Positions 1 to 64,000 of a DNA stretch of 64,000 nucleotides are shown here, one piece after another. The notes beneath the pieces were generated by a model that worked only from the letters and a program-made list of their open reading frames with translations, was not told where the DNA came from and did no database searches. A program made the position numbers and the translations under genes. Within the stretch, counting starts at the first letter, position 1, and every line of letters starts with the position of its first letter. The stretch is from a bacterium (GTDB lineage Bacteria > Chloroflexota > Dormibacteria > Dormibacterales > Dormibacteraceae): assembly GCA_004299235.1 (NCBI GenBank), contig SCQL01000009.1:124001-188000 (forward strand), written 5' to 3'.

Positions 1-544
1 GGTCGAGGCCGGCGGCGAGCTCCCGCGCCACCCCGAGGTGACCCATGCAGTCGGGACGGTTGGAGGTGACCTCCGCTTCCAGGATCGCCTGGTTGGGGAT
101 CACCGACGTGAGCGAATCGCCGGGCGTGCCGCGCTCGAGGATGAGGATGCCGGAGTGATCGTCGCCGAGGAGCAGCTCGGCGGCCGAGCAGAGCATGCCG
201 CTCGCTCTGTAGCCCGCGATGCTCATGTCCTTGACGAGCGTCCCGTTCGGCACCGTGGTCCCAGGCAGCGCCACCGGCACCAGCGAGCCCGCGACCGCGT
301 TGGGCGCGCCGGCGATGATCTGCTCGACGCGGCCGCCCAGGTCGACCTGGTGCACCCACAGCGGATGACGCGACTTCGGGTGCGGGATCTGCTCCAGGAT
401 CCTCCCCACCACGATCTGGGACAGGTCGGTGACCGTGAGCGACTCGACCTCGACGCCCAGGCGCGTGAGCACCTCGGCCGCCTCCTTGGGCGTGATGCCT
501 TCGAGGTCGACGAAGTCGCTCAGCCATTCGTAGCTGATCCTCAC
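1..544 (-). CDS. pheT: Phenylalanyl-tRNA synthetase beta subunit (N-terminal part, cut by window edge)
   Basis: This is the beta chain of the alpha2-beta2 phenylalanyl-tRNA synthetase, a cytoplasmic enzyme that charges tRNA-Phe. The reverse strand reads from a GTG start into RISYEWLSDFVDLEG, the usual PheT opening. It continues through the EMAP-like tRNA-binding domain (VVGRILEQIPHPKS, ASGMLCSAAELLLG) towards LEAEVTSNRPDCMGHLGVARE. Only about 181 codons are inside the window. The start GTG shares one base with the pheS stop (TAGTG), so the two subunits are translationally coupled. Confidence 0.96.
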   Translation of the reverse strand, partial: MRISYEWLSDFVDLEGITPKEAAEVLTRLGVEVESLTVTDLSQIVVGRILEQIPHPKSRHPLWVHQVDLGGRVEQIIAGAPNAVAGSLVPVALPGTTVPNGTLVKDMSIAGYRASGMLCSAAELLLGDDHSGILILERGTPGDSLTSVIPNQAILEAEVTSNRPDCMGHLGVARELAAGLD

Positions 545-1566
545 TAGAACTGCTCCAGGAAGCGGAGGTCGGATTCGTAGAAGAGGCGGATGTCGTCGAC
601 GTCGTGCTTGAGCATCGCCATACGCTCGATGCCGAAGCCCCACGCGTAGCCGTTCCAATGCTCGGGGTCGACGCCGCCGTTGCGCAGCACCTGCGGGTGC
701 ACCATGCCGCAGCCGCCGACCTCGAGCCAGCCCTTGTGGCGGCAGCTCCTGCAGCCCATGCCGCCGCAGATGCCGCACGACACGTCGAACTCGAAGCTCG
801 GCTCGGTGAAGGGGAAGTAACTCGGCCGCACGCGCACCTTGCGCTCCTGGCCGTACAGCGACTGGATCATGAACAGCAGCGTGCCCTTCATGTCGCCGAC
901 CGTCAGGCCCCTGTCGACCGCGAGGCCTTCGACCTGGCTGAAGTACGGCAGCCGCGTCGCCTCGGGCGCGTCGCGGCGGTAGCACCTGCCCGGCGTGATG
1001 ATGTAGATCGGCGGCTCCTTGATGCGCTGCATCGCCCGGATCTGCACCGGCGACGTGTGGGCGCGCAGGAGCAGTTCAGGGCTGAAATAAAACGAATCCC
1101 AGTTCTCACGCGCCGGGTGGCCGGCGGAGATGTTGAGGGCTTCGAAGTTGAACCACTCGGTCTCCACCTCGGGACCCTGCTCGACCTGGTAGCCAAGGCT
1201 CTCGAGGACGGTCTCGATCTGCCGCCGCACCTGGGTGAGGACGTGGATGTGGCCGCGGCCAAGAGGCGGCCCTGGGAATGTGACATCGACCGCCTCGGTC
1301 TCGGCGAGGTCCGCCAGGCGGCCGGCTTCCAGCTCCGCCCGCCTCGCCGCCAGCCCGGCTTCGATCGCACGTTTGGCCTCGTTGGCCGCCTGGCCGAGAG
1401 CGGCGCGCTCGGCCGGCGCCAGCTTGCCGATGCCGGACAGCAAGCCGCTGAGCCGCCCGCCCTTGCGCCCCAGATACTCGACCGCGATGGCCTCCAGCTC
1501 GGCATCAGTCTCCGCTTTCGCGATCGCCGTGAGCGCTGCGCCGCCGAGCGCTGCCGGATCGTTCAT
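544..1566 (-). CDS. pheS: Phenylalanyl-tRNA synthetase alpha subunit
   Basis: This is the catalytic alpha chain of phenylalanyl-tRNA synthetase, 340 aa and normal in length. An N-terminal coiled-coil arm (about residues 5-90) precedes the class II core. Motif 2 is seen in GRCYRRDAPEATRLPYFSQ and motif 3 in GFGIERMAML near the C-terminus. A short cysteine-rich stretch, CGICGGMGCRSC, lies just before motif 3. The ATG overlaps the stop of the upstream methyltransferase gene (ATGA), and pheT follows with a one-base overlap. It belongs to the infC-rpmI-rplT-methyltransferase-pheS-pheT operon. Confidence 0.97.
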   Translation of the reverse strand: MNDPAALGGAALTAIAKAETDAELEAIAVEYLGRKGGRLSGLLSGIGKLAPAERAALGQAANEAKRAIEAGLAARRAELEAGRLADLAETEAVDVTFPGPPLGRGHIHVLTQVRRQIETVLESLGYQVEQGPEVETEWFNFEALNISAGHPARENWDSFYFSPELLLRAHTSPVQIRAMQRIKEPPIYIITPGRCYRRDAPEATRLPYFSQVEGLAVDRGLTVGDMKGTLLFMIQSLYGQERKVRVRPSYFPFTEPSFEFDVSCGICGGMGCRSCRHKGWLEVGGCGMVHPQVLRNGGVDPEHWNGYAWGFGIERMAMLKHDVDDIRLFYESDLRFLEQF

Positions 1567-2291
1567 GCGACGCGCCGCCGCCGCACTTCGAAGAGGATGA
1601 GGGCCGCCGCCGCCGCCACGTTGAGCGACTCGACGCCTTCGCTCAGGTGCACCGTGACCAGCTTGAGATCGGACCGCGACAGCCCATGCGTCTCGCTGCC
1701 GAGCACGATCATGCCCGCATTCTCGATCGGCGTCTCGGCCAGCGGTGCTCCTCCGGAGGCGGCGGCCCCGTAGCCGTCCAGGCCCGCCAGGTCGCTCCAG
1801 GACGCATGCGCCACCGCCAGCCGGAACACGTTGCCCGCCGAGGCGCGGACCGCCTTGGCGCCGTAGGGGTCGGCCGAGCCCTCGAGCACCGCCAGCGCCG
1901 GCGCGCCCGCGGCGGCCGCCGTGCGGCAGATGGCGCCGACATTGCCCGGGTCCTGCACCCGGTCGAGGACCACCAGCGGCCAGCGCCGCTCACGGGCCGC
2001 GGCGATGGCCTCGCTCGGCTTCGACTCACGCACCCTCGCGATCGCAATCACGCCCTGCGGCGTGACCGTCTGGCTGAGGTCGCGAAAGAGCCCGCGGCTC
2101 AGCGTCACCCGCTTCGCGGCGGCGGCACGGCATTCATCGCCCTCCCGCACCACGAGCAGCTCCAGCGTCAGTCCGGCCGCTTCGGCCTCCGCGACCACGC
2201 GCGGACCTTCCAGGAGGGCGATGCCTGGCTCGCGCCGGCGGGCGAGCCGCCGCAACCTGCGCACGATCTCGTTCTCCGGGCTGAAGATCAG
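1563..2291 (-). CDS. TrmH/SpoU-family RNA 2'-O-methyltransferase
   Basis: This is a SPOUT-class methyltransferase that should methylate a ribose 2'-OH in rRNA or tRNA using S-adenosylmethionine. The three SPOUT motifs are visible: DPGNVGAICRTA, LGSETHGLS and VESLNVAAAAALILFE. A small substrate-binding domain (ALLEGPRVVAEAE) precedes them. The start is uncertain. Homology (SPENEIVRRLRRLARR) begins at a CTG at 2291, 4 nt after the rplT stop. The first canonical start is GTG at 2264, which has a GGAG nine bases upstream but loses the family's N-terminal segment. The target nucleotide cannot be told from sequence. Its position between rplT and pheS is common in many bacteria. Confidence 0.88.
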   Translation of the reverse strand: MIFSPENEIVRRLRRLARRREPGIALLEGPRVVAEAEAAGLTLELLVVREGDECRAAAAKRVTLSRGLFRDLSQTVTPQGVIAIARVRESKPSEAIAAARERRWPLVVLDRVQDPGNVGAICRTAAAAGAPALAVLEGSADPYGAKAVRASAGNVFRLAVAHASWSDLAGLDGYGAAASGGAPLAETPIENAGMIVLGSETHGLSRSDLKLVTVHLSEGVESLNVAAAAALILFEVRRRRVA

Positions 2292-2295
2292 CTGC

Positions 2296-2649
2296 TCAGA
2301 GGGAGTTTTTCGCAACCTCCACCAGCCGAGCAAAGGAACCGCTGTCGCGCACGGCCAGGTCAGCCAGCACCTTGCGGTCGATCTCCACTCCGGCCTGGCG
2401 AAGGCCGTGCATGAGCTTGTTGTAAGGCAGCCCCGACTGTCGCGAGGCGGCGTTGATGCGCGCGATCCAGAGCTGCCGCATCTCACGCTTGCGGCGCCTC
2501 CGGTCCCGATACGCGTAGGCGAGGGCGTGCAGGACCGCCTCGTTGGCCGGGCGGAACAGCAGCTTCTTCGAGAGGCGGAAGCCCTTGGCGCGATCGAGGA
2601 TCGCCTTGTGGCGTCTGTGGGCCGGGACTCCGCGCTTGATTCGTGCCAT
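2296..2649 (-). CDS. rplT: 50S ribosomal protein L20
   Basis: L20 binds 23S rRNA early in large-subunit assembly. The 117-aa product has the normal length and the typical opening [21 protein letters not shown], followed by a highly basic N-terminal tail and the globular domain [20 protein letters not shown]. The ATG at 2649 is chosen because it begins exactly at the family N-terminus. It lies 2 nt after rpmI. In Bacillus, L20 controls its own operon through the infC leader, which is relevant to the hairpin seen upstream of infC here. Confidence 0.98.
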
Positions 2650-2651
2650 GT

Positions 2652-2846
2652 CTAAACTCCGAGCGCGCGGCGGACGGTCTTGCGGTCCGCCTTGGCCACC
2701 GGTTGATCGTTCTCGTAATTGCGCTTGCGCTTGGCCGACTTGTGCTGGAGGAGGTGGCTCTTCCACGCGCTGGCGCGCACGAGCTTGCCGTTCCGAGTCA
2801 CCCGGATCCGCTTGGCGAGGCCCTTCTGGGTCTTGATCTTAGGCAC
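2652..2846 (-). CDS. rpmI: 50S ribosomal protein L35
   Basis: This is a small basic ribosomal protein of the large subunit, 64 aa, which is standard. The sequence [20 protein letters not shown] is diagnostic. It starts with GTG at 2846, inside the last codons of infC (8-nt overlap), so translation is probably coupled to infC. It lies between infC and rplT, the conserved order of this operon. Confidence 0.97.
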
Positions 2847-3384
2847 TGGCGACCGGCTCCTTGGCGACGCCCTGCCGGCTTGGCGCCAGGATCATGAACA
2901 GGTTCTTGCCCTCGAGCAAAGGCTGGCGCTCGACGACCGCGAATGCGCGCGCGTCGTCGGCCACCCGGTCGAGAATCCTCCTCCCGATGTCCTGATGGAC
3001 CATCTCGCGACCTCTGAACATGATCGTCACCTTCACCTTCTCACCGGCTTCGAGGAACTGCTTCAAACCCTTGAACTTGGTCTGGAAATCGTGCTCCGCC
3101 ACCTTGGGGCGCAGCTTCATCTCCTTCAGCTTGATGACGTTCTGCTTGCGGCGCTGGTCCTTCTCTCGCTTGATGGTCTCGAACTTGTAGCGTCCGTAGT
3201 CCATCAGACGGCAGACGGGCGGGCTCGCTTGCGGCGCCACCTCGACGAGGTCGAGTCCTTTCTCGCTTGCGATGCGCAGAGCGGCGTCGAGGGAGAGCAC
3301 TCCCAGCTGGTTATTCTGGTCATCGATCAGCCGCACTTCGGAGCTGCGGATCTGATCGTTGACCCTTAGCTCCTTAAACGAGAT
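2839..3384 (-). CDS. infC: Translation initiation factor IF-3, probable ATC start
   Basis: IF3 binds the 30S subunit and proofreads start-codon and initiator-tRNA pairing. The 181-aa protein shows the N-domain (VNDQIRSSEVRLIDDQNNQ), the lysine-rich linker and the C-domain (FRGREMVHQDIGRRILDRV). From the in-frame TAA at 3393-3391 down to codon 17 there is no ATG, GTG or TTG. The first GTG (3336) would delete the conserved first strand. The only sensible start is ATC at 3384, with GAGG nine bases upstream. AUU/AUC-type starts in infC are known elsewhere to let IF3 repress its own synthesis. The gene heads the rpmI-rplT-pheST operon. Confidence 0.95.
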   Translation of the reverse strand: MSFKELRVNDQIRSSEVRLIDDQNNQLGVLSLDAALRIASEKGLDLVEVAPQASPPVCRLMDYGRYKFETIKREKDQRRKQNVIKLKEMKLRPKVAEHDFQTKFKGLKQFLEAGEKVKVTIMFRGREMVHQDIGRRILDRVADDARAFAVVERQPLLEGKNLFMILAPSRQGVAKEPVASA

Positions 3385-3464
3385 GAGACGTTACCTCGGC
3401 CAAACTCAGGGTCGTGCTATTCCTCCAAACCGCTAAATAAAACCAGGCGCTCAGGGCGCCCCTC

Positions 3465-3495
3465 AAACAAAAAACGGACAGCAGATGCGGTCCGT
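3465..3495 (-). terminator. Intrinsic terminator in the infC leader (candidate attenuator)
   Basis: On the minus strand a perfect 6-bp stem ACGGAC/GTCCGT with a 10-nt loop is followed by six T residues, then GTTTG. That is a textbook rho-independent terminator. It lies about 80 nt upstream of the infC start and in the same direction, and no gene ends just before it. It would therefore end transcription inside the infC leader. A second hairpin (GGCGC/GCGCC, 3446-3460) followed by TGGTTTTATTT lies between it and infC. The rest of the 233-nt gap (3385-3617) shows nothing else I can name. Attenuation is an inference by analogy with Bacillus infC leaders. Confidence 0.7.
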
Positions 3496-3617
3496 CTCTC
3501 ACGTGCGCGATGCGCGTACCCCTTCGGCTGCCCTGGGGGTGAGGGTCGGCGCCCTGCTTCAGATGGAGGATGGTACCGGAAACGTAACCTGCTGCGCAAA
3601 GTGCCGTTGCAAATGTC

Positions 3618-4748
3618 GTGATCTCGTCTCACCGGACCTCTCCCCGGGGGGAGAGGGCATGGCTCGCCGGGCTGGCGCTCGCATCCATTTGCCTCGGCGC
3701 CTGCGGCGGCCGCCCGGGCGGGGCGGGGGATGCGGCGGCCGTGACCTCAGCCTCCCCGCAGGGCTCGCCGTCTCCCGCCCAATCAGGCTCCGGCTCGCCC
3801 GCGCCCGTGACCGCGGCGTTCGGTGTGCTCGTGAGCCCGGCCGACGGGCAGGACCTCTACACGGTCAGCCTGGTCGGCGTCGACGGCAAGGTCGTGGCCA
3901 GCGCCCAGGCGAGCAGCCCCGCCACCGTCAGCTGCGGCGACGCGGCCGCCGCGGTCCTGCCTTTGCCGGTCAGCACCAGCAACTCCCGCGCGTACTTCCT
4001 GGACGCCCAGGGTGCCGTGCGCTTCCTCGCCCCCGGCGGCGACACCGGCCGCGCCACCACGGTGCCCGCGGGCGCCGCCCGTCGAAGCATGTTCGCCGTC
4101 AGCCCGAATGACTCGCGCATCGCGGTGGTGGTGAACGACTACACGTCGAGCGGCGCGTCGACCAGGCTCTACGTCGAAGACCTGAGGGGTGGCGGCCATC
4201 ACGTCGACATCTTCAGCGAGTCCGGTGTGTACACCCTGTGGCCGGCTGGCTGGCACGGCACCAACAACCTCGTGGTCGCCAAGGTCCCGGCCTGCACCCA
4301 GGGCGGCGGCCCGTTCTGCTGTGGGCCGCAGGAGCTGCACGTGATCGATCCCGCGACCGCCGTGCGCCGCTTCACCCTGGGCAGCCCGACCTGCAAGATC
4401 GCCGGACCGCCGTCGGCGGCCGGCGCCGTCTGCGAGACCGACGCCCAGGCCGACGTCGTCAACTGGACCGCGACCACCACACGCGCCTTCGCGATTCCAG
4501 GGCCGGCCTTCGCGTACATCTCCCCGAACGGCGACCAGGTGGCGCTGGTCGGTGGCGCAGACACGACCATCCAGGAGTCGAATCGGACCCTGGCCGGGCT
4601 CCAGGCCTGCGGCTGGATCGACGACACGCACGTCTTCTCGGGCGGCGACGCACAGCACCAGCCTCGTGTGGGCAACGTCACCACCGGCGGGGTGGTGCCC
4701 GTGGCCGCGCAGGGCCAGTGCGGCGGCCGCCTCCCGGGCGGACTCTAG
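3618..4748 (+). CDS. Putative lipoprotein with a beta-propeller-like region
   Basis: The function is not recognised. The 376-aa product has a lipoprotein signal: a positively charged N-terminus, a hydrophobic stretch (WLAGLALASICLGAC) and a lipobox LGAC. After it comes a Ser/Pro/Gly-rich linker (about residues 30-65). The rest is repetitive, with TolB/WD-like strands such as RSMFAVSPNDSRIAVVV and PGPAFAYISPNGDQVALVGG. The protein is probably anchored outside the membrane. The GTG start at 3618 precedes a palindromic repeat that encodes the residues around SPRGERA, so the extreme N-terminus may be repeat-derived. The gene converges on thrS with 31 nt between the stops. Confidence 0.7.
   Translation: MISSHRTSPRGERAWLAGLALASICLGACGGRPGGAGDAAAVTSASPQGSPSPAQSGSGSPAPVTAAFGVLVSPADGQDLYTVSLVGVDGKVVASAQASSPATVSCGDAAAAVLPLPVSTSNSRAYFLDAQGAVRFLAPGGDTGRATTVPAGAARRSMFAVSPNDSRIAVVVNDYTSSGASTRLYVEDLRGGGHHVDIFSESGVYTLWPAGWHGTNNLVVAKVPACTQGGGPFCCGPQELHVIDPATAVRRFTLGSPTCKIAGPPSAAGAVCETDAQADVVNWTATTTRAFAIPGPAFAYISPNGDQVALVGGADTTIQESNRTLAGLQACGWIDDTHVFSGGDAQHQPRVGNVTTGGVVPVAAQGQCGGRLPGGL
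3637..3656. repeat. Palindromic GC repeat, copy 1
   Basis: CCTCTCCCC and GGGGAGAGG form a perfect 9-bp inverted repeat with a 2-nt centre. The same core recurs at 54854-54876 with a 10-bp stem. Such CTCTCCCC/GGGGAGAG palindromes are a common kind of dispersed intergenic repeat in GC-rich genomes. This copy lies inside the first codons of the lipoprotein gene at 3618. Confidence 0.75.
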
Positions 4749-4779
4749 CTCTCCGACCGACGCGCCCTTCGCTCGCCCG

Positions 4780-6543
4780 CTAGCGCCTGCGCTCGGCCAC
4801 CTCGGTGGCGACCATGCCGGCAAAGGAGTCCAGTGACGAGTCGACCTGGTGGCCAGAGCGGTCGCGGATGTTGACGTGCCGGGTCTCCGCCTCTCGGGCG
4901 CCGACGATCGCCATGTAAGGCACCTTGCGCGCCTGCGCGTCGCGGATCTTGCGCTGCATGCGCTCCGATCGATCGTCGACCTCGACGCGGAGCCGCAGCG
5001 ATCGCAGGCGAGCCGCCACGTCCTCCGCGTAATCACGCTGTGCGTCAGTGATGGGGATGATGATCACCTGGACCGGGTGCAGCCAGGTCGGGAAGGCCCC
5101 GGCGTACTGCTCGATCAGGTACGCGGTCATGCGCTCGAACGCGCCGAACGCACCGCGGTGGATCATCACCGGCCGCTGGCGCGAGCCGTCCTCGGCGACG
5201 TACTCCAGGCCGAACTTCTTGGGCAGCTGGTAGTCCACCTGCACGGTGTTGTTGGTGAATTCCCGGCGCATCGCGTCCTGGACCTGGAAGTCGATCTTCG
5301 GTCCGTAGAACGCCGCCTCGCCGACCCCAACCTTGTAGGGGAGGTTCAGGCTCTCGAGCGCCTCCCTCAACATCGCCTCCGCGCTCTCCCACTCGACGTC
5401 GCTGCCCGCCCACTTCGTCTTGACGTTGTCACGCAGCGAGAGCCGGTACCAGTAGTTCTCGACGCCGAGCACGCCCATGAAGTGGTTGGCGAGCTGGATG
5501 GCCCCGCGCACCTCCTCGACGACCTGGTCGGGAGTGCAGAAGATGTGCGCGTCGTTGAGGTTGAAGGAGCGCACCCGTACCATGCCCATCAGCTCGCCCG
5601 ACTTCTCCAGCCGGTAGTTCTGTCCCAGCTCGGCGATGCGGAGCGGCAGGTCGCGATAGCTGTGGAGGTCGTGGCCGTACACCAGGATGTGATGCGGGCA
5701 GTTCATGGGCCGGAGCTCGAGCTCCTCTCCGTCCTCGAACCGCATCGGCGGAAACATGGTGTCGTGGAACAGTTCCCAGTGCCCGCTGGTGCGGTAAAGA
5801 TCCAGCTTGGCGACGTGGGGTGTGATCACGTGCCGGTAGCCCCGCCTCAGCTCCTCGTCGACGATCCAGCGCTCAAGCTCCCGCCGGATGGTGGCGCCGT
5901 CGGGCAGCCAGATCACCTGGCCGGCGCCCACCCGCTCGTCGAGGGCGAAGAGCTTCAACTCCCGGCCCAGCTTCTTGTGGTCCCGCTTCTCCGCCTCCTC
6001 GAGGAACTTGAGGTAGTCGTCGAGCTCCTTCTGGGTCGGCCAGGCGGTGCCGTAGATGCGGGTCAGTTGCGGCTTCTTCTCGTCGCCGCGCCAGTAGGCG
6101 CCGGCGACCCGCAGCAGCTTGAACGCCTTCAGATCTCGGGTCGAGCTGACGTGCGGACCGCGGCAGAGGTCGACAAAGTCGCCCGTGCGATACACGCTGA
6201 CGGCGTCCCCCGCGACCTTGTCCTCGATCAGCTCGAGCTTGTAGCCCTGGCCTCGCTTGCGGAACACCTCCATCGCCTGCTCACGCGACCACGTCTCCTG
6301 GACGAACGGCTGGTCCGCCTGGGCGATGCGCCGCATGCGCGATTCGATTGCCTTCAGCTCTGACTCGGAGATCGGCGTGCCGAAATCGAAGTCGTAGTAG
6401 AAACCATCCTGCACCGGTGGTCCGATGCCGTACTTGACATCCGGGTGCAGCTCCACCACCGCGGCGGCGAGCAGGTGCGCGGCCGAGTGCCGCAGCACGT
6501 GCAGCGGATCTTCGCTCGACTCGTGGTCGCCATACTCGGCCAT
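4780..6543 (-). CDS. thrS: Threonyl-tRNA synthetase lacking the TGS domain
   Basis: This cytoplasmic class II synthetase charges tRNA-Thr. The N2 editing domain is present, with metal-site motifs HSAAH (about residues 19-23) and CRGPH. The catalytic core follows with the zinc-site motif MNCPHH and motif 3 MIHRGAFGAFERM, then the anticodon-binding domain. At 587 aa it is about 55-60 residues shorter than the usual bacterial enzyme because the N-terminal TGS (N1) domain is missing. The reading frame upstream of the ATG does not encode one. The ATG at 6543 is preceded by an inverted repeat rather than a Shine-Dalgarno sequence. Confidence 0.96.
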   Translation of the reverse strand: MAEYGDHESSEDPLHVLRHSAAHLLAAAVVELHPDVKYGIGPPVQDGFYYDFDFGTPISESELKAIESRMRRIAQADQPFVQETWSREQAMEVFRKRGQGYKLELIEDKVAGDAVSVYRTGDFVDLCRGPHVSSTRDLKAFKLLRVAGAYWRGDEKKPQLTRIYGTAWPTQKELDDYLKFLEEAEKRDHKKLGRELKLFALDERVGAGQVIWLPDGATIRRELERWIVDEELRRGYRHVITPHVAKLDLYRTSGHWELFHDTMFPPMRFEDGEELELRPMNCPHHILVYGHDLHSYRDLPLRIAELGQNYRLEKSGELMGMVRVRSFNLNDAHIFCTPDQVVEEVRGAIQLANHFMGVLGVENYWYRLSLRDNVKTKWAGSDVEWESAEAMLREALESLNLPYKVGVGEAAFYGPKIDFQVQDAMRREFTNNTVQVDYQLPKKFGLEYVAEDGSRQRPVMIHRGAFGAFERMTAYLIEQYAGAFPTWLHPVQVIIIPITDAQRDYAEDVAARLRSLRLRVEVDDRSERMQRKIRDAQARKVPYMAIVGAREAETRHVNIRDRSGHQVDSSLDSFAGMVATEVAERRR

Positions 6544-6546
6544 AGG

Positions 6547-6567
6547 GTCGTCCAGTATATGGACGAC
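6547..6567 (-). promoter_or_regulatory. Inverted repeat with -10-like TATACT at the thrS start
   Basis: On the coding strand of thrS, GTCGTCC and GGACGAC form a perfect 7-bp inverted repeat around a 7-nt centre, ending 3 nt before the ATG. The centre contains TATACT (6559-6554), a near-consensus -10 hexamer ten bases upstream of the start codon. The site could be an operator over a near-leaderless promoter, or an RNA hairpin covering the initiation region. No clear -35 box is seen. Confidence 0.5.
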
Positions 6568-6638
6568 TGTGAGCCAACCTAGATCCCCCCAACCCAGTGC
6601 CCCGCCCTACCCTCGCCTGCCGGCCGGTCGGTGAGGCC

Positions 6639-7226
6639 ATGAATCCCACCGCCATCGTGGACGCGATCGGCTATCCCGCCGCCGGGCTCGGCATCCTCAT
6701 CGAGAGCGCCGGCGTACCGTTCCCGGGCGAGGCGCTCCTGCTGGCAGCCGCCGCCTGGGCCGCCGCACGCCACCACTCGCTCGTCCTCGTCATCCTCTTC
6801 GCCTTTGCCGGCGCGACCGCCGGCGCCGATCTCGGTTACTACCTCGGCTATCGGGGCGGCAGGCCGTTCGTGGAACGTTTCGGCCGCATCTTTCGCATCC
6901 GCCCGGAGCACATCGCGCAGTCCGAGCAGTTCTTTGCGCGGCATGGCGACAGGGCGATCATCGCGGCCCGATTCGTGCTCGGGCTGCGGACCTGGGGGTC
7001 GATGCTCGCCGGCATGGCGCGCATGCCGTTCTGGCGATTTCAGCTCTTCAGCGCGTTGGGCGGGCTGGGCTGGGCCACCGTCATCGGCATCGCCGGTTAC
7101 GCGCTCGGCAGCAACCTCGGCCTGCTCGAGGCGATCGTCCGCGACCTCGGCATCGGCGGCCTGGTCCTGGCCGTCCTCATTGCGGCGATCGTGCTTGTGG
7201 CTCGACGCCGCGCCGCCAGGCAATGA
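6639..7226 (+). CDS. DedA/VTT-family inner-membrane protein
   Basis: The 195-aa membrane protein belongs to the DedA (SNARE-associated/VTT) family. Members of this family act in lipid flipping and membrane homeostasis. Visible hallmarks are ESAGVPFPGEALLL near the N-terminus, GADLGYYLGYRGGRPFVERFG, and FVLGLRTWGSMLAGMARMPFWRF. Four to five hydrophobic segments end in a basic tail (VARRRAARQ). The ATG at 6639 is preferred because the protein then begins at the first family segment. An upstream in-frame GTG at 6597 would add 14 unrelated residues. The 3' end overlaps the convergent MFS gene by 50 bp. Confidence 0.87.
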   Translation: MNPTAIVDAIGYPAAGLGILIESAGVPFPGEALLLAAAAWAAARHHSLVLVILFAFAGATAGADLGYYLGYRGGRPFVERFGRIFRIRPEHIAQSEQFFARHGDRAIIAARFVLGLRTWGSMLAGMARMPFWRFQLFSALGGLGWATVIGIAGYALGSNLGLLEAIVRDLGIGGLVLAVLIAAIVLVARRRAARQ

Positions 7227-8505
7227 CGATCGCCAGCCCCCCCGCGACCAGCAGCCCTCCCATGCCGCCGATGACGTGCGCGGTGCCGATGGTGTCCGAG
7301 AGCGCGGCGGCGACCAGCACCGGCAGCGCGGTCACGCCGTTGATGACCATGTAGAGGAGCGCGAAGACGCGGCCTCGGATCTCATCGCTGGTGGATTCCA
7401 TCAGGTAGGTGACCGCGGGGATCATGATCGCGCCGAACTCGACGCCGAGGAGGAAGCTGAAGGCGGCGCCGGTGATCCGGCGGTGCACCTGCAGGTCGGG
7501 GAACTGGGTCATCGCCTGGGGTACCGCGGCCAGCGCGAGCATCGTCAACCCGTTGGCGACCAGCGACCCGGCCAGCAGCCGCGATCGGTCGAAGTGCCGG
7601 ACGAACTGGCCGAGCAGCACCGCGCTGAGGATCGCCCCCGCCGTGGCCGGGCCGAGGATCACGTACGTGTCCTGGGCCGCGATGCCGATGACCCTGCTGA
7701 CGTAGGCCGGCGCCAGCGTGAACAGCATGAAGAGCACCAGGACCGCGATGCTCACCTGGCCGAACGCCAGGAGCAGGCCGCGGGACGCGCGCAGGGCATC
7801 GACGCCCTCTTTGAGGTCGATGAGCATGTGGTGGAAGCGGCTTCGACTCGCCGACACCGGGGGCTCGGTGGTCCGCTGCAGCGGCGGGATGTCGGACGCG
7901 AAGATCAGCGTCCCGGCGATGACCAGGAGAACGACCGCGAACCAGTAGGGCGCATAGAGATCGATCCTGGACAGGATCGGCGCCAGCGCACCGCCGACGA
8001 CCAGCGTCAGCACCATGGTCAGCAGCGCCATCGAGTTGGCGGTGATGAGCGCCGAGCGCGGCAGGATGGTCGGGATCACCGCCGCCTCGGCGGGACCGAA
8101 CAGCTGGCCGACCGCGGAGAAGACAAGCGTGATCAGCAGCAGATGCAGGAAGTCGCCCCGCAGGCCCGGCACGAGCGCGGCCAGCGGGATCAGGGCCACC
8201 GCCGCGGCGCGGCCGAGGTTGCACCACAGCATGATCTGCTTGCGGTTCAACCGGTCGGCGATGACGCCCGCGGGCGGCGCGAACAGGACGGCCGGCACCG
8301 TGTAGGCGAGGAGCGTCACGGCCACGGGCGTGCTGCCGCCGGAGATGTGGTACGCAAGGATGATCAGCGAGAAGAGCAGGAACTTGTCGGCGAGCTGCGC
8401 GGCCAGCTGCGCGAACCAGATGTTTCGAAACGCGGTGTGACGCAACACCGCCCGAAAGCCGCCTGGACCTTCGACATCGAACCGGAACGGGACTTCCACG
8501 GACAC
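7177..8505 (-). CDS. Major facilitator superfamily transporter
   Basis: The 442-aa protein has about 12 hydrophobic segments and an MFS loop motif A-like signature GVIADRLNRKQIMLW. It resembles MFS_3/enterobactin-exporter-like drug efflux proteins (opening FRAVLRHTAFRNIWFAQLAAQLAD). The substrate is unknown. It is the last gene of the dinG-rsmI-metG-tatD-rsmA operon, starting at GTG 6 nt after rsmA, and overlaps the convergent DedA gene by 50 bp. Confidence 0.87.
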   Translation of the reverse strand: MSVEVPFRFDVEGPGGFRAVLRHTAFRNIWFAQLAAQLADKFLLFSLIILAYHISGGSTPVAVTLLAYTVPAVLFAPPAGVIADRLNRKQIMLWCNLGRAAAVALIPLAALVPGLRGDFLHLLLITLVFSAVGQLFGPAEAAVIPTILPRSALITANSMALLTMVLTLVVGGALAPILSRIDLYAPYWFAVVLLVIAGTLIFASDIPPLQRTTEPPVSASRSRFHHMLIDLKEGVDALRASRGLLLAFGQVSIAVLVLFMLFTLAPAYVSRVIGIAAQDTYVILGPATAGAILSAVLLGQFVRHFDRSRLLAGSLVANGLTMLALAAVPQAMTQFPDLQVHRRITGAAFSFLLGVEFGAIMIPAVTYLMESTSDEIRGRVFALLYMVINGVTALPVLVAAALSDTIGTAHVIGGMGGLLVAGGLAIVIAWRRGVEPQARSPQ

Positions 8506-8511
8506 TGAAGA

Positions 8512-9345
8512 TTAGCCGCCGAACACGCGGTTGATCCCTTCCCACTCGCCCAGGCTGAGCGTCTGCGGCCGGCGTTGGGGATCGATGCCCAGCTCGTGAA
8601 GACGCCTGCCGGCTTCGGTGCTGCCGAGACCGCTCGTTCTTCCGAGCGCCCCTCCGAGCTGCTTCCGCCGGAACTGGAAGACGGCTTCGACGAGACGGAA
8701 GAAGGCGTCAAGGTCGGGCACGTCGACAGCGGGCCGGTCGCGCACTTCGAGAACGGCCAGGGCTGAATCGACGCGCGGCGGTGGATCGAAGGCCGACGCC
8801 GGGATCGTGAAGGCGATCCGCGGCTCCGCGAAGACCTGGACGGCGACGGTGGCGAGGCTGGCGCCGCCAGCCGCGGTCCACCGCTCCGCCACCTCCTTCT
8901 GGACGACCAGCGAGAGCCGGCGCGGTCGCGGCGCGCGGTCGAGCAGCTTGCGGATCAAAGCGCCGGTGATGTTGTACGGAATGTTTCCGGCGACGACCTC
9001 TCCCCCGTCCGGGAAGCTCGCGCGCGCATCGAACTTGAGGATGTCGGCCTGCGCGACCTCGACGTTGGCGTGCGTCGCGACGACCTCGCGCAGCGCCGGC
9101 AACAGCCGCCGGTCGAGCTCGACCGCCAGCAGGCGGCGGCATCGCGGTGCGAGCGCCAGGGTCAGCGTCCCGACCCCCGCACCGACTTCGAGCACGTCAT
9201 CCTCCGATGTGATGCGCGCCGCCTCCGCGACCGCGTCACGCACCGCGGCATCGACCAGGAAGTTCTGACCGAAGCTGTGCTTGCGATCGATTCGATGACG
9301 CTGGAGCAGCCGCGTCAGCTGGCCGGGGTCCGCCGGGTCGATCAC
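8512..9345 (-). CDS. rsmA: 16S rRNA dimethyladenosine transferase
   Basis: RsmA (KsgA) dimethylates the two adjacent adenines near the 3' end of 16S rRNA late in 30S assembly. The 277-aa sequence shows HSFGQNFLVD at the N-terminus, the SAM-binding motif VLEVGAGVGTLTLAL, and the catalytic motif GNIPYNITGALI, followed by the C-terminal domain with FQFRRKQL. It starts with GTG 22 nt after tatD. The pairing with tatD is conserved in many bacteria. Confidence 0.96.
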   Translation of the reverse strand: MIDPADPGQLTRLLQRHRIDRKHSFGQNFLVDAAVRDAVAEAARITSEDDVLEVGAGVGTLTLALAPRCRRLLAVELDRRLLPALREVVATHANVEVAQADILKFDARASFPDGGEVVAGNIPYNITGALIRKLLDRAPRPRRLSLVVQKEVAERWTAAGGASLATVAVQVFAEPRIAFTIPASAFDPPPRVDSALAVLEVRDRPAVDVPDLDAFFRLVEAVFQFRRKQLGGALGRTSGLGSTEAGRRLHELGIDPQRRPQTLSLGEWEGINRVFGG

Positions 9346-9367
9346 CGGCTAGCCCGCGGCGGCGGGC

Positions 9368-10126
9368 TCACCGCATCCTGCGGAACAGCGCGAGCGCGTT
9401 CGCGCTCTCCTGGTCCGCGAGCTGCGCCAGGGTGACCCCGCGCAGCTCGGCCACGAGCTCGGCGGTGTCGATCAGATACGCCGGCCGGTTGGGCACCCCC
9501 ATGCGCTTTTGCGCGTTGCCGAAAGGCGAGTCGGTCTCGAGGAGGAGACGGTCGGCCGGACACCGCTTGGCTACGTCGCGCAGGGCGTGACGGCTGGGCC
9601 GGGTCACGAGGCCGGCGAATGAGAGAGCAAAGCCGAGGGCCAGGAAGCGCTCGGCCCACTCCCATCCGAGCGCGAAGTAGTGCATGGCACCGCGAAGGCC
9701 TGGGTGAGCGGTCATCGCCTGCAGGAGCTCGGTGTTGGCGCCGCGGTTGTGGATCGAAACCGGAAGGTCGAGCTCCACCGCCAGCGCGAACAGCTGATGC
9801 AGGCGAGCCACCTGGACTTCGTGCGGAGGGCCGTCCGCCGCTTCGAAATCCAGGCCCACCTCCCCGATGACCACGACGCGCTCGTCCGACGCCAGCTCGC
9901 GCAGGGCGTCCAGGTCCGGGTCGCAGGCTTCCGTCGGATAGTGCCCGACCCCGGCCCAAACCTCCGGATGCCGGCGCGCCAGCGCGACCGCCGCGCGGCT
10001 TCGGTCGAGGTCCACGCCCATGGCGATCAGCCGCGTCACGCCGGCGGCGCCGGCCTGCTCCACCACCTCCCGCGACTCTCCAAGCTCCTCGAGGTGGAGG
10101 TGCGTATCGACGAAGTGAAGGGCTAC
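9368..10126 (-). CDS. tatD: TatD-family metal-dependent hydrolase, probable GTA start
   Basis: TatD enzymes are TIM-barrel metal-dependent DNases or deoxyhydrolases. The 252-aa product has the N-terminal metal motif [24 protein letters not shown] and the C-terminal LLETDSP. No ATG, GTG or TTG occurs in frame over the roughly 55 codons upstream of the homology. The first one downstream (in the EVVEQ segment) would remove the essential HxH. GTA at 10126 fits best: an AAGGAG lies seven bases upstream and GTAG overlaps the metG stop TAG. If this is wrong, a sequencing error or another near-cognate start is needed. Confidence 0.9.
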
Positions 10127-11871
10127 GTGGAAGCTCCTTCCATCCGCGCCAGCTCTTCGTCGACGACCTTCTCGTCCAGCTTCTTGTAGAGCGCCTGCGG
10201 GGTGCGGAGCTTCTGGCCGGCCGCCAAGCCGGTCGGCTTCCAGGCCGCTTCGTGCGCATACTCGCCCGCGAGCACCGAGTGTGATCGACCGTCCTCCACG
10301 TACTCGCGGACCTCGGGTTGCGGCGCGATGACCCCGTCGTGGCCGAGCATCTCGTGCAGGCGCTGCGAGGTGAACGGCAGCACCGGTGTGAAGAGCACCT
10401 TCAGATTGTCGACGCAGCGCAGCGCGACGTGAAGCACCGTCCCGGCACGCTCCCGGTCCGTCTTGATCGTGTGCCACGGCTGCTCCTCGCCGAGGTACTG
10501 GTTGACCAGGGCCGCCAGGCGCATAGCCTCGGTCACGCCGGCTTTGAAGCGCGCCCCATCGAAGAGCTCGCCGACGGAGTCGAATCCCGACTCGACCGCC
10601 GCCAGCACCTCGCGGTCCCGCGGCGTGAGGTCGCCGGCCGGTGGCACCTCGCCGAAGTTCCGATGGGCGTTGACCAGCGTCCGGTGGACGAGGTTGCCCC
10701 ACGTGCCGACCAGCTCGTCGTTGTTGCGGCGCACGAACTCCGACCAGGTGAAGTCGGTGTCCTGCGTCTCCGGTCCCGCGATCGCGAGGTAGTAGCGAAG
10801 CGGGTCCGGGTCGTAGCGCGAAAGAAAGTCGCCGACCCAGATCCCGACCCGCCGGCTGCGGCTGAACTTGTTGCCCTCCATGTTGAGGTTCTCGGTCGCG
10901 ACGATGTCGTAGGGCAGGTTGAGGTCGCCCGCGCCCAGCAGCATCGCCGGCCAGATGATGGTGTGGAAGATGATGTTGTCCTTGCCCATGAAGTAGTAGT
11001 GGCGAGCGCCGGCGTCCTTCCACCACCGCTTCCAGGCGTCGGGATCGTCGTGGACCGACGCCCACTCGACGCTGGCGGACAGATAACCCACCACCGCGTC
11101 GAACCACACGTACAGGCGCTTCATGTCGAGGTCCTTCCAGCGCGGCAGCGGGATCGGCACGCCCCAGTCGATGTCGCGGGTGATGGCTCGCGGCTTGAGC
11201 TCCGAGACGAAGTTGGCGGCGAACGCCCGCACGTTGGGCCGCCATTGGTCCTGCTTGGCGATCCAATCCCGCAGCTCGTCGGCGAACGCCGGCAGCTCGA
11301 GGTACAGGTGCTCGGTCTCGCGGAACTCGGGCACCTCGCCGTTGACCTTCGAGCGGGGATCGATGAGATCCACGGCATCCAGCTGGTTGCCGCAGTTCTC
11401 GCACTGGTCGCCACGTGCGTCCTTGAAGCCGCAGATGGGACAGGTGCCCTCGAGATAGCGGTCGGGCAGGGTGCGCCCGGTGCTCGGTGAGATGGCGCCG
11501 ATGCTCATCCGCGCGACGATGTAGCCCTTTTCGTAGAGCGTCGAGAACAGGCCCTGGACGACGCGGTGGTGGTTGGCGGTGGACGTCTGCGTGAAGAGGT
11601 CGTGGGTCACGCCGAGGTTTTTCAGGTCGCCGACGATGACGTCGTGGTAGCGCCTGACCACCTCCGCCGGGGAGATGCCTTCGCGGTCCGCCTCGGTCGT
11701 GATCGGCGTGCCGTGGTCATCGGTGCCGCTGACCATCAGCACCTCGTTGCCGCGCAGGCGGTGATAGCGCGCAAAGATGTCCGGCGGCACGCCGATGCTG
11801 GACACATGTCCGAGGTGTCGCGGGCCGCTCGCGTACGGCCAGGCGACGGCGATGAGGATTTTTTCAGGCAC
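10123..11871 (-). CDS. metG: Methionyl-tRNA synthetase
   Basis: This class I synthetase charges both initiator and elongator tRNA-Met. The HIGH-like motif appears as RHLGH, a zinc knuckle as [18 protein letters not shown], and the KMSKS loop as KFSRS. The GTG at 11871 gives 582 aa beginning [15 protein letters not shown], the family start, and overlaps the rsmI stop by 8 nt. The C-terminal EMAP-like dimerisation domain of some homologues is absent. The stop codon overlaps the probable tatD start. Confidence 0.96.
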
Positions 11872-12544
11872 GCGGGGTTCGGGCTTTGCCACTGATGACC
11901 AGGGTAATTTCACCACGCACGTTGTCGCCGAGCGCGGCGCCCACCTCGGCGGCCGTGCCGCGCAGCAGCTGTTCGTGCAGTTTGGTGAGCTCTCGCGCGA
12001 GGGTGAGCTGACGGTCGGGCAGGACCTCGGCGAGCAGCGCCAGCGACTTACGCGCGCGGTACGGGGATTCGAACGCGACCGCGGGTCGCGGATCGTCGAT
12101 CAACGTGGCGAGCAGGCGGCGCATCTCCCCCGGCTTGCGTGGCAGGTAGCCGAGGAAGCTGAACCCGGGTCCGCCATAACCGGCAATCGAAAGCGCCGCG
12201 GTGACGGAGCTCGGTCCCGGGATCGGCACGACGGTGTGACCCGCCTCCCAGGCGGCGGTGACCAGCACTTGGCCCGGGTCCGACACGCTCGGCGTGCCGG
12301 CGTCGCTGACCAGCGCGACGTCGTGCTCGTCGAGGGCGGCCAGCACGCGGGGCAGTCCGCGCCGTTCGACCGGGGCGCGATAGCTGATCAGTGGCTTGCG
12401 GATGCCGTGGCGGCCGAGCAGCCGTGCCGTGACGCGCGTGTCCTCGGCCGCGATGGCGCCCACCTCGGCCAGGACTCGCAGCGCGCGAGCCGAGACGTCT
12501 TCGAGGTTGCCGATTGGAGTGGCCACGACGAACAGGCGGCTCAC
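11864..12544 (-). CDS. rsmI: 16S rRNA 2'-O-ribose C1402 methyltransferase
   Basis: RsmI methylates the ribose of C1402 in the 30S decoding centre. The 226-aa protein opens with [19 protein letters not shown] and carries [16 protein letters not shown] and [16 protein letters not shown], the signature segments of this tetrapyrrole-methylase-fold family. The GTG start overlaps the dinG stop (GTGA). It is followed by metG with an 8-nt overlap. Confidence 0.96.
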
Positions 12545-15276
12545 GCGCGGTCGAGCCAGCGGCCGACCCGGTCCGCGATCTCGCCGGCGGGCCCGACGAA
12601 GCGCGACGCCGGCGGCAGGACGTCGAGGAAGGCCTTGCCGTAGTCGCGGCCGAGGATCCGGTGGTCGAGGATGACCACCGCTCCACGATCCGTGGAACGG
12701 CGGATCAGGCGGCCGAATCCCTGCTTGAGCTTCAACGCGGCCTGGGGCAGAGCCAGCTGGGTGAACGGCTCGCGCACCTGCTCCGCGCGTGCGGCGTAGA
12801 CCGGCTCGGTCGGGACCGGAAACGGCAGCCGCACCATGATCACGCAGCTCAGCCGCTCACCCGGCACGTCTATGCCTTCCCAGAAGGTCGCCGTGCCGAG
12901 CAGCAGCGGTCGCTCGGCCTCCTCGAAAGTCTTGAGCAGCTGGCGCCGCTGGCCGTCGATTCCCTGGCCGAGGATGAGGACCTCGTCGAGGTCGACCCGA
13001 TGCTTGAGGGCCGCGTGCACGTCGCGAAGCTGACGATGCGAGGTGAAGAGCACGAGCGTGCGGCCGCCGACCCGTCGTGCCACCGCGGCGACGACCTCTT
13101 CGACCCGGCGGTCGAAGCCTTCGTGCTCGGGAAACGGGAAGTCGGTGGGCAGGCAGACGAGCGCCTGGTGGAGGAAGTCGAACGGGGACGGCAGGATCAG
13201 CTCCTCGATCTCGGTGTCGAGGCCGACCCGCGAACGGAAGTAGCTGAAGCTGCCGCCGACGGCAAGGGTGGCCGACGTGAACACGGTCGATCGCCGCTCC
13301 GCGTAAACCCGCTCACGAAGCAAGGAGCCGACGTTGACGGGGGCCGCGCGCAGCACCAGGTTCTCGGTGCGCGCGATCAGGGTGAACCAGTGGACGCGAT
13401 TGGGGTCCGGTGTCAGCAGCGCCTCGTCGAGCAGCGCCGTCGCTCCCTGCAGGCGGCCCCTGATGATCTCCAGCTCGCGCACGCCCTGGTCCGGTTCGGC
13501 GCCCCCCAGCCACTCACGCGAGGCGCCGACGGCACGCCGCAGAGCGCCGTCCAGGGCGGCCAGGGCGGTCACCGCGTTCTCGCCGGCGAGCCGGATCGGC
13601 AGCCAGCCTTCGTCCTCGCGTAGCACGGGCGTGAGGCGCAGCGAGTCGTCCCTGCGCTCGGAGTCGCCGAGCCGCGCCCCGATCCAGCCCGCCGCCGAGG
13701 CGAACAGCTCACGGACGCGCGCGCCCGCCGACAGGCTGAGCGGTACCGCCTGGCCGAGGGCGTCCTCCGACGCGCCGAGGTGCGGCTGCCGCCGCAGCTC
13801 CTCGAGCAGGCCGCCGCCACGCTCGGCCGCGCCGGCGCCCGCCAGCCGGTCGATGAGCGCGAGCAGCCCGGGGCCGTCCACCTCCTGGCGCAGGCCGCGC
13901 GTCGCCGCCTCTTCGAGATGGTGGGCCTCGTCGACGACCAGGTGGTCGAACTCCGGCAGCAGCCCGCCCCCCACCTCGGCGTCGGCCAGCAGCAGGGCGT
14001 GGTTGACCACCACCAGGTCCGCCGCCTCCGCCTCGGCGCGGGCGCGGTGCACGTAGCAGTCCTCCTTCGTGCAGTGGATGCCGACGCAGTCGAGCGGATC
14101 GGAGGCGATGCGGGCCCACAGGACCTCCTCGCGACCGTGGAGCCGCAGCTCGGAACGATCGCCGCTTTCGGTCGTGTGCAGCCAGATCAGGATCTTGAGC
14201 TTGAACCGCAGCTCCTCGGGGTCCGGGCACGGTTCGGCGAGATAGCGGCGCCAGCGGCGCAGCGAGACATAGTTGGACCTGCCTTTGAGAAGGCACGCCT
14301 TGAAGTCCCACGGCAGCCATTCGCGCAGCCCCGGCAGGTCCTTGCCCATGAGCTGCTCCTGGAGCGTGTGCGTGTTGGTGGAGACGACCGCCCGCTCGCC
14401 GTGACGCACGGCGCGCGCGATCGAGGGCAGCAGGTAGGCGAGGCTCTTGCCGGTGCCCGTGCCGGCCTCGACGACAAGAGTGCCGCCGCGCGCCTGGATC
14501 TGGGCGACCGCCAAGAGCATCTGCAGTTGGGATTCGCGGTGCTCGTAATCGGGAAGGACGCCCGCCAGCGGGCCCTCGGGTCCGAGCAACGCGGCCACCA
14601 GCTCCGGGTCGTCGGGGGGTAGATCGGCGGGTTCTCGACGGCCGGCGGAATCCGCGCGTTCGGCCGGCGCGGGCACGGGATCCGGGTTCGGCGCCGTGAG
14701 CGCGTCGGCGAAGAAGCGCGCGATCGACCAGCCGTATGGGGCGACGAGCGCGAGCATCGATTCCTTGAGCGCCTCATCGAGCGCCGCCGCCTCTTCACGC
14801 AACCGCAGCAGCAGCTGGCGGGTGGCGTCGGCGTCGTCCAGCGCACGGTGCGGCCTCGGCTGCGTGAAACCCATCTCGGTCGCCAGCAGAGGCAGGCTGT
14901 GGCTGGCGGCCGACGGCAGCAGGATGCGCGCCACATCGAGCGTGTCGAGGATGTCCTGCGCCGGGTCCCAGAGGCCGGCCGCGGTGAGGAAGTCGACGTC
15001 GAGGCGGGCGCCGTGCCCGACCGGCTGGCGGCCGCGCAGGAACTCGGCCAGCTCGCCCAGGGCGGATTGGGCGCTGGCCGCGCCGCGCAGCTCCTCCTGC
15101 TTGATGCCGGTCAGGCGCAGCACGGTCTCCGGCACCGCCCGCCCCGGATCGACCAGCCGCTCGAGGGTGGTGCTGACGCGATCGGGAGTGAAGGCCACCG
15201 CGCCGACCTCGATCACTCTGTCTCGGGCCGGATCGAGACCGGTGGTCTCGAGGTCGAGAGCTGCGTATTCCGGCAC
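12541..15276 (-). CDS. dinG: DnaQ-like exonuclease fused to DinG-type helicase
   Basis: This 911-aa protein joins a DEDDh 3'-5' exonuclease (residues about 1-165; ALDLETTG, GHGARLDVDFL, HRALDDADA) to an XPD/DinG-like superfamily 2 helicase. Walker A is GTGTGKS (about 272-278) and the DEAH box is VVDEAHHLEE. Bacillus-type DinG has the same fusion. In the Fe-S region three cysteines remain (CVGIHCTKEDC), but the position after KGRSNYV is Ser, where a first cluster cysteine is often found. Cluster binding is therefore uncertain. It leads the operon from a GTG with TAGAAT 11 nt upstream. Confidence 0.92.
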   Translation of the reverse strand: MPEYAALDLETTGLDPARDRVIEVGAVAFTPDRVSTTLERLVDPGRAVPETVLRLTGIKQEELRGAASAQSALGELAEFLRGRQPVGHGARLDVDFLTAAGLWDPAQDILDTLDVARILLPSAASHSLPLLATEMGFTQPRPHRALDDADATRQLLLRLREEAAALDEALKESMLALVAPYGWSIARFFADALTAPNPDPVPAPAERADSAGRREPADLPPDDPELVAALLGPEGPLAGVLPDYEHRESQLQMLLAVAQIQARGGTLVVEAGTGTGKSLAYLLPSIARAVRHGERAVVSTNTHTLQEQLMGKDLPGLREWLPWDFKACLLKGRSNYVSLRRWRRYLAEPCPDPEELRFKLKILIWLHTTESGDRSELRLHGREEVLWARIASDPLDCVGIHCTKEDCYVHRARAEAEAADLVVVNHALLLADAEVGGGLLPEFDHLVVDEAHHLEEAATRGLRQEVDGPGLLALIDRLAGAGAAERGGGLLEELRRQPHLGASEDALGQAVPLSLSAGARVRELFASAAGWIGARLGDSERRDDSLRLTPVLREDEGWLPIRLAGENAVTALAALDGALRRAVGASREWLGGAEPDQGVRELEIIRGRLQGATALLDEALLTPDPNRVHWFTLIARTENLVLRAAPVNVGSLLRERVYAERRSTVFTSATLAVGGSFSYFRSRVGLDTEIEELILPSPFDFLHQALVCLPTDFPFPEHEGFDRRVEEVVAAVARRVGGRTLVLFTSHRQLRDVHAALKHRVDLDEVLILGQGIDGQRRQLLKTFEEAERPLLLGTATFWEGIDVPGERLSCVIMVRLPFPVPTEPVYAARAEQVREPFTQLALPQAALKLKQGFGRLIRRSTDRGAVVILDHRILGRDYGKAFLDVLPPASRFVGPAGEIADRVGRWLDRA

Positions 15277-15287
15277 CGGTGTCCCGG

Positions 15288-15293
15288 ATTCTA
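15288..15293 (-). promoter_or_regulatory. -10-like TAGAAT close to the dinG start
   Basis: TAGAAT lies 11 nt upstream of the dinG GTG on its coding strand, and no Shine-Dalgarno sequence separates them. This would give a leader of only a few bases. No convincing -35 hexamer is present 17 nt further upstream. Confidence 0.4.
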
Positions 15294-15338
15294 CGTGGGG
15301 CGGTGGGTAGCGGGGATCGGAACCGGAGCGCCGGTTGT

Positions 15339-15344
15339 TATATT
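15339..15344 (+). promoter_or_regulatory. -10-like TATATT close to the AAA+ ATPase start
   Basis: TATATT stands out in this GC-rich DNA and lies exactly 8 nt before the ATG at 15353, with no ribosome-binding sequence in between. A start point at or 1-2 nt before the ATG would give a leaderless mRNA. This argues against the in-frame TTG at 15335, which lies upstream of the -10 box. Confidence 0.5.
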
Positions 15345-15352
15345 TGCGCCCG

Positions 15353-16663
15353 ATGGTAACCGGGGCGATCGAGGCGCCGAAGCGACTCGAAGACCTTCAC
15401 GTCAGGCGGGACCTCGTCGCCAGCCTGCTGCTGCGGACGATCGCGTTCGCCGATCAGCTGAGCGGGGCTGCGATCGAGACCAGGCTCGGCCTGCCATTCG
15501 AAACGCTCCAGCCGATCATCGAAGAGTTCCAGAAGTCGCAGCTCATGGACACCATGGGGTTCTCGAACGACGCCGGCGTCGAGGGCCGCCCCATCCCGGT
15601 GCGCATGAACTACACGGTCTCGAGCGCCGGGCGGCAGCGCGCCGCCGAGATGTCCGCCGTGCAGACCCGCTACCTCGGCCCATGCCCCATCAACTTCGAG
15701 GACTACCTCGGGCTCGTCCGCTCGCAGGTCACCGGCAAGGCCAACGTCACGGATGGAGCGCTCAAGAAGGCGCTCGGCACGCTGGAGCTCGAGCAGCACG
15801 TCATCGACCAGATCGGTGGCGCCATGGTCTCTCGCGCCTCGCTCTTCATCTTCGGGGCTCCGGGCAACGGGAAGAGCACGATCACCGAACGCATGGCGCT
15901 CCTGATGGGCGCTCCGATCGAGATCCCGCACGCGGTGGCGGTGGGTGACGAGATCATCCGCGTGATCGACCCCGTCTATCACAAGATCGCCGAAGGTGAG
16001 CAGCCGATCGACAGACGCCTGGTCAAGGTGGAGCGGCCGGTGGTGGTTGCGGGCGGAGAGCTCAAGCTGCAGCAGCTGGACCTGACCTACGACGCCTCCA
16101 ACCGCTACTACGAGGCGCCGCTGCAGTGGAAGGCCAATGCCGGGGTCTTCGTCATCGACGACTTCGGGCGCCAGGAGGTGCCACCGATGCGCCTCCTCAA
16201 CCGGTTCATCGTGCCGATGGAGAAGAAGGTCGACTACCTCGACCTCTCCGCCTCAGGCCGGAAGATCGAGCTCCCGTTCCTGGCCCAGGTGGTGTTCTCG
16301 ACCAACCTCTCACCCACCGAGCTGGTCGACGAGGCATTCCTCCGCCGCATGGCTTACAAGATCGGCGTCGGCAATCCCTCGCCCGAGGCGTTCGGCCGCA
16401 TCCTCCGTTACGAGTGCGACCGCCAGGGCGTGGCGTTCGACGAGAAGGCGATCGGCTACCTGCTCAACAACCTCTACGGCAAAAAGCCGCTTCGGGGCTC
16501 GCACCCGCGCGCCTTGATCGCGCGCCTGGTCGACCTTGCCAACTACCGGCAGGAGCCGCCGCGCCTCACGCCTCAGACGCTGAAGGAGGCGTTCGACGCC
16601 TGCTTCAACCCCGCGCTGGGCAGCCTGACCGAAGACGACTGGGCGCGTCCGGCGATCGGATAG
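15353..16663 (+). CDS. AAA+ ATPase with N-terminal winged-helix-like domain
   Basis: The precise role is unknown. The 436-aa protein has an N-terminal region of about 140 residues that looks like a winged helix (LLLRTIAFADQLSGAAIE, LGLPFETLQPIIEEFQKSQL), then an AAA+ core with Walker A FGAPGNGKST and Walker B VFVIDDFG. A sensor-1-like stretch QVVFSTN and an arginine-rich segment FLRRMAYK follow. I recall relatives being annotated as chaperone-like ATPases associated with Flp pilus assembly, which would link it to the Tad locus at 43.8-54.7 kb, but I cannot verify this. It stands alone, divergent from dinG. Confidence 0.72.
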   Translation: MVTGAIEAPKRLEDLHVRRDLVASLLLRTIAFADQLSGAAIETRLGLPFETLQPIIEEFQKSQLMDTMGFSNDAGVEGRPIPVRMNYTVSSAGRQRAAEMSAVQTRYLGPCPINFEDYLGLVRSQVTGKANVTDGALKKALGTLELEQHVIDQIGGAMVSRASLFIFGAPGNGKSTITERMALLMGAPIEIPHAVAVGDEIIRVIDPVYHKIAEGEQPIDRRLVKVERPVVVAGGELKLQQLDLTYDASNRYYEAPLQWKANAGVFVIDDFGRQEVPPMRLLNRFIVPMEKKVDYLDLSASGRKIELPFLAQVVFSTNLSPTELVDEAFLRRMAYKIGVGNPSPEAFGRILRYECDRQGVAFDEKAIGYLLNNLYGKKPLRGSHPRALIARLVDLANYRQEPPRLTPQTLKEAFDACFNPALGSLTEDDWARPAIG

Positions 16664-16696
16664 ACGTTTTTCGACCGGCGGGATGGCGGCTCACCC

Positions 16697-17407
16697 TCAC
16701 GCCAGCCCACCCCCATCTGCAGGGGACAGCGCGGTGCTCACTCCCGACAGGCGCCGCCGGAGCGGGTCGAGGTCGCTGAACGCGCCTCGCTGGTGAGCGG
16801 GCAGCAGCTCCGCGATCGCGACCATGATCGCCTCGGAGGCTTCCTCGTGCGACACCCGCGTGCCGTCGGGTCGCTTCTGCGCGATCAGGATCGGCTTGCC
16901 GAACGTGATGTTCACTCGGGTTCGACGCGGCCAGCGCGCTCCCTTCGGGAAGCACTCGCGGGTCCCCGTCAGGCCCACCGGCAACACCGGGCAGGCTGCC
17001 TTCTGGGCGATGAACCCCGCTCCCGGCTCAGGCGCGGCCAGGACTCCTGATTCGACCCGTGTGCCTTCTGGATAGATGATCAGGACCTGACCCGCCTTGA
17101 GCAGGTCGAACGACGTTCGAAGAGCGGCGCGGTCGGCGGTGTGCCGGACCACAGGGAATGCTTGGTACCGGCGGAAGATCCAGTTGTTGAACCCTTTTGT
17201 GAAGTACTCCGATTTGGCCATGCTCCACGTGTCGGCGCGCGGCACGAACGCGGGGACCATCGGTGGGTCGAGCGTCGCCGAGTGATTCGCGCAGATGATC
17301 AGCGGTCCGTGACGGGGCACGTTCTCTTTCCCCGTGACGTTGAACAGGCCCACCAGGTAGGTCTGCGTCATGGTGCGCATGACCCAGCGCAGAAACGCGT
17401 AGATCAT
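16697..17407 (-). CDS. plsC: 1-acyl-sn-glycerol-3-phosphate acyltransferase (PlsC family)
   Basis: PlsC-family enzymes acylate lysophosphatidic acid to phosphatidic acid at the membrane. The 236-aa product has the catalytic NHxxxxD motif as NHSATLDP (about residues 42-49) and the glycerophosphate-binding motif YPEGTR, with a hydrophobic N-terminal segment. The ATG overlaps the cmk stop (ATGA). This cmk-plsC pairing is found in many bacteria. It is the last gene of the long minus-strand cluster. The C-terminal tail, past SDLDPLRRRLSG, is poorly conserved. Confidence 0.9.
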   Translation of the reverse strand: MIYAFLRWVMRTMTQTYLVGLFNVTGKENVPRHGPLIICANHSATLDPPMVPAFVPRADTWSMAKSEYFTKGFNNWIFRRYQAFPVVRHTADRAALRTSFDLLKAGQVLIIYPEGTRVESGVLAAPEPGAGFIAQKAACPVLPVGLTGTRECFPKGARWPRRTRVNITFGKPILIAQKRPDGTRVSHEEASEAIMVAIAELLPAHQRGAFSDLDPLRRRLSGVSTALSPADGGGLA

Positions 17408-18057
17408 TCGCTCTTCGGTCGGCCGGCGACGTGCCGCAGGATGAGCTCGACCACCTGGTCGACGTCCAGCCGATCGGTGTCGATGACGATCGCATCCTCC
17501 GCGGGGCGCAGCGGCGCGACCGGGCGCTCCGCGTCCATCCGGTCGCGCGCCTCCACCTCTTTGCGCATCGCCGCTTCGTCTGCGCGCTCGCCCCGTCGCT
17601 CGTACTGAGCCGCTCGCCTGCGGACTTTTTCGTCCAGGCTCGCCACGAGGAAGAACTTGTGATCGGCGTGCGGAAACACCACCGTGCCGATGTCCCGGCC
17701 GGCCATGACGAGGCCCGACGGATGCATGCGGCGCTGCTGCTCGACCAACGCCTGGCGCACATCGGGGATGGCTGAGATCAACGGCAGCGCGTCGGCATAG
17801 TCGGCGTCGTAGATGCCGTCCGTCAGCTCGACCCCATTCGCCCACACGCGTTCTCCATCCACGCTCACCTCGGTCGATTGGGTGAGCTCGGCCACCGCGG
17901 CCGGGTCATGAGGGTCGATGCCCCGATGGACGGCGAGCTTCGTGATGGCACGATACATGAGACCGCTGTCGACGAAAGGCACGCCCAGCGCTCCCGCCAC
18001 TCTGCGACCGACGGCCGACTTGCCCGAGGCGACGCCGCCGTCGATGGCGATGATCAC
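17404..18057 (-). CDS. cmk: Cytidylate kinase
   Basis: This enzyme phosphorylates CMP and dCMP using ATP. The 217-aa protein starts with the P-loop IIAIDGGVASGKSAVGRRVA and contains DSGLMYRAITKLA and the conserved MAGRDIGTVVFPHADHKFF. The start is GTG, overlapping the stop of the pseudouridine synthase gene (GTGA). The downstream acyltransferase is coupled through ATGA. Confidence 0.96.
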   Translation of the reverse strand: MIIAIDGGVASGKSAVGRRVAGALGVPFVDSGLMYRAITKLAVHRGIDPHDPAAVAELTQSTEVSVDGERVWANGVELTDGIYDADYADALPLISAIPDVRQALVEQQRRMHPSGLVMAGRDIGTVVFPHADHKFFLVASLDEKVRRRAAQYERRGERADEAAMRKEVEARDRMDAERPVAPLRPAEDAIVIDTDRLDVDQVVELILRHVAGRPKSE

Positions 18058-18836
18058 CTGGATCCGCCTTCGACGGCTCGGCGGAGAGCGGCCACCTCCG
18101 AGTCACCCAGCACACGCCAATCGCCGGTCTTCAAGCGGCCCAGCTTCAAAGGACCAAAGGCGACGCGCCGCAGCGATCGCACCTTGTGCCCAACCACGTG
18201 GAGCATGCGGCGCACCTGGTGGTGACGTCCCTCGCGGATCACGACTCGCACCTCGGCGAGGCCCGCGTCGCGACTTCCGGGGGTGAACCGCAGGACGTCG
18301 ACCTCCGCCGGAGAGGTCATGCCGTCGTCGAGCTGGACGCCGGACCGCAGCGTCTGGAGGTCGGCTGCGCTCGGGTTCCCAACCACCAGCGCGATGTACT
18401 CCTTGGCCACCTTGTGGCGCGGATGGGTGAGTCGAAACGCGAGGTCGCCGTCATCGGTGAGGAGCAGCAGCCCGGTGGTGTCCGCATCCAGGCGTCCGAC
18501 CGGAAAGAGGCGGTGGCCCGCCTTCCCCTCATCGCCGACCACTTCCAAAACCGTCGTTCGCGCCGACTCGTCTTTGGCCGTCGTGATCACCCCGAGGGGC
18601 TTGTTCAAAACGAGGTAACGATGCTTGGTGACCGGTTTGACGACGCGGCCGTCGACGGTGACGCGATCCCGGTCCGGGTCGATGAGCAGGCCCGCGGCGG
18701 GCGGCCGCTCGTGGTTCACGCGCACCACGCCGGAGGAGATCAGCTGGTCCGCGGCTCGCCGGCTGGCCACGCCGGCACGCGCGAGGAAGCGGTTCAGCCG
18801 TTCCTGGGGCGGTTTTGAGTCGCCGGCCGGATTCAC
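18054..18836 (-). CDS. rluB: RluB/RsuA-family rRNA pseudouridine synthase
   Basis: This enzyme isomerises a uridine to pseudouridine in rRNA. The 260-aa protein has an N-terminal S4 RNA-binding domain (ERLNRFLARAGVASRRAADQLI) and the catalytic motif GRLDADTTGLLLLT, whose Asp is the nucleophile. The C-terminal EGRHHQVRRMLHVVGHKV is also typical. The choice of RluB over RsuA or RluE rests on the scpA-scpB-rluB-cmk context, which is conserved in Gram-positive and Terrabacteria genomes. The GTG follows the scpB stop with no gap. Confidence 0.92.
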   Translation of the reverse strand: MNPAGDSKPPQERLNRFLARAGVASRRAADQLISSGVVRVNHERPPAAGLLIDPDRDRVTVDGRVVKPVTKHRYLVLNKPLGVITTAKDESARTTVLEVVGDEGKAGHRLFPVGRLDADTTGLLLLTDDGDLAFRLTHPRHKVAKEYIALVVGNPSAADLQTLRSGVQLDDGMTSPAEVDVLRFTPGSRDAGLAEVRVVIREGRHHQVRRMLHVVGHKVRSLRRVAFGPLKLGRLKTGDWRVLGDSEVAALRRAVEGGSR

Positions 18837-19343
18837 CTAGTCGCGTTCGAGCCGCGGCGTCGGCAGGTGATCGAGCGACTCGAGCCCCATCACCTGGAGG
18901 AACCTCATGGTGGTGCCGTAAAGCTTCGGCTGGCCGGGCCCGCTGCCGCGCCCGACCTCAGTGATCAGGTCGCGCAGCTCCAGGTTGGTGAGCACGCTGT
19001 CGCAGCTGACGCCGCGCACCTCCTCGATGCGAGCGCGCGCGACAGGCTGCTGATAGGCCACGATGGCCAGCGTCTCATAAGCGGCCGGCGAGAGCTTGCC
19101 CGACACTTCCGGCCGGAGAGCACGGCGAACAGCGGCGGCATGCTCAGGCCGAGTCGCCAGGTGAAACTCGTCGTGATGCTTCATCAACATCACCCCCCGG
19201 CCCTCCAGCGCCTGGCGGAGCTCCTCCAGGGCATGCTCCACCGCCGTGCGATCGCTGTCCGTGGCCTGCTGCAGCTCGCGCAGCTTGAGGGGCCGGTTGG
19301 AGCTGAAGAGGATCGCTTCCAGGGCAGCCGAGATGTCACTCAT
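18837..19343 (-). CDS. scpB: Segregation and condensation protein B
   Basis: ScpB is a winged-helix (kite) subunit that binds ScpA and SMC in the chromosome condensin complex. The 168-aa product shows AALEAILFSSNRPLKLREL at the N-terminus and the second winged helix KLSPAAYETLAIVAYQQPVAR, followed by GQPKLYGTT. The ATG lies inside the 3' end of scpA (8-nt overlap), so the two partners are co-translated. Confidence 0.95.
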   Translation of the reverse strand: MSDISAALEAILFSSNRPLKLRELQQATDSDRTAVEHALEELRQALEGRGVMLMKHHDEFHLATRPEHAAAVRRALRPEVSGKLSPAAYETLAIVAYQQPVARARIEEVRGVSCDSVLTNLELRDLITEVGRGSGPGQPKLYGTTMRFLQVMGLESLDHLPTPRLERD

Positions 19344-20064
19344 CGGCGGGCGTCCTCGACTCGACGTGAATCGGACCGAAGCGTTCCTTCTGACGCACGG
19401 TGATCAGCGACCGCCGCAACAGCTCGAGAACGGCGACGAAGGTGATCACAGCCTCGAGGCGGTCCTGCGACTCGAGGATTAGCTCGACGAGCTCGATCGG
19501 GCCCTGCCGCAGGCGGCCCTTGATCAGCTCCAGCTTCTCCTCGAGCGACCAGGTCCGGCCGGTGACGACCAGCGGCCGCGGAGGGACGCGGGCGAGGACG
19601 CTGTTGAAGGCGACGAGCAGCAGCTCGACCTCGAGCGGCTCCTCCTGCCCTGACGCCTCGATGGGGCGCGCCGGCGGCGGAAACGAGAAGGAGTCCTGCT
19701 GCGCGCGCTCCATGAGCTCGCCGGCCATCTGCTTGTAGGCGCGGTACTCCTCGAGGCGTTGCCTCACCTCCTCCTCCCAGCCGAGCAGGTCGGTTTCCTC
19801 CTCGGTCGGGGTCTCGCCGGGCAGCAGGCGGATGGATTTGAGCAGCAGGAGGCGCGCCGCCATCCAGAGGAACTCGGCCATCTCGTGGGCATCGGCGATC
19901 TCCCGGGCGGCGAGCTCGGCGAGATAGGCGTCCGTCACCGCGGCCAGCGAGACCTGGAGGATGTCCAGCTCCTCGCGCTCGACCAGGGCTAAAAGAAGCT
20001 CCAGCGGGCCTTCGAACACCGGCGTCTTGACGCCGAGTCGCGGCCCCACGAGGGAAGGTTCCAC
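19336..20064 (-). CDS. scpA: Segregation and condensation protein A
   Basis: ScpA is the kleisin that bridges the SMC heads and binds a ScpB dimer. The 242-aa protein shows FEGPLELLLALVEREELDI at the N-terminus, AEFLWMAARLLLLKSIRLLP, and a C-terminal winged helix ending LLRRSLITVRQKERFGPI. The GTG at 20064 places the family motif at about residue 18. A slightly later GTG is possible. The gene lies 42 nt after the PIG-L gene's start side, the largest gap in the 22-kb cluster. Confidence 0.94.
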   Translation of the reverse strand: MEPSLVGPRLGVKTPVFEGPLELLLALVEREELDILQVSLAAVTDAYLAELAAREIADAHEMAEFLWMAARLLLLKSIRLLPGETPTEEETDLLGWEEEVRQRLEEYRAYKQMAGELMERAQQDSFSFPPPARPIEASGQEEPLEVELLLVAFNSVLARVPPRPLVVTGRTWSLEEKLELIKGRLRQGPIELVELILESQDRLEAVITFVAVLELLRRSLITVRQKERFGPIHVESRTPADE

Positions 20065-20106
20065 GACGGCTAAGGATAGGCCCCGCCTTCCGGCGCCGGC
20101 CGGCGG

Positions 20107-20784
20107 CTATCGGAGGTCCACCTGGTGGAACCTCTCGACGCGCGCGATGGCGCTCCACCGGCGCCTGAGCGCGGCCGGGCTCGGCGTCTGGCTGGCGTGC
20201 GCGAGGCGGGCCTGGATCTTCTCCGCCAAGACGTCGCTCACGTCGGACTCCAGCGTCGGCTGCCTGCCCGCAAAGCACCAGGCCTCCGCCGTCTCGTGAG
20301 GCGGGCCGGCGCTGGGATGCGTCAGCGGGTCGCGCGCGCTCGGCCAGGCGGCGTCGAGAGCGACACGGCCCACGACCCTGTGGTCGGGGTGGTACCTGTA
20401 GCCGCCGTCGGGATCGAATGTGATCAGGACATCGGGCTTCGACGCCCGGATCTCGCGCACGAACTCCTCGCGGAGCTCCAGGCTCTCGACCAGCTCGGCG
20501 TCCGGGTGGCGGAGGAACGCGACCCGGTTCGCGCCCAGCACCGCCGCGGCGATCGCCTGCTCGCGCTCGCGAATGCGCGCGACCTGGGCGCTCGATTTCG
20601 TCGCGTCGCGGGAACCCTTGTCGCCCGAGGTGGCCAGCACGAAATCGACCGCGACCCCGCGACGCGTCATCATCAGCACGGTGCCGGCGCAGTAGAACTC
20701 GATGTCGTCCGGGTGCGCCACGATGCACAGGGCGCGCTTGATGCGGCGGTCCTCCGCGCCGGTGAACAGTCGGGAGCGCGCCAC
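20107..20784 (-). CDS. PIG-L/LmbE-family deacetylase
   Basis: The family consists of zinc-dependent N-acetylglucosaminyl-type deacetylases that act on glycolipids or thiol precursors. The 225-aa protein has the zinc motif AHPDD (residues 23-27) and the second ligand region YRYHPDHRVVG. The substrate cannot be assigned. Mycothiol- and bacillithiol-type enzymes belong here, but no other thiol gene is in the window. It starts at GTG immediately after recN and is followed by scpA. Confidence 0.88.
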   Translation of the reverse strand: MARSRLFTGAEDRRIKRALCIVAHPDDIEFYCAGTVLMMTRRGVAVDFVLATSGDKGSRDATKSSAQVARIREREQAIAAAVLGANRVAFLRHPDAELVESLELREEFVREIRASKPDVLITFDPDGGYRYHPDHRVVGRVALDAAWPSARDPLTHPSAGPPHETAEAWCFAGRQPTLESDVSDVLAEKIQARLAHASQTPSPAALRRRWSAIARVERFHQVDLR

Positions 20785-20786
20785 GA

Positions 20787-22415
20787 TCAGGAGCGAGCCG
20801 TGCGCCCGGCGCGCGCAGCCGGCCGCCTCGCCTCCTCCAGCAGCTCGTGCGCTCGGGCCACCGCCTTGGGCGTGACCCCGCCGCTCATCATCCGTGCCAG
20901 CTCCTGAGCGCGCTCCTCATCAGAGCCCAGCTCACGCACGGTGACCACGTTGCGGCCGTCGGATCCAGGCAACTTCTCGACGAGCAGGTGATGGTCCGCG
21001 AAAGAGGCGATCTGCGCCAGGTGGGTGACCACCAGCACCTGGTGGCGCGACCCCAGCGCTTTGAGGCGCAGGCCCACCTGGATCGCGGCCTCCCCGCCGA
21101 TGCCGGCGTCGACCTCGTCGAAGACGAGCGTCGGCATGCGGTCGGCGTCGGCGCCGACCGTCTTGACGGCCAGCATGACGCGCGCCAGCTCGCCGCCGGA
21201 CGCGACCCGAGCCAGCGGCGCCAGCGGTTCGCCGGGATTGGCCGAGAACATCATCTCGGCGGCCTCGGCGCCGGCGGCCCCGATCTCGCTCTGCGGGTTG
21301 AGGCGGACCTCGAAGCGCGCGCCCTCGAGGCGGAGTCCCTCGAGCTCGGCGGCCACCGCCTTCTGCATGCGGCGCGCCGCCGTGGCCCGGGCCTTGCTCA
21401 GCCGATCGGCGGCGGCCTCGAGGTCCGCCCGGCAGCGGTCCCGCTCATGCCCGGCCGCGGCCAGCGCCGCCCCGAGATCCTCGGTCGCGCCGAGCTGCAG
21501 CTCGAGCCGGCGGCACTCTTCGATGGCCGACTCCAGGCTGCCCCCGTACTTCCGCTTCACCCCGTCGAGCACGGCGAGGCGTGACTCGATCTCCTCGAGC
21601 CTGGCGGGATCGGAATCGAGGAGCTCGCCATAGCGCCGGACCTCGGCCGCCACGTCGGAGAGGTCCTCCTCGAGGGAACCGAGCCGCCTCGCCTGCTCCG
21701 TCAAGCGCGGGTCCAGATCGGCGGCGGCGCGAAGGGCCGCCGCGGCGCGGGCGACGCCATCCTCCCGAAGCGCGTCCCCTGCTTCATGTCCGAGCTCGGC
21801 CAGCCGAGCCGCATGCCTCACGGCCGCCCGCTCCGCCGCCAGCTCCGCGTCCTCGGCCGGGCGTAGGCCGGCGGCGCGCAGCTCCTCCAGCTGCCAGCGC
21901 AGATACTCCTGCTCGCGCTGTCCACGCGAGCGCAGCTGCTCGAGATCGCGGATCGCGTTCACGGCCGCGAGCCAGGCGCCGTGGGATGCGGCCACCGCCG
22001 ATCGCAGCTCCAACGCGCCGGCGTACGCGTCCAGCAGGTCTGTCTGGGTGTCGGGATCGAGCAGGGCATGGTGCTCGTGCTGGCCGTGCAGCGCGACCAG
22101 GTTGCGCCCGAGCTCGCGCAGCTGGCCTGGATTGGCGGGGCGCCCATCGATTCGAGCCGCACCGCGCCGGCCCAGCTCTCGCTGCAGCACAAGGGACGTC
22201 CCGCCGGACTCGAACTCCCCTTCCACCGTCGCGCGGTCCGCGCCATGGCGTATCTGGTCGGCCGCGCCCCGAGCGCCGAGCGTGAGGCCGAGGGCGTCGA
22301 CGATCAGCGACTTGCCGCTGCCGGTCTCGCCGGTCAGCAGGTTGAGCCCCGGACCGAAGCGCACCCGCGACTCCGCGACCAGGGCGAGGTCGTGCACCCT
22401 GAGCTCTCGAAGCAT
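20787..22415 (-). CDS. recN: DNA repair protein RecN
   Basis: RecN is an SMC-like ATPase involved in double-strand-break repair. The 542-aa protein has Walker A GETGSGKS (about residues 29-36), the RecN region LVALHGQHEHHALLD, a long charged coiled-coil middle and the C-terminal signature RVASGGELARVMLA with the Walker B segment TLVFDEVDAGIGG. The ATG at 22415 opens LRELRVHDLALV, the family N-terminus, 14 nt after the nadK stop. Confidence 0.96.
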   Translation of the reverse strand: MLRELRVHDLALVAESRVRFGPGLNLLTGETGSGKSLIVDALGLTLGARGAADQIRHGADRATVEGEFESGGTSLVLQRELGRRGAARIDGRPANPGQLRELGRNLVALHGQHEHHALLDPDTQTDLLDAYAGALELRSAVAASHGAWLAAVNAIRDLEQLRSRGQREQEYLRWQLEELRAAGLRPAEDAELAAERAAVRHAARLAELGHEAGDALREDGVARAAAALRAAADLDPRLTEQARRLGSLEEDLSDVAAEVRRYGELLDSDPARLEEIESRLAVLDGVKRKYGGSLESAIEECRRLELQLGATEDLGAALAAAGHERDRCRADLEAAADRLSKARATAARRMQKAVAAELEGLRLEGARFEVRLNPQSEIGAAGAEAAEMMFSANPGEPLAPLARVASGGELARVMLAVKTVGADADRMPTLVFDEVDAGIGGEAAIQVGLRLKALGSRHQVLVVTHLAQIASFADHHLLVEKLPGSDGRNVVTVRELGSDEERAQELARMMSGGVTPKAVARAHELLEEARRPAARAGRTARS

Positions 22416-22429
22416 CAGTGGCTGGCCAC

Positions 22430-23311
22430 CTACTTCATGGGGACGAGCGGGCGCCCCCAGCCAAGCCTCTCGCCCAGCCGGCGGTAGAAACCCTCCGGCG
22501 GGCTGAAGCGAACGACCTTGAGGCGCCGGGGATGCGAGCCGCAGCGAAGCATGTCGCCCGCCTCCACCGCCCATCCGCTCCGCCCGTCGATTCGCATCTC
22601 GGCGGGGCCGCGCACGACGGACAGTGTGATGTCCTGTCTCGGCGGAAAGACGATCGGGCGCACGGTGAGCGCGAATGGGTTCATGGGCACGAGCACGAGG
22701 TCGCGCAGCGTCGGCTCGAGGATGGGCCCCCCGCTGGCGAGCGCGTAGGCCGTCGACCCGGTGGCGGTGGCGACCATCACGCCGTCCGCGTCGATGACGC
22801 CGACCTCCTGCCCGCCGACCTCGATCTCGACCCGCAGCATGCGGGCCTCGCCCGCGCGGTCGACGACGACCTCGTTGAGGCCGATGCTCTTCACCACGCT
22901 GCGGCCCTGGCGGCTCAACCCCACCTGCAGGATGGTGCGTTCCTCGATGCGATACGCGCCCTCGAGGAATCGGGACAGTCCGTCCTCGAGCTGGTCGGAT
23001 TCGAGCTCCGTGAGGAAGCCGAGGCGTCCCAGGTTGACGCCCAGGATGGCCAGGCGCCGCGGCGCCGCCAGCCGGGCGCCGGCGAGGAACGTCCCGTCTC
23101 CACCCAGCGTCAGCACGAGCGTCGTGTCCTTCAGCTGGCCGGCGAGGGCGCTCACCGGCCCGTCGCGATGCGCCTCCCACGCCTCGACCTGACGCTCCCT
23201 GAGCGCCGTGAAGGCACGGTCGATCACCGACTGCTCAGCGCGCGGGCCGTGGAGGATGCAGACCTTCATGGGCGGTCGAGCCGGGGATCCGGCCGGCATC
23301 TCGGATCTCAT
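22430..23311 (-). CDS. nadK: NAD kinase
   Basis: This kinase phosphorylates NAD to NADP. The 293-aa product contains the family motifs LTLGGDGTFLAGARL, GRLGFLTEL and ATATGSTAYALASGGPI. The ATG at 23311 overlaps the tlyA stop (ATGA) and matches the coupling seen across this cluster. A second ATG at 23269 begins KVCILHG, which is where many homologues start, so the first 14 residues may not be real. The tlyA-nadK-recN order is conserved in many bacteria. Confidence 0.95.
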   Translation of the reverse strand: MRSEMPAGSPARPPMKVCILHGPRAEQSVIDRAFTALRERQVEAWEAHRDGPVSALAGQLKDTTLVLTLGGDGTFLAGARLAAPRRLAILGVNLGRLGFLTELESDQLEDGLSRFLEGAYRIEERTILQVGLSRQGRSVVKSIGLNEVVVDRAGEARMLRVEIEVGGQEVGVIDADGVMVATATGSTAYALASGGPILEPTLRDLVLVPMNPFALTVRPIVFPPRQDITLSVVRGPAEMRIDGRSGWAVEAGDMLRCGSHPRRLKVVRFSPPEGFYRRLGERLGWGRPLVPMK

Positions 23312-24027
23312 CGGCTGGGCGCGAGCCTGAGGAAGATCTCACGGTTGCCCTCGGCGCCCGGCAGCTCCGAAGGCGCCTCGGCCGCCACGACGTAGCCGTT
23401 GCCGGCGCACCAAACGCGGAACCTGCTGAGGGCCGCCTCGATGGCGGCCGGGTCGCGAACGATCCCGCCCTTCCCCACCTCCGACCGCCCGACCTCGAAC
23501 TGCGGCTTGAAGAGGGCGACCACGTCCGCGTCAGGCGCCGCGCGCCGCAGCGCCGGCATGACCTTCTCGAGGCTGATGAACGAGACGTCGATGACGATCA
23601 GACTGACCGGCTCGGGAAAGGCGTCGAGGTCACGCGCGTTGACCCGCTCGATCACGACCACGCGGGGGTCCTGGCGCAGGCGCCAGTGGAGCAGCCCGCG
23701 ACCGACGTCGATGGCGTACACCCTGGCCGCCCCGCGCCGTAGAAGGACGTCGGTGAACCCGCCGGTGGACGCGCCGATGTCCGCGCACACCCGGCCCGCG
23801 GGGTCGACGGCGAAACGCTCCAGCGCGGGGGCCAGCTTCAGCGCGCCGCGGCTGGCGTAGTTCGGCGAGGACTCCACCGAGATGGGCGCGTCGTCGCGAA
23901 CCGAGCGGTCGGGACGCCGGACGGTCTCGCCGGCGACGCGCACCTTGCCGGCCAGGATCAGGGCCTGGGCACGTTCACGCGATTCGGCGAAACCGCCCTT
24001 GGTCACCAGCACGTCGAGCCGCGGCAT
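23308..24027 (-). CDS. tlyA: TlyA-family rRNA 2'-O-methyltransferase
   Basis: TlyA proteins methylate riboses in 16S and/or 23S rRNA. The 239-aa protein has an N-terminal S4 domain (RLDVLVTKGGFAESRERAQ) and a Rossmann methyltransferase with CADIGASTGGFTDVLL. The conserved KPQFEVGRSEVGKGGIVRD is also present. The ATG at 24027 is preceded directly by an in-frame GTG (24030), and either could be used. Mycobacterial TlyA determines capreomycin sensitivity. That is family knowledge and not shown here. Confidence 0.93.
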   Translation of the reverse strand: MPRLDVLVTKGGFAESRERAQALILAGKVRVAGETVRRPDRSVRDDAPISVESSPNYASRGALKLAPALERFAVDPAGRVCADIGASTGGFTDVLLRRGAARVYAIDVGRGLLHWRLRQDPRVVVIERVNARDLDAFPEPVSLIVIDVSFISLEKVMPALRRAAPDADVVALFKPQFEVGRSEVGKGGIVRDPAAIEAALSRFRVWCAGNGYVVAAEAPSELPGAEGNREIFLRLAPSR

Positions 24028-24037
24028 CACGCGCCCG

Positions 24038-24451
24038 TCAGAGGAGGAGCCCGACGGCGATGCCGATCGCGGCCCCGACGAGCACCTCCACCGGCGTATG
24101 GCCCAGGAGCTCCCGCAGCCTCTGCTCCTGCACCCCCCGCATGTTGACGAGGTCCTCGACCAACCGGTTTAGAACGGCGGCCTGGCGTCCAGCGGCGCGC
24201 CGGAGCCCGGCCGCGTCGTACATGACCACGAACGAGAAGATAAGGGCGATCGCAAACGGGGCGGAAGAGAGTCCTGAATATTTACCGACCGATGCGGTCA
24301 TGCCCATGACGATGGCGCTATGGCTGCTGGGCATGCCACCAGTCTCAGCCAGCACGCGGAGGTTCAGCCGGCGCTGGCGCATGGAGGTCAGGATCACCTT
24401 GGCGGCCTGGCAGATGGTCCAGGCGACGATCGGCGCGAGGAGGAATCTCAC
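24038..24451 (-). CDS. Divergent PAP2-family membrane protein (DUF212)
   Basis: The 137-aa membrane protein belongs to the DUF212/YuiD-like divergent PAP2 family. It shows VRFLLAPIVAWTICQAAKV, the conserved GGMPSSHSAIVMGM, and C-terminal HTPVEVLVGAAIGIAVGLLL, with about four hydrophobic segments. PSSH resembles the acid phosphatase site of PAP2 enzymes, but activity for this family is unproven. The GTG overlaps the xseB stop (GTGA). Confidence 0.88.
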   Translation of the reverse strand: MRFLLAPIVAWTICQAAKVILTSMRQRRLNLRVLAETGGMPSSHSAIVMGMTASVGKYSGLSSAPFAIALIFSFVVMYDAAGLRRAAGRQAAVLNRLVEDLVNMRGVQEQRLRELLGHTPVEVLVGAAIGIAVGLLL

Positions 24452-24657
24452 CCGCGCAACGACGTGGTCAAGAGCTCTGCTCTGGCTTTGAGCGCCTCGA
24501 GACGGGCCTCGGCTTCGGCCAGCAGGCTGACGGCACGCTGGTGCGCGGCGACGAGCTGATCGACGGGCGCGCTGCCATCGGCCAGCTGCCCGATCGTCCT
24601 CTCCAGGGCGGCCAGCAGGTCTTCGAAACCGGCGATGGGGGCTGCAAGCCCGCTCAA
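24448..24657 (-). CDS. xseB: Exodeoxyribonuclease VII small subunit
   Basis: XseB forms a complex with XseA that degrades single-stranded DNA. The 69-aa alpha-helical protein has FEDLLAALERTIGQLADGS, the usual opening, and SLLAEAEARLEAL. It starts with TTG overlapping the nusB stop (TTGA). The large subunit xseA is not in this window, although the two are usually adjacent. Confidence 0.85.
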   Translation of the reverse strand: MSGLAAPIAGFEDLLAALERTIGQLADGSAPVDQLVAAHQRAVSLLAEAEARLEALKARAELLTTSLRG

Positions 24658-25058
24658 GGCGCGGTCGCCGCCACGCGGCCCAGGATGCCGTTGACGAAGC
24701 GGCCGGATTCCTCTCCGGAGAACGTCTTGGCCAGCTCGATCGACTCGTTGATGGCGGCCTTGGTCGGCACGTGCCGGTCGATGGCGATCTCGTAAACGGC
24801 GATGCGGAGGATGACGCGATCCACCTTCGCCATCTGGCCGAGCTTCCAGTGCTCCGACGCCTCGCTGAGGATGGCATCGAGCCTTTCGCGATTGGCGATC
24901 ACGCCCCGCGCCAGCTGGCCGGCGAAATTCGCCACGTCAGCCGTTGCCGCCCCCTCGGCGGCGTGGTAGCTCAGGACCTCCTGCAGGTCGTCGTCGGAGC
25001 CTTCCATCTGGAACAGCACTTTGAGCGCCAGCTCCCTGGCCTGATGCCGCTTCCCCAC
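24654..25058 (-). CDS. nusB: Transcription antitermination factor NusB
   Basis: NusB binds NusE/S10 and boxA RNA in rRNA antitermination. The 134-aa protein starts at GTG with GKRHQARELALKVLFQMEGS and contains AKVDRVILRIAVYEI and TKAAINESIELAKTFSGEESGRFVNGIL, split across the last two helices. It lies 13 nt after the Asp23 gene, and xseB overlaps its stop. Confidence 0.95.
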   Translation of the reverse strand: MGKRHQARELALKVLFQMEGSDDDLQEVLSYHAAEGAATADVANFAGQLARGVIANRERLDAILSEASEHWKLGQMAKVDRVILRIAVYEIAIDRHVPTKAAINESIELAKTFSGEESGRFVNGILGRVAATAP

Positions 25059-25071
25059 TAGGCGAGCCGGC

Positions 25072-25422
25072 CTAGCTGGCGAAGGCGACGCTGGAGACGA
25101 AGACGTTGACCTCTCCCACTTCCAGCCCGAGCATGCGCTCCGTCGCCTCGACGACGTTGCCCTGGACCGCAGCCGCGACGTCGGCGAGCCTGGCCTGGGA
25201 GTCGACGGTGATGAACACCTCGAGGTGGATCGAGCGGTCGGCCTCGATGTGCACGCGCACCCCGCGGTGAGCGCCCTGGCGTCGCACCCAGTCACCGAAA
25301 TGGCGGGCCGCGGCCTCATCCATCCCCTCGACGCCTTCGACTTCGCACGCGGCCAGCGCCGCGATGCTCGCGATCACCTCGTTGGCGACGCGGACCGCCC
25401 CCAACGCGCCGTTCTCACCCAT
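25072..25422 (-). CDS. Asp23/Gls24-family envelope stress protein
   Basis: The 116-aa protein belongs to the Asp23/Gls24 (DUF322) family of small, often membrane-associated proteins induced by alkaline or envelope stress. Recognisable stretches are VRVANEVIASIAALAACEVEGVEGM and IHLEVFITVDSQARLADVA. An Asp23 gene between efp and nusB is a common arrangement in Gram-positive bacteria. No membrane anchor partner is seen here. Confidence 0.88.
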   Translation of the reverse strand: MGENGALGAVRVANEVIASIAALAACEVEGVEGMDEAAARHFGDWVRRQGAHRGVRVHIEADRSIHLEVFITVDSQARLADVAAAVQGNVVEATERMLGLEVGEVNVFVSSVAFAS

Positions 25423-25449
25423 GACAGGGGGATGCTACGCCCTGAGCCC

Positions 25450-26007
25450 CTAGACGCGCTCCATGTAGGTCTGAGTTCGGGTGTCGACCCGGATGAGGTC
25501 GCCGGTCTGGATGAAGAGCGGGACCTGGATCGTGGCCCCGGTCTCGAGCGCGGCCGGCTTGGTGCCCCCGGAAACGGTGTCGCCCTTGAACCCGGGATCC
25601 GTCGAGACGACCTTCAGCTCGACGTTGATGGGCAGCTCGACGCCGATCAGGCGCTCCTGGTAGCGCTGGAGGAAGACCGTGCTGCCCTCCTTCAGCAGCG
25701 GAAGCACCGACTCCAGCAGCTCCTCGTCGACGGCCACCTGATCGTAGGTCTGGGTGTCCATGAAGTGGTGGTGGCTGCCGTCCGCATACAGGTAGGTCGC
25801 TTCTTTGTTGTCGATGCGGACCGCTTTGTACTTGTCCCCGCTACGGAAGCTCTGCTCGAAGATCGAGCCGGTGAGCAGGTTGCGGAGCTTGGCCTTGATG
25901 ACCGCGCCGGCGCGCGCCAGCTTGATGTGCTCCACACTGACGATGGCCAGCAGCTGGCCGTCCATCTCGAACATCGTGCCGTTGCGAAAGTCATTGGTCG
26001 AGATCAA
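25450..26007 (-). CDS. efp: Elongation factor P with arginine at the tip loop
   Basis: EF-P relieves ribosomes stalled on polyproline. The 185-aa three-barrel protein starts ISTNDFRNGTMFEMDGQLL from a TTG. The start lies 17 nt inside the aroQ 3' end and matches the family N-terminus. The tip loop reads HIKLARAGAVIK, so the position usually modified (Lys34 in E. coli, in PGKGQA) is an arginine (Arg32). No EarP, EpmA or YmfI-like modification gene is visible in the window. Confidence 0.95.
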   Translation of the reverse strand: MISTNDFRNGTMFEMDGQLLAIVSVEHIKLARAGAVIKAKLRNLLTGSIFEQSFRSGDKYKAVRIDNKEATYLYADGSHHHFMDTQTYDQVAVDEELLESVLPLLKEGSTVFLQRYQERLIGVELPINVELKVVSTDPGFKGDTVSGGTKPAALETGATIQVPLFIQTGDLIRVDTRTQTYMERV

Positions 26008-26425
26008 TCAAGAACTCCATGGCTAACTCGTAACCCTTAAAGCCGAGGCCGGTGATCACGCCTCTGGCGGCCCGCGCGGTGACGCTCTTCGACCGGAATG
26101 CCTCTCGGGCGTGGATGTTGGAGAGGTGGACTTCGACGGTCGGAACGGCGAGCGCCTGCAGACAATCGTAAAGCGCCAGCGAGTAGTGAGACAGCGCGCC
26201 GGGGTTGATCACGATCCCGAGCGAGTCCGGCGCCTCCTTCTGCAGGAAGTCGACGATCTCGCCCTCGTGGTTGCTCTGAAGCAGGCTCACCTCCACGCCC
26301 AGGGCGCGCGCCTTCGCGCGCACCGCCTCGGTGAGGTCGGCCATCGAGCGGGTGCCATAGATGTGAGGCTCGCGCTTGCCCAGCAGGTTCAGGTTCGGCC
26401 CGTTGACGACGACGATGCGCTTCAC
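25991..26425 (-). CDS. aroQ: Type II 3-dehydroquinate dehydratase
   Basis: This shikimate-pathway enzyme converts 3-dehydroquinate to 3-dehydroshikimate. The 144-aa dodecamer-type protein shows VVNGPNLNLLGKREPHIYG, the active-site SNHEGEIVDFLQ, INPGALSHYSLALYD and HLSNIHARE. The GTG overlaps the aroB stop (GTGA), and its 3' end overlaps efp by 17 nt. Confidence 0.96.
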   Translation of the reverse strand: MKRIVVVNGPNLNLLGKREPHIYGTRSMADLTEAVRAKARALGVEVSLLQSNHEGEIVDFLQKEAPDSLGIVINPGALSHYSLALYDCLQALAVPTVEVHLSNIHAREAFRSKSVTARAARGVITGLGFKGYELAMEFLIDLDQ

Positions 26426-27498
26426 GCCAACGCCTTCGTGACGATTCGCCGGACGAGCGCCGGCGGCACCGCGTGCCCCGGTTCGGCGTGACCCAGGCGC
26501 CGCGGCATCACCCATGCCACCTTGCCGCGCCGCGCCTTCTTGTCGCGCGGGATGGCGGCCAGCACTTGCGCGGCATCGATGTGGGGCGTCTTGTCGGGCA
26601 GCCCATAGGCCGTCAGCAGCTCGTCCTGCGATTCGACGAACCGCTCACCGCACAGGTCCATGGAGAGCGCGATCCGGGCGGCGACGCGCATCCCGAACGC
26701 GACCGCCCGACCGTGCGAGACGCGAAAGCCGCTGGCCGCCTCCAGCGCGTGGCCCGCGGTGTGGCCGTAGTTGAGGATCGCCCGCGGCCCTTTCTCGCGC
26801 TCGTCCTTGGCGACGACGAGCCCCTTGGCCGTGACGCAACGGAACACCACCCGCTCGAGCATCGCATCGTCGGCGGCGAGCAGGCGCGGGCGTTCCTTTT
26901 GCAGGAGGTCGGCAAGGCCCCGGTCCATGGCCACGGCGTACTTTACAACCTCGGCGAACGCATCCATGTAGTTGGCCCGCGGGAGCGTGTCGAGGCACGC
27001 GAGGTCCGACACCACCGCCACGGGCTGCCAGAAGGCCCCGATCGCGTTCTTGGAGTGCGTCCCGTTGATCCCGGTCTTGCCGCCGATGCTCGAATCCACC
27101 ATCGCGAGCAGCGTCGTGGGCACGGCGACCAGGCGCACGCCACGCTGCCAGATCGCCGCCGCCAAACCGGCCAGGTCTCCGATCGTCCCGCCGCCGACGG
27201 CGATGACGCAACCCGATCGGTCGATGCGCTGGCGCTCCAGGAACGCGAGCAGGTCGCGCAGCTGGGAGAGGGATTTCGAGCGCTCGCCGGCCGGCACCAC
27301 ATGGACGGCCGTCTTGAGGCCGGCTCGCTTGATCGCCTTGCCGACCTTCTCCGCCCAGGGCCTGACATTGGTATCGGTGACGATGGCGACCGCGCTCGGA
27401 TCCAGCCGGGTGATCACGCCGCGAAGCTCCCGATGGGCGTCGCTGCCGATGAGCACCGGATAGCTGCCCATCGAAGAATCGAGGATCAGCCGCACCAA
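26422..27498 (-). CDS. aroB: 3-Dehydroquinate synthase
   Basis: AroB makes 3-dehydroquinate from DAHP, using NAD and zinc. The 358-aa sequence shows AVGGGTIGDLAGLAA for NAD binding, VPTTLLAMVDSSIGGKTGIN, and the zinc ligand region LNYGHTAGHALEAASGF. It overlaps aroK upstream by 13 nt and aroQ downstream by 4 nt, so three shikimate enzymes are translated as a block. Confidence 0.97.
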   Translation of the reverse strand: MVRLILDSSMGSYPVLIGSDAHRELRGVITRLDPSAVAIVTDTNVRPWAEKVGKAIKRAGLKTAVHVVPAGERSKSLSQLRDLLAFLERQRIDRSGCVIAVGGGTIGDLAGLAAAIWQRGVRLVAVPTTLLAMVDSSIGGKTGINGTHSKNAIGAFWQPVAVVSDLACLDTLPRANYMDAFAEVVKYAVAMDRGLADLLQKERPRLLAADDAMLERVVFRCVTAKGLVVAKDEREKGPRAILNYGHTAGHALEAASGFRVSHGRAVAFGMRVAARIALSMDLCGERFVESQDELLTAYGLPDKTPHIDAAQVLAAIPRDKKARRGKVAWVMPRRLGHAEPGHAVPPALVRRIVTKALA

Positions 27499-28019
27499 AG
27501 CCGCATCACCTCCGCGGCGACGACCTCGGCCGGGCGATCGCCGTCGACACGGCAGGACGACTCCTCATAACGCGGGCGGCGCCGCTCGAACAGGGCCTCG
27601 ATCTCGTCGCGGGAACGGCCCGCGATGAGCGGCCTGCCGCTCTGGGCGTGGACTCGCCCCCACATGGCCTGGAATGGGACCTCGAGGTAGACGGTCATCG
27701 ATTGAGTGGCGACCAGGCGCCAGTTGGCGTCGTCGATCAAGGTGCCCCCGCCCAGCGCTACGACTGAACCTGGCGTGAGCGCCTTCGGCAGCAGCTCTTT
27801 CTCCAGCGCGCGGAAAGCGGCCTCGGTCCTGGTGGCGAAGATGTCGGCGATGGTCATTCCGGCTTCCTGCTCGATCATCAGGTCCAGGTCGTGGAACCGG
27901 GCCCCGGCGCGCGCCGCCACCAGCGCGCCGACCACGGTCTTACCCGAGCCCATGAAGCCGAGCAGCGCGAGCGGTTTACGCGCCAGCGCCGATGTCCCGC
28001 CCCGTGGGTTCGACGGCAT
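27486..28019 (-). CDS. aroK: Shikimate kinase
   Basis: This enzyme phosphorylates shikimate at the 3-hydroxyl. The 177-aa protein has a P-loop LLGFMGSGKTVVGALVA, the shikimate-binding DLDLMIEQEAGMTIADIF, and VALGGGTLIDDANW. The lid arginine lies in SGRPLIAG. The ATG at 28019 gives a roughly 16-residue leader before the P-loop. It is 15 nt from the PH-domain gene. Confidence 0.95.
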   Translation of the reverse strand: MPSNPRGGTSALARKPLALLGFMGSGKTVVGALVAARAGARFHDLDLMIEQEAGMTIADIFATRTEAAFRALEKELLPKALTPGSVVALGGGTLIDDANWRLVATQSMTVYLEVPFQAMWGRVHAQSGRPLIAGRSRDEIEALFERRRPRYEESSCRVDGDRPAEVVAAEVMRLWCG

Positions 28020-28034
28020 GCCAGGGACCGTGCA

Positions 28035-28553
28035 CTAGACGCCGCTGGGGTTGGCCGGGGCTGCGGGCGCGCCGCCCCGACGCCGTTCCGACTGCACGAA
28101 CACCTGGTCCCGAAACGTCCCCGGGCTCGGGAGGTGGTCGAGGACCTCGGCCCCCTGGGCGCCGGCGGCGTCGACCTCGACCCGCCCGTAGCCGAGCATG
28201 CGGCCGAACAGCGACTGCTTGGTGCTGCAGTCCTGCACCCTGTCGATGGGGATCATCTTCGACTGGCGGCCGAAAACGCCGGACTCGATCTTGATCCGCT
28301 GGTCCGTGAGCGTGTAGGAGGTCGACCGCCAGCGGATCCACAGCACGATGAGCCGGATTCCCGCCAGGGCGACGACCCCCAGGGTGAGGATGAGCCGGAG
28401 ATGTGGGATGTGGCTGGTGTACAGGACCGTGAAGTCGGCGATCGCGACCACGACCAAGAGGAGCACCGGGATCACGAGGCTCTTGACGAGGACGATCCAG
28501 TGCTGGTGGTCCTTGAGGATGAGGGTCTCGCCGGGTAGGAGCTGTTCAGTCAT
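28035..28553 (-). CDS. Membrane protein with bacterial PH domain (YdbS/DUF304-like)
   Basis: The 172-aa protein has two N-terminal transmembrane segments (about residues 22-45 and 53-72) followed by a bacterial PH-like domain, with WRSTSYTLTDQRIKIESGVFGR and IPIDRVQDCSTKQS. Such proteins are common, and their function is poorly known. The C-terminal 25 residues are Pro/Ala-rich. It lies between the prepilin peptidase and aroK genes. Confidence 0.82.
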   Translation of the reverse strand: MTEQLLPGETLILKDHQHWIVLVKSLVIPVLLLVVVAIADFTVLYTSHIPHLRLILTLGVVALAGIRLIVLWIRWRSTSYTLTDQRIKIESGVFGRQSKMIPIDRVQDCSTKQSLFGRMLGYGRVEVDAAGAQGAEVLDHLPSPGTFRDQVFVQSERRRGGAPAAPANPSGV

Positions 28554-28559
28554 CGGCGC

Positions 28560-29204
28560 CTATTGTCCTGGAAGCCGGTGCAGTTGGAAAAGGACGATCA
28601 GCGCGCCCGCGGCCAGATAGGGCCCGTAGGCGATCGTCCCTCTCATCGAGCGGTGCCAGATGATGATCCCCACCGAGACCACCCCGGCGAGGACGACGCC
28701 GTAGAAAAGTGCCGTGATGGTCGGCAGCGGACCGAGCAGCAGGCCCATGAACAGGGCGAGCTTGACGTCACCGAACCCCAGCGCCTCCGCCTTGAAGATG
28801 GCCGCGCCCGCCAGCGCCAGGACCAGGAAGAGCAGGCCGGCGGCGAACCCTGTCGCGATACCCGCCCACCAGGGGTGGCCGAAGAGGCTGACCACCAGGG
28901 CCAGGCCCATCGACGGGAACAGCACGCGGTCGAGGATCAGCCGGTGCTCGTAGTCGAAGAAGATCACCTGGACCAGGACCAGGACGAAGATGCTGCGCAG
29001 CAGGAGCATCGGGAACGAGCTGAGCTCGAACGCGAACAAAGCGAACAGGAGCGCCGCAAGGATGGGCGGCCCGTAAACCTGCCAGCGCCTGGCGCCCGCC
29101 TCCAGCCCTTCCAGCCGCGCCAGTCGAACGGAGCCCCAGCGCACGAACCATCCGGCCCCGGCGCCGACGACGGCCCAGCCGATGACGATCGGGAGCGAGC
29201 TCAC
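28560..29204 (-). CDS. Prepilin peptidase (A24 aspartic protease family)
   Basis: A24 peptidases cleave the leader of type IV-like prepilins at the membrane. The 214-aa polytopic protein has the two expected aspartates, in FFDYEHRLILD (first Asp) and in the GxGD motif GFGDVKLALFMG. The N-terminal cysteine-bearing methylase region of PilD is not evident; only a degenerate segment (GAGAGWFVRWG) remains. It is the only prepilin peptidase in the window and may serve the Tad locus 15 kb away, although it is embedded among aro genes. Confidence 0.87.
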   Translation of the reverse strand: MSSLPIVIGWAVVGAGAGWFVRWGSVRLARLEGLEAGARRWQVYGPPILAALLFALFAFELSSFPMLLLRSIFVLVLVQVIFFDYEHRLILDRVLFPSMGLALVVSLFGHPWWAGIATGFAAGLLFLVLALAGAAIFKAEALGFGDVKLALFMGLLLGPLPTITALFYGVVLAGVVSVGIIIWHRSMRGTIAYGPYLAAGALIVLFQLHRLPGQ

Positions 29205-29214
29205 CGTCGGCGTA

Positions 29215-29988
29215 TCACGGCTGCAGAGTTTCGCGCATCGCGCTCACAGGCGCGGGGCGGCCGGTCCAGATCTCGAACGACCGCGCACCCTGTTCGAGGA
29301 GGATCTGCCAGCCGTCGACCGTGCGCAGGCCCAGCGAGCGCGCCTTGCGCACCAGCGGCGTGCCGCCCTTGACGTAGACGAGGTCGATGACCGCGCCATT
29401 GCGCGGCAAGGCGGCCGGCCGGATCGGCATCTCGTCCCGGCGCCCCAACGGCGTGGCATTGAGCAGGAGGTCGGCTGAGCTCACGAGCTTCGGCAACGAC
29501 GGCTCCTCCCAGGGGATCACCCTCCCCGGGAGATCGACCACCTCCGGGTGCCTGGACACGAAGGCCAGGTGCGCGCCTTCCAGCGCCACCGCCGCGGCGC
29601 GCGCCGAGCCGCCGGCGCCCAGGATCACGACCGTCGCCCCCCTGGGCTCGAGGCCCAAGTCGTCGACCGCGGAGCGGATCGCCGCCACGTCGGTGTTGGA
29701 GCCGACCAGGCGGCCGCCCTCGCGGGCGATGGTGTTGACGGCTCGCGCTCGCAGGGCTCCGGGGTCGAGGCTGTCGACCTGCTCCATCACCGCCCGCTTG
29801 TGCGGGATGGTGATGTTGGCGCCCGCCGCATCCGGCTCGCGAAGACGCCGCATCGCCGCCGGCAGCTGTTCGGGCGCGACGTCCAGCAGCTCGTACGTCC
29901 AGTCAAGCCCGACCGCGCGAAAGGCCGCGTTGTGCATGTCGGGGCTGCGCGAGTAGGAGATCCCGTGGCCGAGAAGGAAGACTCTCAG
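29215..29988 (-). CDS. aroE: Shikimate dehydrogenase, probable CTG start
   Basis: AroE reduces 3-dehydroshikimate with NADPH. The 257-aa protein has the shikimate site HGISYSRSPDMHNAAF, NITIPHKRAVMEQVD, the nucleotide loop VVILGAGGSARAAAVAL, and C-terminal DGWQILLEQGARSFEIWTG. No ATG, GTG or TTG lies in the roughly 20 codons before the homology. The first ATG inside (after SRSPD) would remove the substrate-binding serines. CTG at 29988 fits exactly (R-V-F-L-L-G) and overlaps the mltG stop as CTGA, like the ATGA and GTGA junctions elsewhere in this cluster. Confidence 0.93.
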   Translation of the reverse strand: MRVFLLGHGISYSRSPDMHNAAFRAVGLDWTYELLDVAPEQLPAAMRRLREPDAAGANITIPHKRAVMEQVDSLDPGALRARAVNTIAREGGRLVGSNTDVAAIRSAVDDLGLEPRGATVVILGAGGSARAAAVALEGAHLAFVSRHPEVVDLPGRVIPWEEPSLPKLVSSADLLLNATPLGRRDEMPIRPAALPRNGAVIDLVYVKGGTPLVRKARSLGLRTVDGWQILLEQGARSFEIWTGRPAPVSAMRETLQP

Positions 29989-31043
29989 CTTCCGCTCACG
30001 CCGTACTTTTGAATGTCGCGTTCGAAATCCTGCTCGTTGGTCTCGAAGTGCGTCACCCTCTGCGTGTCGGCGAAGTAGTAGAGGTAAGCGGTCTGCGGCG
30101 GGTTGACGCAGGCGAGCAGCGCCGCCTTGCCCGGGTTGCCGATCGGTCCGGGGGGAAGGCCCGTGTGGATGCGCGTGTTGTAGGGCGAGTTCATCTGCAG
30201 CTCGGCCGCGGTGGGTTCGGGCGTGAGCCTCCCCAGAGCGTAGAGAAGTGTCGCATCGACACCCAGCGGCATGTTGAGCCTGAGCCGGTTGTAGTAGACG
30301 CTGCACACGTTGCCTCGGTCGGTGGGGGTGTTCGCCTCGCGATCGACCATCGAGGCGAGGATGACGATGGACTGGATCGTTTCCGCGGGCCGGGCCGGTG
30401 TCGCCTGCGCGATCTGCGCCCGGAGGTCGGCCGAGAAGACCACGCCGAACTGATCCAGCTGCTCCTTGACCAGGCCGCGCACGCCGGCGGCGGGATCGAT
30501 GAGGTACGTGTCGGGAAAGAGATAGCCCTCGAAGGGCACGCCTGGATTGCCCGGCCGCGCCGGTAGAAAGCTGTACGAGGACGCCCACGATGGATCCGCC
30601 GCGGCCACCAGGTAGTCGGCGGCGGTCGCGTAGTTCGGCGACGTCCCGACCTTCGCCCTGGCCACGACCTTGGCCTGCTCTCGGAGTGGAAAGCCCTCGG
30701 GAAACGTGATGACCTCCTGGTCCGAGTTGCCGTGCTGGAGCGCGGCCACGATCTGCGCCATCGTCATGTTGAAGTTGAGGACGAATGCGCCGGCCTGGAA
30801 CTTCGGCCCGGCGTCGGTCATCCGAGCGTAGATGTCGAAGGCCAGCGCGCTGCGGATGAGGCGCAGGTTGAGCAGCTCGTCACCGATCTGCGCCGAGGTC
30901 TCGCCCTGGTCGATGTGGAACGGCACCGTATGGCTGGTGCTCGAGATCGGGGTGTTGACGTTGAAGTTCCACCAGTCGATGGCCCGGGACGTGCCGAATC
31001 CCAGCAGGGCGATCACGAGCAGGACGGCGACGAGCCTCTTCAC
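29985..31043 (-). CDS. mltG: Endolytic murein transglycosylase MltG
   Basis: MltG (YceG) cleaves nascent peptidoglycan at the membrane to release glycan strands. The 352-aa protein has one N-terminal transmembrane segment (about residues 4-20), a LysM-like region, and the catalytic domain with FEGYLFPDTY, SIVILASMVDREAN and SPYNTRIHTGLPPGPIGNPG. The motif usually written VExE reads VDRE here, so one of its two acidic positions is Asp. It follows DUF1292 (GTGA overlap), matching the ruvX-yrzB-mltG order in Gram-positives. Confidence 0.94.
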   Translation of the reverse strand: MKRLVAVLLVIALLGFGTSRAIDWWNFNVNTPISSTSHTVPFHIDQGETSAQIGDELLNLRLIRSALAFDIYARMTDAGPKFQAGAFVLNFNMTMAQIVAALQHGNSDQEVITFPEGFPLREQAKVVARAKVGTSPNYATAADYLVAAADPSWASSYSFLPARPGNPGVPFEGYLFPDTYLIDPAAGVRGLVKEQLDQFGVVFSADLRAQIAQATPARPAETIQSIVILASMVDREANTPTDRGNVCSVYYNRLRLNMPLGVDATLLYALGRLTPEPTAAELQMNSPYNTRIHTGLPPGPIGNPGKAALLACVNPPQTAYLYYFADTQRVTHFETNEQDFERDIQKYGVSGS

Positions 31044-31276
31044 TCGACGTCATCCTCCTCCAGGGCGGCGATGACCCGTTTGAACTCCTCCCCATCCACC
31101 GTTTCCAGCACGCCCGCCGTCTCCCGCAGCAAGAGCACCTGGGTCGGGTCCTCAACGTCCTCGACCAGGTAGTAGATGGAGTCATCGAGGTCGAACGCGT
31201 CGTGGAGCCGAAACCGGCGCTCGTGCCCGGTCTCATCGATCAGCGTGATCGGCTGAGTCGGTTCGTCAGCCGTCAC
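31040..31276 (-). CDS. DUF1292 family protein (YrzB-like)
   Basis: This is a 78-aa acidic protein of the DUF1292 family with the pattern ITLIDETGHERRFRLHDAFD and YYLVEDVEDPTQVLLLRE. The biochemical role is unknown. The family usually sits directly after ruvX, as here (11-nt overlap), and before a cell-wall or nucleic-acid gene. It starts at GTG. Confidence 0.85.
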   Translation of the reverse strand: MTADEPTQPITLIDETGHERRFRLHDAFDLDDSIYYLVEDVEDPTQVLLLRETAGVLETVDGEEFKRVIAALEEDDVE

Positions 31277-31682
31277 GTCGCCGGTCCAGGTGGGCCTGGA
31301 GCATCAGGGCGGCGGCCACCCGGTCGACGCTGAGCCGCCGCTGGGCGCGCCGCACGCCGCCCGCGATCAGCGAGCGCTCCGCGGCCACCGTCGTCAGGCG
31401 CTCGTCGACGAGCTCGACCGGAAGCTTCGAGGCCCTTCGAATCGCATCGGCGAGCTTTTTCGCCGCCGCCGCCTCCGGCCCAAGCGTTCCATCCATGCGC
31501 CGCGGCAGGCCGACCACGATCCGCCTTGCCTCGTGTGCCTTGCCGATCTCCGCCAGGCGCGCCGCAAGCGTCGCCGACGGCTCCGCCGGGACGGTCATGA
31601 GCGCCTGCGCGATGGTCGCCGTGGGATCGCTGAGCGCGAGCCCGACCCGCTTCGACCCCGGATCGACCGCGAGTATGCGCAC
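31266..31682 (-). CDS. ruvX: RuvX/YqgF pre-16S rRNA nuclease
   Basis: The YqgF family has an RNase H-like fold. It completes 5' processing of 16S rRNA, and some members resolve Holliday junctions. The 138-aa protein begins RILAVDPGSKRVGLALSD and contains VVGLPRRMDGTLGPEA and LVDERLTTVAAE, carrying the acidic catalytic residues. Its GTG shares a base with the upstream stop (TAGTG). Confidence 0.94.
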   Translation of the reverse strand: MRILAVDPGSKRVGLALSDPTATIAQALMTVPAEPSATLAARLAEIGKAHEARRIVVGLPRRMDGTLGPEAAAAKKLADAIRRASKLPVELVDERLTTVAAERSLIAGGVRRAQRRLSVDRVAAALMLQAHLDRRRDG

Positions 31683-33280
31683 TAGGGTGAGGGTGCGGGC
31701 GACGCGGCTGGTGAAGACGCACCGGACGCGGCCGCGGAACTCGATGGCGTGCCCTGCTGCACCACGTAGTGGAGTGAGATGCGTCCGACCAGCAGAGGCA
31801 TGAGCGGCAGGGCCATCGGCTGCTCTTTGATGGCGACCGACTTGATCGGCAGCCGCTCGAGGTAGAACTTCGCCTGGGCCAGCGGCCGGCCGACGATCTG
31901 CGATCGGATCTTGGCTTCGTCGAGCTTGGGGGCGACGTAGGCGGAGGCGCTGCCGACGAACGTGAGGTTGCCGCCGCTCGTCGCGTTGAGGATGCGGTAA
32001 TCCACCAGGATCGGGCTCTCGGTGAGCAGCTGCTGGTCGTTCGGCACCCGCTGCGCGAGGTAGTTCCGGAAAGCCTTCTGCACGTCGGCATCGACGTAGA
32101 AGTCGCCCTCGCCGGTGAGCGTCAGCGTGCCGCTGAACGTCGGCACCTTGTCGTTCGGCTGGTGGTCGGTGGTGAAGTTCGGCGGACCGTAGACGATCGT
32201 CTCGCTGAGCTTCTCCCCGGCCTGTCCCGCGCCGACGAGCTGTTGGGCGATGCTCTGGCGCAGCTCCTGCTCCAGCTGCGCCCGCGCCGAGTCGAAGTCG
32301 GCCTCGGTCATCTGGGGCGTGGACGACGCGTCCGTCCCTCCGCCGGTGGCCTGCGGGTTGGTGGCATGGACCTTGCTTGAGTCAAAGGGACCGCAACAAT
32401 CGAGGATTTGCGTGATCGTGTCGTGGCCGACATTGCCGGCCGATCCGGGAGTGACTGCCTGCACGTTGACCGTGGCCTGTCCGCCGTTCCATGGGACGGT
32501 GGTGTCCGGGGATGTTTGCGCGAATGTGATGCTGTCGGTGTTCATCAGCCGCTGGCCACGCTTGAAGACCAGACCAGGGGAATTCGTGAAGGCCGAACTC
32601 TTCAGGTCGTTCGTGTACACGACCTGGCCGGTGGCCGGCGCCAGCTGCACCTGGATCACGCCCGTGGTCTTGAAGCCCTGCGAGCTGGAGCGCGAGATGA
32701 CGTCCGTGCGCACGTGGATCGGCGCCTTGCCGGGCTGAGCCTGGATCTCGACATCTTTCTCCGTGAACGGCTGGGCCTGGGCCACCAGCGTCACCGAGGC
32801 GGAAGGGACGTAGACCGCCATGGCGAACAGCCCGACCACCAGCAGGGTCGCCGCCGTGACGTACAGGAGGAAGCGCCCCGGCTTGAGCTCGGTCGCGTTC
32901 TTGGTGATGAGCTTGGTCGGCGCGGCGACGCCGACGTGAGCGACGGGCGCGGCGCGGGCCCGCCGCCACCACCTCCGAACGGGAGGCGGGGCCTCGGGCT
33001 CCGACGGGATGCCCTCGCCCTGCGGCCCGACGGCGCCGAACACCGGGAAGCCGCTCTCGGCGGCCATCTTCTGGACCGCTGGGTCGTCGCACACGACGGT
33101 GACCCGCTTGCCCATGCGCGCCGAGTAGTTGCGCAGGAGCTGGAAGTTGAAGCGGCTCTGCCCGATGCGCGAGCGCATCGGCAGCACGAGCATCGCGTCC
33201 TCACCGCCGGAGCGGCGAAGCCGCTCGACGACCTCGGGGATCTCGTCCTCGCTTTCGACGTATATGGGGTTCGTTGCCAT
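31682..33280 (-). CDS. gp47/baseplate J-like single-pass membrane protein
   Basis: This resembles proteins annotated as baseplate J/gp47 family in Chloroflexota-type genomes. Of its 532 aa, residues 1-85 form a small cytoplasmic domain (IYVESEDEIPEVVERLRRSG). A Pro/Arg linker and one transmembrane helix (about 137-157) follow, then a long Thr/Ser/Gln-rich exterior part ending in an Ala/Ser/Pro tail. It is unlikely to be phage-derived, since no other phage gene is near. The neighbour upstream is an FtsA-like ATPase, so a PilM-PilN-like cytoplasm-to-envelope pair is one possibility (inference). Confidence 0.7.
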   Translation of the reverse strand: MATNPIYVESEDEIPEVVERLRRSGGEDAMLVLPMRSRIGQSRFNFQLLRNYSARMGKRVTVVCDDPAVQKMAAESGFPVFGAVGPQGEGIPSEPEAPPPVRRWWRRARAAPVAHVGVAAPTKLITKNATELKPGRFLLYVTAATLLVVGLFAMAVYVPSASVTLVAQAQPFTEKDVEIQAQPGKAPIHVRTDVISRSSSQGFKTTGVIQVQLAPATGQVVYTNDLKSSAFTNSPGLVFKRGQRLMNTDSITFAQTSPDTTVPWNGGQATVNVQAVTPGSAGNVGHDTITQILDCCGPFDSSKVHATNPQATGGGTDASSTPQMTEADFDSARAQLEQELRQSIAQQLVGAGQAGEKLSETIVYGPPNFTTDHQPNDKVPTFSGTLTLTGEGDFYVDADVQKAFRNYLAQRVPNDQQLLTESPILVDYRILNATSGGNLTFVGSASAYVAPKLDEAKIRSQIVGRPLAQAKFYLERLPIKSVAIKEQPMALPLMPLLVGRISLHYVVQQGTPSSSAAASGASSPAASPAPSP

Positions 33281-33308
33281 GGCGTTTACAAGTCTCCTGG
33301 GAGCCTAG

Positions 33309-34568
33309 CTAGACCTTTATAGCGCCCAGGACCCGCCGCATGACGGTGTTGACGGTGTCGCGCTCCTCGGCTTCGGTCCGCAGAGCGTGGTTCGCCAGAC
33401 CCATCGGAGCGACGTCCTGGGGACTCGAGAGCTGGCCGGTGGAATCGGTCAGGTTGCGCACGTCCGGCGGCACCAGGTGCCGTATCCGAGGCTCTCGCGG
33501 GAACGGAAGGCCCGCCGCCCAGCTGTTCTTGACCATCTCGAGCGTGAGCTCGGGGAGGAGGCTGCCGCCGCCGCACAGATAGATGCTGGTCGGCAGCCGC
33601 TCGCCTCGCGACAGCTCCCTCACGCTGAGCGCCAGGCCCTGCAGCAGGACCTCCGCGTCAGCGCTCAGCAGCTCGGACACCTGGCGGTGCTGGTCGGCCG
33701 AAAGCAGACCCTCCGAGTGGCGGAGCTTGCGCGCCTCGGCCTCCTCGTAGCTGAGGCCGAACGCGAGCGCGAGGCGGCGGGTGAAGGCGCGACCGCCGAG
33801 GTTGAACATTCGGGTGCCCTCGACGCCCCCATCGCGTACCAGCGCCACGTCGGTGGTGCCGCCGCCGACGTCGACGAAGATCCCGCCCTCCGCCCACGTC
33901 TCCTCGCTGGCGCAGGCCCGCGCCAGCGCATAGGGCTGAGCGACGGCGGCCGCCAGCTCGAGGTCGAGCTCTCGCACGACGGTCTCGATGGCGTCGATGT
34001 GGGTCATCGGCGCAAACGTGTTGAAGACCGTGACCTCGAGGTTCTTGCCGGTGAAGCCCACCGGGTTGGTGACCGGGTAGCCGTCCACGCGCACGTTGGT
34101 GATCGCCGAGTGGACCAGCCGCGCCTCGAGCTGACCGTAGCTGCGCTCCATCTCCAGCAGGTGCTGGGCCTCGCGGAGCGCGCGGCGCTGCACCATCTGG
34201 AGCATGGTCGAGATCTCGCTGGAGCGAACGCGCGCCTTCGGGTTCTCTCGCGGGTAGGCGATCGTCGACGAGAAACCCTTGATCAGCTCGCCCGCGATGC
34301 CCACCACGACCTGGCCCGGGACCGTCTTGGCCATGTCCTCGGCCGCCTCGAGCGCGCGGTTGCAGGACTGGATCACCGATTCCAGGTCGGCGATGGCGCC
34401 GCCGGACATCGCCGCCGGCGCCTGCGGCTCGCGCCCGACGCCGAGCACCTCGCCGTCTGGACCGTCGCGCCGGACCACCAGCACCTTGATGAGATCGGTG
34501 CCGATGTCCAGGACGGTGAAGTGGCGGTAGTACTCGCTGCGCTTGCGCAGGAACTTGAACTTCGTCAA
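33309..34568 (-). CDS. FtsA/PilM-like actin-fold ATPase
   Basis: The 419-aa protein has the actin-like ATPase framework: phosphate 1 HFTVLDIGTDLIKVLVV, phosphate 2 GGIFVDVGGGTTDVALV and adenosine motif IYLCGGGSLLPEL. The region LVHSAITNVRVDGYPVTNPVG matches the FtsA-specific subdomain 1C. A C-terminal basic amphipathic stretch (VNTVMRRVLGAIKV) could target the membrane, as in FtsA. It could be a true FtsA or a paralogue serving the gp47-like protein. No ftsZ is in the window. The TTG start overlaps the alaS stop (TTGA). Confidence 0.8.
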   Translation of the reverse strand: MTKFKFLRKRSEYYRHFTVLDIGTDLIKVLVVRRDGPDGEVLGVGREPQAPAAMSGGAIADLESVIQSCNRALEAAEDMAKTVPGQVVVGIAGELIKGFSSTIAYPRENPKARVRSSEISTMLQMVQRRALREAQHLLEMERSYGQLEARLVHSAITNVRVDGYPVTNPVGFTGKNLEVTVFNTFAPMTHIDAIETVVRELDLELAAAVAQPYALARACASEETWAEGGIFVDVGGGTTDVALVRDGGVEGTRMFNLGGRAFTRRLALAFGLSYEEAEARKLRHSEGLLSADQHRQVSELLSADAEVLLQGLALSVRELSRGERLPTSIYLCGGGSLLPELTLEMVKNSWAAGLPFPREPRIRHLVPPDVRNLTDSTGQLSSPQDVAPMGLANHALRTEAEERDTVNTVMRRVLGAIKV

Positions 34569-37144
34569 TCCGGCTTGGCTCCTAGGGCGGCTTCGAGACG
34601 CCGAAACGCCTCCGCTGCGGGAACGGTCAGTTTGCCACGCACGAGGTGCGCGGAACCGCCACCGGTGCCGAAATGGGCCTTGAGGCGGTTGGCATCGTAC
34701 TGCGAGGCGAGGTCCCTGGACACCTTGATCACAAACATGTCGCCGGCGACAACGGTTACGACGCCCGACTTCACGACCTCGAGGTAGCGGTCCGCATAAC
34801 CGGCGAGCTCGGCGAGATTCGCGGCTTGAACGGACTCGGTCACGAATGCCACGCTGCCCTGTTTGACGGCCACCCCGTCGCCCGCTCCGACGCGTGCGCT
34901 CCGGACCTGGTCACGCAGCTTCTCGATTTCACGCTCGGCGTCCTTGACCTGGCTGCGCAGGGCGCGCACGCGCTCGGTCAGACGGTCCGGGCCGGCGTTG
35001 AACGCCCGCGCCAGCTCCGACAGCAGCTCACGGTCGCGCCGGACGAGCTCGTCCGCGGCCTCGCCGACGACCATGTCGATCCGGCGCAGTCCAGAACCGA
35101 TGCTCGACTCGGAGACGATGACCGCGGTGCCGACGTCGGCGCTGTTCGTCACGTGGGTGCCCCCGCACAGCTCACAAGTCCAGTCGCCGAAGCACACCAC
35201 GCGCACCACGTCGCCGTATTTCTCCTCGAACAGGTGCATGGCGCCCTGCGCCACCGCCTCCTTGTACGGTCTGTGGCTCTCGTGAAACGGGAGGCCAGCA
35301 CGCACCTTCTCCATGATCCGGCGGTTGATCCCCGCGAGCTCGTCCTTGGTGATCGCGCGGCTCAGCGGGATGTCGAACGTCGTGTGGTCGGGCCCGACCC
35401 AGGAGCCCTTCTGCACCACCTGATCGCCGAGCGTCTCGCGAAGGGCCCTGTGCAACAGGTGCGTGGCCGAGTGATGACGCGCGATCTGGCGGCGGCGTAT
35501 GGCGTCCACCGCCGCGCTCGCCTCCTCCCCCACGCGCACCTCGCCCGTGATCACGGTCCCCAGGTGCGCGATGGCGCCCTCGGCCGGCTTCTGAGCGTCC
35601 TCGACCCGCACCCGGCCGCCTGGCGTCGTGATCGTGCCGGTGTCGCCGATCTGCCCGCCCGACTCCGCGTAGAACGGCGAGCGCGCGAGGAACACCTCCA
35701 CCTGGTCGCCCTCGGTCGCGACCTCGGTGGCACCGCCATCCTTGCGGAGGGCGAGGACGGTGGTTTCCGTCGTCAGCTCCATATACCCGGTGAACTCCGA
35801 CTTCGGGATGTCCTTGGCGGCGGACCACTGCTGTGGCGCCGTCCGCCGAGATCGCTCGCGCTGACCCGCCATCGCCACGCGGAAGCCTTCCTCGTCGACC
35901 TTCATGCCGCGCTCATCCGCGAGCTCGCGCGTCAGCTCGAGCGGAAACCCGAAGGTGTCGTGCAGGCGGAAGGCGTCGGCGCCGGGAACCGACTTCGGGT
36001 GACGCACGGCGACCTTCTCGAACTGCTCCATCCCCTGCTCGAGCGTTCGCTGGAAGCGCTCCGTCTCGGTCTCCACGACCTCGGTGATGAATGGCTCGCG
36101 AGCCTGGAGCTCGGGATATGGCGCTTTGAACATCTCGACCGCCACGGCGACGCCGCCGGTCAGTTTGGCCCGAAGTCCGATTCGCCGGCCGTGCAGGGCC
36201 GCCCTGCGGATGAGCCGGCGCAGTACGTAACCACGGCCTTCGTTGGAGGGAATCACGCCGTCCGCGATGCAGAAGGTCATCGCGCGGACGTGGTCGGCGA
36301 TGATCCGCTCGGACAGGGAGGTCGGCTTCGCGCTCGACTGGCGGACGAAATCGATCAGCGGCGCGACCACGTCCGACTCGAAAACGTTGGTCTTGCCCTG
36401 GAGGATGTAGGCGATGCGCTCGAGGCCCATCCCGGTGTCGATCGCGGGGCGCTGGAGCGGAACCAGCGTGCCGTCAGAGAGGCCGCGCGTGATCGCCTCG
36501 GCGGTCGAGGGGTCGCCCGCCAGCGCCCCGCGCTGGTCGTACTGCGGGAAGACGAGGTTCCAGAACTCCGTGAATCGATCACAGTGGTCGGGCACGCAGT
36601 CGGGCCGGCCGCAGCCCACCTCCGGCCCGCGATCCCACCAGATCTCGGAGTCCGGCCCGCAGGGCCCGCGGCCGAGCCCCCACCAGTTGCTCCCGAGGCG
36701 TGTGATGTGGGCGTGGGAGATCCCGGTGCGCTGGGTCCAAAGCATGTACGCGTCGTCATCGGAGGGATGGATGGTGACGCGCAGCCGCTCGGCCGGCATC
36801 TTGAAGCCCTCGGTGACCAGCTCCCACGCCAGCGGGATCGCGCTCTCTTTGAAGTACGCGCCGGTCGGGGTGAAGTTGCCGAGCATCTCGAAGAACGTGT
36901 TGTGACGGTCGGTCTTCCCCACCTCTTCGATGTCCCCGGTGCGAAGGCACTTCTGACAGCTGGCGAGCCTGGGCGCGGGCGGCTGGCTAAAGCCCAGGTA
37001 GTAGGGCTGAAGCGGCTGCATTCCGGCCGAGATGAAGAGCGTGCTCGGGTCTCCATGCGGCACCAATGGCGCGCTGGGGAGGACCAGATGCTCCCGGCTC
37101 GCGAAATGCTCTAGAAAACGTCTGCGGATTTCGTTCCCGGTCAC
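34565..37144 (-). CDS. alaS: Alanyl-tRNA synthetase
   Basis: This enzyme charges tRNA-Ala and edits Ser or Gly mischarging. The 859-aa protein has the class II catalytic domain (FISAGMQPLQPYYLG, NTFFEMLGNFTPTGAYFK), the editing domain with zinc ligands HHSATHLLHRAL and CELCGGTHV, and a C-terminal oligomerisation domain with a coiled coil (QVKDAEREIEKLRDQVRS). It starts with GTG 14 nt after pdxH. Confidence 0.97.
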   Translation of the reverse strand: MTGNEIRRRFLEHFASREHLVLPSAPLVPHGDPSTLFISAGMQPLQPYYLGFSQPPAPRLASCQKCLRTGDIEEVGKTDRHNTFFEMLGNFTPTGAYFKESAIPLAWELVTEGFKMPAERLRVTIHPSDDDAYMLWTQRTGISHAHITRLGSNWWGLGRGPCGPDSEIWWDRGPEVGCGRPDCVPDHCDRFTEFWNLVFPQYDQRGALAGDPSTAEAITRGLSDGTLVPLQRPAIDTGMGLERIAYILQGKTNVFESDVVAPLIDFVRQSSAKPTSLSERIIADHVRAMTFCIADGVIPSNEGRGYVLRRLIRRAALHGRRIGLRAKLTGGVAVAVEMFKAPYPELQAREPFITEVVETETERFQRTLEQGMEQFEKVAVRHPKSVPGADAFRLHDTFGFPLELTRELADERGMKVDEEGFRVAMAGQRERSRRTAPQQWSAAKDIPKSEFTGYMELTTETTVLALRKDGGATEVATEGDQVEVFLARSPFYAESGGQIGDTGTITTPGGRVRVEDAQKPAEGAIAHLGTVITGEVRVGEEASAAVDAIRRRQIARHHSATHLLHRALRETLGDQVVQKGSWVGPDHTTFDIPLSRAITKDELAGINRRIMEKVRAGLPFHESHRPYKEAVAQGAMHLFEEKYGDVVRVVCFGDWTCELCGGTHVTNSADVGTAVIVSESSIGSGLRRIDMVVGEAADELVRRDRELLSELARAFNAGPDRLTERVRALRSQVKDAEREIEKLRDQVRSARVGAGDGVAVKQGSVAFVTESVQAANLAELAGYADRYLEVVKSGVVTVVAGDMFVIKVSRDLASQYDANRLKAHFGTGGGSAHLVRGKLTVPAAEAFRRLEAALGAKPD

Positions 37145-37158
37145 GGGGCTGGTCTAGC

Positions 37159-37755
37159 TTACGGTGAGAGGCGTTCGATCCGCCATGCCCCGCCCGGCCG
37201 CCTGACGTAGCGGAGCCGGTCGTGGAGGCGGTCGGCGCGGTTCTCCCAGAACTCGATCCAGCGCGGTCGCAGCCCGTAGCCGCCCCAATCGTCCGGCAGG
37301 GGCACCAGGTCCGGGTGACGCCGGTCGAGATCTTCGACCGCACGCTTGAGGTCGGCGCGCGAGGCGACGACTCTGCTCTGTCGGGAGGCCAGTGCCGAGA
37401 GCTGCGCGCCCCGGGGCCGGCTCCTGAAGTAGGCCAGTGAAGCCGCCCGGCTCAGCCGCCGGACCGTCCCCGAGACCCTCACCTGGTGGCGCGTCGCCGA
37501 CCAGTGGAAAACGAGCGCGGCGCGGTGGCTTGCGGCCAACTCACGGCCCTTGCGGCTCTGGTAGTTCGAGTAGAAGAGGAATGCGCCGTCCTCGATGCCT
37601 TTCAAGAGCACCATGCGGGCCGACGGTCCGCCGGGTCCGGCGGTGGCCAGGGCCATGGCGTCGGGCTGCGGTGCGCCGGCCCGCTCGGCTTCGCGATACC
37701 AGCGGCGAAACAACGTCAGCGGGTCCGACGGCGCGCGCGACTCGAGCAGCGGCAC
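37159..37755 (-). CDS. pdxH: Pyridoxamine 5'-phosphate oxidase
   Basis: PdxH is an FMN enzyme that oxidises PNP or PMP to pyridoxal phosphate. The 198-aa sequence has PDAMALATAGPGGPSARMVLLKGI, the FMN-binding FYSNYQSRKGRELA, and the C-terminal PPL-type end WRIERLSP. The conserved SRQS and WGGYGLRPRWIEFW are present. It lies 7 nt after the sigma factor gene and 14 nt before alaS. Confidence 0.95.
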   Translation of the reverse strand: MPLLESRAPSDPLTLFRRWYREAERAGAPQPDAMALATAGPGGPSARMVLLKGIEDGAFLFYSNYQSRKGRELAASHRAALVFHWSATRHQVRVSGTVRRLSRAASLAYFRSRPRGAQLSALASRQSRVVASRADLKRAVEDLDRRHPDLVPLPDDWGGYGLRPRWIEFWENRADRLHDRLRYVRRPGGAWRIERLSP

Positions 37756-37762
37756 CCCGGAG

Positions 37763-38542
37763 CTATCCGCTCTCTTGCGGCACGTGCTTCCGCAACTGCT
37801 CCAGCGCGGCGCGTTGCAGGCGCGACACGTGCATCTGGCTGATGCCCAGCCGCCGCGCGATCTCCGACTGGGACATCTGCTCGTAGAACCTCATGGCCAT
37901 GATGGCGCGCTCGCGCGGCGTCAGGTGTTCCATCGCCCGATTGAGAACGTCGCGCATCTCGACGCGGTCGAGCTCAGGATCCGCGCTGCCGATGCGCTCG
38001 GCCACCACGCGGCTGTCCTGGCCGTCGGCGGAAGCCACCGGTTGATCCAGCGACAGGGGCATGTACGCCGGTCCGATTTCCATCGCCTCGGTGACGTCCT
38101 CGGGAGACACGCCCAGGTGTTCGGCGAGCTCGCCGACGCTCGGTTCGCGGCCGAGCTCGTTTTTCATCTGCTCGTTGACGCGAACCACCGATTGGTGCAG
38201 CTCCTGCAGGCGGCGCGGAAAACGGATCGCGGTTCCCTTGTCCCTGAAATGACGCTTGATCTCGCCGGCGACGGTCAGCGTGGCGAAGGTGGTGAACTCG
38301 TAACCGAGGTCCGGGTCGAAACGCTCGATGGCCTTGATCAGGCCGAGGTAGCCGACCTGCACGATGTCGTCCAGCGGCTCGCCGCGGTTCTGGAATTTGC
38401 GCGCGAGGAAGAAGACGAAGTCGTGGTAGGCGCTGACGAGCCGCTCGCGGATGCGATCGCGCTCGGCCGGGTCCTGGCTGTCCCGGTAGCGGCGATGGAG
38501 CGCCCGCAGCTCCTCGCGGGACGGGCGCGGCATTGAAGCCAT
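37763..38542 (-). CDS. SigB/SigF-family RNA polymerase sigma factor
   Basis: This 259-aa alternative sigma factor has region 2 (GEPLDDIVQVGYLGLIKAIE, FTTFATLTVAGEIKRHFRDK), region 3 (LGREPSVGELAEHLGVSPED) and region 4 with its helix-turn-helix (SQSEIARRLGISQMHVSRLQ). This layout is typical of group 3 general-stress sigmas controlled by RsbW-type anti-sigma factors. Such a gene lies just upstream (38682-39104). The ATG at 38542 is used; a second in-frame ATG lies three codons later. The 139-nt gap upstream holds a hairpin (38572-38590) and no clear promoter. Confidence 0.9.
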   Translation of the reverse strand: MASMPRPSREELRALHRRYRDSQDPAERDRIRERLVSAYHDFVFFLARKFQNRGEPLDDIVQVGYLGLIKAIERFDPDLGYEFTTFATLTVAGEIKRHFRDKGTAIRFPRRLQELHQSVVRVNEQMKNELGREPSVGELAEHLGVSPEDVTEAMEIGPAYMPLSLDQPVASADGQDSRVVAERIGSADPELDRVEMRDVLNRAMEHLTPRERAIMAMRFYEQMSQSEIARRLGISQMHVSRLQRAALEQLRKHVPQESG

Positions 38543-38571
38543 CGAACTGAATGGCTAACGCGCGGCCGCTA

Positions 38572-38590
38572 GGCCGGATTCACTCCGGCC
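38572..38590. repeat. Hairpin repeat, copy A
   Basis: GGCCGG and CCGGCC form a perfect 6-bp stem around a 7-nt loop ATTCACT, between the anti-sigma-like gene and the sigma gene. A 16-nt core of it (positions 38573-38588) recurs in inverted orientation at 39888-39903. It could be a transcriptional pause or end signal, but no T-run follows. Confidence 0.6.
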
Positions 38591-38681
38591 GCCGTGCGTT
38601 CGTTCCCAAGCATCACCCAATCGTTGCATGGAGCTCCCAGGAGAAGGTCCGCGGGAGAGGACCGCAGTCCCCGCCGCACTT

Positions 38682-39104
38682 TCAGCCCGCCAGGTATTTG
38701 ACCATCCGGAAGCGAAGGTGGCCGGTGCGGGGTTCCACCAGCGGCCGGAAATCGTCGACGAAGCAGCGGATCATCTCGTAGGCGAGCCGCTGCAGCTCGG
38801 GATCGACCTCGGCCCCGTGCTTGGGGGCGGGCAGCGGTTCGGCCTCCGACGGCATCAGGTCCACGTCGACGACCAGCGCTCGATTGGTGGCGAAGTATGT
38901 CAGCTTGAGGTCGGCCGGACCCGCGAGGTCGGCCGCCGCCGCGATCGCGCTGTCGCACGCCTGGGTGAGCGCGATCGTCAGCTCGTCCAGGTCGACCAGG
39001 CTCAGGCCGAGCTGACTGCCCAGCGTCGTGGCCACCCGCTTGGCGACCGGTATGAACGCCGGCGACGCCGGGATCTTGAGCTCGGCAAGATCGCGCTTCG
39101 CCAT
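38682..39104 (-). CDS. RsbW-like anti-sigma factor with degenerate ATP-binding motifs
   Basis: The 140-aa protein resembles HATPase-type anti-sigma factors (RsbW/SpoIIAB family) in length, helical pattern and position next to a SigB-type sigma gene. The N-box, usually E-A-C-x-N-A, reads TQACDSA here, so both the Glu and Asn are replaced (Gln48, Ser52). No clear D-x-G-x-G box follows. It may bind the sigma factor without acting as a kinase. The family assignment is moderately sure, and the role is inferred from context. It lies in the operon headed by the DUF948 gene. Confidence 0.65.
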   Translation of the reverse strand: MAKRDLAELKIPASPAFIPVAKRVATTLGSQLGLSLVDLDELTIALTQACDSAIAAAADLAGPADLKLTYFATNRALVVDVDLMPSEAEPLPAPKHGAEVDPELQRLAYEMIRCFVDDFRPLVEPRTGHLRFRMVKYLAG

Positions 39105-39120
39105 TCCTTGCCTTTGGCTC

Positions 39121-39456
39121 CTACTTCTCTAGGCCGTCGCCGTCGGTCGCCTGATGGAGCTTGCGCGCGGCAGCGGCTTCCAGCTCTTCGCGCTTGCGCT
39201 TGGCGGCGGCAACGCCGTCCTGGATCGCCTTCCCCACCGGATGCTCGGGGTCGGAGACGATCTCGCGCGCTCGCTGCGCGGCTTCCTTGGCCTTCTGCAC
39301 CGGCTCGCTCCCGCCGAGCTCGATCGTCTTGCTCTTCAGGCTGTCGACCTGGCCGCGGGCTGGACCGGAGGCGATGTACGCGCCCGCGGCAAGCCCGATG
39401 AGGCCGCCCAGGATGAACCAGCCAAAGCCGCCGCCACCGCCTCTCTCGTCAGCCAT
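39121..39456 (-). CDS. YtxH-like membrane protein
   Basis: The 111-aa protein has a Gly-rich start, one transmembrane helix (about residues 11-29, FGWFILGGLIGLAAGAYIA) and a charged helical tail (EPVQKAKEAAQRAREIVSD). This matches the general YtxH/gas-vesicle-like stress proteins. In Bacillus, ytxH is part of a general-stress operon. The neighbours here (DUF948, anti-sigma, sigma factor) and the SigB-type promoter upstream fit that picture. Confidence 0.75.
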   Translation of the reverse strand: MADERGGGGGFGWFILGGLIGLAAGAYIASGPARGQVDSLKSKTIELGGSEPVQKAKEAAQRAREIVSDPEHPVGKAIQDGVAAAKRKREELEAAAARKLHQATDGDGLEK

Positions 39457-39458
39457 CG

Positions 39459-39782
39459 CTAACCTCCTAACACCGAGCGAACAAGGCTCTCACCCGCGAC
39501 CTTCACGCCATGCGCCGCCGCGCTGATGCCACGCCCGACCGCCGCCGCCCCGCGCCCCCCGGTGCGCAGGCCGACGTTGACTCCCGCGGTGATGTCGTTG
39601 ACGTTGCCGATCGTCTGTCGCACCTCGGGCAGTGTCTCCTTCATCTCCTCATTGGTCGTGTCCAGCAGCTCCTCCACCGCCCCCAGCGTGCCGCGCAGCC
39701 GGATCAGCACCGCGGCCAGCGCCACCGCCACCAAAAGCGCGGCGACTCCGAACGCGAGCCACATGAAGCTCTGACTGGTCAT
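39459..39782 (-). CDS. DUF948 family membrane protein
   Basis: The 107-aa protein has one N-terminal transmembrane segment (about residues 8-27) and a helical tail with LRGTLGAVEELLDTTNEEMK, as in the DUF948 (YtxG-like) family. The ytxG-ytxH pair is a SigB/SigH-controlled stress operon in Bacillus, and the pair is reproduced here. The ATG at 39782 lies 7 nt after a GGGTAT box, so the mRNA is probably leaderless or nearly so. Confidence 0.78.
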   Translation of the reverse strand: MTSQSFMWLAFGVAALLVAVALAAVLIRLRGTLGAVEELLDTTNEEMKETLPEVRQTIGNVNDITAGVNVGLRTGGRGAAAVGRGISAAAHGVKVAGESLVRSVLGG

Positions 39783-39789
39783 CGACTGA

Positions 39790-39815
39790 ATACCCGTGGA
39801 GCCGAGCCCGCAAAC
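39790..39815 (-). promoter_or_regulatory. SigB/SigF-type promoter (GTTT-N16-GGGTAT)
   Basis: On the minus strand GTTT (39815-39812) and GGGTAT (39795-39790) are separated by 16 nt, close to the consensus for SigB of Bacillus and SigF of Actinobacteria. It lies directly in front of the DUF948-ytxH-anti-sigma genes, which precede a SigB-family sigma gene on the same strand. An autoregulatory stress circuit is the natural reading. Confidence 0.65.
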
Positions 39816-39887
39816 ACAACCGCAATCTTAAGTGCGCGGCACGAGAGCGACGGCGGTCGGCCGGCGCGCAGCGACGCGAGGTGAGCC

Positions 39888-39903
39888 CCGGAGTGAATCC
39901 GGC
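39888..39903. repeat. Hairpin repeat, copy B (inverted relative to copy A)
   Basis: The 16-nt stretch here is the exact reverse complement of 38573-38588: a CCGG/CCGG stem around a 7-nt loop. It sits at the very end of the small membrane protein gene, touching its stop codon. Copies A and B bracket the anti-sigma/YtxH/DUF948 block. Confidence 0.6.
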
Positions 39904-40217
39904 TAGCCGCCACGCGGTGTCCGTGTCGGCTTGGGTGCCCTGGGTTCGCGACCGGGGCGGGGCACGAAACGCGCCAGCGGCTGCAGGAGCAGCGCGAACA
40001 AGACCGCGGGCAGCAGGTCGGCCTGGCCCATGCGCAGCGAGGGCAGACCGAGGAAATCCCACAGCTGACCGAGGGCGAAGCCCATGCCGGTCATCAGCAG
40101 GATCGGCAGGTAGGCGCGGCGGCGGTACGGCAGGAGGGCAAAGAACACCTGCGACAGGATCAGCGCCGCCAGGACCGCCACGACGAGGCCGGGCGGCACC
40201 AGCCTCAGCAGCGCCAA
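39903..40217 (-). CDS. Small membrane protein, unknown function
   Basis: I do not recognise the family. The 104-aa product has three hydrophobic segments (about residues 7-25, 33-50 and 58-78), for example LVVAVLAALILSQVFFALL and DLLPAVLFALLLQPLARFV, and a basic Pro/Arg tail. The TTG at 40217 is chosen because GGAGG lies seven bases upstream. It lies downstream of aspS on the same strand, separated by a 180-nt leader rich in hairpins. Confidence 0.6.
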   Translation of the reverse strand: MALLRLVPPGLVVAVLAALILSQVFFALLPYRRRAYLPILLMTGMGFALGQLWDFLGLPSLRMGQADLLPAVLFALLLQPLARFVPRPGREPRAPKPTRTPRGG

Positions 40218-40397
40218 TACGCTCCCTCCGGGACGCGGGGGTGGGTTGTCCTGAGCGAGCTCAGGTGGGTCCCCTGCCTTGGCTCTCCAAGTCCCGTCGA
40301 GCGGGCATTTGGTCGGCTTCCGGACTCCGGGGTCCCGATTTCTCGAATGTTGGGCAAGCCGCACACGGCCCGCGCCCCTTTGGAAGCGGCGTCAATA
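40218..40397 (-). other. 180-nt intergenic leader with several potential hairpins
   Basis: No gene is seen. On the minus strand, in order, are small stems GGAC/GTCC, CCCG/CGGG, CTTGG/CCAAG and CCTGAG/CTCAGG, then the GGAGG before the TTG at 40217. The row of stems suggests a structured 5' leader of the small membrane protein gene, or the aspS 3' end. It contains GGCAGGGGACCCA, which recalls part of the ydaO riboswitch, but other required elements are missing. No terminator T-run is present. Confidence 0.35.
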
Positions 40398-42158
40398 CTA
40401 CGTGCCGGGCTTCCTGGGCGGCGCGACCTGGACGTGAAGCTCTTCGAGCTGCGGCGCGTCGACCTCAGACGGCGCTCCCAACATCAGGTCGGACATCGAT
40501 TGGGTCTTCGGGAAGGCGATCACGTCCCTGATGTTGTCCGTGCCGCCCAGCATCATCACGACCCGGTCGATGCCAGGTGCGATACCTCCGTGTGGAGGCA
40601 CCCCGTAGGTGAAGGCCTGGAGCAGGGTGCCGAATCGGGCCCGAATCGTCTCCAGCGGCATGCCCAGCAGCTGGAACACCCTCTCCTGCGTCGCCGGGTC
40701 GTAGATCCGGAGGCTTCCTCCCCCGAGCTCGTAGCCGTTGCAAACGATGTCGTACGCATGCGCCCGAACGTCGTAGGGCCTGGCGTCGACGAACGGCATG
40801 TCCTCCTCGAAGGGCCGCGTGAAGGGGTGGTGGGCATAGGTCAGCTTGCCCTGGTCGTCCTCGTCAAAAAGGTATGTGGGGTTGATCCAGAGGAATTTCC
40901 ATTCGTCCTCCCGCACGAGCTTCCGGCGCCTGGCGACCTCCTGGCGGATCAAACCCATCACCGTCTCGGCCTTCCGCCGGCGGTCGGCGGCGATCAGGAC
41001 GAGGTCGTCCGGCCCCGCGCCGGTCAGGCGTTGGACCTCGGCGATCTCGTCCTGGGTGAGGAACTTGTCGAGCGGACCGCCGGGCAGCCATGCCAGGCCC
41101 TGCCCGCCGGCGCCCCTGGCGACGGTGACGAGCTCGTCGAGCTCGCGGCGCGCCAGGTCCCGGCCGCCAGGCACGCTCAGGCCGCGCACCACCCCGCCCG
41201 CGGCGAGGACGTTGCGGAACACCTGGACCTTCGTTTTGGCCAGGGCCGGTCCGAGATCGGCGATCTCCAGCTCGTAGCGAAGATCGGGCTTGTCGGTCCC
41301 GAACCGCAGCAGCGACTCCTTGATGTCCAGGCGCTGAAACGGCACCTTCAGCGTGACCCCGAGGACCTCCTGCCACAGCTGGGAGAAGAGGCCTTCGACA
41401 AGGGCAAAGACATCCTCCTCGTCGCAGAACGACATCTCGATGTCCAGCTGAGTGAATTCCGGCTGGCGGTCGGCGCGCAGGTTCTCGTCCCGAAAGCAGC
41501 GGGCGATCTGGTAGTAGCGCTGAACACCCGACACCATCAGCAGCTGCTTCAACATCTGCGGCGCCTGCGGCAGCGCGTAAAAGCTTCCCGGGTGCAGGCG
41601 GGACGGGACGAGGAAGTCGCGAGCGCCAGAGGGCGAGCTGCGCGTGAGGATCGGCGTCTCGACCTCGATGAACTCATTGCCGTCCATGAAGTCCCGGATG
41701 ATCTTGTTGACGCGACTTCGGAGTTCCAGCATCTGCGTCATGCGTGGACGGCGAAGGTCGAGATATCGATACTCCAGGCGCGTCTTCTCATCTGGCTCTT
41801 CCGGGTCCTCGATCGGAAACGGCGTCGTCTCCGAGGCATTGACCACCTCGAGCTCTGACGCCGTGACTTCGACCTCGCCGGTGGGCATGCGTGGATTCTC
41901 CGAACCCGCCGGGCGGCGCCCGACCATGCCCTTGACCCGGACGACGAACTCGGCGCGCAGCTCCGCCGCGCCGGCGTGGGCCTCCGGCGCCCGCGTCGGG
42001 TTGAACACCACCTGCACCGCACCCCACCGGTCGCGCAGGTCGATGAAGATCAACCCTCCGTGGTCGCGACGGCGCGCCACCCAGCCGTAGAGCTCGAGCT
42101 CACGGCCGGCGTCGGAGGCGCGCAACGAGCCGCAGTGCGGCGCGGTATAGCCGCTCAT
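40398..42158 (-). CDS. aspS: Aspartyl-tRNA synthetase
   Basis: This is a bacterial-type AspRS of 586 aa. It has an N-terminal OB anticodon-binding domain (ELYGWVARRRDHGGLIFIDLRD), the class II core (FRDENLRADRQPEFTQLDIEM), the GAD insertion, and motif 3 PGIDRVVMMLGG. The ATG at 42158 overlaps the hisS stop (ATGA) and opens SGYTAPHCGSL. Whether it is discriminating, or also charges tRNA-Asn, cannot be read from this region. Confidence 0.96.
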   Translation of the reverse strand: MSGYTAPHCGSLRASDAGRELELYGWVARRRDHGGLIFIDLRDRWGAVQVVFNPTRAPEAHAGAAELRAEFVVRVKGMVGRRPAGSENPRMPTGEVEVTASELEVVNASETTPFPIEDPEEPDEKTRLEYRYLDLRRPRMTQMLELRSRVNKIIRDFMDGNEFIEVETPILTRSSPSGARDFLVPSRLHPGSFYALPQAPQMLKQLLMVSGVQRYYQIARCFRDENLRADRQPEFTQLDIEMSFCDEEDVFALVEGLFSQLWQEVLGVTLKVPFQRLDIKESLLRFGTDKPDLRYELEIADLGPALAKTKVQVFRNVLAAGGVVRGLSVPGGRDLARRELDELVTVARGAGGQGLAWLPGGPLDKFLTQDEIAEVQRLTGAGPDDLVLIAADRRRKAETVMGLIRQEVARRRKLVREDEWKFLWINPTYLFDEDDQGKLTYAHHPFTRPFEEDMPFVDARPYDVRAHAYDIVCNGYELGGGSLRIYDPATQERVFQLLGMPLETIRARFGTLLQAFTYGVPPHGGIAPGIDRVVMMLGGTDNIRDVIAFPKTQSMSDLMLGAPSEVDAPQLEELHVQVAPPRKPGT

Positions 42159-43411
42159 GCCAGGCGCCCGGCGAGGTCCGTCCACGCGACCTCGACCTGC
42201 TCCCCGCTCGCCATCTCTCTGAGCTGGGCGGTGCGATTCGCCGCCTCATCAGCGCCCAGCAGCACGACCCAGCGCGCCCCCAGCTTGTTGGCGGAGCGCA
42301 TCTTCGCGCGCAGGCTCTTGGGTTCGTAATCGACGGCGACCGAGCGCACGGCGCGACACAGGCGCGCCACCTCGGCTGCCGCCACGTCGAGGCTGCCGTC
42401 GGCAAGCACCACGACGTCGGCGGCCGGGCTCGCGACCACCTCCTCCCGACCTGACGCCATCAGCTCCGTGACGCGATCCAGCCCGCCGGCGAAGCCGACC
42501 CCTGGCGTCGCGGGCCACCCCTCGGCCTCGGCCAGCCCGTCGAACCGACCGCCCGATGCCAGCGCATCCTGCTGACCGGAGGCCCCGGCGGGATAGAACT
42601 CGAAGACGGTGCGCGTGTAGTAGTCGAGACCGCGCACGAGGTGAGGGCTGAGCTGGTACTCGATGCCCGCGGCGTCGAGCAGACGGCGCACCGCGACCCA
42701 CGCCGCCGAGCATTCCTCGCAGAGGTGATCGGTGATGCGCGGCGCCTTGGCCTTGAAAGGTTGGCACTGCTCGACCTTGCAGTCGAGCAGACGCAGCGGG
42801 TTGGTCTCCAACCGGCGCCGGCAATCACCGTGGAGCCCGTCTTTGAACGGCCGGTAATAGGCTCGCAGTCGATCCAGGTAGGCGGGCCGGCATTGCTGGT
42901 CGCCGATGGAGTTCAGCTGCAGCGTCAGCTCGCCCAGCCCGACCTCGCGCAGCCACCTGCTCGCCAGCTCGATGATCTCCGCGTCCAGCGCGGGGCTCGC
43001 GCTGCCGATCGCCTCCACGTCCAGCTGGAAGAACTGGCGATAGCGACCCTTCTGCGGGCGGTCGTACCGGAACATCGGCCCCAGCAAATAGAGTCGCGCG
43101 GGCTGCGGCCCCTGATTCAGTCCGCCTTCGAAGTAGGCACGAACCACGCCCGCGGTCGCCTCCGGCCGCAGCGCCAGCTGGCGCCCGCCGCGATCCTCGA
43201 AGCGATAGAGCTCCTTCGCCACGGCGTCGGTGTCCTCGCCGACGCGCTCGATCAGCTCCGTGTGCTCGATGACCGGGGTCACCATCTCCTCGTAACCAAA
43301 GCTACGGGCCACCTCCCCCGCGGCCTTTTCGGCCGTGCGCCAAAGCGCTCGATCGCGTGGCAGGACGTCACGGACGCCGCGGACGGCTTTGATCGGCTGG
43401 GAGCGAGGCAT
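42155..43411 (-). CDS. hisS: Histidyl-tRNA synthetase
   Basis: The 418-aa HisRS has KAVRGVRDVLPRDRALW at the N-terminus, motif 2 GPMFRYDRPQKGRYRQFFQLD, and the histidine-binding loops LVRGLDYYTRTVFEF and SGGRFDGLAE. A C-terminal anticodon-binding domain follows. It leads the hisS-aspS operon. The ATG has no Shine-Dalgarno sequence but has TACAAT 10 nt upstream. Confidence 0.96.
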   Translation of the reverse strand: MPRSQPIKAVRGVRDVLPRDRALWRTAEKAAGEVARSFGYEEMVTPVIEHTELIERVGEDTDAVAKELYRFEDRGGRQLALRPEATAGVVRAYFEGGLNQGPQPARLYLLGPMFRYDRPQKGRYRQFFQLDVEAIGSASPALDAEIIELASRWLREVGLGELTLQLNSIGDQQCRPAYLDRLRAYYRPFKDGLHGDCRRRLETNPLRLLDCKVEQCQPFKAKAPRITDHLCEECSAAWVAVRRLLDAAGIEYQLSPHLVRGLDYYTRTVFEFYPAGASGQQDALASGGRFDGLAEAEGWPATPGVGFAGGLDRVTELMASGREEVVASPAADVVVLADGSLDVAAAEVARLCRAVRSVAVDYEPKSLRAKMRSANKLGARWVVLLGADEAANRTAQLREMASGEQVEVAWTDLAGRLA

Positions 43412-43421
43412 TGGAGTGACG

Positions 43422-43427
43422 ATTGTA
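43422..43427 (-). promoter_or_regulatory. -10-like TACAAT at the hisS start
   Basis: TACAAT (part of TTACAAT) is a good -10 hexamer and ends exactly 10 nt before the hisS ATG. The transcript would then have a leader of about 3 nt. No matching -35 is obvious. The same geometry is seen at thrS. Confidence 0.5.
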
Positions 43428-43484
43428 AGAAGCGGCGGTTAGTATCTGGCGCGTGTCGATCGCCAGCGACCCGCCCGCGGACCT

Positions 43485-43820
43485 GTGACCACCGGCATCG
43501 TCCAGCTCATCTCCCTGTCCCTTGCCGCGCTGGCGCTGGTCATGGGCGCCTACCTCCTCATCATCGGCAAGCGACCCTGGCGCGACGGCGAGAACGAGCG
43601 GGTGGCGCCGCGAGTCAGGCTCCTCGGCCTTAGCTACATCCTCGTCTTCGGCTCGGCGATGATCCAGATCATCACGCAGCCGCATGGTGATGAGGCGGTT
43701 GCGCTCGGCGGCCTCATGGTCCTGGGCGGCCTCATCGTGATCGTGGTCGTGTTCCTGGAGACGCGAGCGGCCCGACGCTCGGCGCAAGAGGGCCGAATCG
43801 ACAGCCGCCTCAGGGGCTAG
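43485..43820 (+). CDS. Small membrane protein, unknown function
   Basis: The 111-aa protein has three hydrophobic stretches (about residues 4-27, 47-62 and 72-92) and an Arg-rich C-terminus. I do not recognise a family. It starts at GTG 73 nt from the divergent hisS gene. Its last 11 bases overlap the 3' end of the convergent histidine kinase gene. Codon use and GC content match its neighbours, which supports its being real. Confidence 0.6.
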   Translation: MTTGIVQLISLSLAALALVMGAYLLIIGKRPWRDGENERVAPRVRLLGLSYILVFGSAMIQIITQPHGDEAVALGGLMVLGGLIVIVVVFLETRAARRSAQEGRIDSRLRG

Positions 43821-45432
43821 CGGGCCGCGTTCGGTACCCCGCCGCGGCCTTCAAGGCCTCCTGCAGGTCCTCCAGGTGCACGGGCTTGCTCATGTAGTCG
43901 TCGAAGCCCGCCTTCAGGCAGCGGTCCTGGTCACCGGGGCCGGCCATGGCGGTGAGCGCGATCAGACGCGGCCGGTTGCCGCGCGGCCAGCGACGGCAGA
44001 TCGCCTCCGCCGCTGTCAGCCCGTCCATCTCCGGCATCAGGACGTCCATCAAGAGGGCGTCGTATGGCTGCTGCGCCACCGCCGCCACGGCCTCGCGGCC
44101 GTTGGCGACCACATCCACGTTGTGCCCGAGCTTGGCGACCAGGCGCCGGAGCAGGTTTTGATTCAGCGCGCTGTCATCCGCGATGAGGACCCGCAACGCG
44201 TCAGGGACCAGCTCTGACTCCGGCGCCGGCCGGGGCGCCTCGTGCGCGCCGAGCCGGACGATCACGTCGTGAAGCGTCCTCGGCGCGACCGGCTTGGTGA
44301 GCGTCGCCTGGAGCACGTCGCTGTCGGCGGCGGCCGCCTCTTCGGCCCCCGGAGTCGCGACCGCGATCAGCACGATCGGCAGCTGATCCGTCCGCCGGAG
44401 CGCTCGCAGCGAAGCCGAGACCGCCAATCCGTCGATCGCCGGCCGCCTGTGCTCGACCAGCGCGATGTCGAAGGGATAGCCGGCCTTGACCACATCGAGC
44501 GCCTCTTCAGATGTCGAAGAGGTCGCCGACGCCCCCCACTGCTCGGCCTGGAGGGCGAGCACGCGCCGCTCGGTCGGGTCGGCCACGACCACCAGCACCC
44601 GCATCCCCTCGAGCGTCAGCTGGCCCGTGCCGACGGAAGCTGGCAAAACCTCGGCCAGGATCGTGAACTCGAATGCCGTCCCGGCGTCGGGGCCGGCTTC
44701 GACACCGCCCTGCTCGACCCGCAGGTCGCCGTCCATCATCTCGACGAGCTGCTTGCAGGTGGCCAGGCTCAATACCGCCAGCCGATCTCCAGGCTCGAGG
44801 CGGTCGCGCGGAGCGCTCGACCCGTCCAGCCCGCCGCGCAGGATCCGTGCGGGCACGCCGCGGCCCGTGTCGCGAATCTTGAAACGCAGCGCGACGAGAC
44901 CGCCTCTGTCCTCGGAGCTGAGCTCGATCCCCACGCCGCCGCGGTATGTGCGTTCGACGGCGCCATGCAGCAGGGCGAGGACGATCTGCTCGAGGCGGCG
45001 AGAATCGCCGACGACCACGCTGGGCACGTCGGGCTCGGCGCGGAACGACAGGTCGAGACCCTTGGCGCCGGCGGCATCACCGATCAGCCCGAGGCAGGTC
45101 TCCACACTGGCTCTGACGTCGAATGGATGCAGGGCGAGCTCGAACGCTCCGCTCTGAAGCGTGGCGGCGTCGAGCACGTCATCCACCAGCCTCGCCACCT
45201 GCTCCGCGCCGGTCTGGACGATCGACGCCAGCTCGCGCTCCTCGCCTGAGGTGGCGCCGGTCGCCAGCAGACCGGCGGCGCCGACCACGGCGTTGAGCTG
45301 GTTGCGCACCTGGTGGCCGAAATCGGCCAGCACCTCGGCGTCGACAATGGCCGGCCGGGTGGCTCCCCTGGCAGGGGCGGCGACGGCCGGCGGGCCGGTC
45401 TTCTTCTTCCCCACGTCCTCGAGTTCGCCCAT
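43810..45432 (-). CDS. Hybrid sensor histidine kinase with degenerate kinase boxes and two receivers
   Basis: This 540-aa soluble protein has a HisKA-like region with His40 (FGHQVRNQLNAVVG), a HATPase-like region (about 105-260) and two receiver domains (about 278-395 and 413-530). The residue after the His is Gln rather than Glu or Asp. The N-box reads LEQIVLALLHGAV with no Asn. Receiver 1 has Glu327 at the phospho-acceptor position (LVEHRRP), while receiver 2 is intact (LMDVLMPEMDG, Asp463, Lys516). It lies 2 nt after cpaF, so it is co-expressed with the Tad motor ATPase. A phosphorelay scaffold is more likely than a strong kinase (inference). Confidence 0.85.
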   Translation of the reverse strand: MGELEDVGKKKTGPPAVAAPARGATRPAIVDAEVLADFGHQVRNQLNAVVGAAGLLATGATSGEERELASIVQTGAEQVARLVDDVLDAATLQSGAFELALHPFDVRASVETCLGLIGDAAGAKGLDLSFRAEPDVPSVVVGDSRRLEQIVLALLHGAVERTYRGGVGIELSSEDRGGLVALRFKIRDTGRGVPARILRGGLDGSSAPRDRLEPGDRLAVLSLATCKQLVEMMDGDLRVEQGGVEAGPDAGTAFEFTILAEVLPASVGTGQLTLEGMRVLVVVADPTERRVLALQAEQWGASATSSTSEEALDVVKAGYPFDIALVEHRRPAIDGLAVSASLRALRRTDQLPIVLIAVATPGAEEAAAADSDVLQATLTKPVAPRTLHDVIVRLGAHEAPRPAPESELVPDALRVLIADDSALNQNLLRRLVAKLGHNVDVVANGREAVAAVAQQPYDALLMDVLMPEMDGLTAAEAICRRWPRGNRPRLIALTAMAGPGDQDRCLKAGFDDYMSKPVHLEDLQEALKAAAGYRTRPASP

Positions 45433-45434
45433 GC

Positions 45435-46924
<1,490 letters not shown>

Positions 46925-46928
<4 letters not shown>

Positions 46929-47818
46929 GACCGCTGTCTGCGCGCCACACGCTGGAGACGGCGCTGCGCCCTGGCCGCCGCCGCCTTGACCGCAACATCG
47001 GGCTCGCCGGTCGCCAGCTTGCCGAGCCCATCCGCGACGCTGCCATCGCCGATCATCCCCAACGCGAGGCACGCGGCGAGGCGCACCCGCTTCGGCCACC
47101 GGCGATCGTGTGCGATGCCCAGCAGCGGGGGCACCCGCAGAGAGTCGCGGCGAAGCCCGCATGCCAGCACGGTCGCCACCGCCGCTCGCTCGCTTTTCGG
47201 CTGGCGTATCAAAGTCTCGATTTCGATGTCGGACGCGGCCTGTGACAGGGAGATGGCCAACCGGTACATGGGCACCCGATCGACCGCAGCCATCATCGTG
47301 TCCACCGCACGCCGGCCGCCGAGCCGGCCGAGGGCGCGGATCGCCGCTTCTCGCACTTGGATGTTGGGATCCCCGAGCAGGTCGCCGATCCACAGGACCG
47401 CCTCGCTCAACCGGATGGCCCCGCAAAGCTGCGCCGCCGACGCCCTGGCCGCCGGGTCGGGGCTGACCAGCGAGTCGACCAGCTCACGGCCCAGCCCTGA
47501 GCGTCTGAAGACCTCGGTCACGCGCCACTGCGCGGTGAGCCCTGCGCCTGCGCGATCGAGCGTCGCCGTGACCGCGGCCGCCACCGCCCCCGGATCCTGG
47601 AAGAGCTCGTCCGCACTGACGCTCACCATGACCTCGGGCTCCCGTGCGAGGGCTGCGTCCAGCACCCGGTCGATGCGTGCCGCCAGGTCCGAGCGTGGAG
47701 CGCCCGCCCGGGCCGCCCCCAACCTCCTGGTTGGGCGCCCTGCATCTGTCTCGGCTGCGGCCCTTGTGTTCAAACCATTACTGCGATGCGGAGTCGATCT
47801 GGGGAGACGTTGGTACAT
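46925..47818 (-). CDS. HEAT-repeat-like protein coupled to CpaF
   Basis: The product of about 297 aa is built of HEAT-like helical repeats, for example AASAAQLCGAIRLSEAVLWI, VREAAIRALGRLGGRRAVDTM and VRLAACLALGMIGDGSVADG. Such proteins are scaffolds, and no catalytic motif is seen. The start is uncertain; the ATG at 47818 is the most upstream one that stays clear of the divergent cpaE gene. The first 50 or so residues are not repeat-like and may be untranslated. Tight coupling to cpaF suggests it binds or regulates the Tad motor. Confidence 0.7.
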
Positions 47819-47885
47819 TATCGGGGTTTGTGCGCCTGTGAGGTCCCCGAAAACCGATCGGGCGCGGGAGGAAGAACCACGGCCA

Positions 47886-49124
47886 ATGGCTGCTAGCGGC
47901 GGCCCCGGCGTTGACCAGTCTCCCGCCGCGCTGCAGCTGCGGATGCGGATCCTGGAGATGTCGTCTGTCTTCGCCGACCTGACGGACGGAGCCCTGCGAG
48001 CCGTCGCCCGCCGGATGCGTCCGGTCGGCCTCAAGGGCCGGGACACGCTCCGGCTCGGCGCTCAGGGGAGTGACGCCGTGGTGTTCCTGGCGTCCGGGCA
48101 GGTCGAGCAGTCCATGGCCGACGGCTCCGGAAAGGTCCTGCTGACCCGGCGCCCGGCCCCGGGCGAACTCGTCGTCCTCCCCGCCCGCCGCACCCGCGAC
48201 CGCTACGTGACCAGCCTCTACGGCATGACCGACGCCGTCCTGCTGACGCTCGACCGAGACGGCCTTCTCGAAGGCCTGGGACCCGACGTCGAGAGGGTCG
48301 CCCTGGCCCTCGACAAGCTCTGGGAGCAGGAGCTCTCGGCGGCGGCGGCGGCCGAGGCGCAGCCGGCATCGGTGGCAGGAGCCCCGATCGTGGCCTTCTT
48401 CTCCGCCAAAGGCGGCTCGGGCGTGACCACGCTGGCCATCAACACGGCGGCGGCGCTGGCCCGCAAGTTCCCGCGCCAGGTCCTGCTCATCGATCTATCG
48501 GCGCCCTTCGGGCACGCCGCCCTGTTCGCCGACCTGATCGCCACCGGCTCGATCGCGAGCGCGTCCAAGGCCGCCCACGGCGATTTCGATCGCGTGCTGC
48601 GCGGTGACATCCTGAATCACAAATCCGGGATGGGCGTCCTGCCAGGAACCCTGCGCCCCGAGGAGGTGGACCTGTTGACCGGCGAGCTGACGGGCCGCGT
48701 GCTCGATGCCGTCGTCAGCCGGCAGCGGATCATCGTCGTCGACCTCGGGACGTCGCTGGCTGAAGCGGCCCTGGCCGTGCTCGAACGCGCCGAGTGCCTG
48801 GTCGTGGTGGTGCCGCCCGAGATCGCCGCGATGACCGACGCCCGTCGCGCCCTCGCCGTGTTCCGCGACATCATGAACGTGCCCGACCAGCGGATCGAGC
48901 TGGTGCTCAACCAGAGGGTGCCTCACGCGCCTCTCGACCGGGCGGCGATCGAGTCGATCCTGGGCCGCAAGATGTCCGTGACCGTCGGGTTCGACAATTC
49001 GAGGCCCGAGGATGCAACCATCGCCGGCGACCTGGTGGTGCAGCGAGACCCGTCGTCGTTCGTCTCACGCGGCGCGACGGACTTGTCCCGCGTCATCATG
49101 GCGAGCCTCAAGCTCGATGCCTAG
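47886..49124 (+). CDS. cpaE: CpaE/TadZ-type ATPase with N-terminal cNMP-binding-like domain
   Basis: TadZ/CpaE proteins are MinD-like ATPases that place the Tad machinery. Residues about 145-412 are this module, with the deviant P-loop FFSAKGGSGVTTLAINTA, where the second Lys is Val as in many TadZ, then LLIDLSAPFGHAALFADL and IIVVDLGTS. Residues about 20-130 look like a cyclic-nucleotide-binding beta-roll (SSVFADLTDGALRAVARRM, VVFLASGQVEQSMADGSG, PGELVVLPARRTRDRYV). The usual N-terminal domain is an atypical receiver. The ATG at 47886 is used; an in-frame GTG at 47838 is an alternative. Confidence 0.87.
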   Translation: MAASGGPGVDQSPAALQLRMRILEMSSVFADLTDGALRAVARRMRPVGLKGRDTLRLGAQGSDAVVFLASGQVEQSMADGSGKVLLTRRPAPGELVVLPARRTRDRYVTSLYGMTDAVLLTLDRDGLLEGLGPDVERVALALDKLWEQELSAAAAAEAQPASVAGAPIVAFFSAKGGSGVTTLAINTAAALARKFPRQVLLIDLSAPFGHAALFADLIATGSIASASKAAHGDFDRVLRGDILNHKSGMGVLPGTLRPEEVDLLTGELTGRVLDAVVSRQRIIVVDLGTSLAEAALAVLERAECLVVVVPPEIAAMTDARRALAVFRDIMNVPDQRIELVLNQRVPHAPLDRAAIESILGRKMSVTVGFDNSRPEDATIAGDLVVQRDPSSFVSRGATDLSRVIMASLKLDA

Positions 49125-49635
49125 ACGGCCCGGCGGCGGCCCTCGGGCGCGCGCCGGGCGCAGGCGCGGTCAAGCACTCGTCGAGCTGGCGATCTCGCTG
49201 CCGATCCTGGTCCTCCTGGTCGCGGGCGTGCTCGAGCTCGGACGTGGATATGCCTTCGCGGTCGCGACCTCCGACGCCGCCCGCGACGGTGCCCGGTACG
49301 TGGCCGGCAAGACCGTCAGCACCAACGGCCCGGGCCTGGCCGCCATGTGCGGCGTGGTCCAGGCCGACCTCGCCGGAGTCACCTCGTCGCTCAGCTGTCC
49401 GACGCAGGTCAGCCACGCTCCGCCCTTTGTGAGCGGTACCGACTACGCCAAGCCGGCCGCCGGCCAGGCGGTCGTCGCCGTGTTCTGCGGCGCGAGCGTG
49501 GACTGCGCCGGCTCTCAGAGCCCGCTATATCAGTCCGAGGTCGACGTCTACGTCTACTACGGGTTCGACGACCTCAACCTGCTCGGCGGCGCGATCACCA
49601 TCTCGGGCTCGAGCCGGGCGACAACCTCGTGGTGA
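49117..49635 (+). CDS. tadE: TadE-like minor pseudopilin 1
   Basis: TadE proteins are minor pseudopilins processed by the Tad prepilin peptidase. The 172-aa product has a basic N-terminus, the hallmark GQALVELAISLPILVLLVAG helix (about residues 18-37) and ELGRGYAFAVATSDAARDGARY, typical of TadE. The exported domain has four cysteines. The ATG overlaps the cpaE stop by 8 nt, and the next gene is coupled by GTGA. Confidence 0.88.
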   Translation: MPRRPGGGPRARAGRRRGQALVELAISLPILVLLVAGVLELGRGYAFAVATSDAARDGARYVAGKTVSTNGPGLAAMCGVVQADLAGVTSSLSCPTQVSHAPPFVSGTDYAKPAAGQAVVAVFCGASVDCAGSQSPLYQSEVDVYVYYGFDDLNLLGGAITISGSSRATTSW

Positions 49636-50255
49636 GGCGCCCGGGGCGTTCGACAGCCCAGGCACTGGTCGAGTTCGCGCTGGTGGCCCCCGCCGTCCTC
49701 CTGATCATCGGGGCCACCGTCGACATGGGCCGCGGCCTCCTGCTCTACGCGCTTCTCGCCGGCGCCTCGCGGGACACCGCCCGCCAGGCCGCCCTCGTGG
49801 ACTACAGCGGATCGAACACGCTGCCGCCTGCCTGCACGACGCTGGCCGCCCCGTGCGCGATGAGCTCGGTCGTGACCGGAGCTCATCTGCTGGACCCATT
49901 GGGAGTCTCGGTCGTCTACCAGGACTCGACGGCGATCTCCTCCCCACCCGGCTACGGGACCTACGCCGCCAACGCCGACCCGACCCAGCCGGGCACCATC
50001 ACCCTGACCGGCGCCACGAATCCAAACACGGTTTACGTGTTCGTCTACGAGCTGGATGCCACCGGCGGCAACCCCAGCCCGCGATGGAGCTGTCCCTCGT
50101 GTGCCGCCGGTAGCGGCGCCGCCGTCCGCACGTCAGGACATCAGCGGGTCGTCGTCGACCTGAAGCTGAGCTGGCAACCGGTCCTGGCTCGGTTCCTGGG
50201 CATCCCGGCCGCCATCACCTTCGACTCGCAAACCGTGGATCGAATCGAGTTCTAG
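49632..50255 (+). CDS. TadE-like minor pseudopilin 2
   Basis: The 207-aa protein has the TadE/TadG-like signature AQALVEFALVAPAVLLIIGA (about residues 9-28), followed by DMGRGLLLYALLAGASRDTARQ. A longer extracytoplasmic domain with four cysteines follows. It starts at GTG overlapping the first tadE stop (GTGA). Two successive TadE-type genes suggest a heteromeric minor-pilin complex, as with TadE/TadF. Confidence 0.85.
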   Translation: MRRPGRSTAQALVEFALVAPAVLLIIGATVDMGRGLLLYALLAGASRDTARQAALVDYSGSNTLPPACTTLAAPCAMSSVVTGAHLLDPLGVSVVYQDSTAISSPPGYGTYAANADPTQPGTITLTGATNPNTVYVFVYELDATGGNPSPRWSCPSCAAGSGAAVRTSGHQRVVVDLKLSWQPVLARFLGIPAAITFDSQTVDRIEF

Positions 50256-50261
50256 CCCCTG

Positions 50262-51965
50262 ATGCCCGCCCGAACCAGATCGCAGACCGGCCAGGTGATG
50301 GTGCTCGTGGCGGTGGCGCTGCTCGCGCTGATCGGGTCGGCGGCGCTGGTCCTGCTCGCGGGGTCGGCCGAGTGGCAGAAGAACCAGCTGCAGCAGCTGG
50401 CCGACCAGTCGGCGCTCGACTCGGCGTTGAAGATCGGCACCGGCTGCGACGCCGCCAGGGCGAACGCCGTCATCACCGAAGCCGACAGCTTCCTGGCCGC
50501 GCAGCGCACGAGGACTGGCAGCCTGGCCATCACAGCCGGCACCTGCGCCGTGCCATACCAGGGGACGGATTCGTTCGCCGGCGGCCTGAGCGCCACCATC
50601 AACTATCCCTACCGGGCGCACCAGCAGCAGGTCGAGGTCATCCTGACTCTGAAGCTCCCCATCTCCTTCGGCGGTGAGGTGGGTGCGACCAGCACGTCGG
50701 TGGTCCGGAGGGCGGTCGCCCAGCAGCTGGCGGGCTCGGTGCCGGCGGTGACCGCCACCAGCCTCGCTTGTACAGGCGGCCAGGTGAACATCAGCGGCAG
50801 CGTGGCGACCCGAAACGCCATCGCCCGCGGCGGGGCCTGCGCCCTGTACGCGCATGCCCGCTTCGACGCGCCGTCCGGGACCTACTCGGATCTCGGCAAC
50901 GTCCGGGTGTTCGCCGACGGGCAGACGTGGGTCGGCGGCGGCGGCGGCTGCACCGCCGGAGCCAATGCCGGCTCGAGCAGCGCCATCTGCGCGGACGGCT
51001 TCGAGCTGTCCGGCCATGTCGCTCCCGCCTGCGGCACCGGCGGCACGAGCGAATACCTGTCCGCCGCGGACGCGCTCATCAATCCCAACCCGTGCGCGGC
51101 CGGCGTGGCGCCTCAGCCGGTGGCCCCGCCCTCATCCACACTCCCGCCGGAGCCCAACACCGACGCGAGTGCGGTCGCCACGCTCAAGGGCACCGGGGGC
51201 GCCGCGTGCTCGCCCGGCGCCGTGTACCCGAAGGTCAAGATCAAAGGCAAGAACGTCTACTCCGGCCTCGCACCGCCACCCACCCAGGACGGCAACAGTG
51301 TCTGGCACTTCGTGCCCAGCTGCTACGGCTACATCGACGTCGGCCTGGTGAAGCCCGATGGGGCAGTCCTCGACCCCGGCTTCTACTACTTCAACGGCTC
51401 GAATTCCGGAGGCGGTGGAGGAATCTGCGTCAACGGGGGGGCCCTGTATGCCCGTGACGTGACGCTCGAGTTCGTCAACCAGGCGGGCTTCTCCTCGGGG
51501 GACTGCACCGTCGGCGGCGGCGGCGGCTGCGCCGCCCCGTGCCAGGTCGGCTCCGCGCCCTGCTCCCTACGCCCATGCCCGCCCAACACGCCCGCCGACG
51601 CGCCCAACAACCTCACGTGGTTCGCCGCCCCCTGCGCTGGAGCGCCGAGCGCGCTGGATGCAGCCAGCTGCCCGGTGTCGGCCTGGTGCCCTGTGGGCGA
51701 CCGCTCCTGCTGGAACCTGCTGGTGTGGGCTCCGGCCGGCACCACCGGGCAGTTCACGCTCAAGGGCGCCGCCGTCAACGCGTGGCTGCTCGGGTCGGTC
51801 TACTGGCCCGGCACGTGCACCGACGATGTGAACGGCACGAGCACGATCGCCGGCGCGATTTCCTGCACCAGTCTTTCGATCTCCGCCGGGGCGGGCGCCG
51901 CCACCGCCATCGGCGGCGACTACGGGATCAACACGGCTTCAGCCGAGGCAATCTTGATCGAGTGA
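50262..51965 (+). CDS. tadG: TadG-like protein with large cysteine-rich extracellular domain
   Basis: Residues about 8-50 carry the TadG-type N-terminus (TGQVMVLVAVALLALIGSAA, then LQQLADQSALDSALK). The remaining 500-odd residues of this 567-aa protein are exported, rich in Gly, Ser and Pro, and contain 22 cysteines, many next to Gly runs (GGGGGCTAG, GGGGGCAAPC). No von Willebrand A domain, usual in TadG, is recognisable. Disulfide-stabilised adhesin or pilus-tip roles are possible (inference). It lies 6 nt after the second tadE gene. Confidence 0.8.
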   Translation: MPARTRSQTGQVMVLVAVALLALIGSAALVLLAGSAEWQKNQLQQLADQSALDSALKIGTGCDAARANAVITEADSFLAAQRTRTGSLAITAGTCAVPYQGTDSFAGGLSATINYPYRAHQQQVEVILTLKLPISFGGEVGATSTSVVRRAVAQQLAGSVPAVTATSLACTGGQVNISGSVATRNAIARGGACALYAHARFDAPSGTYSDLGNVRVFADGQTWVGGGGGCTAGANAGSSSAICADGFELSGHVAPACGTGGTSEYLSAADALINPNPCAAGVAPQPVAPPSSTLPPEPNTDASAVATLKGTGGAACSPGAVYPKVKIKGKNVYSGLAPPPTQDGNSVWHFVPSCYGYIDVGLVKPDGAVLDPGFYYFNGSNSGGGGGICVNGGALYARDVTLEFVNQAGFSSGDCTVGGGGGCAAPCQVGSAPCSLRPCPPNTPADAPNNLTWFAAPCAGAPSALDAASCPVSAWCPVGDRSCWNLLVWAPAGTTGQFTLKGAAVNAWLLGSVYWPGTCTDDVNGTSTIAGAISCTSLSISAGAGAATAIGGDYGINTASAEAILIE

Positions 51966-52010
51966 AGTTGCGTCATTCGGCGCATCATGCGAGGCTTGGT
52001 GGCCAACTAG

Positions 52011-52805
52011 ATGTCCATAGGCAACTCTGAGGTCAGCCGGCCGCGGCGCGGACGGCTCTACATCGTCGTTGGCTCGATCCTCGCCGTGCTCGCCTTCGCG
52101 ACCGCCGCCGGGCTCGCCAGCCTGCCGCTCCTGGCCCCGACCACAGGCGGCGCCAAGGTGGTGGTGGCCAAGAACACCATCACCGCCCGAACCAAGATCC
52201 AGGCCTCCGACCTGGAGCTCAGCACCGTCAACCCGGTCCCGCCCCAGGCGTTTTTCGACCTCAGCGCCGTGGCCGCCAAGGGAGCCCGCGTCGACATACC
52301 GGCCGGCTCCCCCGTCACCGCCAACCTCATCGCCGCCGCGGGCGACCTGCTGAGCAGCAGCGACGTGACGTACCTCCCGATCCCGTCGGGCTACGTCGCC
52401 GTCACCGTGCCGACCGGCGAGCAGGTCGGCGTCGGCGGATATGTGCAGGCCGGCGATCGGATCACGATGCTGGCCACCATCAACACCTCCGTGTTCGGAG
52501 TGAGCCCAGGCGTTCCGGTGGTGCGGACCGTGTTCCGCAACCTCGACGTGCTGCGCGTCGGCCCGGCGACGGGATCCTCCGGAACGGCGCAGGTCACCAG
52601 CAGCTTGACTCTGCTCACGACCGGCTGCGACTCCGAGTACCTCTTCTGGCTCTTGAACAACGCGACGCTGAAATACGAGCTGGAATCGTTCTCCGACTAC
52701 GCCGCGACACCGAGCCAGCCTGATCCGGCCTGCCCGAAGCTGTCGTCGGCGGACGGGGTCGGGCCACATGACGTGGACACTCGCTGGCATTTCACCGGCC
52801 GCTGA
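52011..52805 (+). CDS. cpaB: CpaB/RcpC-like pilus assembly protein with SAF domain
   Basis: The 264-aa protein has an N-terminal transmembrane segment (about residues 17-42) and a SAF/RcpC region with VVVAKNTITARTKIQASDLE, RVDIPAGSPVTANLIA and VGVGGYVQAGDRITMLATI. This is the pattern of CpaB/RcpC. In diderms CpaB works with the CpaC secretin. No secretin gene is seen here, which fits a monoderm envelope. It lies 45 nt after tadG and 3 nt before tadB. Confidence 0.88.
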   Translation: MSIGNSEVSRPRRGRLYIVVGSILAVLAFATAAGLASLPLLAPTTGGAKVVVAKNTITARTKIQASDLELSTVNPVPPQAFFDLSAVAAKGARVDIPAGSPVTANLIAAAGDLLSSSDVTYLPIPSGYVAVTVPTGEQVGVGGYVQAGDRITMLATINTSVFGVSPGVPVVRTVFRNLDVLRVGPATGSSGTAQVTSSLTLLTTGCDSEYLFWLLNNATLKYELESFSDYAATPSQPDPACPKLSSADGVGPHDVDTRWHFTGR

Positions 52806-52808
52806 TCC

Positions 52809-53759
52809 ATGCCGGTCATCGTCCTGCTGGTCGCCGCCGCCGCCGCTTTCGGGGTCGGCCTTGTGGTGTACGGCATCGTCACCCGCAATCGCGTGGTGGC
52901 GGCATCGGCCGGCGGGCCCACGGCCAGGGTCACGAATCGGAGCCTGGCTGACGTAAGGGAGCAGCTGCGGCGGCGTTTCGAGCCAGGCGCCGCACCGGCC
53001 TGGATGGCCGCCATGCAGAACCCCAGCGCCCTCGCAGCCGACCTGGCCAGCGCGGACCTTCAACTCCGTCCCTACGAGTTCCGCTTCGTGCAGGCCGGCT
53101 CGGCGGTCGCCCTGGCGCTGATCGCGCTGCTGCGATTCGGCGTCAGCATCCCCATCCTCGTCTTCGCCGCGATCGGGTATGTGCTTCCGGCTTTTTACCT
53201 GCGCAACCGGCGCGGCCATCGCCTGCGCCAGTTCGACGCGGGCCTGCCGCGTGCCATGGATTTGATGGCGAACTCGATGAAGGCCGGCCAGTCGGTCGTG
53301 CAATCGCTGCGTGCCGTGACCGAAAATGCCGGCCCGCCCCTGGCCGACGAATTCGGGCTCGCTCGTCGGGAGATCGAGCTCGGAGCCTCAATCGAAAGCG
53401 CGCTCAGCAACATGGTGCGGCGCATCGGCAGCGCGGACCTGCGGCTGGTGGTCATGGTGATCACCATCCAGCACACGGTGGGGGGCGACCTACCCGCCAT
53501 CCTCGCCACCCTGGCCGACACGATGCGGCAGCGTGCCGAAATGCGGGCGGAGGTCCTCGCGGCGACCGCGCAGTCGCGCGCGTCGAGCCTGATCATCACG
53601 CTGCTCCCGGTGGTCGCCGGCGCATTCCTGTACCTGGTCGTGCCCGGCTACTTCCGGCCCATGTTCCTCAACCCGCTCGGCTGGGCGATGCTGCTCCTTG
53701 CGGCGGGGTTGCTGGTCGTCGGCAACCTGATCATCCGCCGTATCACCGCGATCGCATGA
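52809..53759 (+). CDS. tadB: Tad pilus inner-membrane platform protein TadB
   Basis: TadB is one of two GspF-like platform proteins for Flp pilus assembly. The 316-aa protein has an N-terminal transmembrane helix, a pair in the middle (VALALIALLRFGVSIPILVF) and two at the C-terminus. The conserved T2SSF domain shows FDAGLPRAMDLMANSMKAGQ and RIGSADLRLVVMVITIQHTVGGDLP. Its ATG follows cpaB by 3 nt, and tadC overlaps its stop (ATGA). Confidence 0.93.
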   Translation: MPVIVLLVAAAAAFGVGLVVYGIVTRNRVVAASAGGPTARVTNRSLADVREQLRRRFEPGAAPAWMAAMQNPSALAADLASADLQLRPYEFRFVQAGSAVALALIALLRFGVSIPILVFAAIGYVLPAFYLRNRRGHRLRQFDAGLPRAMDLMANSMKAGQSVVQSLRAVTENAGPPLADEFGLARREIELGASIESALSNMVRRIGSADLRLVVMVITIQHTVGGDLPAILATLADTMRQRAEMRAEVLAATAQSRASSLIITLLPVVAGAFLYLVVPGYFRPMFLNPLGWAMLLLAAGLLVVGNLIIRRITAIA

Positions 53760-54682
53760 ACACCCTGCCGATCATCGTCGGCGTCGTCGCCGCGGCCGGG
53801 GCCTGGCTGCTGGCCGCCGGCATCATGGCCGCACGCACCGGCGACGCGGCCACCCTCGCCCGCCAGCGGCTGGCGCGCCAGGAGATCGCCCTCGGCCAGA
53901 ACGCGATCGCCCTCGAGCTCGAGAAACCGCTGGGCGAGCGCCTCACGGCGCCGTTCCGCCGCTGGCTGGCGCGCCAGATGAACCGCCTCACCCCCGCCAC
54001 GCAGGCGGCCAACTTCCAGAGGCAGCTCGACTTCGTCGGCGCGCCGCTGGGCCTCGACCCGGCGGGCGTCCAGACGCTGCGGATCGCCGCGGCGGCCGCG
54101 TTGGGGGCGCTCGGGACGGCGATCGGTGTGCTCATCGGCCAGCCGTTTGCCATCGGCCTGGCCCTCCTGATCGGGGTGGCGGTCGGTTTCTACCTGCCCG
54201 TCATCTGGTTGGACCAGCTGGTGCGCGACCGGCGCACCGAACTGGAGGTGGCGCTGCCCAACGCCCTGGACGTGGTCGCGATCAGCATGAGCGCCGGCCT
54301 CGGCCTGGACCGCGCGCTGGAGCAGCTGGTCCGGCACCAGGAAGGACCGCTCACCCTGCTCGTGGCACGCGCCCTGCGCGAGATGGAGCTCGGCCGGCCG
54401 CGCGCCGAGGCGTTGTCGGACATGGCGGAGGCCACCGGGGTCGACGACTTCGCCTCGCTCGTGCGCGGGATCCTGCACGCCGAGCGGACGGGCGTCCCCA
54501 TCGCCCATACGATCGCCGCGCACTCGGCTCAGATGCGAGTCAAGCGGCGCCTCAAGATCCGCACCGAAGCCGCCCGCGCCTCGCTGAAGATCCTCGTCCC
54601 GACCGTCGGGTGCGTCTTCCCGACGCTCTGGCTGATCCTGCTGGGCCCGGCGCTGATCGTCGTCTTCAGCATCGGCCATTAG
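53756..54682 (+). CDS. tadC: Tad pilus inner-membrane platform protein TadC
   Basis: This is the second GspF-like platform protein, 308 aa. It shows membrane segments at about residues 5-25, 108-150 and 280-305. The T2SSF domain contains ALPNALDVVAISMSAGLGLD, GRPRAEALSDMAEATGVDDF and HSAQMRVKRRLKIRTEAARA. It is the last gene of the plus-strand Tad arm. Downstream (54683-54912) there is no gene, only a palindromic repeat. Confidence 0.93.
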   Translation: MNTLPIIVGVVAAAGAWLLAAGIMAARTGDAATLARQRLARQEIALGQNAIALELEKPLGERLTAPFRRWLARQMNRLTPATQAANFQRQLDFVGAPLGLDPAGVQTLRIAAAAALGALGTAIGVLIGQPFAIGLALLIGVAVGFYLPVIWLDQLVRDRRTELEVALPNALDVVAISMSAGLGLDRALEQLVRHQEGPLTLLVARALREMELGRPRAEALSDMAEATGVDDFASLVRGILHAERTGVPIAHTIAAHSAQMRVKRRLKIRTEAARASLKILVPTVGCVFPTLWLILLGPALIVVFSIGH

Positions 54683-54853
54683 CCTTTCCCATCCCCAGAG
54701 CAGGCGAGGCACTCAGCCTGGTGGCACGGCACCGCGCCCGGCCGGCCGGTGAGTCGCCACAGACGACACTGTGAAGCGGGCGGAAAGCTGGGAAGAGGGC
54801 GTGCGTGTGGCGCTCGGAGGCCGCCAAGCGATGTCGGTGGGGGAAGAACCGCC

Positions 54854-54890
54854 CCCTCTCCCCTCGGGGGAGAGGGTCAGGGTGAGGGGT
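54854..54890. repeat. Palindromic GC repeat, copy 2, with GTGAGGGG tail
   Basis: CCCTCTCCCC and GGGGAGAGGG form a perfect 10-bp inverted repeat with a 3-nt loop, followed by TCAGGGTGAGGGG. The palindromic core matches the copy at 3637-3656. It lies in the 230-nt gap between the convergent tadC and metallo-hydrolase genes, where it may stall transcription. I see nothing else in that gap. Confidence 0.75.
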
Positions 54891-54912
54891 GCGCGCTCGG
54901 CGACTGGACAAA

Positions 54913-55536
54913 CTAGCTCAGAAACGGGTTCGTTCGCCTTTCCCGCCCGATGGTCGTCGGCGCTCCGTGGCCGCTGTGAACGACCAGGTCGTCGGGCTGT
55001 GACAGCAACTTGGCGTGGATACCCTCGAGCAGCGCCTCGCCGTTCGAGTTGGCGAAGTCCGAGCGCCCGATCGAGCCCGCAAACAGGGCGTCGCCCGTGA
55101 AGAGGTGGTTGCCGATCCTCAGCGTCACGCCGCCGGGGCTGTGGCCCGGCGTGTGCAGCACCTCGAACTCGAGCGCGCCGGCTCGGTAGGGCTCGCCTTC
55201 GACCAGGCTGGTCACGTTCTCGATGCGGTCCATCGCCGCGGACCCCCCGCGCAGGGGCCTGCCCTCGGCCACGACCTCCCGTTCCGCATCGTGGACGGCG
55301 ACGGGGATCGGCCCCCACTCCTCGAGCAGCACCGGCAGGCCGGCGATGTGGTCGACGTCGGTGTGGGTCAGCAGGATGGCCCGGACGTTGGCCCCGCGGC
55401 TTCGGACCAGGCCGGTCATCAGGTCCGGCTCGAGGTTGGCATCGATGACCACCGCGTCGTGGGTGTCCTCGTCCTCGACGAGATAGGAATTGGTGCCGAA
55501 CCGCCGGTCGGTGGTGGCCTCGACGCGGATGCTCAC
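54913..55536 (-). CDS. Metallo-beta-lactamase-fold hydrolase (glyoxalase II-like)
   Basis: The 207-aa protein has the MBL fold motifs THTDVDHIAG, HTPGHSPGG, GDALFAGSIGRSD and the C-terminal HSGHG, as in hydroxyacylglutathione-hydrolase-like proteins. The first motif is HxDxDH rather than HxHxDH, so one zinc ligand differs from classic glyoxalase II. The substrate is unknown. Its GTG overlaps the rel stop (GTGA), so it is co-translated with the (p)ppGpp enzyme. Confidence 0.87.
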   Translation of the reverse strand: MSIRVEATTDRRFGTNSYLVEDEDTHDAVVIDANLEPDLMTGLVRSRGANVRAILLTHTDVDHIAGLPVLLEEWGPIPVAVHDAEREVVAEGRPLRGGSAAMDRIENVTSLVEGEPYRAGALEFEVLHTPGHSPGGVTLRIGNHLFTGDALFAGSIGRSDFANSNGEALLEGIHAKLLSQPDDLVVHSGHGAPTTIGRERRTNPFLS

Positions 55537-57659
55537 GAGGCTTCGCGAGCGACCGTGTGGACGTCCTTGACGCTTTCCAGCCTTTCCATCAGGCGTGACA
55601 GCTGCGCCAGGGAGTCGATCTCCACGGTCGCCGAAACGACCGCCGTCTTGTCGTCATAGACGTGGACCTCGAGCGCGGACATGTTGACGCGGTTCTCCGC
55701 CACCACCGTGGCGATGTCGCGCAGGAGGCCCTGGCGGTCCCAGGCCTCGAGCTTGATCGCGACGGGGTAGAGATGCGACGCCTCGGAGTCCCAGTCCACC
55801 GGCACCACGCGCGCGCGGTCCTGGGCGTTGACGGCGTTGATGCAGTCGGCACGATGCACGGTCACCCCCTTGCCGCGAGTCGTGTAGCCGACGATGGCAT
55901 CACCGGGAACCGGCTGGCAGCACGGGGCCACCTTGGTGAAGATCCCCTTCTCGCCGCGAACCAGCACCCGCGGCGTCGGTTGCACGTTGGGGATCAGCGG
56001 GATCGCATGCAGGTCGCCGGCGCCGTCCGTGCGGAGCGCCATCCGCATGACGACGGCGTGCGGAGACAGGTCGCCGTAACCGACCGCGGCCAGGAAGTCG
56101 TCGATCGCCGCGAACTTGTGCATGTTCGCCATCTCCAGGAGCTTGCCCTCCTCGAGGTCGGCGAGGTTCATCCGGTGCATGCGGTGGAGTTCCTTGTCGA
56201 GCAGATCGCGGCCCTTGGTCACGTTCTCGTCGCGGCGCTGGCTCTTGAACCACTTGCGGATACGTTCTTTGGCTGAAGCGCTCTTGACGAAGTTCAGCCA
56301 GTCACGGCTGGGTCCATGGGGACCCTTGGACGTCAGGATCTCGACGATCTCGCCGTTCTTCAGCTCGTAGTCGAGCGGCACCATGCGGCCGTTGACCTTG
56401 GCGCCGATGCACCGGTGACCGACCTCGGTGTGAATGCGATAGGCGAAGTCGACTGGGGTCGAGTCGGCCGGCAGGTTGAGGACATCGCCCTTGGGCGTGA
56501 AGACGTACACCTCGTCCTGAAACAGGTCGACCTTGACCGTGTCCAGGAACGATTCCGCGTCGCCGACTTCGTTCTGCCACTCCAGAAGGCTCCGCAGCCA
56601 CGACAGTTTCTGATCGAAGCTCGCGTCCTTGCCGCCCTCCTTATAGGTCCAGTGCGCGGCGACGCCGAACTCCGCGACGCGATGCATCTCGTGCGTGCGG
56701 ATCTGGATTTCGATGGGCTCGCCGGTGTGCGTGATGACCGTGGTGTGAAGGGATTGGTAGCCATTGGATTTCGGCATCGCGACGTAGTCCTTGAACCGGC
56801 CGGGCACAGGCTTCCACAGCGAGTGCACCACGCCGAGCACGCCGTAACAGTCGCGCACGGATTCGACCTGGACCCGGATCGCCGACAGGTCGTAGATCTC
56901 CGAGAAATCCTTGTTCTCGCGGGTCATCTTCTGCCAGACGGAGTAGATGTGCTTCGGCCGGCCGGTGATGTCCGCACGGATGCCGACCCCCTCGAGCTCG
57001 CGAGCGAGGATCTCGCGCAGGTCTGAAACCAGCGCCTCTCGCTCGGTGCGCTTTCTCGCTATCCGCTTGGCGACGTCGTCGTACGCCTCGGGCTCCAGGT
57101 TCTTGAAGGCCAGGTCTTCCAGCTCCCACTTGATCTGTCCGATGCCGAGCCGGTGCGCCAGCGGAGCGTAGATGTCCAGCGTCTCCCGCGAGATCTTCCG
57201 GCGCTTCACCTCCGGCAGCGGGTCGAGGGTGCGCATGTTGTGAAGGCGGTCGGCGAGCTTGATCAGGACCACTCTCAGGTCCTCCGCCATCGCCACCATC
57301 ATCTTGCGGATGTTCTCCGCCTGCTGCTGCTGGTCGGAGCGCAGGGCGATCCGCCCCAGCTTCGTCACCCCGTCGACCAGCCGGCCCACCTCGGGGCCGA
57401 ACTCGCGCACCACCTCCTCCGCGGTGAGAGCGGTGTCTTCGACGGTGTCGTGGAGGAGCGCGGCGGCGATCGTCTCGGCGTCGAGCTCGAGGTCGGCCAG
57501 GATGGCGGCCACCTCCAGCGGGTGGTTGACGTACTCCTCGCCGGACAGCCGGCGCTGACCCGTGTGCGCGCTGGCGGCGCGTTCGTACGCCTTCCGAACC
57601 ACCTGCTGGCCCTCGAGATCGAGGTGGTCGGCGATCCTGAGCAGCTCTGAAACCGTCAT
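55533..57659 (-). CDS. rel: Bifunctional (p)ppGpp synthetase/hydrolase Rel
   Basis: Rel controls the stringent response. The 708-aa protein has the HD hydrolase domain (LLHDTVEDTALTAEEVV), the synthetase domain (GRPKHIYSVWQKM, then RFKDYVAMPKSNGYQSLHT), a TGS domain (VYVFTPKGDVLNLPADSTPV), a conserved cysteine region (VAPCCQPVPGDAIVG) and a C-terminal ACT domain. The intact HD motif and the RxKD version of the synthetase loop indicate that both activities are present. The ATG at 57659 lies 76 nt from the divergent HD-GYP gene. Confidence 0.96.
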   Translation of the reverse strand: MTVSELLRIADHLDLEGQQVVRKAYERAASAHTGQRRLSGEEYVNHPLEVAAILADLELDAETIAAALLHDTVEDTALTAEEVVREFGPEVGRLVDGVTKLGRIALRSDQQQQAENIRKMMVAMAEDLRVVLIKLADRLHNMRTLDPLPEVKRRKISRETLDIYAPLAHRLGIGQIKWELEDLAFKNLEPEAYDDVAKRIARKRTEREALVSDLREILARELEGVGIRADITGRPKHIYSVWQKMTRENKDFSEIYDLSAIRVQVESVRDCYGVLGVVHSLWKPVPGRFKDYVAMPKSNGYQSLHTTVITHTGEPIEIQIRTHEMHRVAEFGVAAHWTYKEGGKDASFDQKLSWLRSLLEWQNEVGDAESFLDTVKVDLFQDEVYVFTPKGDVLNLPADSTPVDFAYRIHTEVGHRCIGAKVNGRMVPLDYELKNGEIVEILTSKGPHGPSRDWLNFVKSASAKERIRKWFKSQRRDENVTKGRDLLDKELHRMHRMNLADLEEGKLLEMANMHKFAAIDDFLAAVGYGDLSPHAVVMRMALRTDGAGDLHAIPLIPNVQPTPRVLVRGEKGIFTKVAPCCQPVPGDAIVGYTTRGKGVTVHRADCINAVNAQDRARVVPVDWDSEASHLYPVAIKLEAWDRQGLLRDIATVVAENRVNMSALEVHVYDDKTAVVSATVEIDSLAQLSRLMERLESVKDVHTVAREAS

Positions 57660-57717
57660 TTCCTGACGATTGAGAAGTTTAGGCGGGCATCAGGTCCCCC
57701 CTCGGCGGACGCGCCCA

Positions 57718-57723
57718 TAGACT
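57718..57723 (+). promoter_or_regulatory. -10-like TAGACT before the HD-GYP gene
   Basis: TAGACT lies 12 nt before the GTG at 57736 in the 76-nt region shared with the divergent rel gene. It would give a leader of about 5 nt. No Shine-Dalgarno sequence is seen. The call is weaker than at hisS or thrS because the hexamer is a poorer match and the spacing is longer. Confidence 0.35.
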
Positions 57724-57735
57724 TACCCAGGCGAA

Positions 57736-60717
57736 GTGGGTTCCGAGAGAGCGACTTTCGCGCTGCGCATCGCGTTCTCCGCGGCCACCGCGGTTCTCAT
57801 CCTGGCCGGCGCGTCCCTGAACGCGAGCGGGCGGGCGGGCCCCGCTGCCCTGCTGGCGGCCGCGGCGGGGCTCCTGGCCCTGGCGGCGGGCGTGGTCAAC
57901 CCCCTCTGGAAGGTTGCGGCCCCGCTCGCCGTGGCCGCCCTGGTGGTGAACCTGCTCCCATCCCAGTTCAATCTCCAGGACGCCAACCTTGGGCTGCAGG
58001 CGGCGGGCCTGCTGCTCCTGGGGCTCGGCGGCTACGTCGGCAGCATCGCCTACCGCAGCTTCACCGAGGCGATGAGACGGCAGCTCCGCGACCTCCGGAG
58101 CCTGAACGCGCAGCTCGAGGAGAAGCATCGGGCCTTCCTCGCCGCGACGTCGGAGGCGGAGGCGTCCAGCCGGCCCGGCGACATCGGCGCGCTCACAGCC
58201 AACATCGCGCGCCAGGTCGGCGCGGATTTCGCGTGCTGCTACCTGGCGTCCGCCGACGGCCGGCTGTTCGTACCGCAACCGCCGGGAATCGGCCTGGACC
58301 GCCTTCATCCGCAGCCCGTGAGTCGCGGCACTGAAAAGCCCGGCCCGCTAATCACGGCGATCGAGTCGGCAAAGGCGTTCGCCGGCACCGGCACGACCCT
58401 GCTGAGCGAACTCGTCAACTATCTGCCCGACGACCTGCAGGTCCACAGCCTCATGGCGGTGCCGATGCCGATCGGAGAGCACGTCGGCGGGTTCATCCTG
58501 CTCGGCAACCGGGCCGGCGCCTTCACCGACGACCACCGCAGGCTGGCCACCACGCTGACCCTGCGTGCCGGCTCGCAGCTGGCGAGCGCCAACGCGGTCG
58601 ACCTGTCGCGCCGGCAGTCGGAGCGCTACACGCTCATGAACGAGCTCGTCAAGGAGGCCTCGGGCAAGACCATGGACGACGTGCTCGAGCTCGTCCTCGA
58701 GAAGGGCAAGCAGGTCATCCGCTATGACGCCGGCCGCGCCGCGCTGTTCGGGCCGGACGACTCGTTCGTCATCCTCGGCTCGGCTGACCCGGCGCCCCTG
58801 ACGGCGCCGATGGCAAGAGTCCGCGAGGGTGAGACCGTGCTGCGCAACCTCATCACCGAGGACGAGCACATCTACAGCGGCGTTGGGCCCGACCACGCGG
58901 GCGGGACCGCCAACGAAGCGCTCACCCCCATCCGTGGCAAGGAGGGCGTGATCGGCGCGCTGTGCCTTGGCAGGAGCGGACCGACCGGATTCAGCCAGCG
59001 GGACGTCGCGGCCCTCGATGAGCTGGGGTCGATGGCCGGGATCGCGGTGGAGAACTCACGGCTCCTCCAGGCGGCGGCGGGTCAGGCTTCCAAGCTGGAC
59101 ACCGCTCTCGACGCGCTCGGCGAGGTTTCGCAGGCGCTGACGACCGTCACCCAGGGTTCGAAGGTGCTGGAGCGAAAGACGCTCGAGACCGCGGTGCGGG
59201 TCACGATGGGCACGGCCGGGCTGCTCACCCGCACCACCTCGGACGGCAATCAGGCCGCCATCATGTCGCTGGGCTTCCCCGCCTCCGTCGACGAGATGGA
59301 ATTCCAGAACGGGCAGGGAATCGTCGGGGCGGTGATGCTGAGCGGGCGCGCGACCGCGGTGCCCGACATCAGCGCCAGCTTCGACCTGCACTCCCCTCCG
59401 GACCTGCTCGAGTACGGCCTGCGGGCCGCCATCTGCATGCCGATGCTCGAGGACGGACGGCTGTGGGGCACCCTATCGGTCTTCGACGTCAAGAAGCGCG
59501 AGTGGACGGAGGACGACCAGCGCGTGCTGGCAACGCTCGGCAACCAGGGTGTGGTGGCGGTCAGGAACGCGGAGCTCTACGACAACAACCAGCGCAGCAT
59601 CTGGGAGCTCCGGAACCTGCAGGAGGCGCTGCAGGCCGCCACCTCCACCCTGGACCTGAACCAGGTCCTGCAGCAGGTGCTCGCCGGCGCCGCCAAGGCG
59701 TCAAGCGCTCAGATCGGATGCCTGGCCCTCGAGGAGTCGGGCAGGCTCATCCTCAAGGGCGGCTTCGGCACGGACTCCACGACGGCGGAGAAGCTCGCCC
59801 TGGGTCTGGGCGGCGACATCTGTCGCGACGTCATGGCCTCCGGAGCTCCGTTCATGGAGGCCCTGAAGCCTGAGACTCTGACCGAAAGCCCGCTGAACCC
59901 GCGCGCCGTCCTCTGCGTCCCCATCACCCTGCGCGGCAAGCCCACCGGCGTCCTCTTCCTCGCCCACTACCAGGTCGGTCATGCGTTCACTCCGGATCAC
60001 CGCAACCTGGTCACGGAGCTCGCCGCGCAGGCGGCGGTCGCCATCGACAACGCCCGGCTCTTCAAGGACCGCGAAGAGGTCATCCTCGCCTCGCTCGAGG
60101 CGCTGGCCAACGCGGTCGACGCGCGTGATCCGTACACGGCGGGCCACTCCCAGCGCGTCACCCAGTACGCGCTGGTGATCGCGCGCCAGATGAAGTACTC
60201 ACCCAAGGACCAGGGCGCGTGGGTGCGGCTGGAGCGTGGCGGCCGACTCCACGACATCGGCAAGATCGGGGTCCCGGACGCCGTCCTTCAGAAGACCGGC
60301 AAGCTCACCGACGCGGAGTTCGCGAAGATGAAGGAGCATCCCGTCGTGGGCTTCAACATCCTCAGCGGGCTGCGGATGCTCACCGACGAGCTGGTCATCG
60401 TCCGATCACACCACGAGCGGTATGACGGCAGGGGATACCCCGATCGCAAGAAGGCCGACGAGCTGCCGCTCTACGCCTGGATCGTCAGCGCCGCCGACGC
60501 CATCGACGCGATGACTTCGGACCGTCCCTATCGCCGCGGGATGCCGCTGTCGGTCGCGATCGACCAGGTGCGCGCCGGCGCGGGCACGCATTTCCACCCG
60601 GACGTCGCCGAAGCCGTGCTCGACGCCGCCGCCCACGGCACGTTGAAGCTGGTCGAGCAGGAGTCCATGTACCGCGACGCGCCGGCGATCGGAGCGTTCG
60701 AAAACCCGACTTCCTGA
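57736..60717 (+). CDS. Membrane-anchored 4xGAF HD-GYP phosphodiesterase
   Basis: HD-GYP domains hydrolyse cyclic di-GMP or related dinucleotides. The 993-aa protein has about three to four N-terminal transmembrane segments (residues 10-105), a short coiled coil, and four successive GAF sensor domains (roughly 140-285, 295-445, 460-625 and 630-790). The HD-GYP domain (about 795-965) has intact motifs GRLHDIGKIGVPD and RSHHERYDGRGYP. GAF ligands cannot be predicted. No GGDEF cyclase is in the window. The GTG start is divergent from rel. Confidence 0.9.
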   Translation: MGSERATFALRIAFSAATAVLILAGASLNASGRAGPAALLAAAAGLLALAAGVVNPLWKVAAPLAVAALVVNLLPSQFNLQDANLGLQAAGLLLLGLGGYVGSIAYRSFTEAMRRQLRDLRSLNAQLEEKHRAFLAATSEAEASSRPGDIGALTANIARQVGADFACCYLASADGRLFVPQPPGIGLDRLHPQPVSRGTEKPGPLITAIESAKAFAGTGTTLLSELVNYLPDDLQVHSLMAVPMPIGEHVGGFILLGNRAGAFTDDHRRLATTLTLRAGSQLASANAVDLSRRQSERYTLMNELVKEASGKTMDDVLELVLEKGKQVIRYDAGRAALFGPDDSFVILGSADPAPLTAPMARVREGETVLRNLITEDEHIYSGVGPDHAGGTANEALTPIRGKEGVIGALCLGRSGPTGFSQRDVAALDELGSMAGIAVENSRLLQAAAGQASKLDTALDALGEVSQALTTVTQGSKVLERKTLETAVRVTMGTAGLLTRTTSDGNQAAIMSLGFPASVDEMEFQNGQGIVGAVMLSGRATAVPDISASFDLHSPPDLLEYGLRAAICMPMLEDGRLWGTLSVFDVKKREWTEDDQRVLATLGNQGVVAVRNAELYDNNQRSIWELRNLQEALQAATSTLDLNQVLQQVLAGAAKASSAQIGCLALEESGRLILKGGFGTDSTTAEKLALGLGGDICRDVMASGAPFMEALKPETLTESPLNPRAVLCVPITLRGKPTGVLFLAHYQVGHAFTPDHRNLVTELAAQAAVAIDNARLFKDREEVILASLEALANAVDARDPYTAGHSQRVTQYALVIARQMKYSPKDQGAWVRLERGGRLHDIGKIGVPDAVLQKTGKLTDAEFAKMKEHPVVGFNILSGLRMLTDELVIVRSHHERYDGRGYPDRKKADELPLYAWIVSAADAIDAMTSDRPYRRGMPLSVAIDQVRAGAGTHFHPDVAEAVLDAAAHGTLKLVEQESMYRDAPAIGAFENPTS

Positions 60718-60736
60718 GCCGCGGCCTTCCCCGCCC

Positions 60737-62203
60737 TTAGTAGGCCTTCGCCAGAGCCACCCGGTGCTTGGCCGGCCGGCCGCAGACCAGGCACTTGCCT
60801 GAAGGTTTCTCGTCTGGGTCCAGAGCCCGGATGGTGACGCCGCCCGCCTCCTCTTTGATCCGGGCTTCACACTCGGCATCGCCGGACCAGGGCGCCCAGA
60901 CGAACCCGCCACGCTCCTTGAAGTGCGCGACCACCTCGGCCAGCGTCGAAAGCTCGTGGGTGTTGGCGCGCCGGAAGTCCAGCGCTCGGTCGTACAGCTT
61001 CTTTTGGAACGCGTCCAGCTCGTCACTCAGGCGCGCGGCGATCCCGGCCACGGGGACGCTGACCCTCTGGCGCGACAGCCGGTCCACCATCTCCACCTGC
61101 CCGGCGTCCGCATCCCGAGGCCCGACGTTCAGGCGCAGAGGCACGCCCTTCAGCTCCCAGTGGGCGTACTTGTCGCCCGGCCTCTCCTCACGCCAGTCGA
61201 CACGGTGCCGGATGCCGGCGGCTTTGAGCTCCGCGCTCCAGCTCTTGATGAACGCCTCGACCTTGGCGCGGCCGTCAGCGTCCCGGTAGATCGGGACGAC
61301 CACCACCTGGGTGGGCGCCACCCTCGGAGGCACGATCAGGCCTGAGTCGTCGCCGTGTGCCATCACCAGAGCCCCGACGAGGCGCGTGCTGATGCCCCAC
61401 GAGGTCGAGTAGCACAGCTCACGCTCGTTGTCCTTGTTGGAGAAGGAGATGTCATAGGCGCGCGCGAAGTTCTGCCCGAAGTAGTGGGACGTCCCCATCT
61501 GGAGCGCGAGCCCGTCGCGCATCAGGCCTTCGAGGGTGAGGGTGTACACGGCACCCGCGAACGTCTCGGCGGCTGATTTCTTGCCGGCGATCACCGGCAC
61601 CGCGAGCCAATCCTCCGCGATCGAACGGTAGTAGCCGAGGATCAGGTCGACCTCATCCATGGCCTCCTGGCCGCTGGCGTGGAAGGTGTGGCCTTCCTGC
61701 CAGAAGAATTCTCGGGTGCGCAGGAAGAGGCGCGAGCGCATCTCCCATCGCACCACGCTGTTCCACTGGTTGGTCAGCTTGGGCAGGTCGCGATGACTCT
61801 GGATGTACCTCTTGATCAGTGACCCGACGATCGTCTCCGACGTCGGACGCACGGCCAGGGGTTCCTCGAGGTCCTCCTGCGCAGCGCCGGCTCGGGTCAC
61901 CCACGCGACCTCGGGCGCGAAGCCCTCGATGTGCTCAGCCTCTTTGATCAAGAATTCGCGTGGGATCAGCAGCGGGAAGGCCCAGTTCTCGTGCCCGCTC
62001 TCCTTGATCATGTCGTCGAAGGCCCGCGTGATGGCCTCCCACATCGCCCAGCCATAAGGGCGCACCACCATCATGCCGCGGACGCCGGACCAATCCGCAA
62101 GCTCCGCCTTGCGGATGACGTCGGTGTACCAACGGTCGAAGTCGTCCGACATCTTGGTGATGTCTTTGACGAAGTCCAGCTGCTCCTCAGTGTCCTGTGT
62201 CAT
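60737..62203 (-). CDS. proS: Prolyl-tRNA synthetase, archaeal/eukaryotic-like type
   Basis: The 488-aa ProRS lacks the large editing insertion of standard bacterial ProRS and has the archaeal-type architecture, with core motifs RPTSETIVGSLIKRYIQSHRD, FFWQEGHTFHAS and TSWGISTRLVGALVMAHGDD. A C-terminal zinc-type domain follows the anticodon domain. That domain keeps only one Cys pair (CLVCGRP), where related enzymes have four cysteines. The gene lies 72 nt after ispG and ends the rseP-ispG-proS cluster. Confidence 0.95.
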   Translation of the reverse strand: MTQDTEEQLDFVKDITKMSDDFDRWYTDVIRKAELADWSGVRGMMVVRPYGWAMWEAITRAFDDMIKESGHENWAFPLLIPREFLIKEAEHIEGFAPEVAWVTRAGAAQEDLEEPLAVRPTSETIVGSLIKRYIQSHRDLPKLTNQWNSVVRWEMRSRLFLRTREFFWQEGHTFHASGQEAMDEVDLILGYYRSIAEDWLAVPVIAGKKSAAETFAGAVYTLTLEGLMRDGLALQMGTSHYFGQNFARAYDISFSNKDNERELCYSTSWGISTRLVGALVMAHGDDSGLIVPPRVAPTQVVVVPIYRDADGRAKVEAFIKSWSAELKAAGIRHRVDWREERPGDKYAHWELKGVPLRLNVGPRDADAGQVEMVDRLSRQRVSVPVAGIAARLSDELDAFQKKLYDRALDFRRANTHELSTLAEVVAHFKERGGFVWAPWSGDAECEARIKEEAGGVTIRALDPDEKPSGKCLVCGRPAKHRVALAKAY

Positions 62204-62275
62204 GCGAATGGCTCCCGAGTCTTGATGGTTGAATGCGAAACTCGATGAACGCCCGCATCGACGGCGTGACGCGGG

Positions 62276-63412
62276 CTAGCGCGGGAGCGGGGCCGGGGCG
62301 GGTGTCTGCCCCGCCGCGATCGCGTCGATCTCGGCCAGCAGCACGGGCAGCAGCTCCTCCTGGGGCACGGTCTTGTAAAGCTTACCGTGCTTGAAAATCA
62401 CGCCCTTGCCACGGCCGCCCGTGACGCCGATGTCGGCGTGGCGGGCCTCCGCCGGGCCGTTGACCACGCAGCCCATGACCGCGACCGTGATCGGGACCTT
62501 GAGCCGGGCGATGTGAGCCTCGACCGCCTTGACGGTCGGCACCATGTCGTATTCGAGACGTCCGCAGGTCGGGCAGGCGACCAGCGTCGCGCTCTCGTTG
62601 CGGAACGCCAGTGTCTTGAGCACCTCGTGGGCGACGCGCACCTCCTCGCGCGGATCCGAGGTGGCGAGCGAGACGCGGATCGTGTCGCCGATGCCTTCGC
62701 TGAGGAGGATGCCGAGCCCGACCGCGCTCCGGATGCTGCCGGCCTCGACCGGGCCGGACTCCGTGACGCCCAGGTGGATGGGGTACGGGCGCGCGGCGGC
62801 GAACTTGCGGTTCGCCATCACGTTGGTCCAGACGTCGGTCGCCTTGAGCGAGACCTTGATGAAACCCGGCCCGTAGTCCAGGTCCTCGAGGATCTGGCAG
62901 TGGCCCAACGCCACCTCGACCATGCGGTCGGCGGTCCGCTCCCGGTCGTCGCGGTCGATCTGGTGCTGCTCTCGCATGCTCTTGTGCACCTCTTCCGGCA
63001 GCGACCCGGCGTTGACCCCGATGCGGAACGGGATCTGGCGTTCCTTGGCCGCGGCGACGACCTTGACGACCTTGTCGCGGTCGGGGATGTTGCCCGGGTT
63101 CAGGCGGAGGCAGTGCACCCCGGCTTCGATCGCCATCAGCGCCAGCGTGTGGTCGTAATGGATGTCGGCGATGACCGGCAGCGGCGATCCCTTGACGATC
63201 GCCCTCAGCGCCTCCGCGGCCTCGTGGTCGGGCACCGCGGGCCGGACGATCTCGCAGCCGGCCTCCTTCAGCTCGTGGATCTGGCGCAGTGTCGCCTTGA
63301 CGTCGCGCGTGTCGGTCTTGGTCATGGTCTGGACCGCGATCGGCGCGGCCCCACCGATGACCACGCCACCCACGTTGACCGGGATGGACTTGCGGCGGGT
63401 GACCTGCGTCAC
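62276..63412 (-). CDS. ispG: 4-Hydroxy-3-methylbut-2-enyl diphosphate synthase
   Basis: IspG (GcpE) is a 4Fe-4S enzyme of the MEP isoprenoid pathway that makes HMBPP. The 378-aa protein has the TIM-barrel part (VQTMTKTDTRDVKATLRQI, PVIADIHYDHTLALMA, LRLNPGNI) and the cluster-binding part with ACPTCGR and MGCVVNGPAEARHADIGVTG. It starts with GTG directly after the rseP stop. The rseP-ispG order is widely conserved, often with dxr upstream. Confidence 0.97.
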   Translation of the reverse strand: MTQVTRRKSIPVNVGGVVIGGAAPIAVQTMTKTDTRDVKATLRQIHELKEAGCEIVRPAVPDHEAAEALRAIVKGSPLPVIADIHYDHTLALMAIEAGVHCLRLNPGNIPDRDKVVKVVAAAKERQIPFRIGVNAGSLPEEVHKSMREQHQIDRDDRERTADRMVEVALGHCQILEDLDYGPGFIKVSLKATDVWTNVMANRKFAAARPYPIHLGVTESGPVEAGSIRSAVGLGILLSEGIGDTIRVSLATSDPREEVRVAHEVLKTLAFRNESATLVACPTCGRLEYDMVPTVKAVEAHIARLKVPITVAVMGCVVNGPAEARHADIGVTGGRGKGVIFKHGKLYKTVPQEELLPVLLAEIDAIAAGQTPAPAPLPR

Positions 63413-64000
63413 TCAGCGGACCCCCGGAAATTGACCCGTGGCGATGCGCTGGATGTCGAGGAAGCTGATCACGGCCGCCATGCCGAGCAGCGCCACCAGT
63501 CCCCACCGCTGGAAGTTCAGCTCGCTGGTGCGGTCGAACGGCCGGCGGCGCAGCCACTCGATGACGACGACCACGATCCGCCCGCCGTCGAGCGCGAGCA
63601 GCGGCAAGAGGTTGGTGAAGCCGAGCGCCACCGACAGGAGCGCGACCAGGAAGATGTAGGTCGGAGGGCCCTGGCTCACCGCCTGAGCCGCGGTGTCGGC
63701 GATGCCGATCGGGCCCGTGAGCCCCTGCGGCCCCAGCAGGCCTCCCGGCACCTGGCCGGTGATCAGCGACCACAGGCCCTGGACGATGCCTCCAGTCGCC
63801 ACGAACGGGAAGGTGATCCCGTCGGTGATCGCGGTTTGCACCGTGGCCAAGCGCCGGGCGATACCGACGCCGACCTGGCAGTGGCCCTGGAGATCGCATC
63901 GCGGGACGACGACGTAGGTGAACGGCTGCCCGCCGGCGTGCACCCCGCCGACGAGGAGAGCGGCTCCCGGCGCGGCGGCCTCCTCCTGGAGGATCAGGCC
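63413..64000 (-). CDS. rseP: Site-2 protease RseP/M50 family (C-terminal part, cut by window edge)
   Basis: This is an intramembrane zinc metalloprotease that cleaves membrane-bound regulators. Only the last 195 codons or so are in the window. They include the end of a PDZ-like region, GPIGIADTAAQAVSQG, and the second catalytic motif NLLPLLALDGGRIVVVVIE, with hydrophobic helices on both sides. The HExxH motif should lie beyond 64000. The reading frame stays open to the edge. Placement before ispG supports the RseP assignment. Confidence 0.9.
   Translation of the reverse strand, partial: GLILQEEAAAPGAALLVGGVHAGGQPFTYVVVPRCDLQGHCQVGVGIARRLATVQTAITDGITFPFVATGGIVQGLWSLITGQVPGGLLGPQGLTGPIGIADTAAQAVSQGPPTYIFLVALLSVALGFTNLLPLLALDGGRIVVVVIEWLRRRPFDRTSELNFQRWGLVALLGMAAVISFLDIQRIATGQFPGVR

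What the first reader, a model, noticed from the sequence alone, without database searches (positions are those of the whole stretch)
43810..54682. Two-armed Tad locus with dedicated regulators but no Flp pilin or secretin
Minus arm: HEAT-like protein, cpaF, hybrid pseudo-kinase. Plus arm: CNB-cpaE, two tadE, a large tadG, cpaB, tadB, tadC. No small Flp pilin gene fits in the gaps and no secretin is present. The machine may assemble an unusual pseudopilus led by the TadE/TadG proteins, or use a pilin encoded elsewhere. HEAT-CpaF coupling and the nearby Rel and HD-GYP genes point to layered control. This is my best candidate for an undescribed system in the window.
Basis: partly seen in the sequence, partly recalled or inferred. 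Interest (0 to 1): 0.65.

Follow-up and report, generated by a model that had tools for sequence, protein, structure and literature searches.

The report
Inherited Tad pilus machine lacking pilin
A block of eleven genes in an uncultured soil bacterium encodes a complete pilus-building machine with its own unusual control proteins but not the thread subunit, which this bacterial group usually encodes somewhere else in the genome.

Summary
It encodes a pseudo-hybrid kinase, CpaF and a HEAT protein on the minus arm. The plus arm encodes CpaE with a degenerate CNB-like domain, TadE1, TadE2, TadG, CpaB, TadB and TadC. No Flp fits in it. The host is a soil Candidatus Dormibacterota genome.

The block, with one small membrane protein, sits as a unit between hisS and an MBL-Rel pair and maps to a single branch of the family tree. 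In 26 named loci HEAT-CpaF adjacency is never broken and no pilin is present. Sister genera have MBL and hisS adjacent, so Rel and HD-GYP are old neighbours, not part of the system.

The missing secretin is expected: the genome has none. The missing Flp is not exotic. The genome has Flp genes elsewhere, including orphans. Chloroflexota genomes with TadE always had Flp (28/28, against 1/19 without TadE). In 14 of 20 no Flp was found within 20 kb of an assembly ATPase.

Best reading: an ordinary type IVc (Tad) machine plus tip complex, using Flp supplied in trans. The conserved HEAT protein and pseudo-kinase appear to be an undescribed CpaF-control add-on. A TadE/TadG-only filament is not excluded.

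The parts
43485..43820 (+). small membrane protein (111 aa), no known family; travels with the block
   Evidence: present in 23 of 23 named loci whose contig reaches it; no homologue at the hisS-MBL junction of the block-lacking genomes tested
43810..45432 (-). pseudo-hybrid histidine kinase: HisKA, degenerate HATPase, receiver 1 with Glu for Asp, intact receiver 2
   Evidence: Pfam; residues conserved in 12 of 12 orthologues
45435..46928 (-). CpaF/TadA assembly ATPase, Walker A and catalytic motifs intact
   Evidence: Pfam T2SSE 3e-64, TIGR03819 5e-98, motifs
46925..47818 (-). HEAT-repeat protein, overlaps the cpaF start; own start codon uncertain
   Evidence: HEAT_2 1e-19; AlphaFold helical solenoid pLDDT 93; adjacent to cpaF in 26 of 26 loci
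47819..47885 (.). divergent regulatory gap between the two arms, with a conserved block TTGxTACAxTATCGG at its edge
   Evidence: alignment of ten loci; promoter function inferred
47886..49124 (+). CpaE/TadZ-type ATPase with an N-terminal degenerate CNB-like domain
   Evidence: AAA_31, MinD-type and Ssd hits; alignment with paralogues carrying clear CNB domains
49117..49635 (+). TadE1 minor pilin, prepilin motif G|QALVE
   Evidence: Pfam TadE 1.6e-10; motif conserved
49629..50255 (+). TadE2 (TadF-like) minor pilin, prepilin motif A|QALVE
   Evidence: Pfam TadE 1.1e-9; motif conserved
50262..51965 (+). TadG, large cysteine-rich minor-pilin/tip protein; lacks a domain of about 190-210 aa present in aligned relatives
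   Evidence: PF13400 weak, above cut-off in relatives; alignment
52011..52805 (+). CpaB/RcpC with SAF domain
   Evidence: RcpC 1e-9, SAF 7e-7
52809..53759 (+). TadB platform protein
   Evidence: T2SSF 3e-18
53756..54682 (+). TadC platform protein
   Evidence: T2SSF 3e-16
28560..29204 (-). prepilin peptidase (A24/TadV-like), the only PF01478 match in the genome, both Asp motifs present; 15 kb outside the block

Best explanation
The locus encodes a complete monoderm-type Tad (type IVc pilus) assembly machine: CpaF motor, TadB/TadC platform, CpaB, and CpaE. It also carries a TadE1-TadE2-TadG minor-pilin set that should form the priming tip and display TadG outside the cell. The filament subunit is a small Flp pilin encoded elsewhere in the genome and shared or supplied in trans. 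All prepilins are probably cut by the single A24 peptidase at 28.6 kb. The HEAT protein is a cytoplasmic binding scaffold for CpaF. The pseudo-kinase, with one working receiver, is a phosphorylation-driven scaffold or switch that reports to CpaF rather than an active kinase. Shown by sequence: gene identities, conservation as one block, one gain (or loss) on the family tree, Flp genes elsewhere, TadE-Flp co-occurrence. Inferred: tip assembly, Flp sharing, HEAT-CpaF contact, kinase inactivity, any function such as adhesion or surface contact.
For: Machine parts and order. One inherited unit: 26 named Dormibacterota loci with the same two-arm order, MBL-hisS adjacent without the block in sister genera, one change on a hisS+aspS tree at 99/100 support. 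Flp elsewhere: a Flp-CpaB-CpaF-TadB-TadC operon with no TadE/G, plus orphan Flp genes. All 42 family genomes have Flp. Flp in trans is common in the phylum: TadE and Flp co-occur 28/28 against 1/19. In 14 of 20 genomes no Flp was found within 20 kb of a T2SSE ATPase, and in three single-contig genomes the distance is 440-780 kb. One peptidase serves the genome. Precedents: the Myxococcus Kil pilin KilP lies outside the kil clusters and TadE/F/G homologues form tips (PMC12075869); in B. breve the peptidase is in another locus (PMC6916266). HEAT-CpaF link seen in two locus types with different CpaF lineages. HEAT model is a generic binding solenoid.
Against: No Flp gene is specifically tied to this block. 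The ppk-linked orphan Flp is found in most block-bearing genomes tested and none of those lacking the block, but both arose in the same clade, so this is one event. The Flp operon has its own motor and could use all the Flp. Genome-level co-occurrence does not show that this particular machine uses Flp. Block-lacking genomes also keep several Flp genes. The HEAT paralogue is absent from one type-B locus.
Confidence: 0.58

Rival explanations
1. The block builds a Flp-independent short pseudopilus made only of TadE1/TadE2 with TadG at the tip, used for display or secretion rather than as a long pilus.
For: No Flp in any of the 26 named loci or in 11 other relatives. A complete private motor and platform would be wasteful if it only supplied tips. 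TadE-only tad operons were proposed to use TadE as the subunit (PMC3244431). Two more Flp-less TadE-bearing machines exist in the same genome.
Against: No TadE-bearing genome among 28 good-quality Chloroflexota genomes lacked Flp. Flp far from the motor is common there. TadG and TadE resemble tip proteins that need Flp in Kil (PMC12075869).
Confidence: 0.25
2. A contact-dependent or predation device like the Myxococcus Kil system, with TadG as an exchangeable recognition tip.
For: Same minor-pilin triplet logic, and a TadG domain present in aligned relatives but absent in the window, as expected for a variable tip.
Against: No needleless T3SS or effector genes were looked for or seen in the block. 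TadG gave no informative fold match (model pLDDT 47, no PDB match with E<=0.001). Adhesion or DNA uptake are equally compatible.
Confidence: 0.12
3. A decaying or non-functional relic.
For: Window TadG is shorter than its relatives; the kinase and CNB-like domains are degenerate.
Against: All frames open, CpaF motifs intact, degenerate residues themselves conserved in 12 of 12 orthologues, block kept whole across at least seven genera.
Confidence: 0.03

Closest known systems
Tad / type IVc pilus system of monoderm bacteria (Bifidobacterium breve, Micrococcus luteus; Chloroflexales rcpC-tadZABC, tadEEG, flp)
   Same: CpaF, TadB, TadC, CpaB, CpaE, a TadE-TadE-TadG set, no secretin, peptidase in another locus
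   Different: no flp in the locus; HEAT protein and pseudo-hybrid kinase added; CNB-like domain on CpaE; divergent two-arm layout
Flp-less, TadE-bearing tad operons of Gram-positive bacteria (Imam et al. 2011, PMC3244431)
   Same: Tad machine with TadE-type pseudopilins and no flp gene in the operon
   Different: here a fixed 11-gene block with dedicated regulators, and flp genes elsewhere in the same genome
Myxococcus Kil system (PMC12075869)
   Same: major Flp pilin encoded away from the machine; TadE/F/G homologues KilL/M/N form tips
   Different: diderm with secretin; tips in four clusters sharing one machine; linked to a T3SS-like complex; no HEAT or pseudo-kinase noted
alphaRep / HEAT-repeat binding solenoids
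   Same: predicted fold of the HEAT protein
   Different: fold only; no partner or function transferred

Membership tests
Tad / type IVc pilus system | CpaF/TadA-type ATPase | tested here: met
   T2SSE 3e-64, TIGR03819 5e-98; motifs intact
Tad / type IVc pilus system | two paralogous platform proteins TadB and TadC | tested here: met
   two T2SSF proteins
Tad / type IVc pilus system | CpaB/RcpC and CpaE/TadZ | tested here: met
Tad / type IVc pilus system | TadE/TadF/TadG minor pilins with prepilin motif | tested here: met
   TadG lacks Glu at +5
Tad / type IVc pilus system | Flp major pilin in the same locus | tested here: not met
   none in the window contig or in 26 named loci; Flp genes present elsewhere in the genome
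Tad / type IVc pilus system | Flp is the subunit assembled by this machine | not testable with these tools
   needs genetics; co-occurrence only
Tad / type IVc pilus system | secretin (required in diderms only) | tested here: not met
   no secretin in the genome; expected for a monoderm
Tad / type IVc pilus system | prepilin peptidase | tested here: met
   single A24 peptidase at 28560-29204
Flp-less TadE tad operon class (PMC3244431) | tad biosynthetic genes with TadE and no flp in the operon | tested here: met
Kil system | machine genes plus a Flp encoded elsewhere plus L/M/N tips | tested here: inconclusive
   architecture alike; Flp use not shown
Kil system | association with a needleless T3SS and prey killing | not tested
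   not searched
active hybrid histidine kinase | intact N and G boxes | tested here: not met
   N-box Asn absent in 12 of 12, G2 degraded

The most novel reading that the evidence does not exclude
A dedicated, vertically inherited control unit for a Tad motor, in which a HEAT scaffold and a catalytically dead hybrid kinase gate CpaF, driving a Flp-independent TadE/TadG pseudopilus.
Probability: 0.2. Interest if true: 0.62.

Novelty: new variant of a known kind. Interest (0 to 1): 0.4.

Why it matters
It gives a clean, testable case of a Tad machine that keeps its tip proteins but not its pilin, in a phylum where the pilin seems usually to be encoded in trans. How pilins and machines are matched when they are unlinked is an open question for Tad pili. 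The HEAT-CpaF pairing, seen in two locus types, points to an unrecognised way of controlling the CpaF motor. One full-text search for 'HEAT repeat' with CpaF found a single paper, whose abstract concerns an acidobacterial genome rather than Tad motor control; that library lacks most subscription papers.

Tried and rejected
Rel and HD-GYP as part of the system: rejected by the block-free junction.

Hidden small pilin in the gaps: none.

A Flp family that tracks this block specifically: the ppk-linked Flp is limited to the same clade, so it is confounded. The xdhB-eda tandem Flp is older, because it is also present in G167, which lacks the block.

G313, G314 and G316 were at first taken as lacking the block; the hisS search showed they have it.

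TadG fold: AlphaFold model poor (pLDDT 47). Only the inserted domain is partly confident, and the PDB search gave nothing with E<=0.001.

HEAT-CpaF outside this family: not seen in 301 phylum genomes or in the other Dormibacterota families checked. The genome-wide pattern scan returned only records titled Dormibacterota or Chloroflexi, but it reaches only close relatives.

PDB search for HEAT gives only generic solenoids.

Searches for Dormibacterota with Flp/Tad or with pili found nothing on Tad loci in that phylum.

Full report
Observation. Pfam and NCBIfam support every call: T2SSE and TadA-type ATPase for CpaF, HEAT_2 for the HEAT protein, HisKA/HATPase_c/two receivers for the kinase, MinD/Ssd-like for CpaE, TadE for two proteins, PF13400 for TadG, RcpC and SAF for CpaB, and T2SSF twice. 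The genes overlap or lie close together within each arm, and the two arms diverge from a short gap (about 70 bp if HEAT starts at 47818). The sequence there carries a block conserved across ten genomes. No Flp gene fits, and none is on this contig. No secretin exists in the genome.

Host. A pattern scan of 84,980 species genomes with the HEAT alignment returned 26 loci. All come from MAGs titled Candidatus Dormibacteraeota/Dormiibacterota or, under an older name, Chloroflexi; several titles name palsa or a soil depth.

The block is one unit. In all 26 loci HEAT lies next to CpaF and CpaE diverges from HEAT. The kinase follows CpaF in all 24 whose contig reaches it, and the small membrane protein 43485-43820 in all 23 (the gene caller missed TadB in one locus). 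Eleven relatives examined earlier, some of them the same genomes, show the same. Protein identity to the window is about 50-80%. In seven family genomes without the block, hisS was located. In four of these MBL and hisS are 65-112 bp apart with no Tad genes between; in two the gap is larger (458 and 1813 bp) but holds no Tad gene; the seventh has hisS with no block beside it. On a hisS+aspS tree the block maps to one side of a single branch with 99/100 support, so it was gained (or lost) once and afterwards kept whole. Rel, MBL and HD-GYP are therefore older neighbours and not part of it.

Conserved oddities. The kinase has lost the N-box Asn and most of the G2 box, and receiver 1 has Glu instead of Asp, in 12 of 12 orthologues, while His40 and the second receiver stay intact. 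A conserved pattern of loss argues for a pseudo-kinase with a scaffold or switch role, not decay; lack of activity itself is inferred. The HEAT protein is predicted as an all-helical solenoid with mean pLDDT 93, closest to alphaRep-type binding scaffolds. A second locus type in the same family (RDD-CpaB-CpaE-HEAT-CpaF-TadB-TadC-TadE-TadE-TadG-CpaF2) again has a HEAT paralogue directly before CpaF, although one such locus lacks it. CpaF of the two locus types belongs to different branches; the second type groups with the Flp-operon CpaF, at moderate support (92/86). So HEAT accompanies two CpaF lineages. The CpaE N-terminus is homologous to CNB domains that are clear in paralogues, but in the window it is degenerate.

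TadG. Relatives carry an extra domain of about 190-210 residues between SCYGY and GAVLDPGFYYFN, which the window protein lacks cleanly and in frame. About twenty cysteines are invariant, which fits an extracellular protein. The AlphaFold model is poor overall (pLDDT 47), with a partly confident all-beta inserted domain, and PDB fold search found nothing significant.

Where is the pilin? The genome has a separate Flp-CpaB-CpaF-TadB-TadC operon without TadE or TadG, an orphan Flp beside ppk, and a tandem pair between xdhB and eda (neighbour names are by sequence appearance). Two further Tad loci have TadE proteins but no Flp. All 42 genomes of the family have Flp. Among 47 good-quality genomes elsewhere in the phylum, Flp (E<=1e-3) was found in 28 of 28 with TadE and 1 of 19 without (Fisher p 4e-12). 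The genomes are not independent (28 genomes in 21 genera), and the list was chosen by hand for assembly quality from genomes seen. For 20 of the 28, comparing positions shows 14 where no Flp was found within 20 kb of a T2SSE ATPase. Three of these are single-contig genomes with distances of 440-780 kb; for several drafts the genes lie on different contigs, so the true distance is unknown. TadE/TadG loci with CpaF in two of the single-contig genomes contain no Flp nearby. So Flp encoded in trans is a common arrangement in this phylum, and I favour it here. The alternative, that TadE1/TadE2 form the filament, was proposed in 2011 for similar operons and is not excluded.

Maturation. Only one A24 peptidase was found in the genome; it is in this window, 15 kb away, with both aspartate motifs. 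A shared peptidase outside the locus is known from B. breve (PMC6916266).

Comparison with the literature. Flp-less TadE tad operons (PMC3244431), tadEEG sets in Chloroflexales (PMC7332563), and a major pilin encoded away from the machine with TadE/F/G tips in Myxococcus (PMC12075869) are all described. The papers found by searching for CpaF with HEAT repeats, CpaE with CNB domains, or pili in Dormibacterota did not, by title and abstract, describe the HEAT-CpaF pairing or the pseudo-kinase; these were not all followed into the full text, and the library lacks most subscription papers.

Verdict. A genuine, conserved Tad machine; a new variant of a known kind. The conserved HEAT protein and pseudo-kinase are the part worth following.

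Noticed in passing
L017:7599-12338 (own genome C31): One 1579-aa ORF joins a CpaF-type ATPase (220-495), a class III nucleotide cyclase domain (871-1030) and an AAA_16 domain, beside TadG-TadE-TadE and CpaB-TadB-TadC. In a genome with CNB-bearing CpaE proteins this hints at cyclic-nucleotide signalling around Tad motors.
   Followed up: partly
L020:8359-8691 (own genome C24): 110-aa protein with WxxDGxxW-type repeats, a membrane helix and the C-terminal half of an Flp pilin but no prepilin motif.
   Followed up: no
L062-L068; L258; L259: Second Tad locus type RDD-CpaB-CpaE-HEAT-CpaF-TadB-TadC-TadE-TadE-TadG-CpaF2, without Flp; the HEAT gene is missing in L258.
   Followed up: partly
L129:12738-14015 and L130:8295-9557 (own genome C28): Two solo CNB-CpaE genes with no CpaF nearby, one in a neighbourhood conserved in relatives.
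   Followed up: partly
single-contig Chloroflexota genomes G208, G118, G166 (L269-L272, L276-L278): Flp genes lie 440-780 kb from any T2SSE ATPase although TadE loci are present.
   Followed up: yes
window 31682-33280: 532-aa protein with a moderate Baseplate_J match (6e-8) next to a PilM/FtsA-like protein at 33309-34568.
   Followed up: no
G063 and G103 (L134, L138): Each has a single Flp gene next to regulator-like genes and no CpaE hit; whether any Tad machine exists there was not checked.
   Followed up: no
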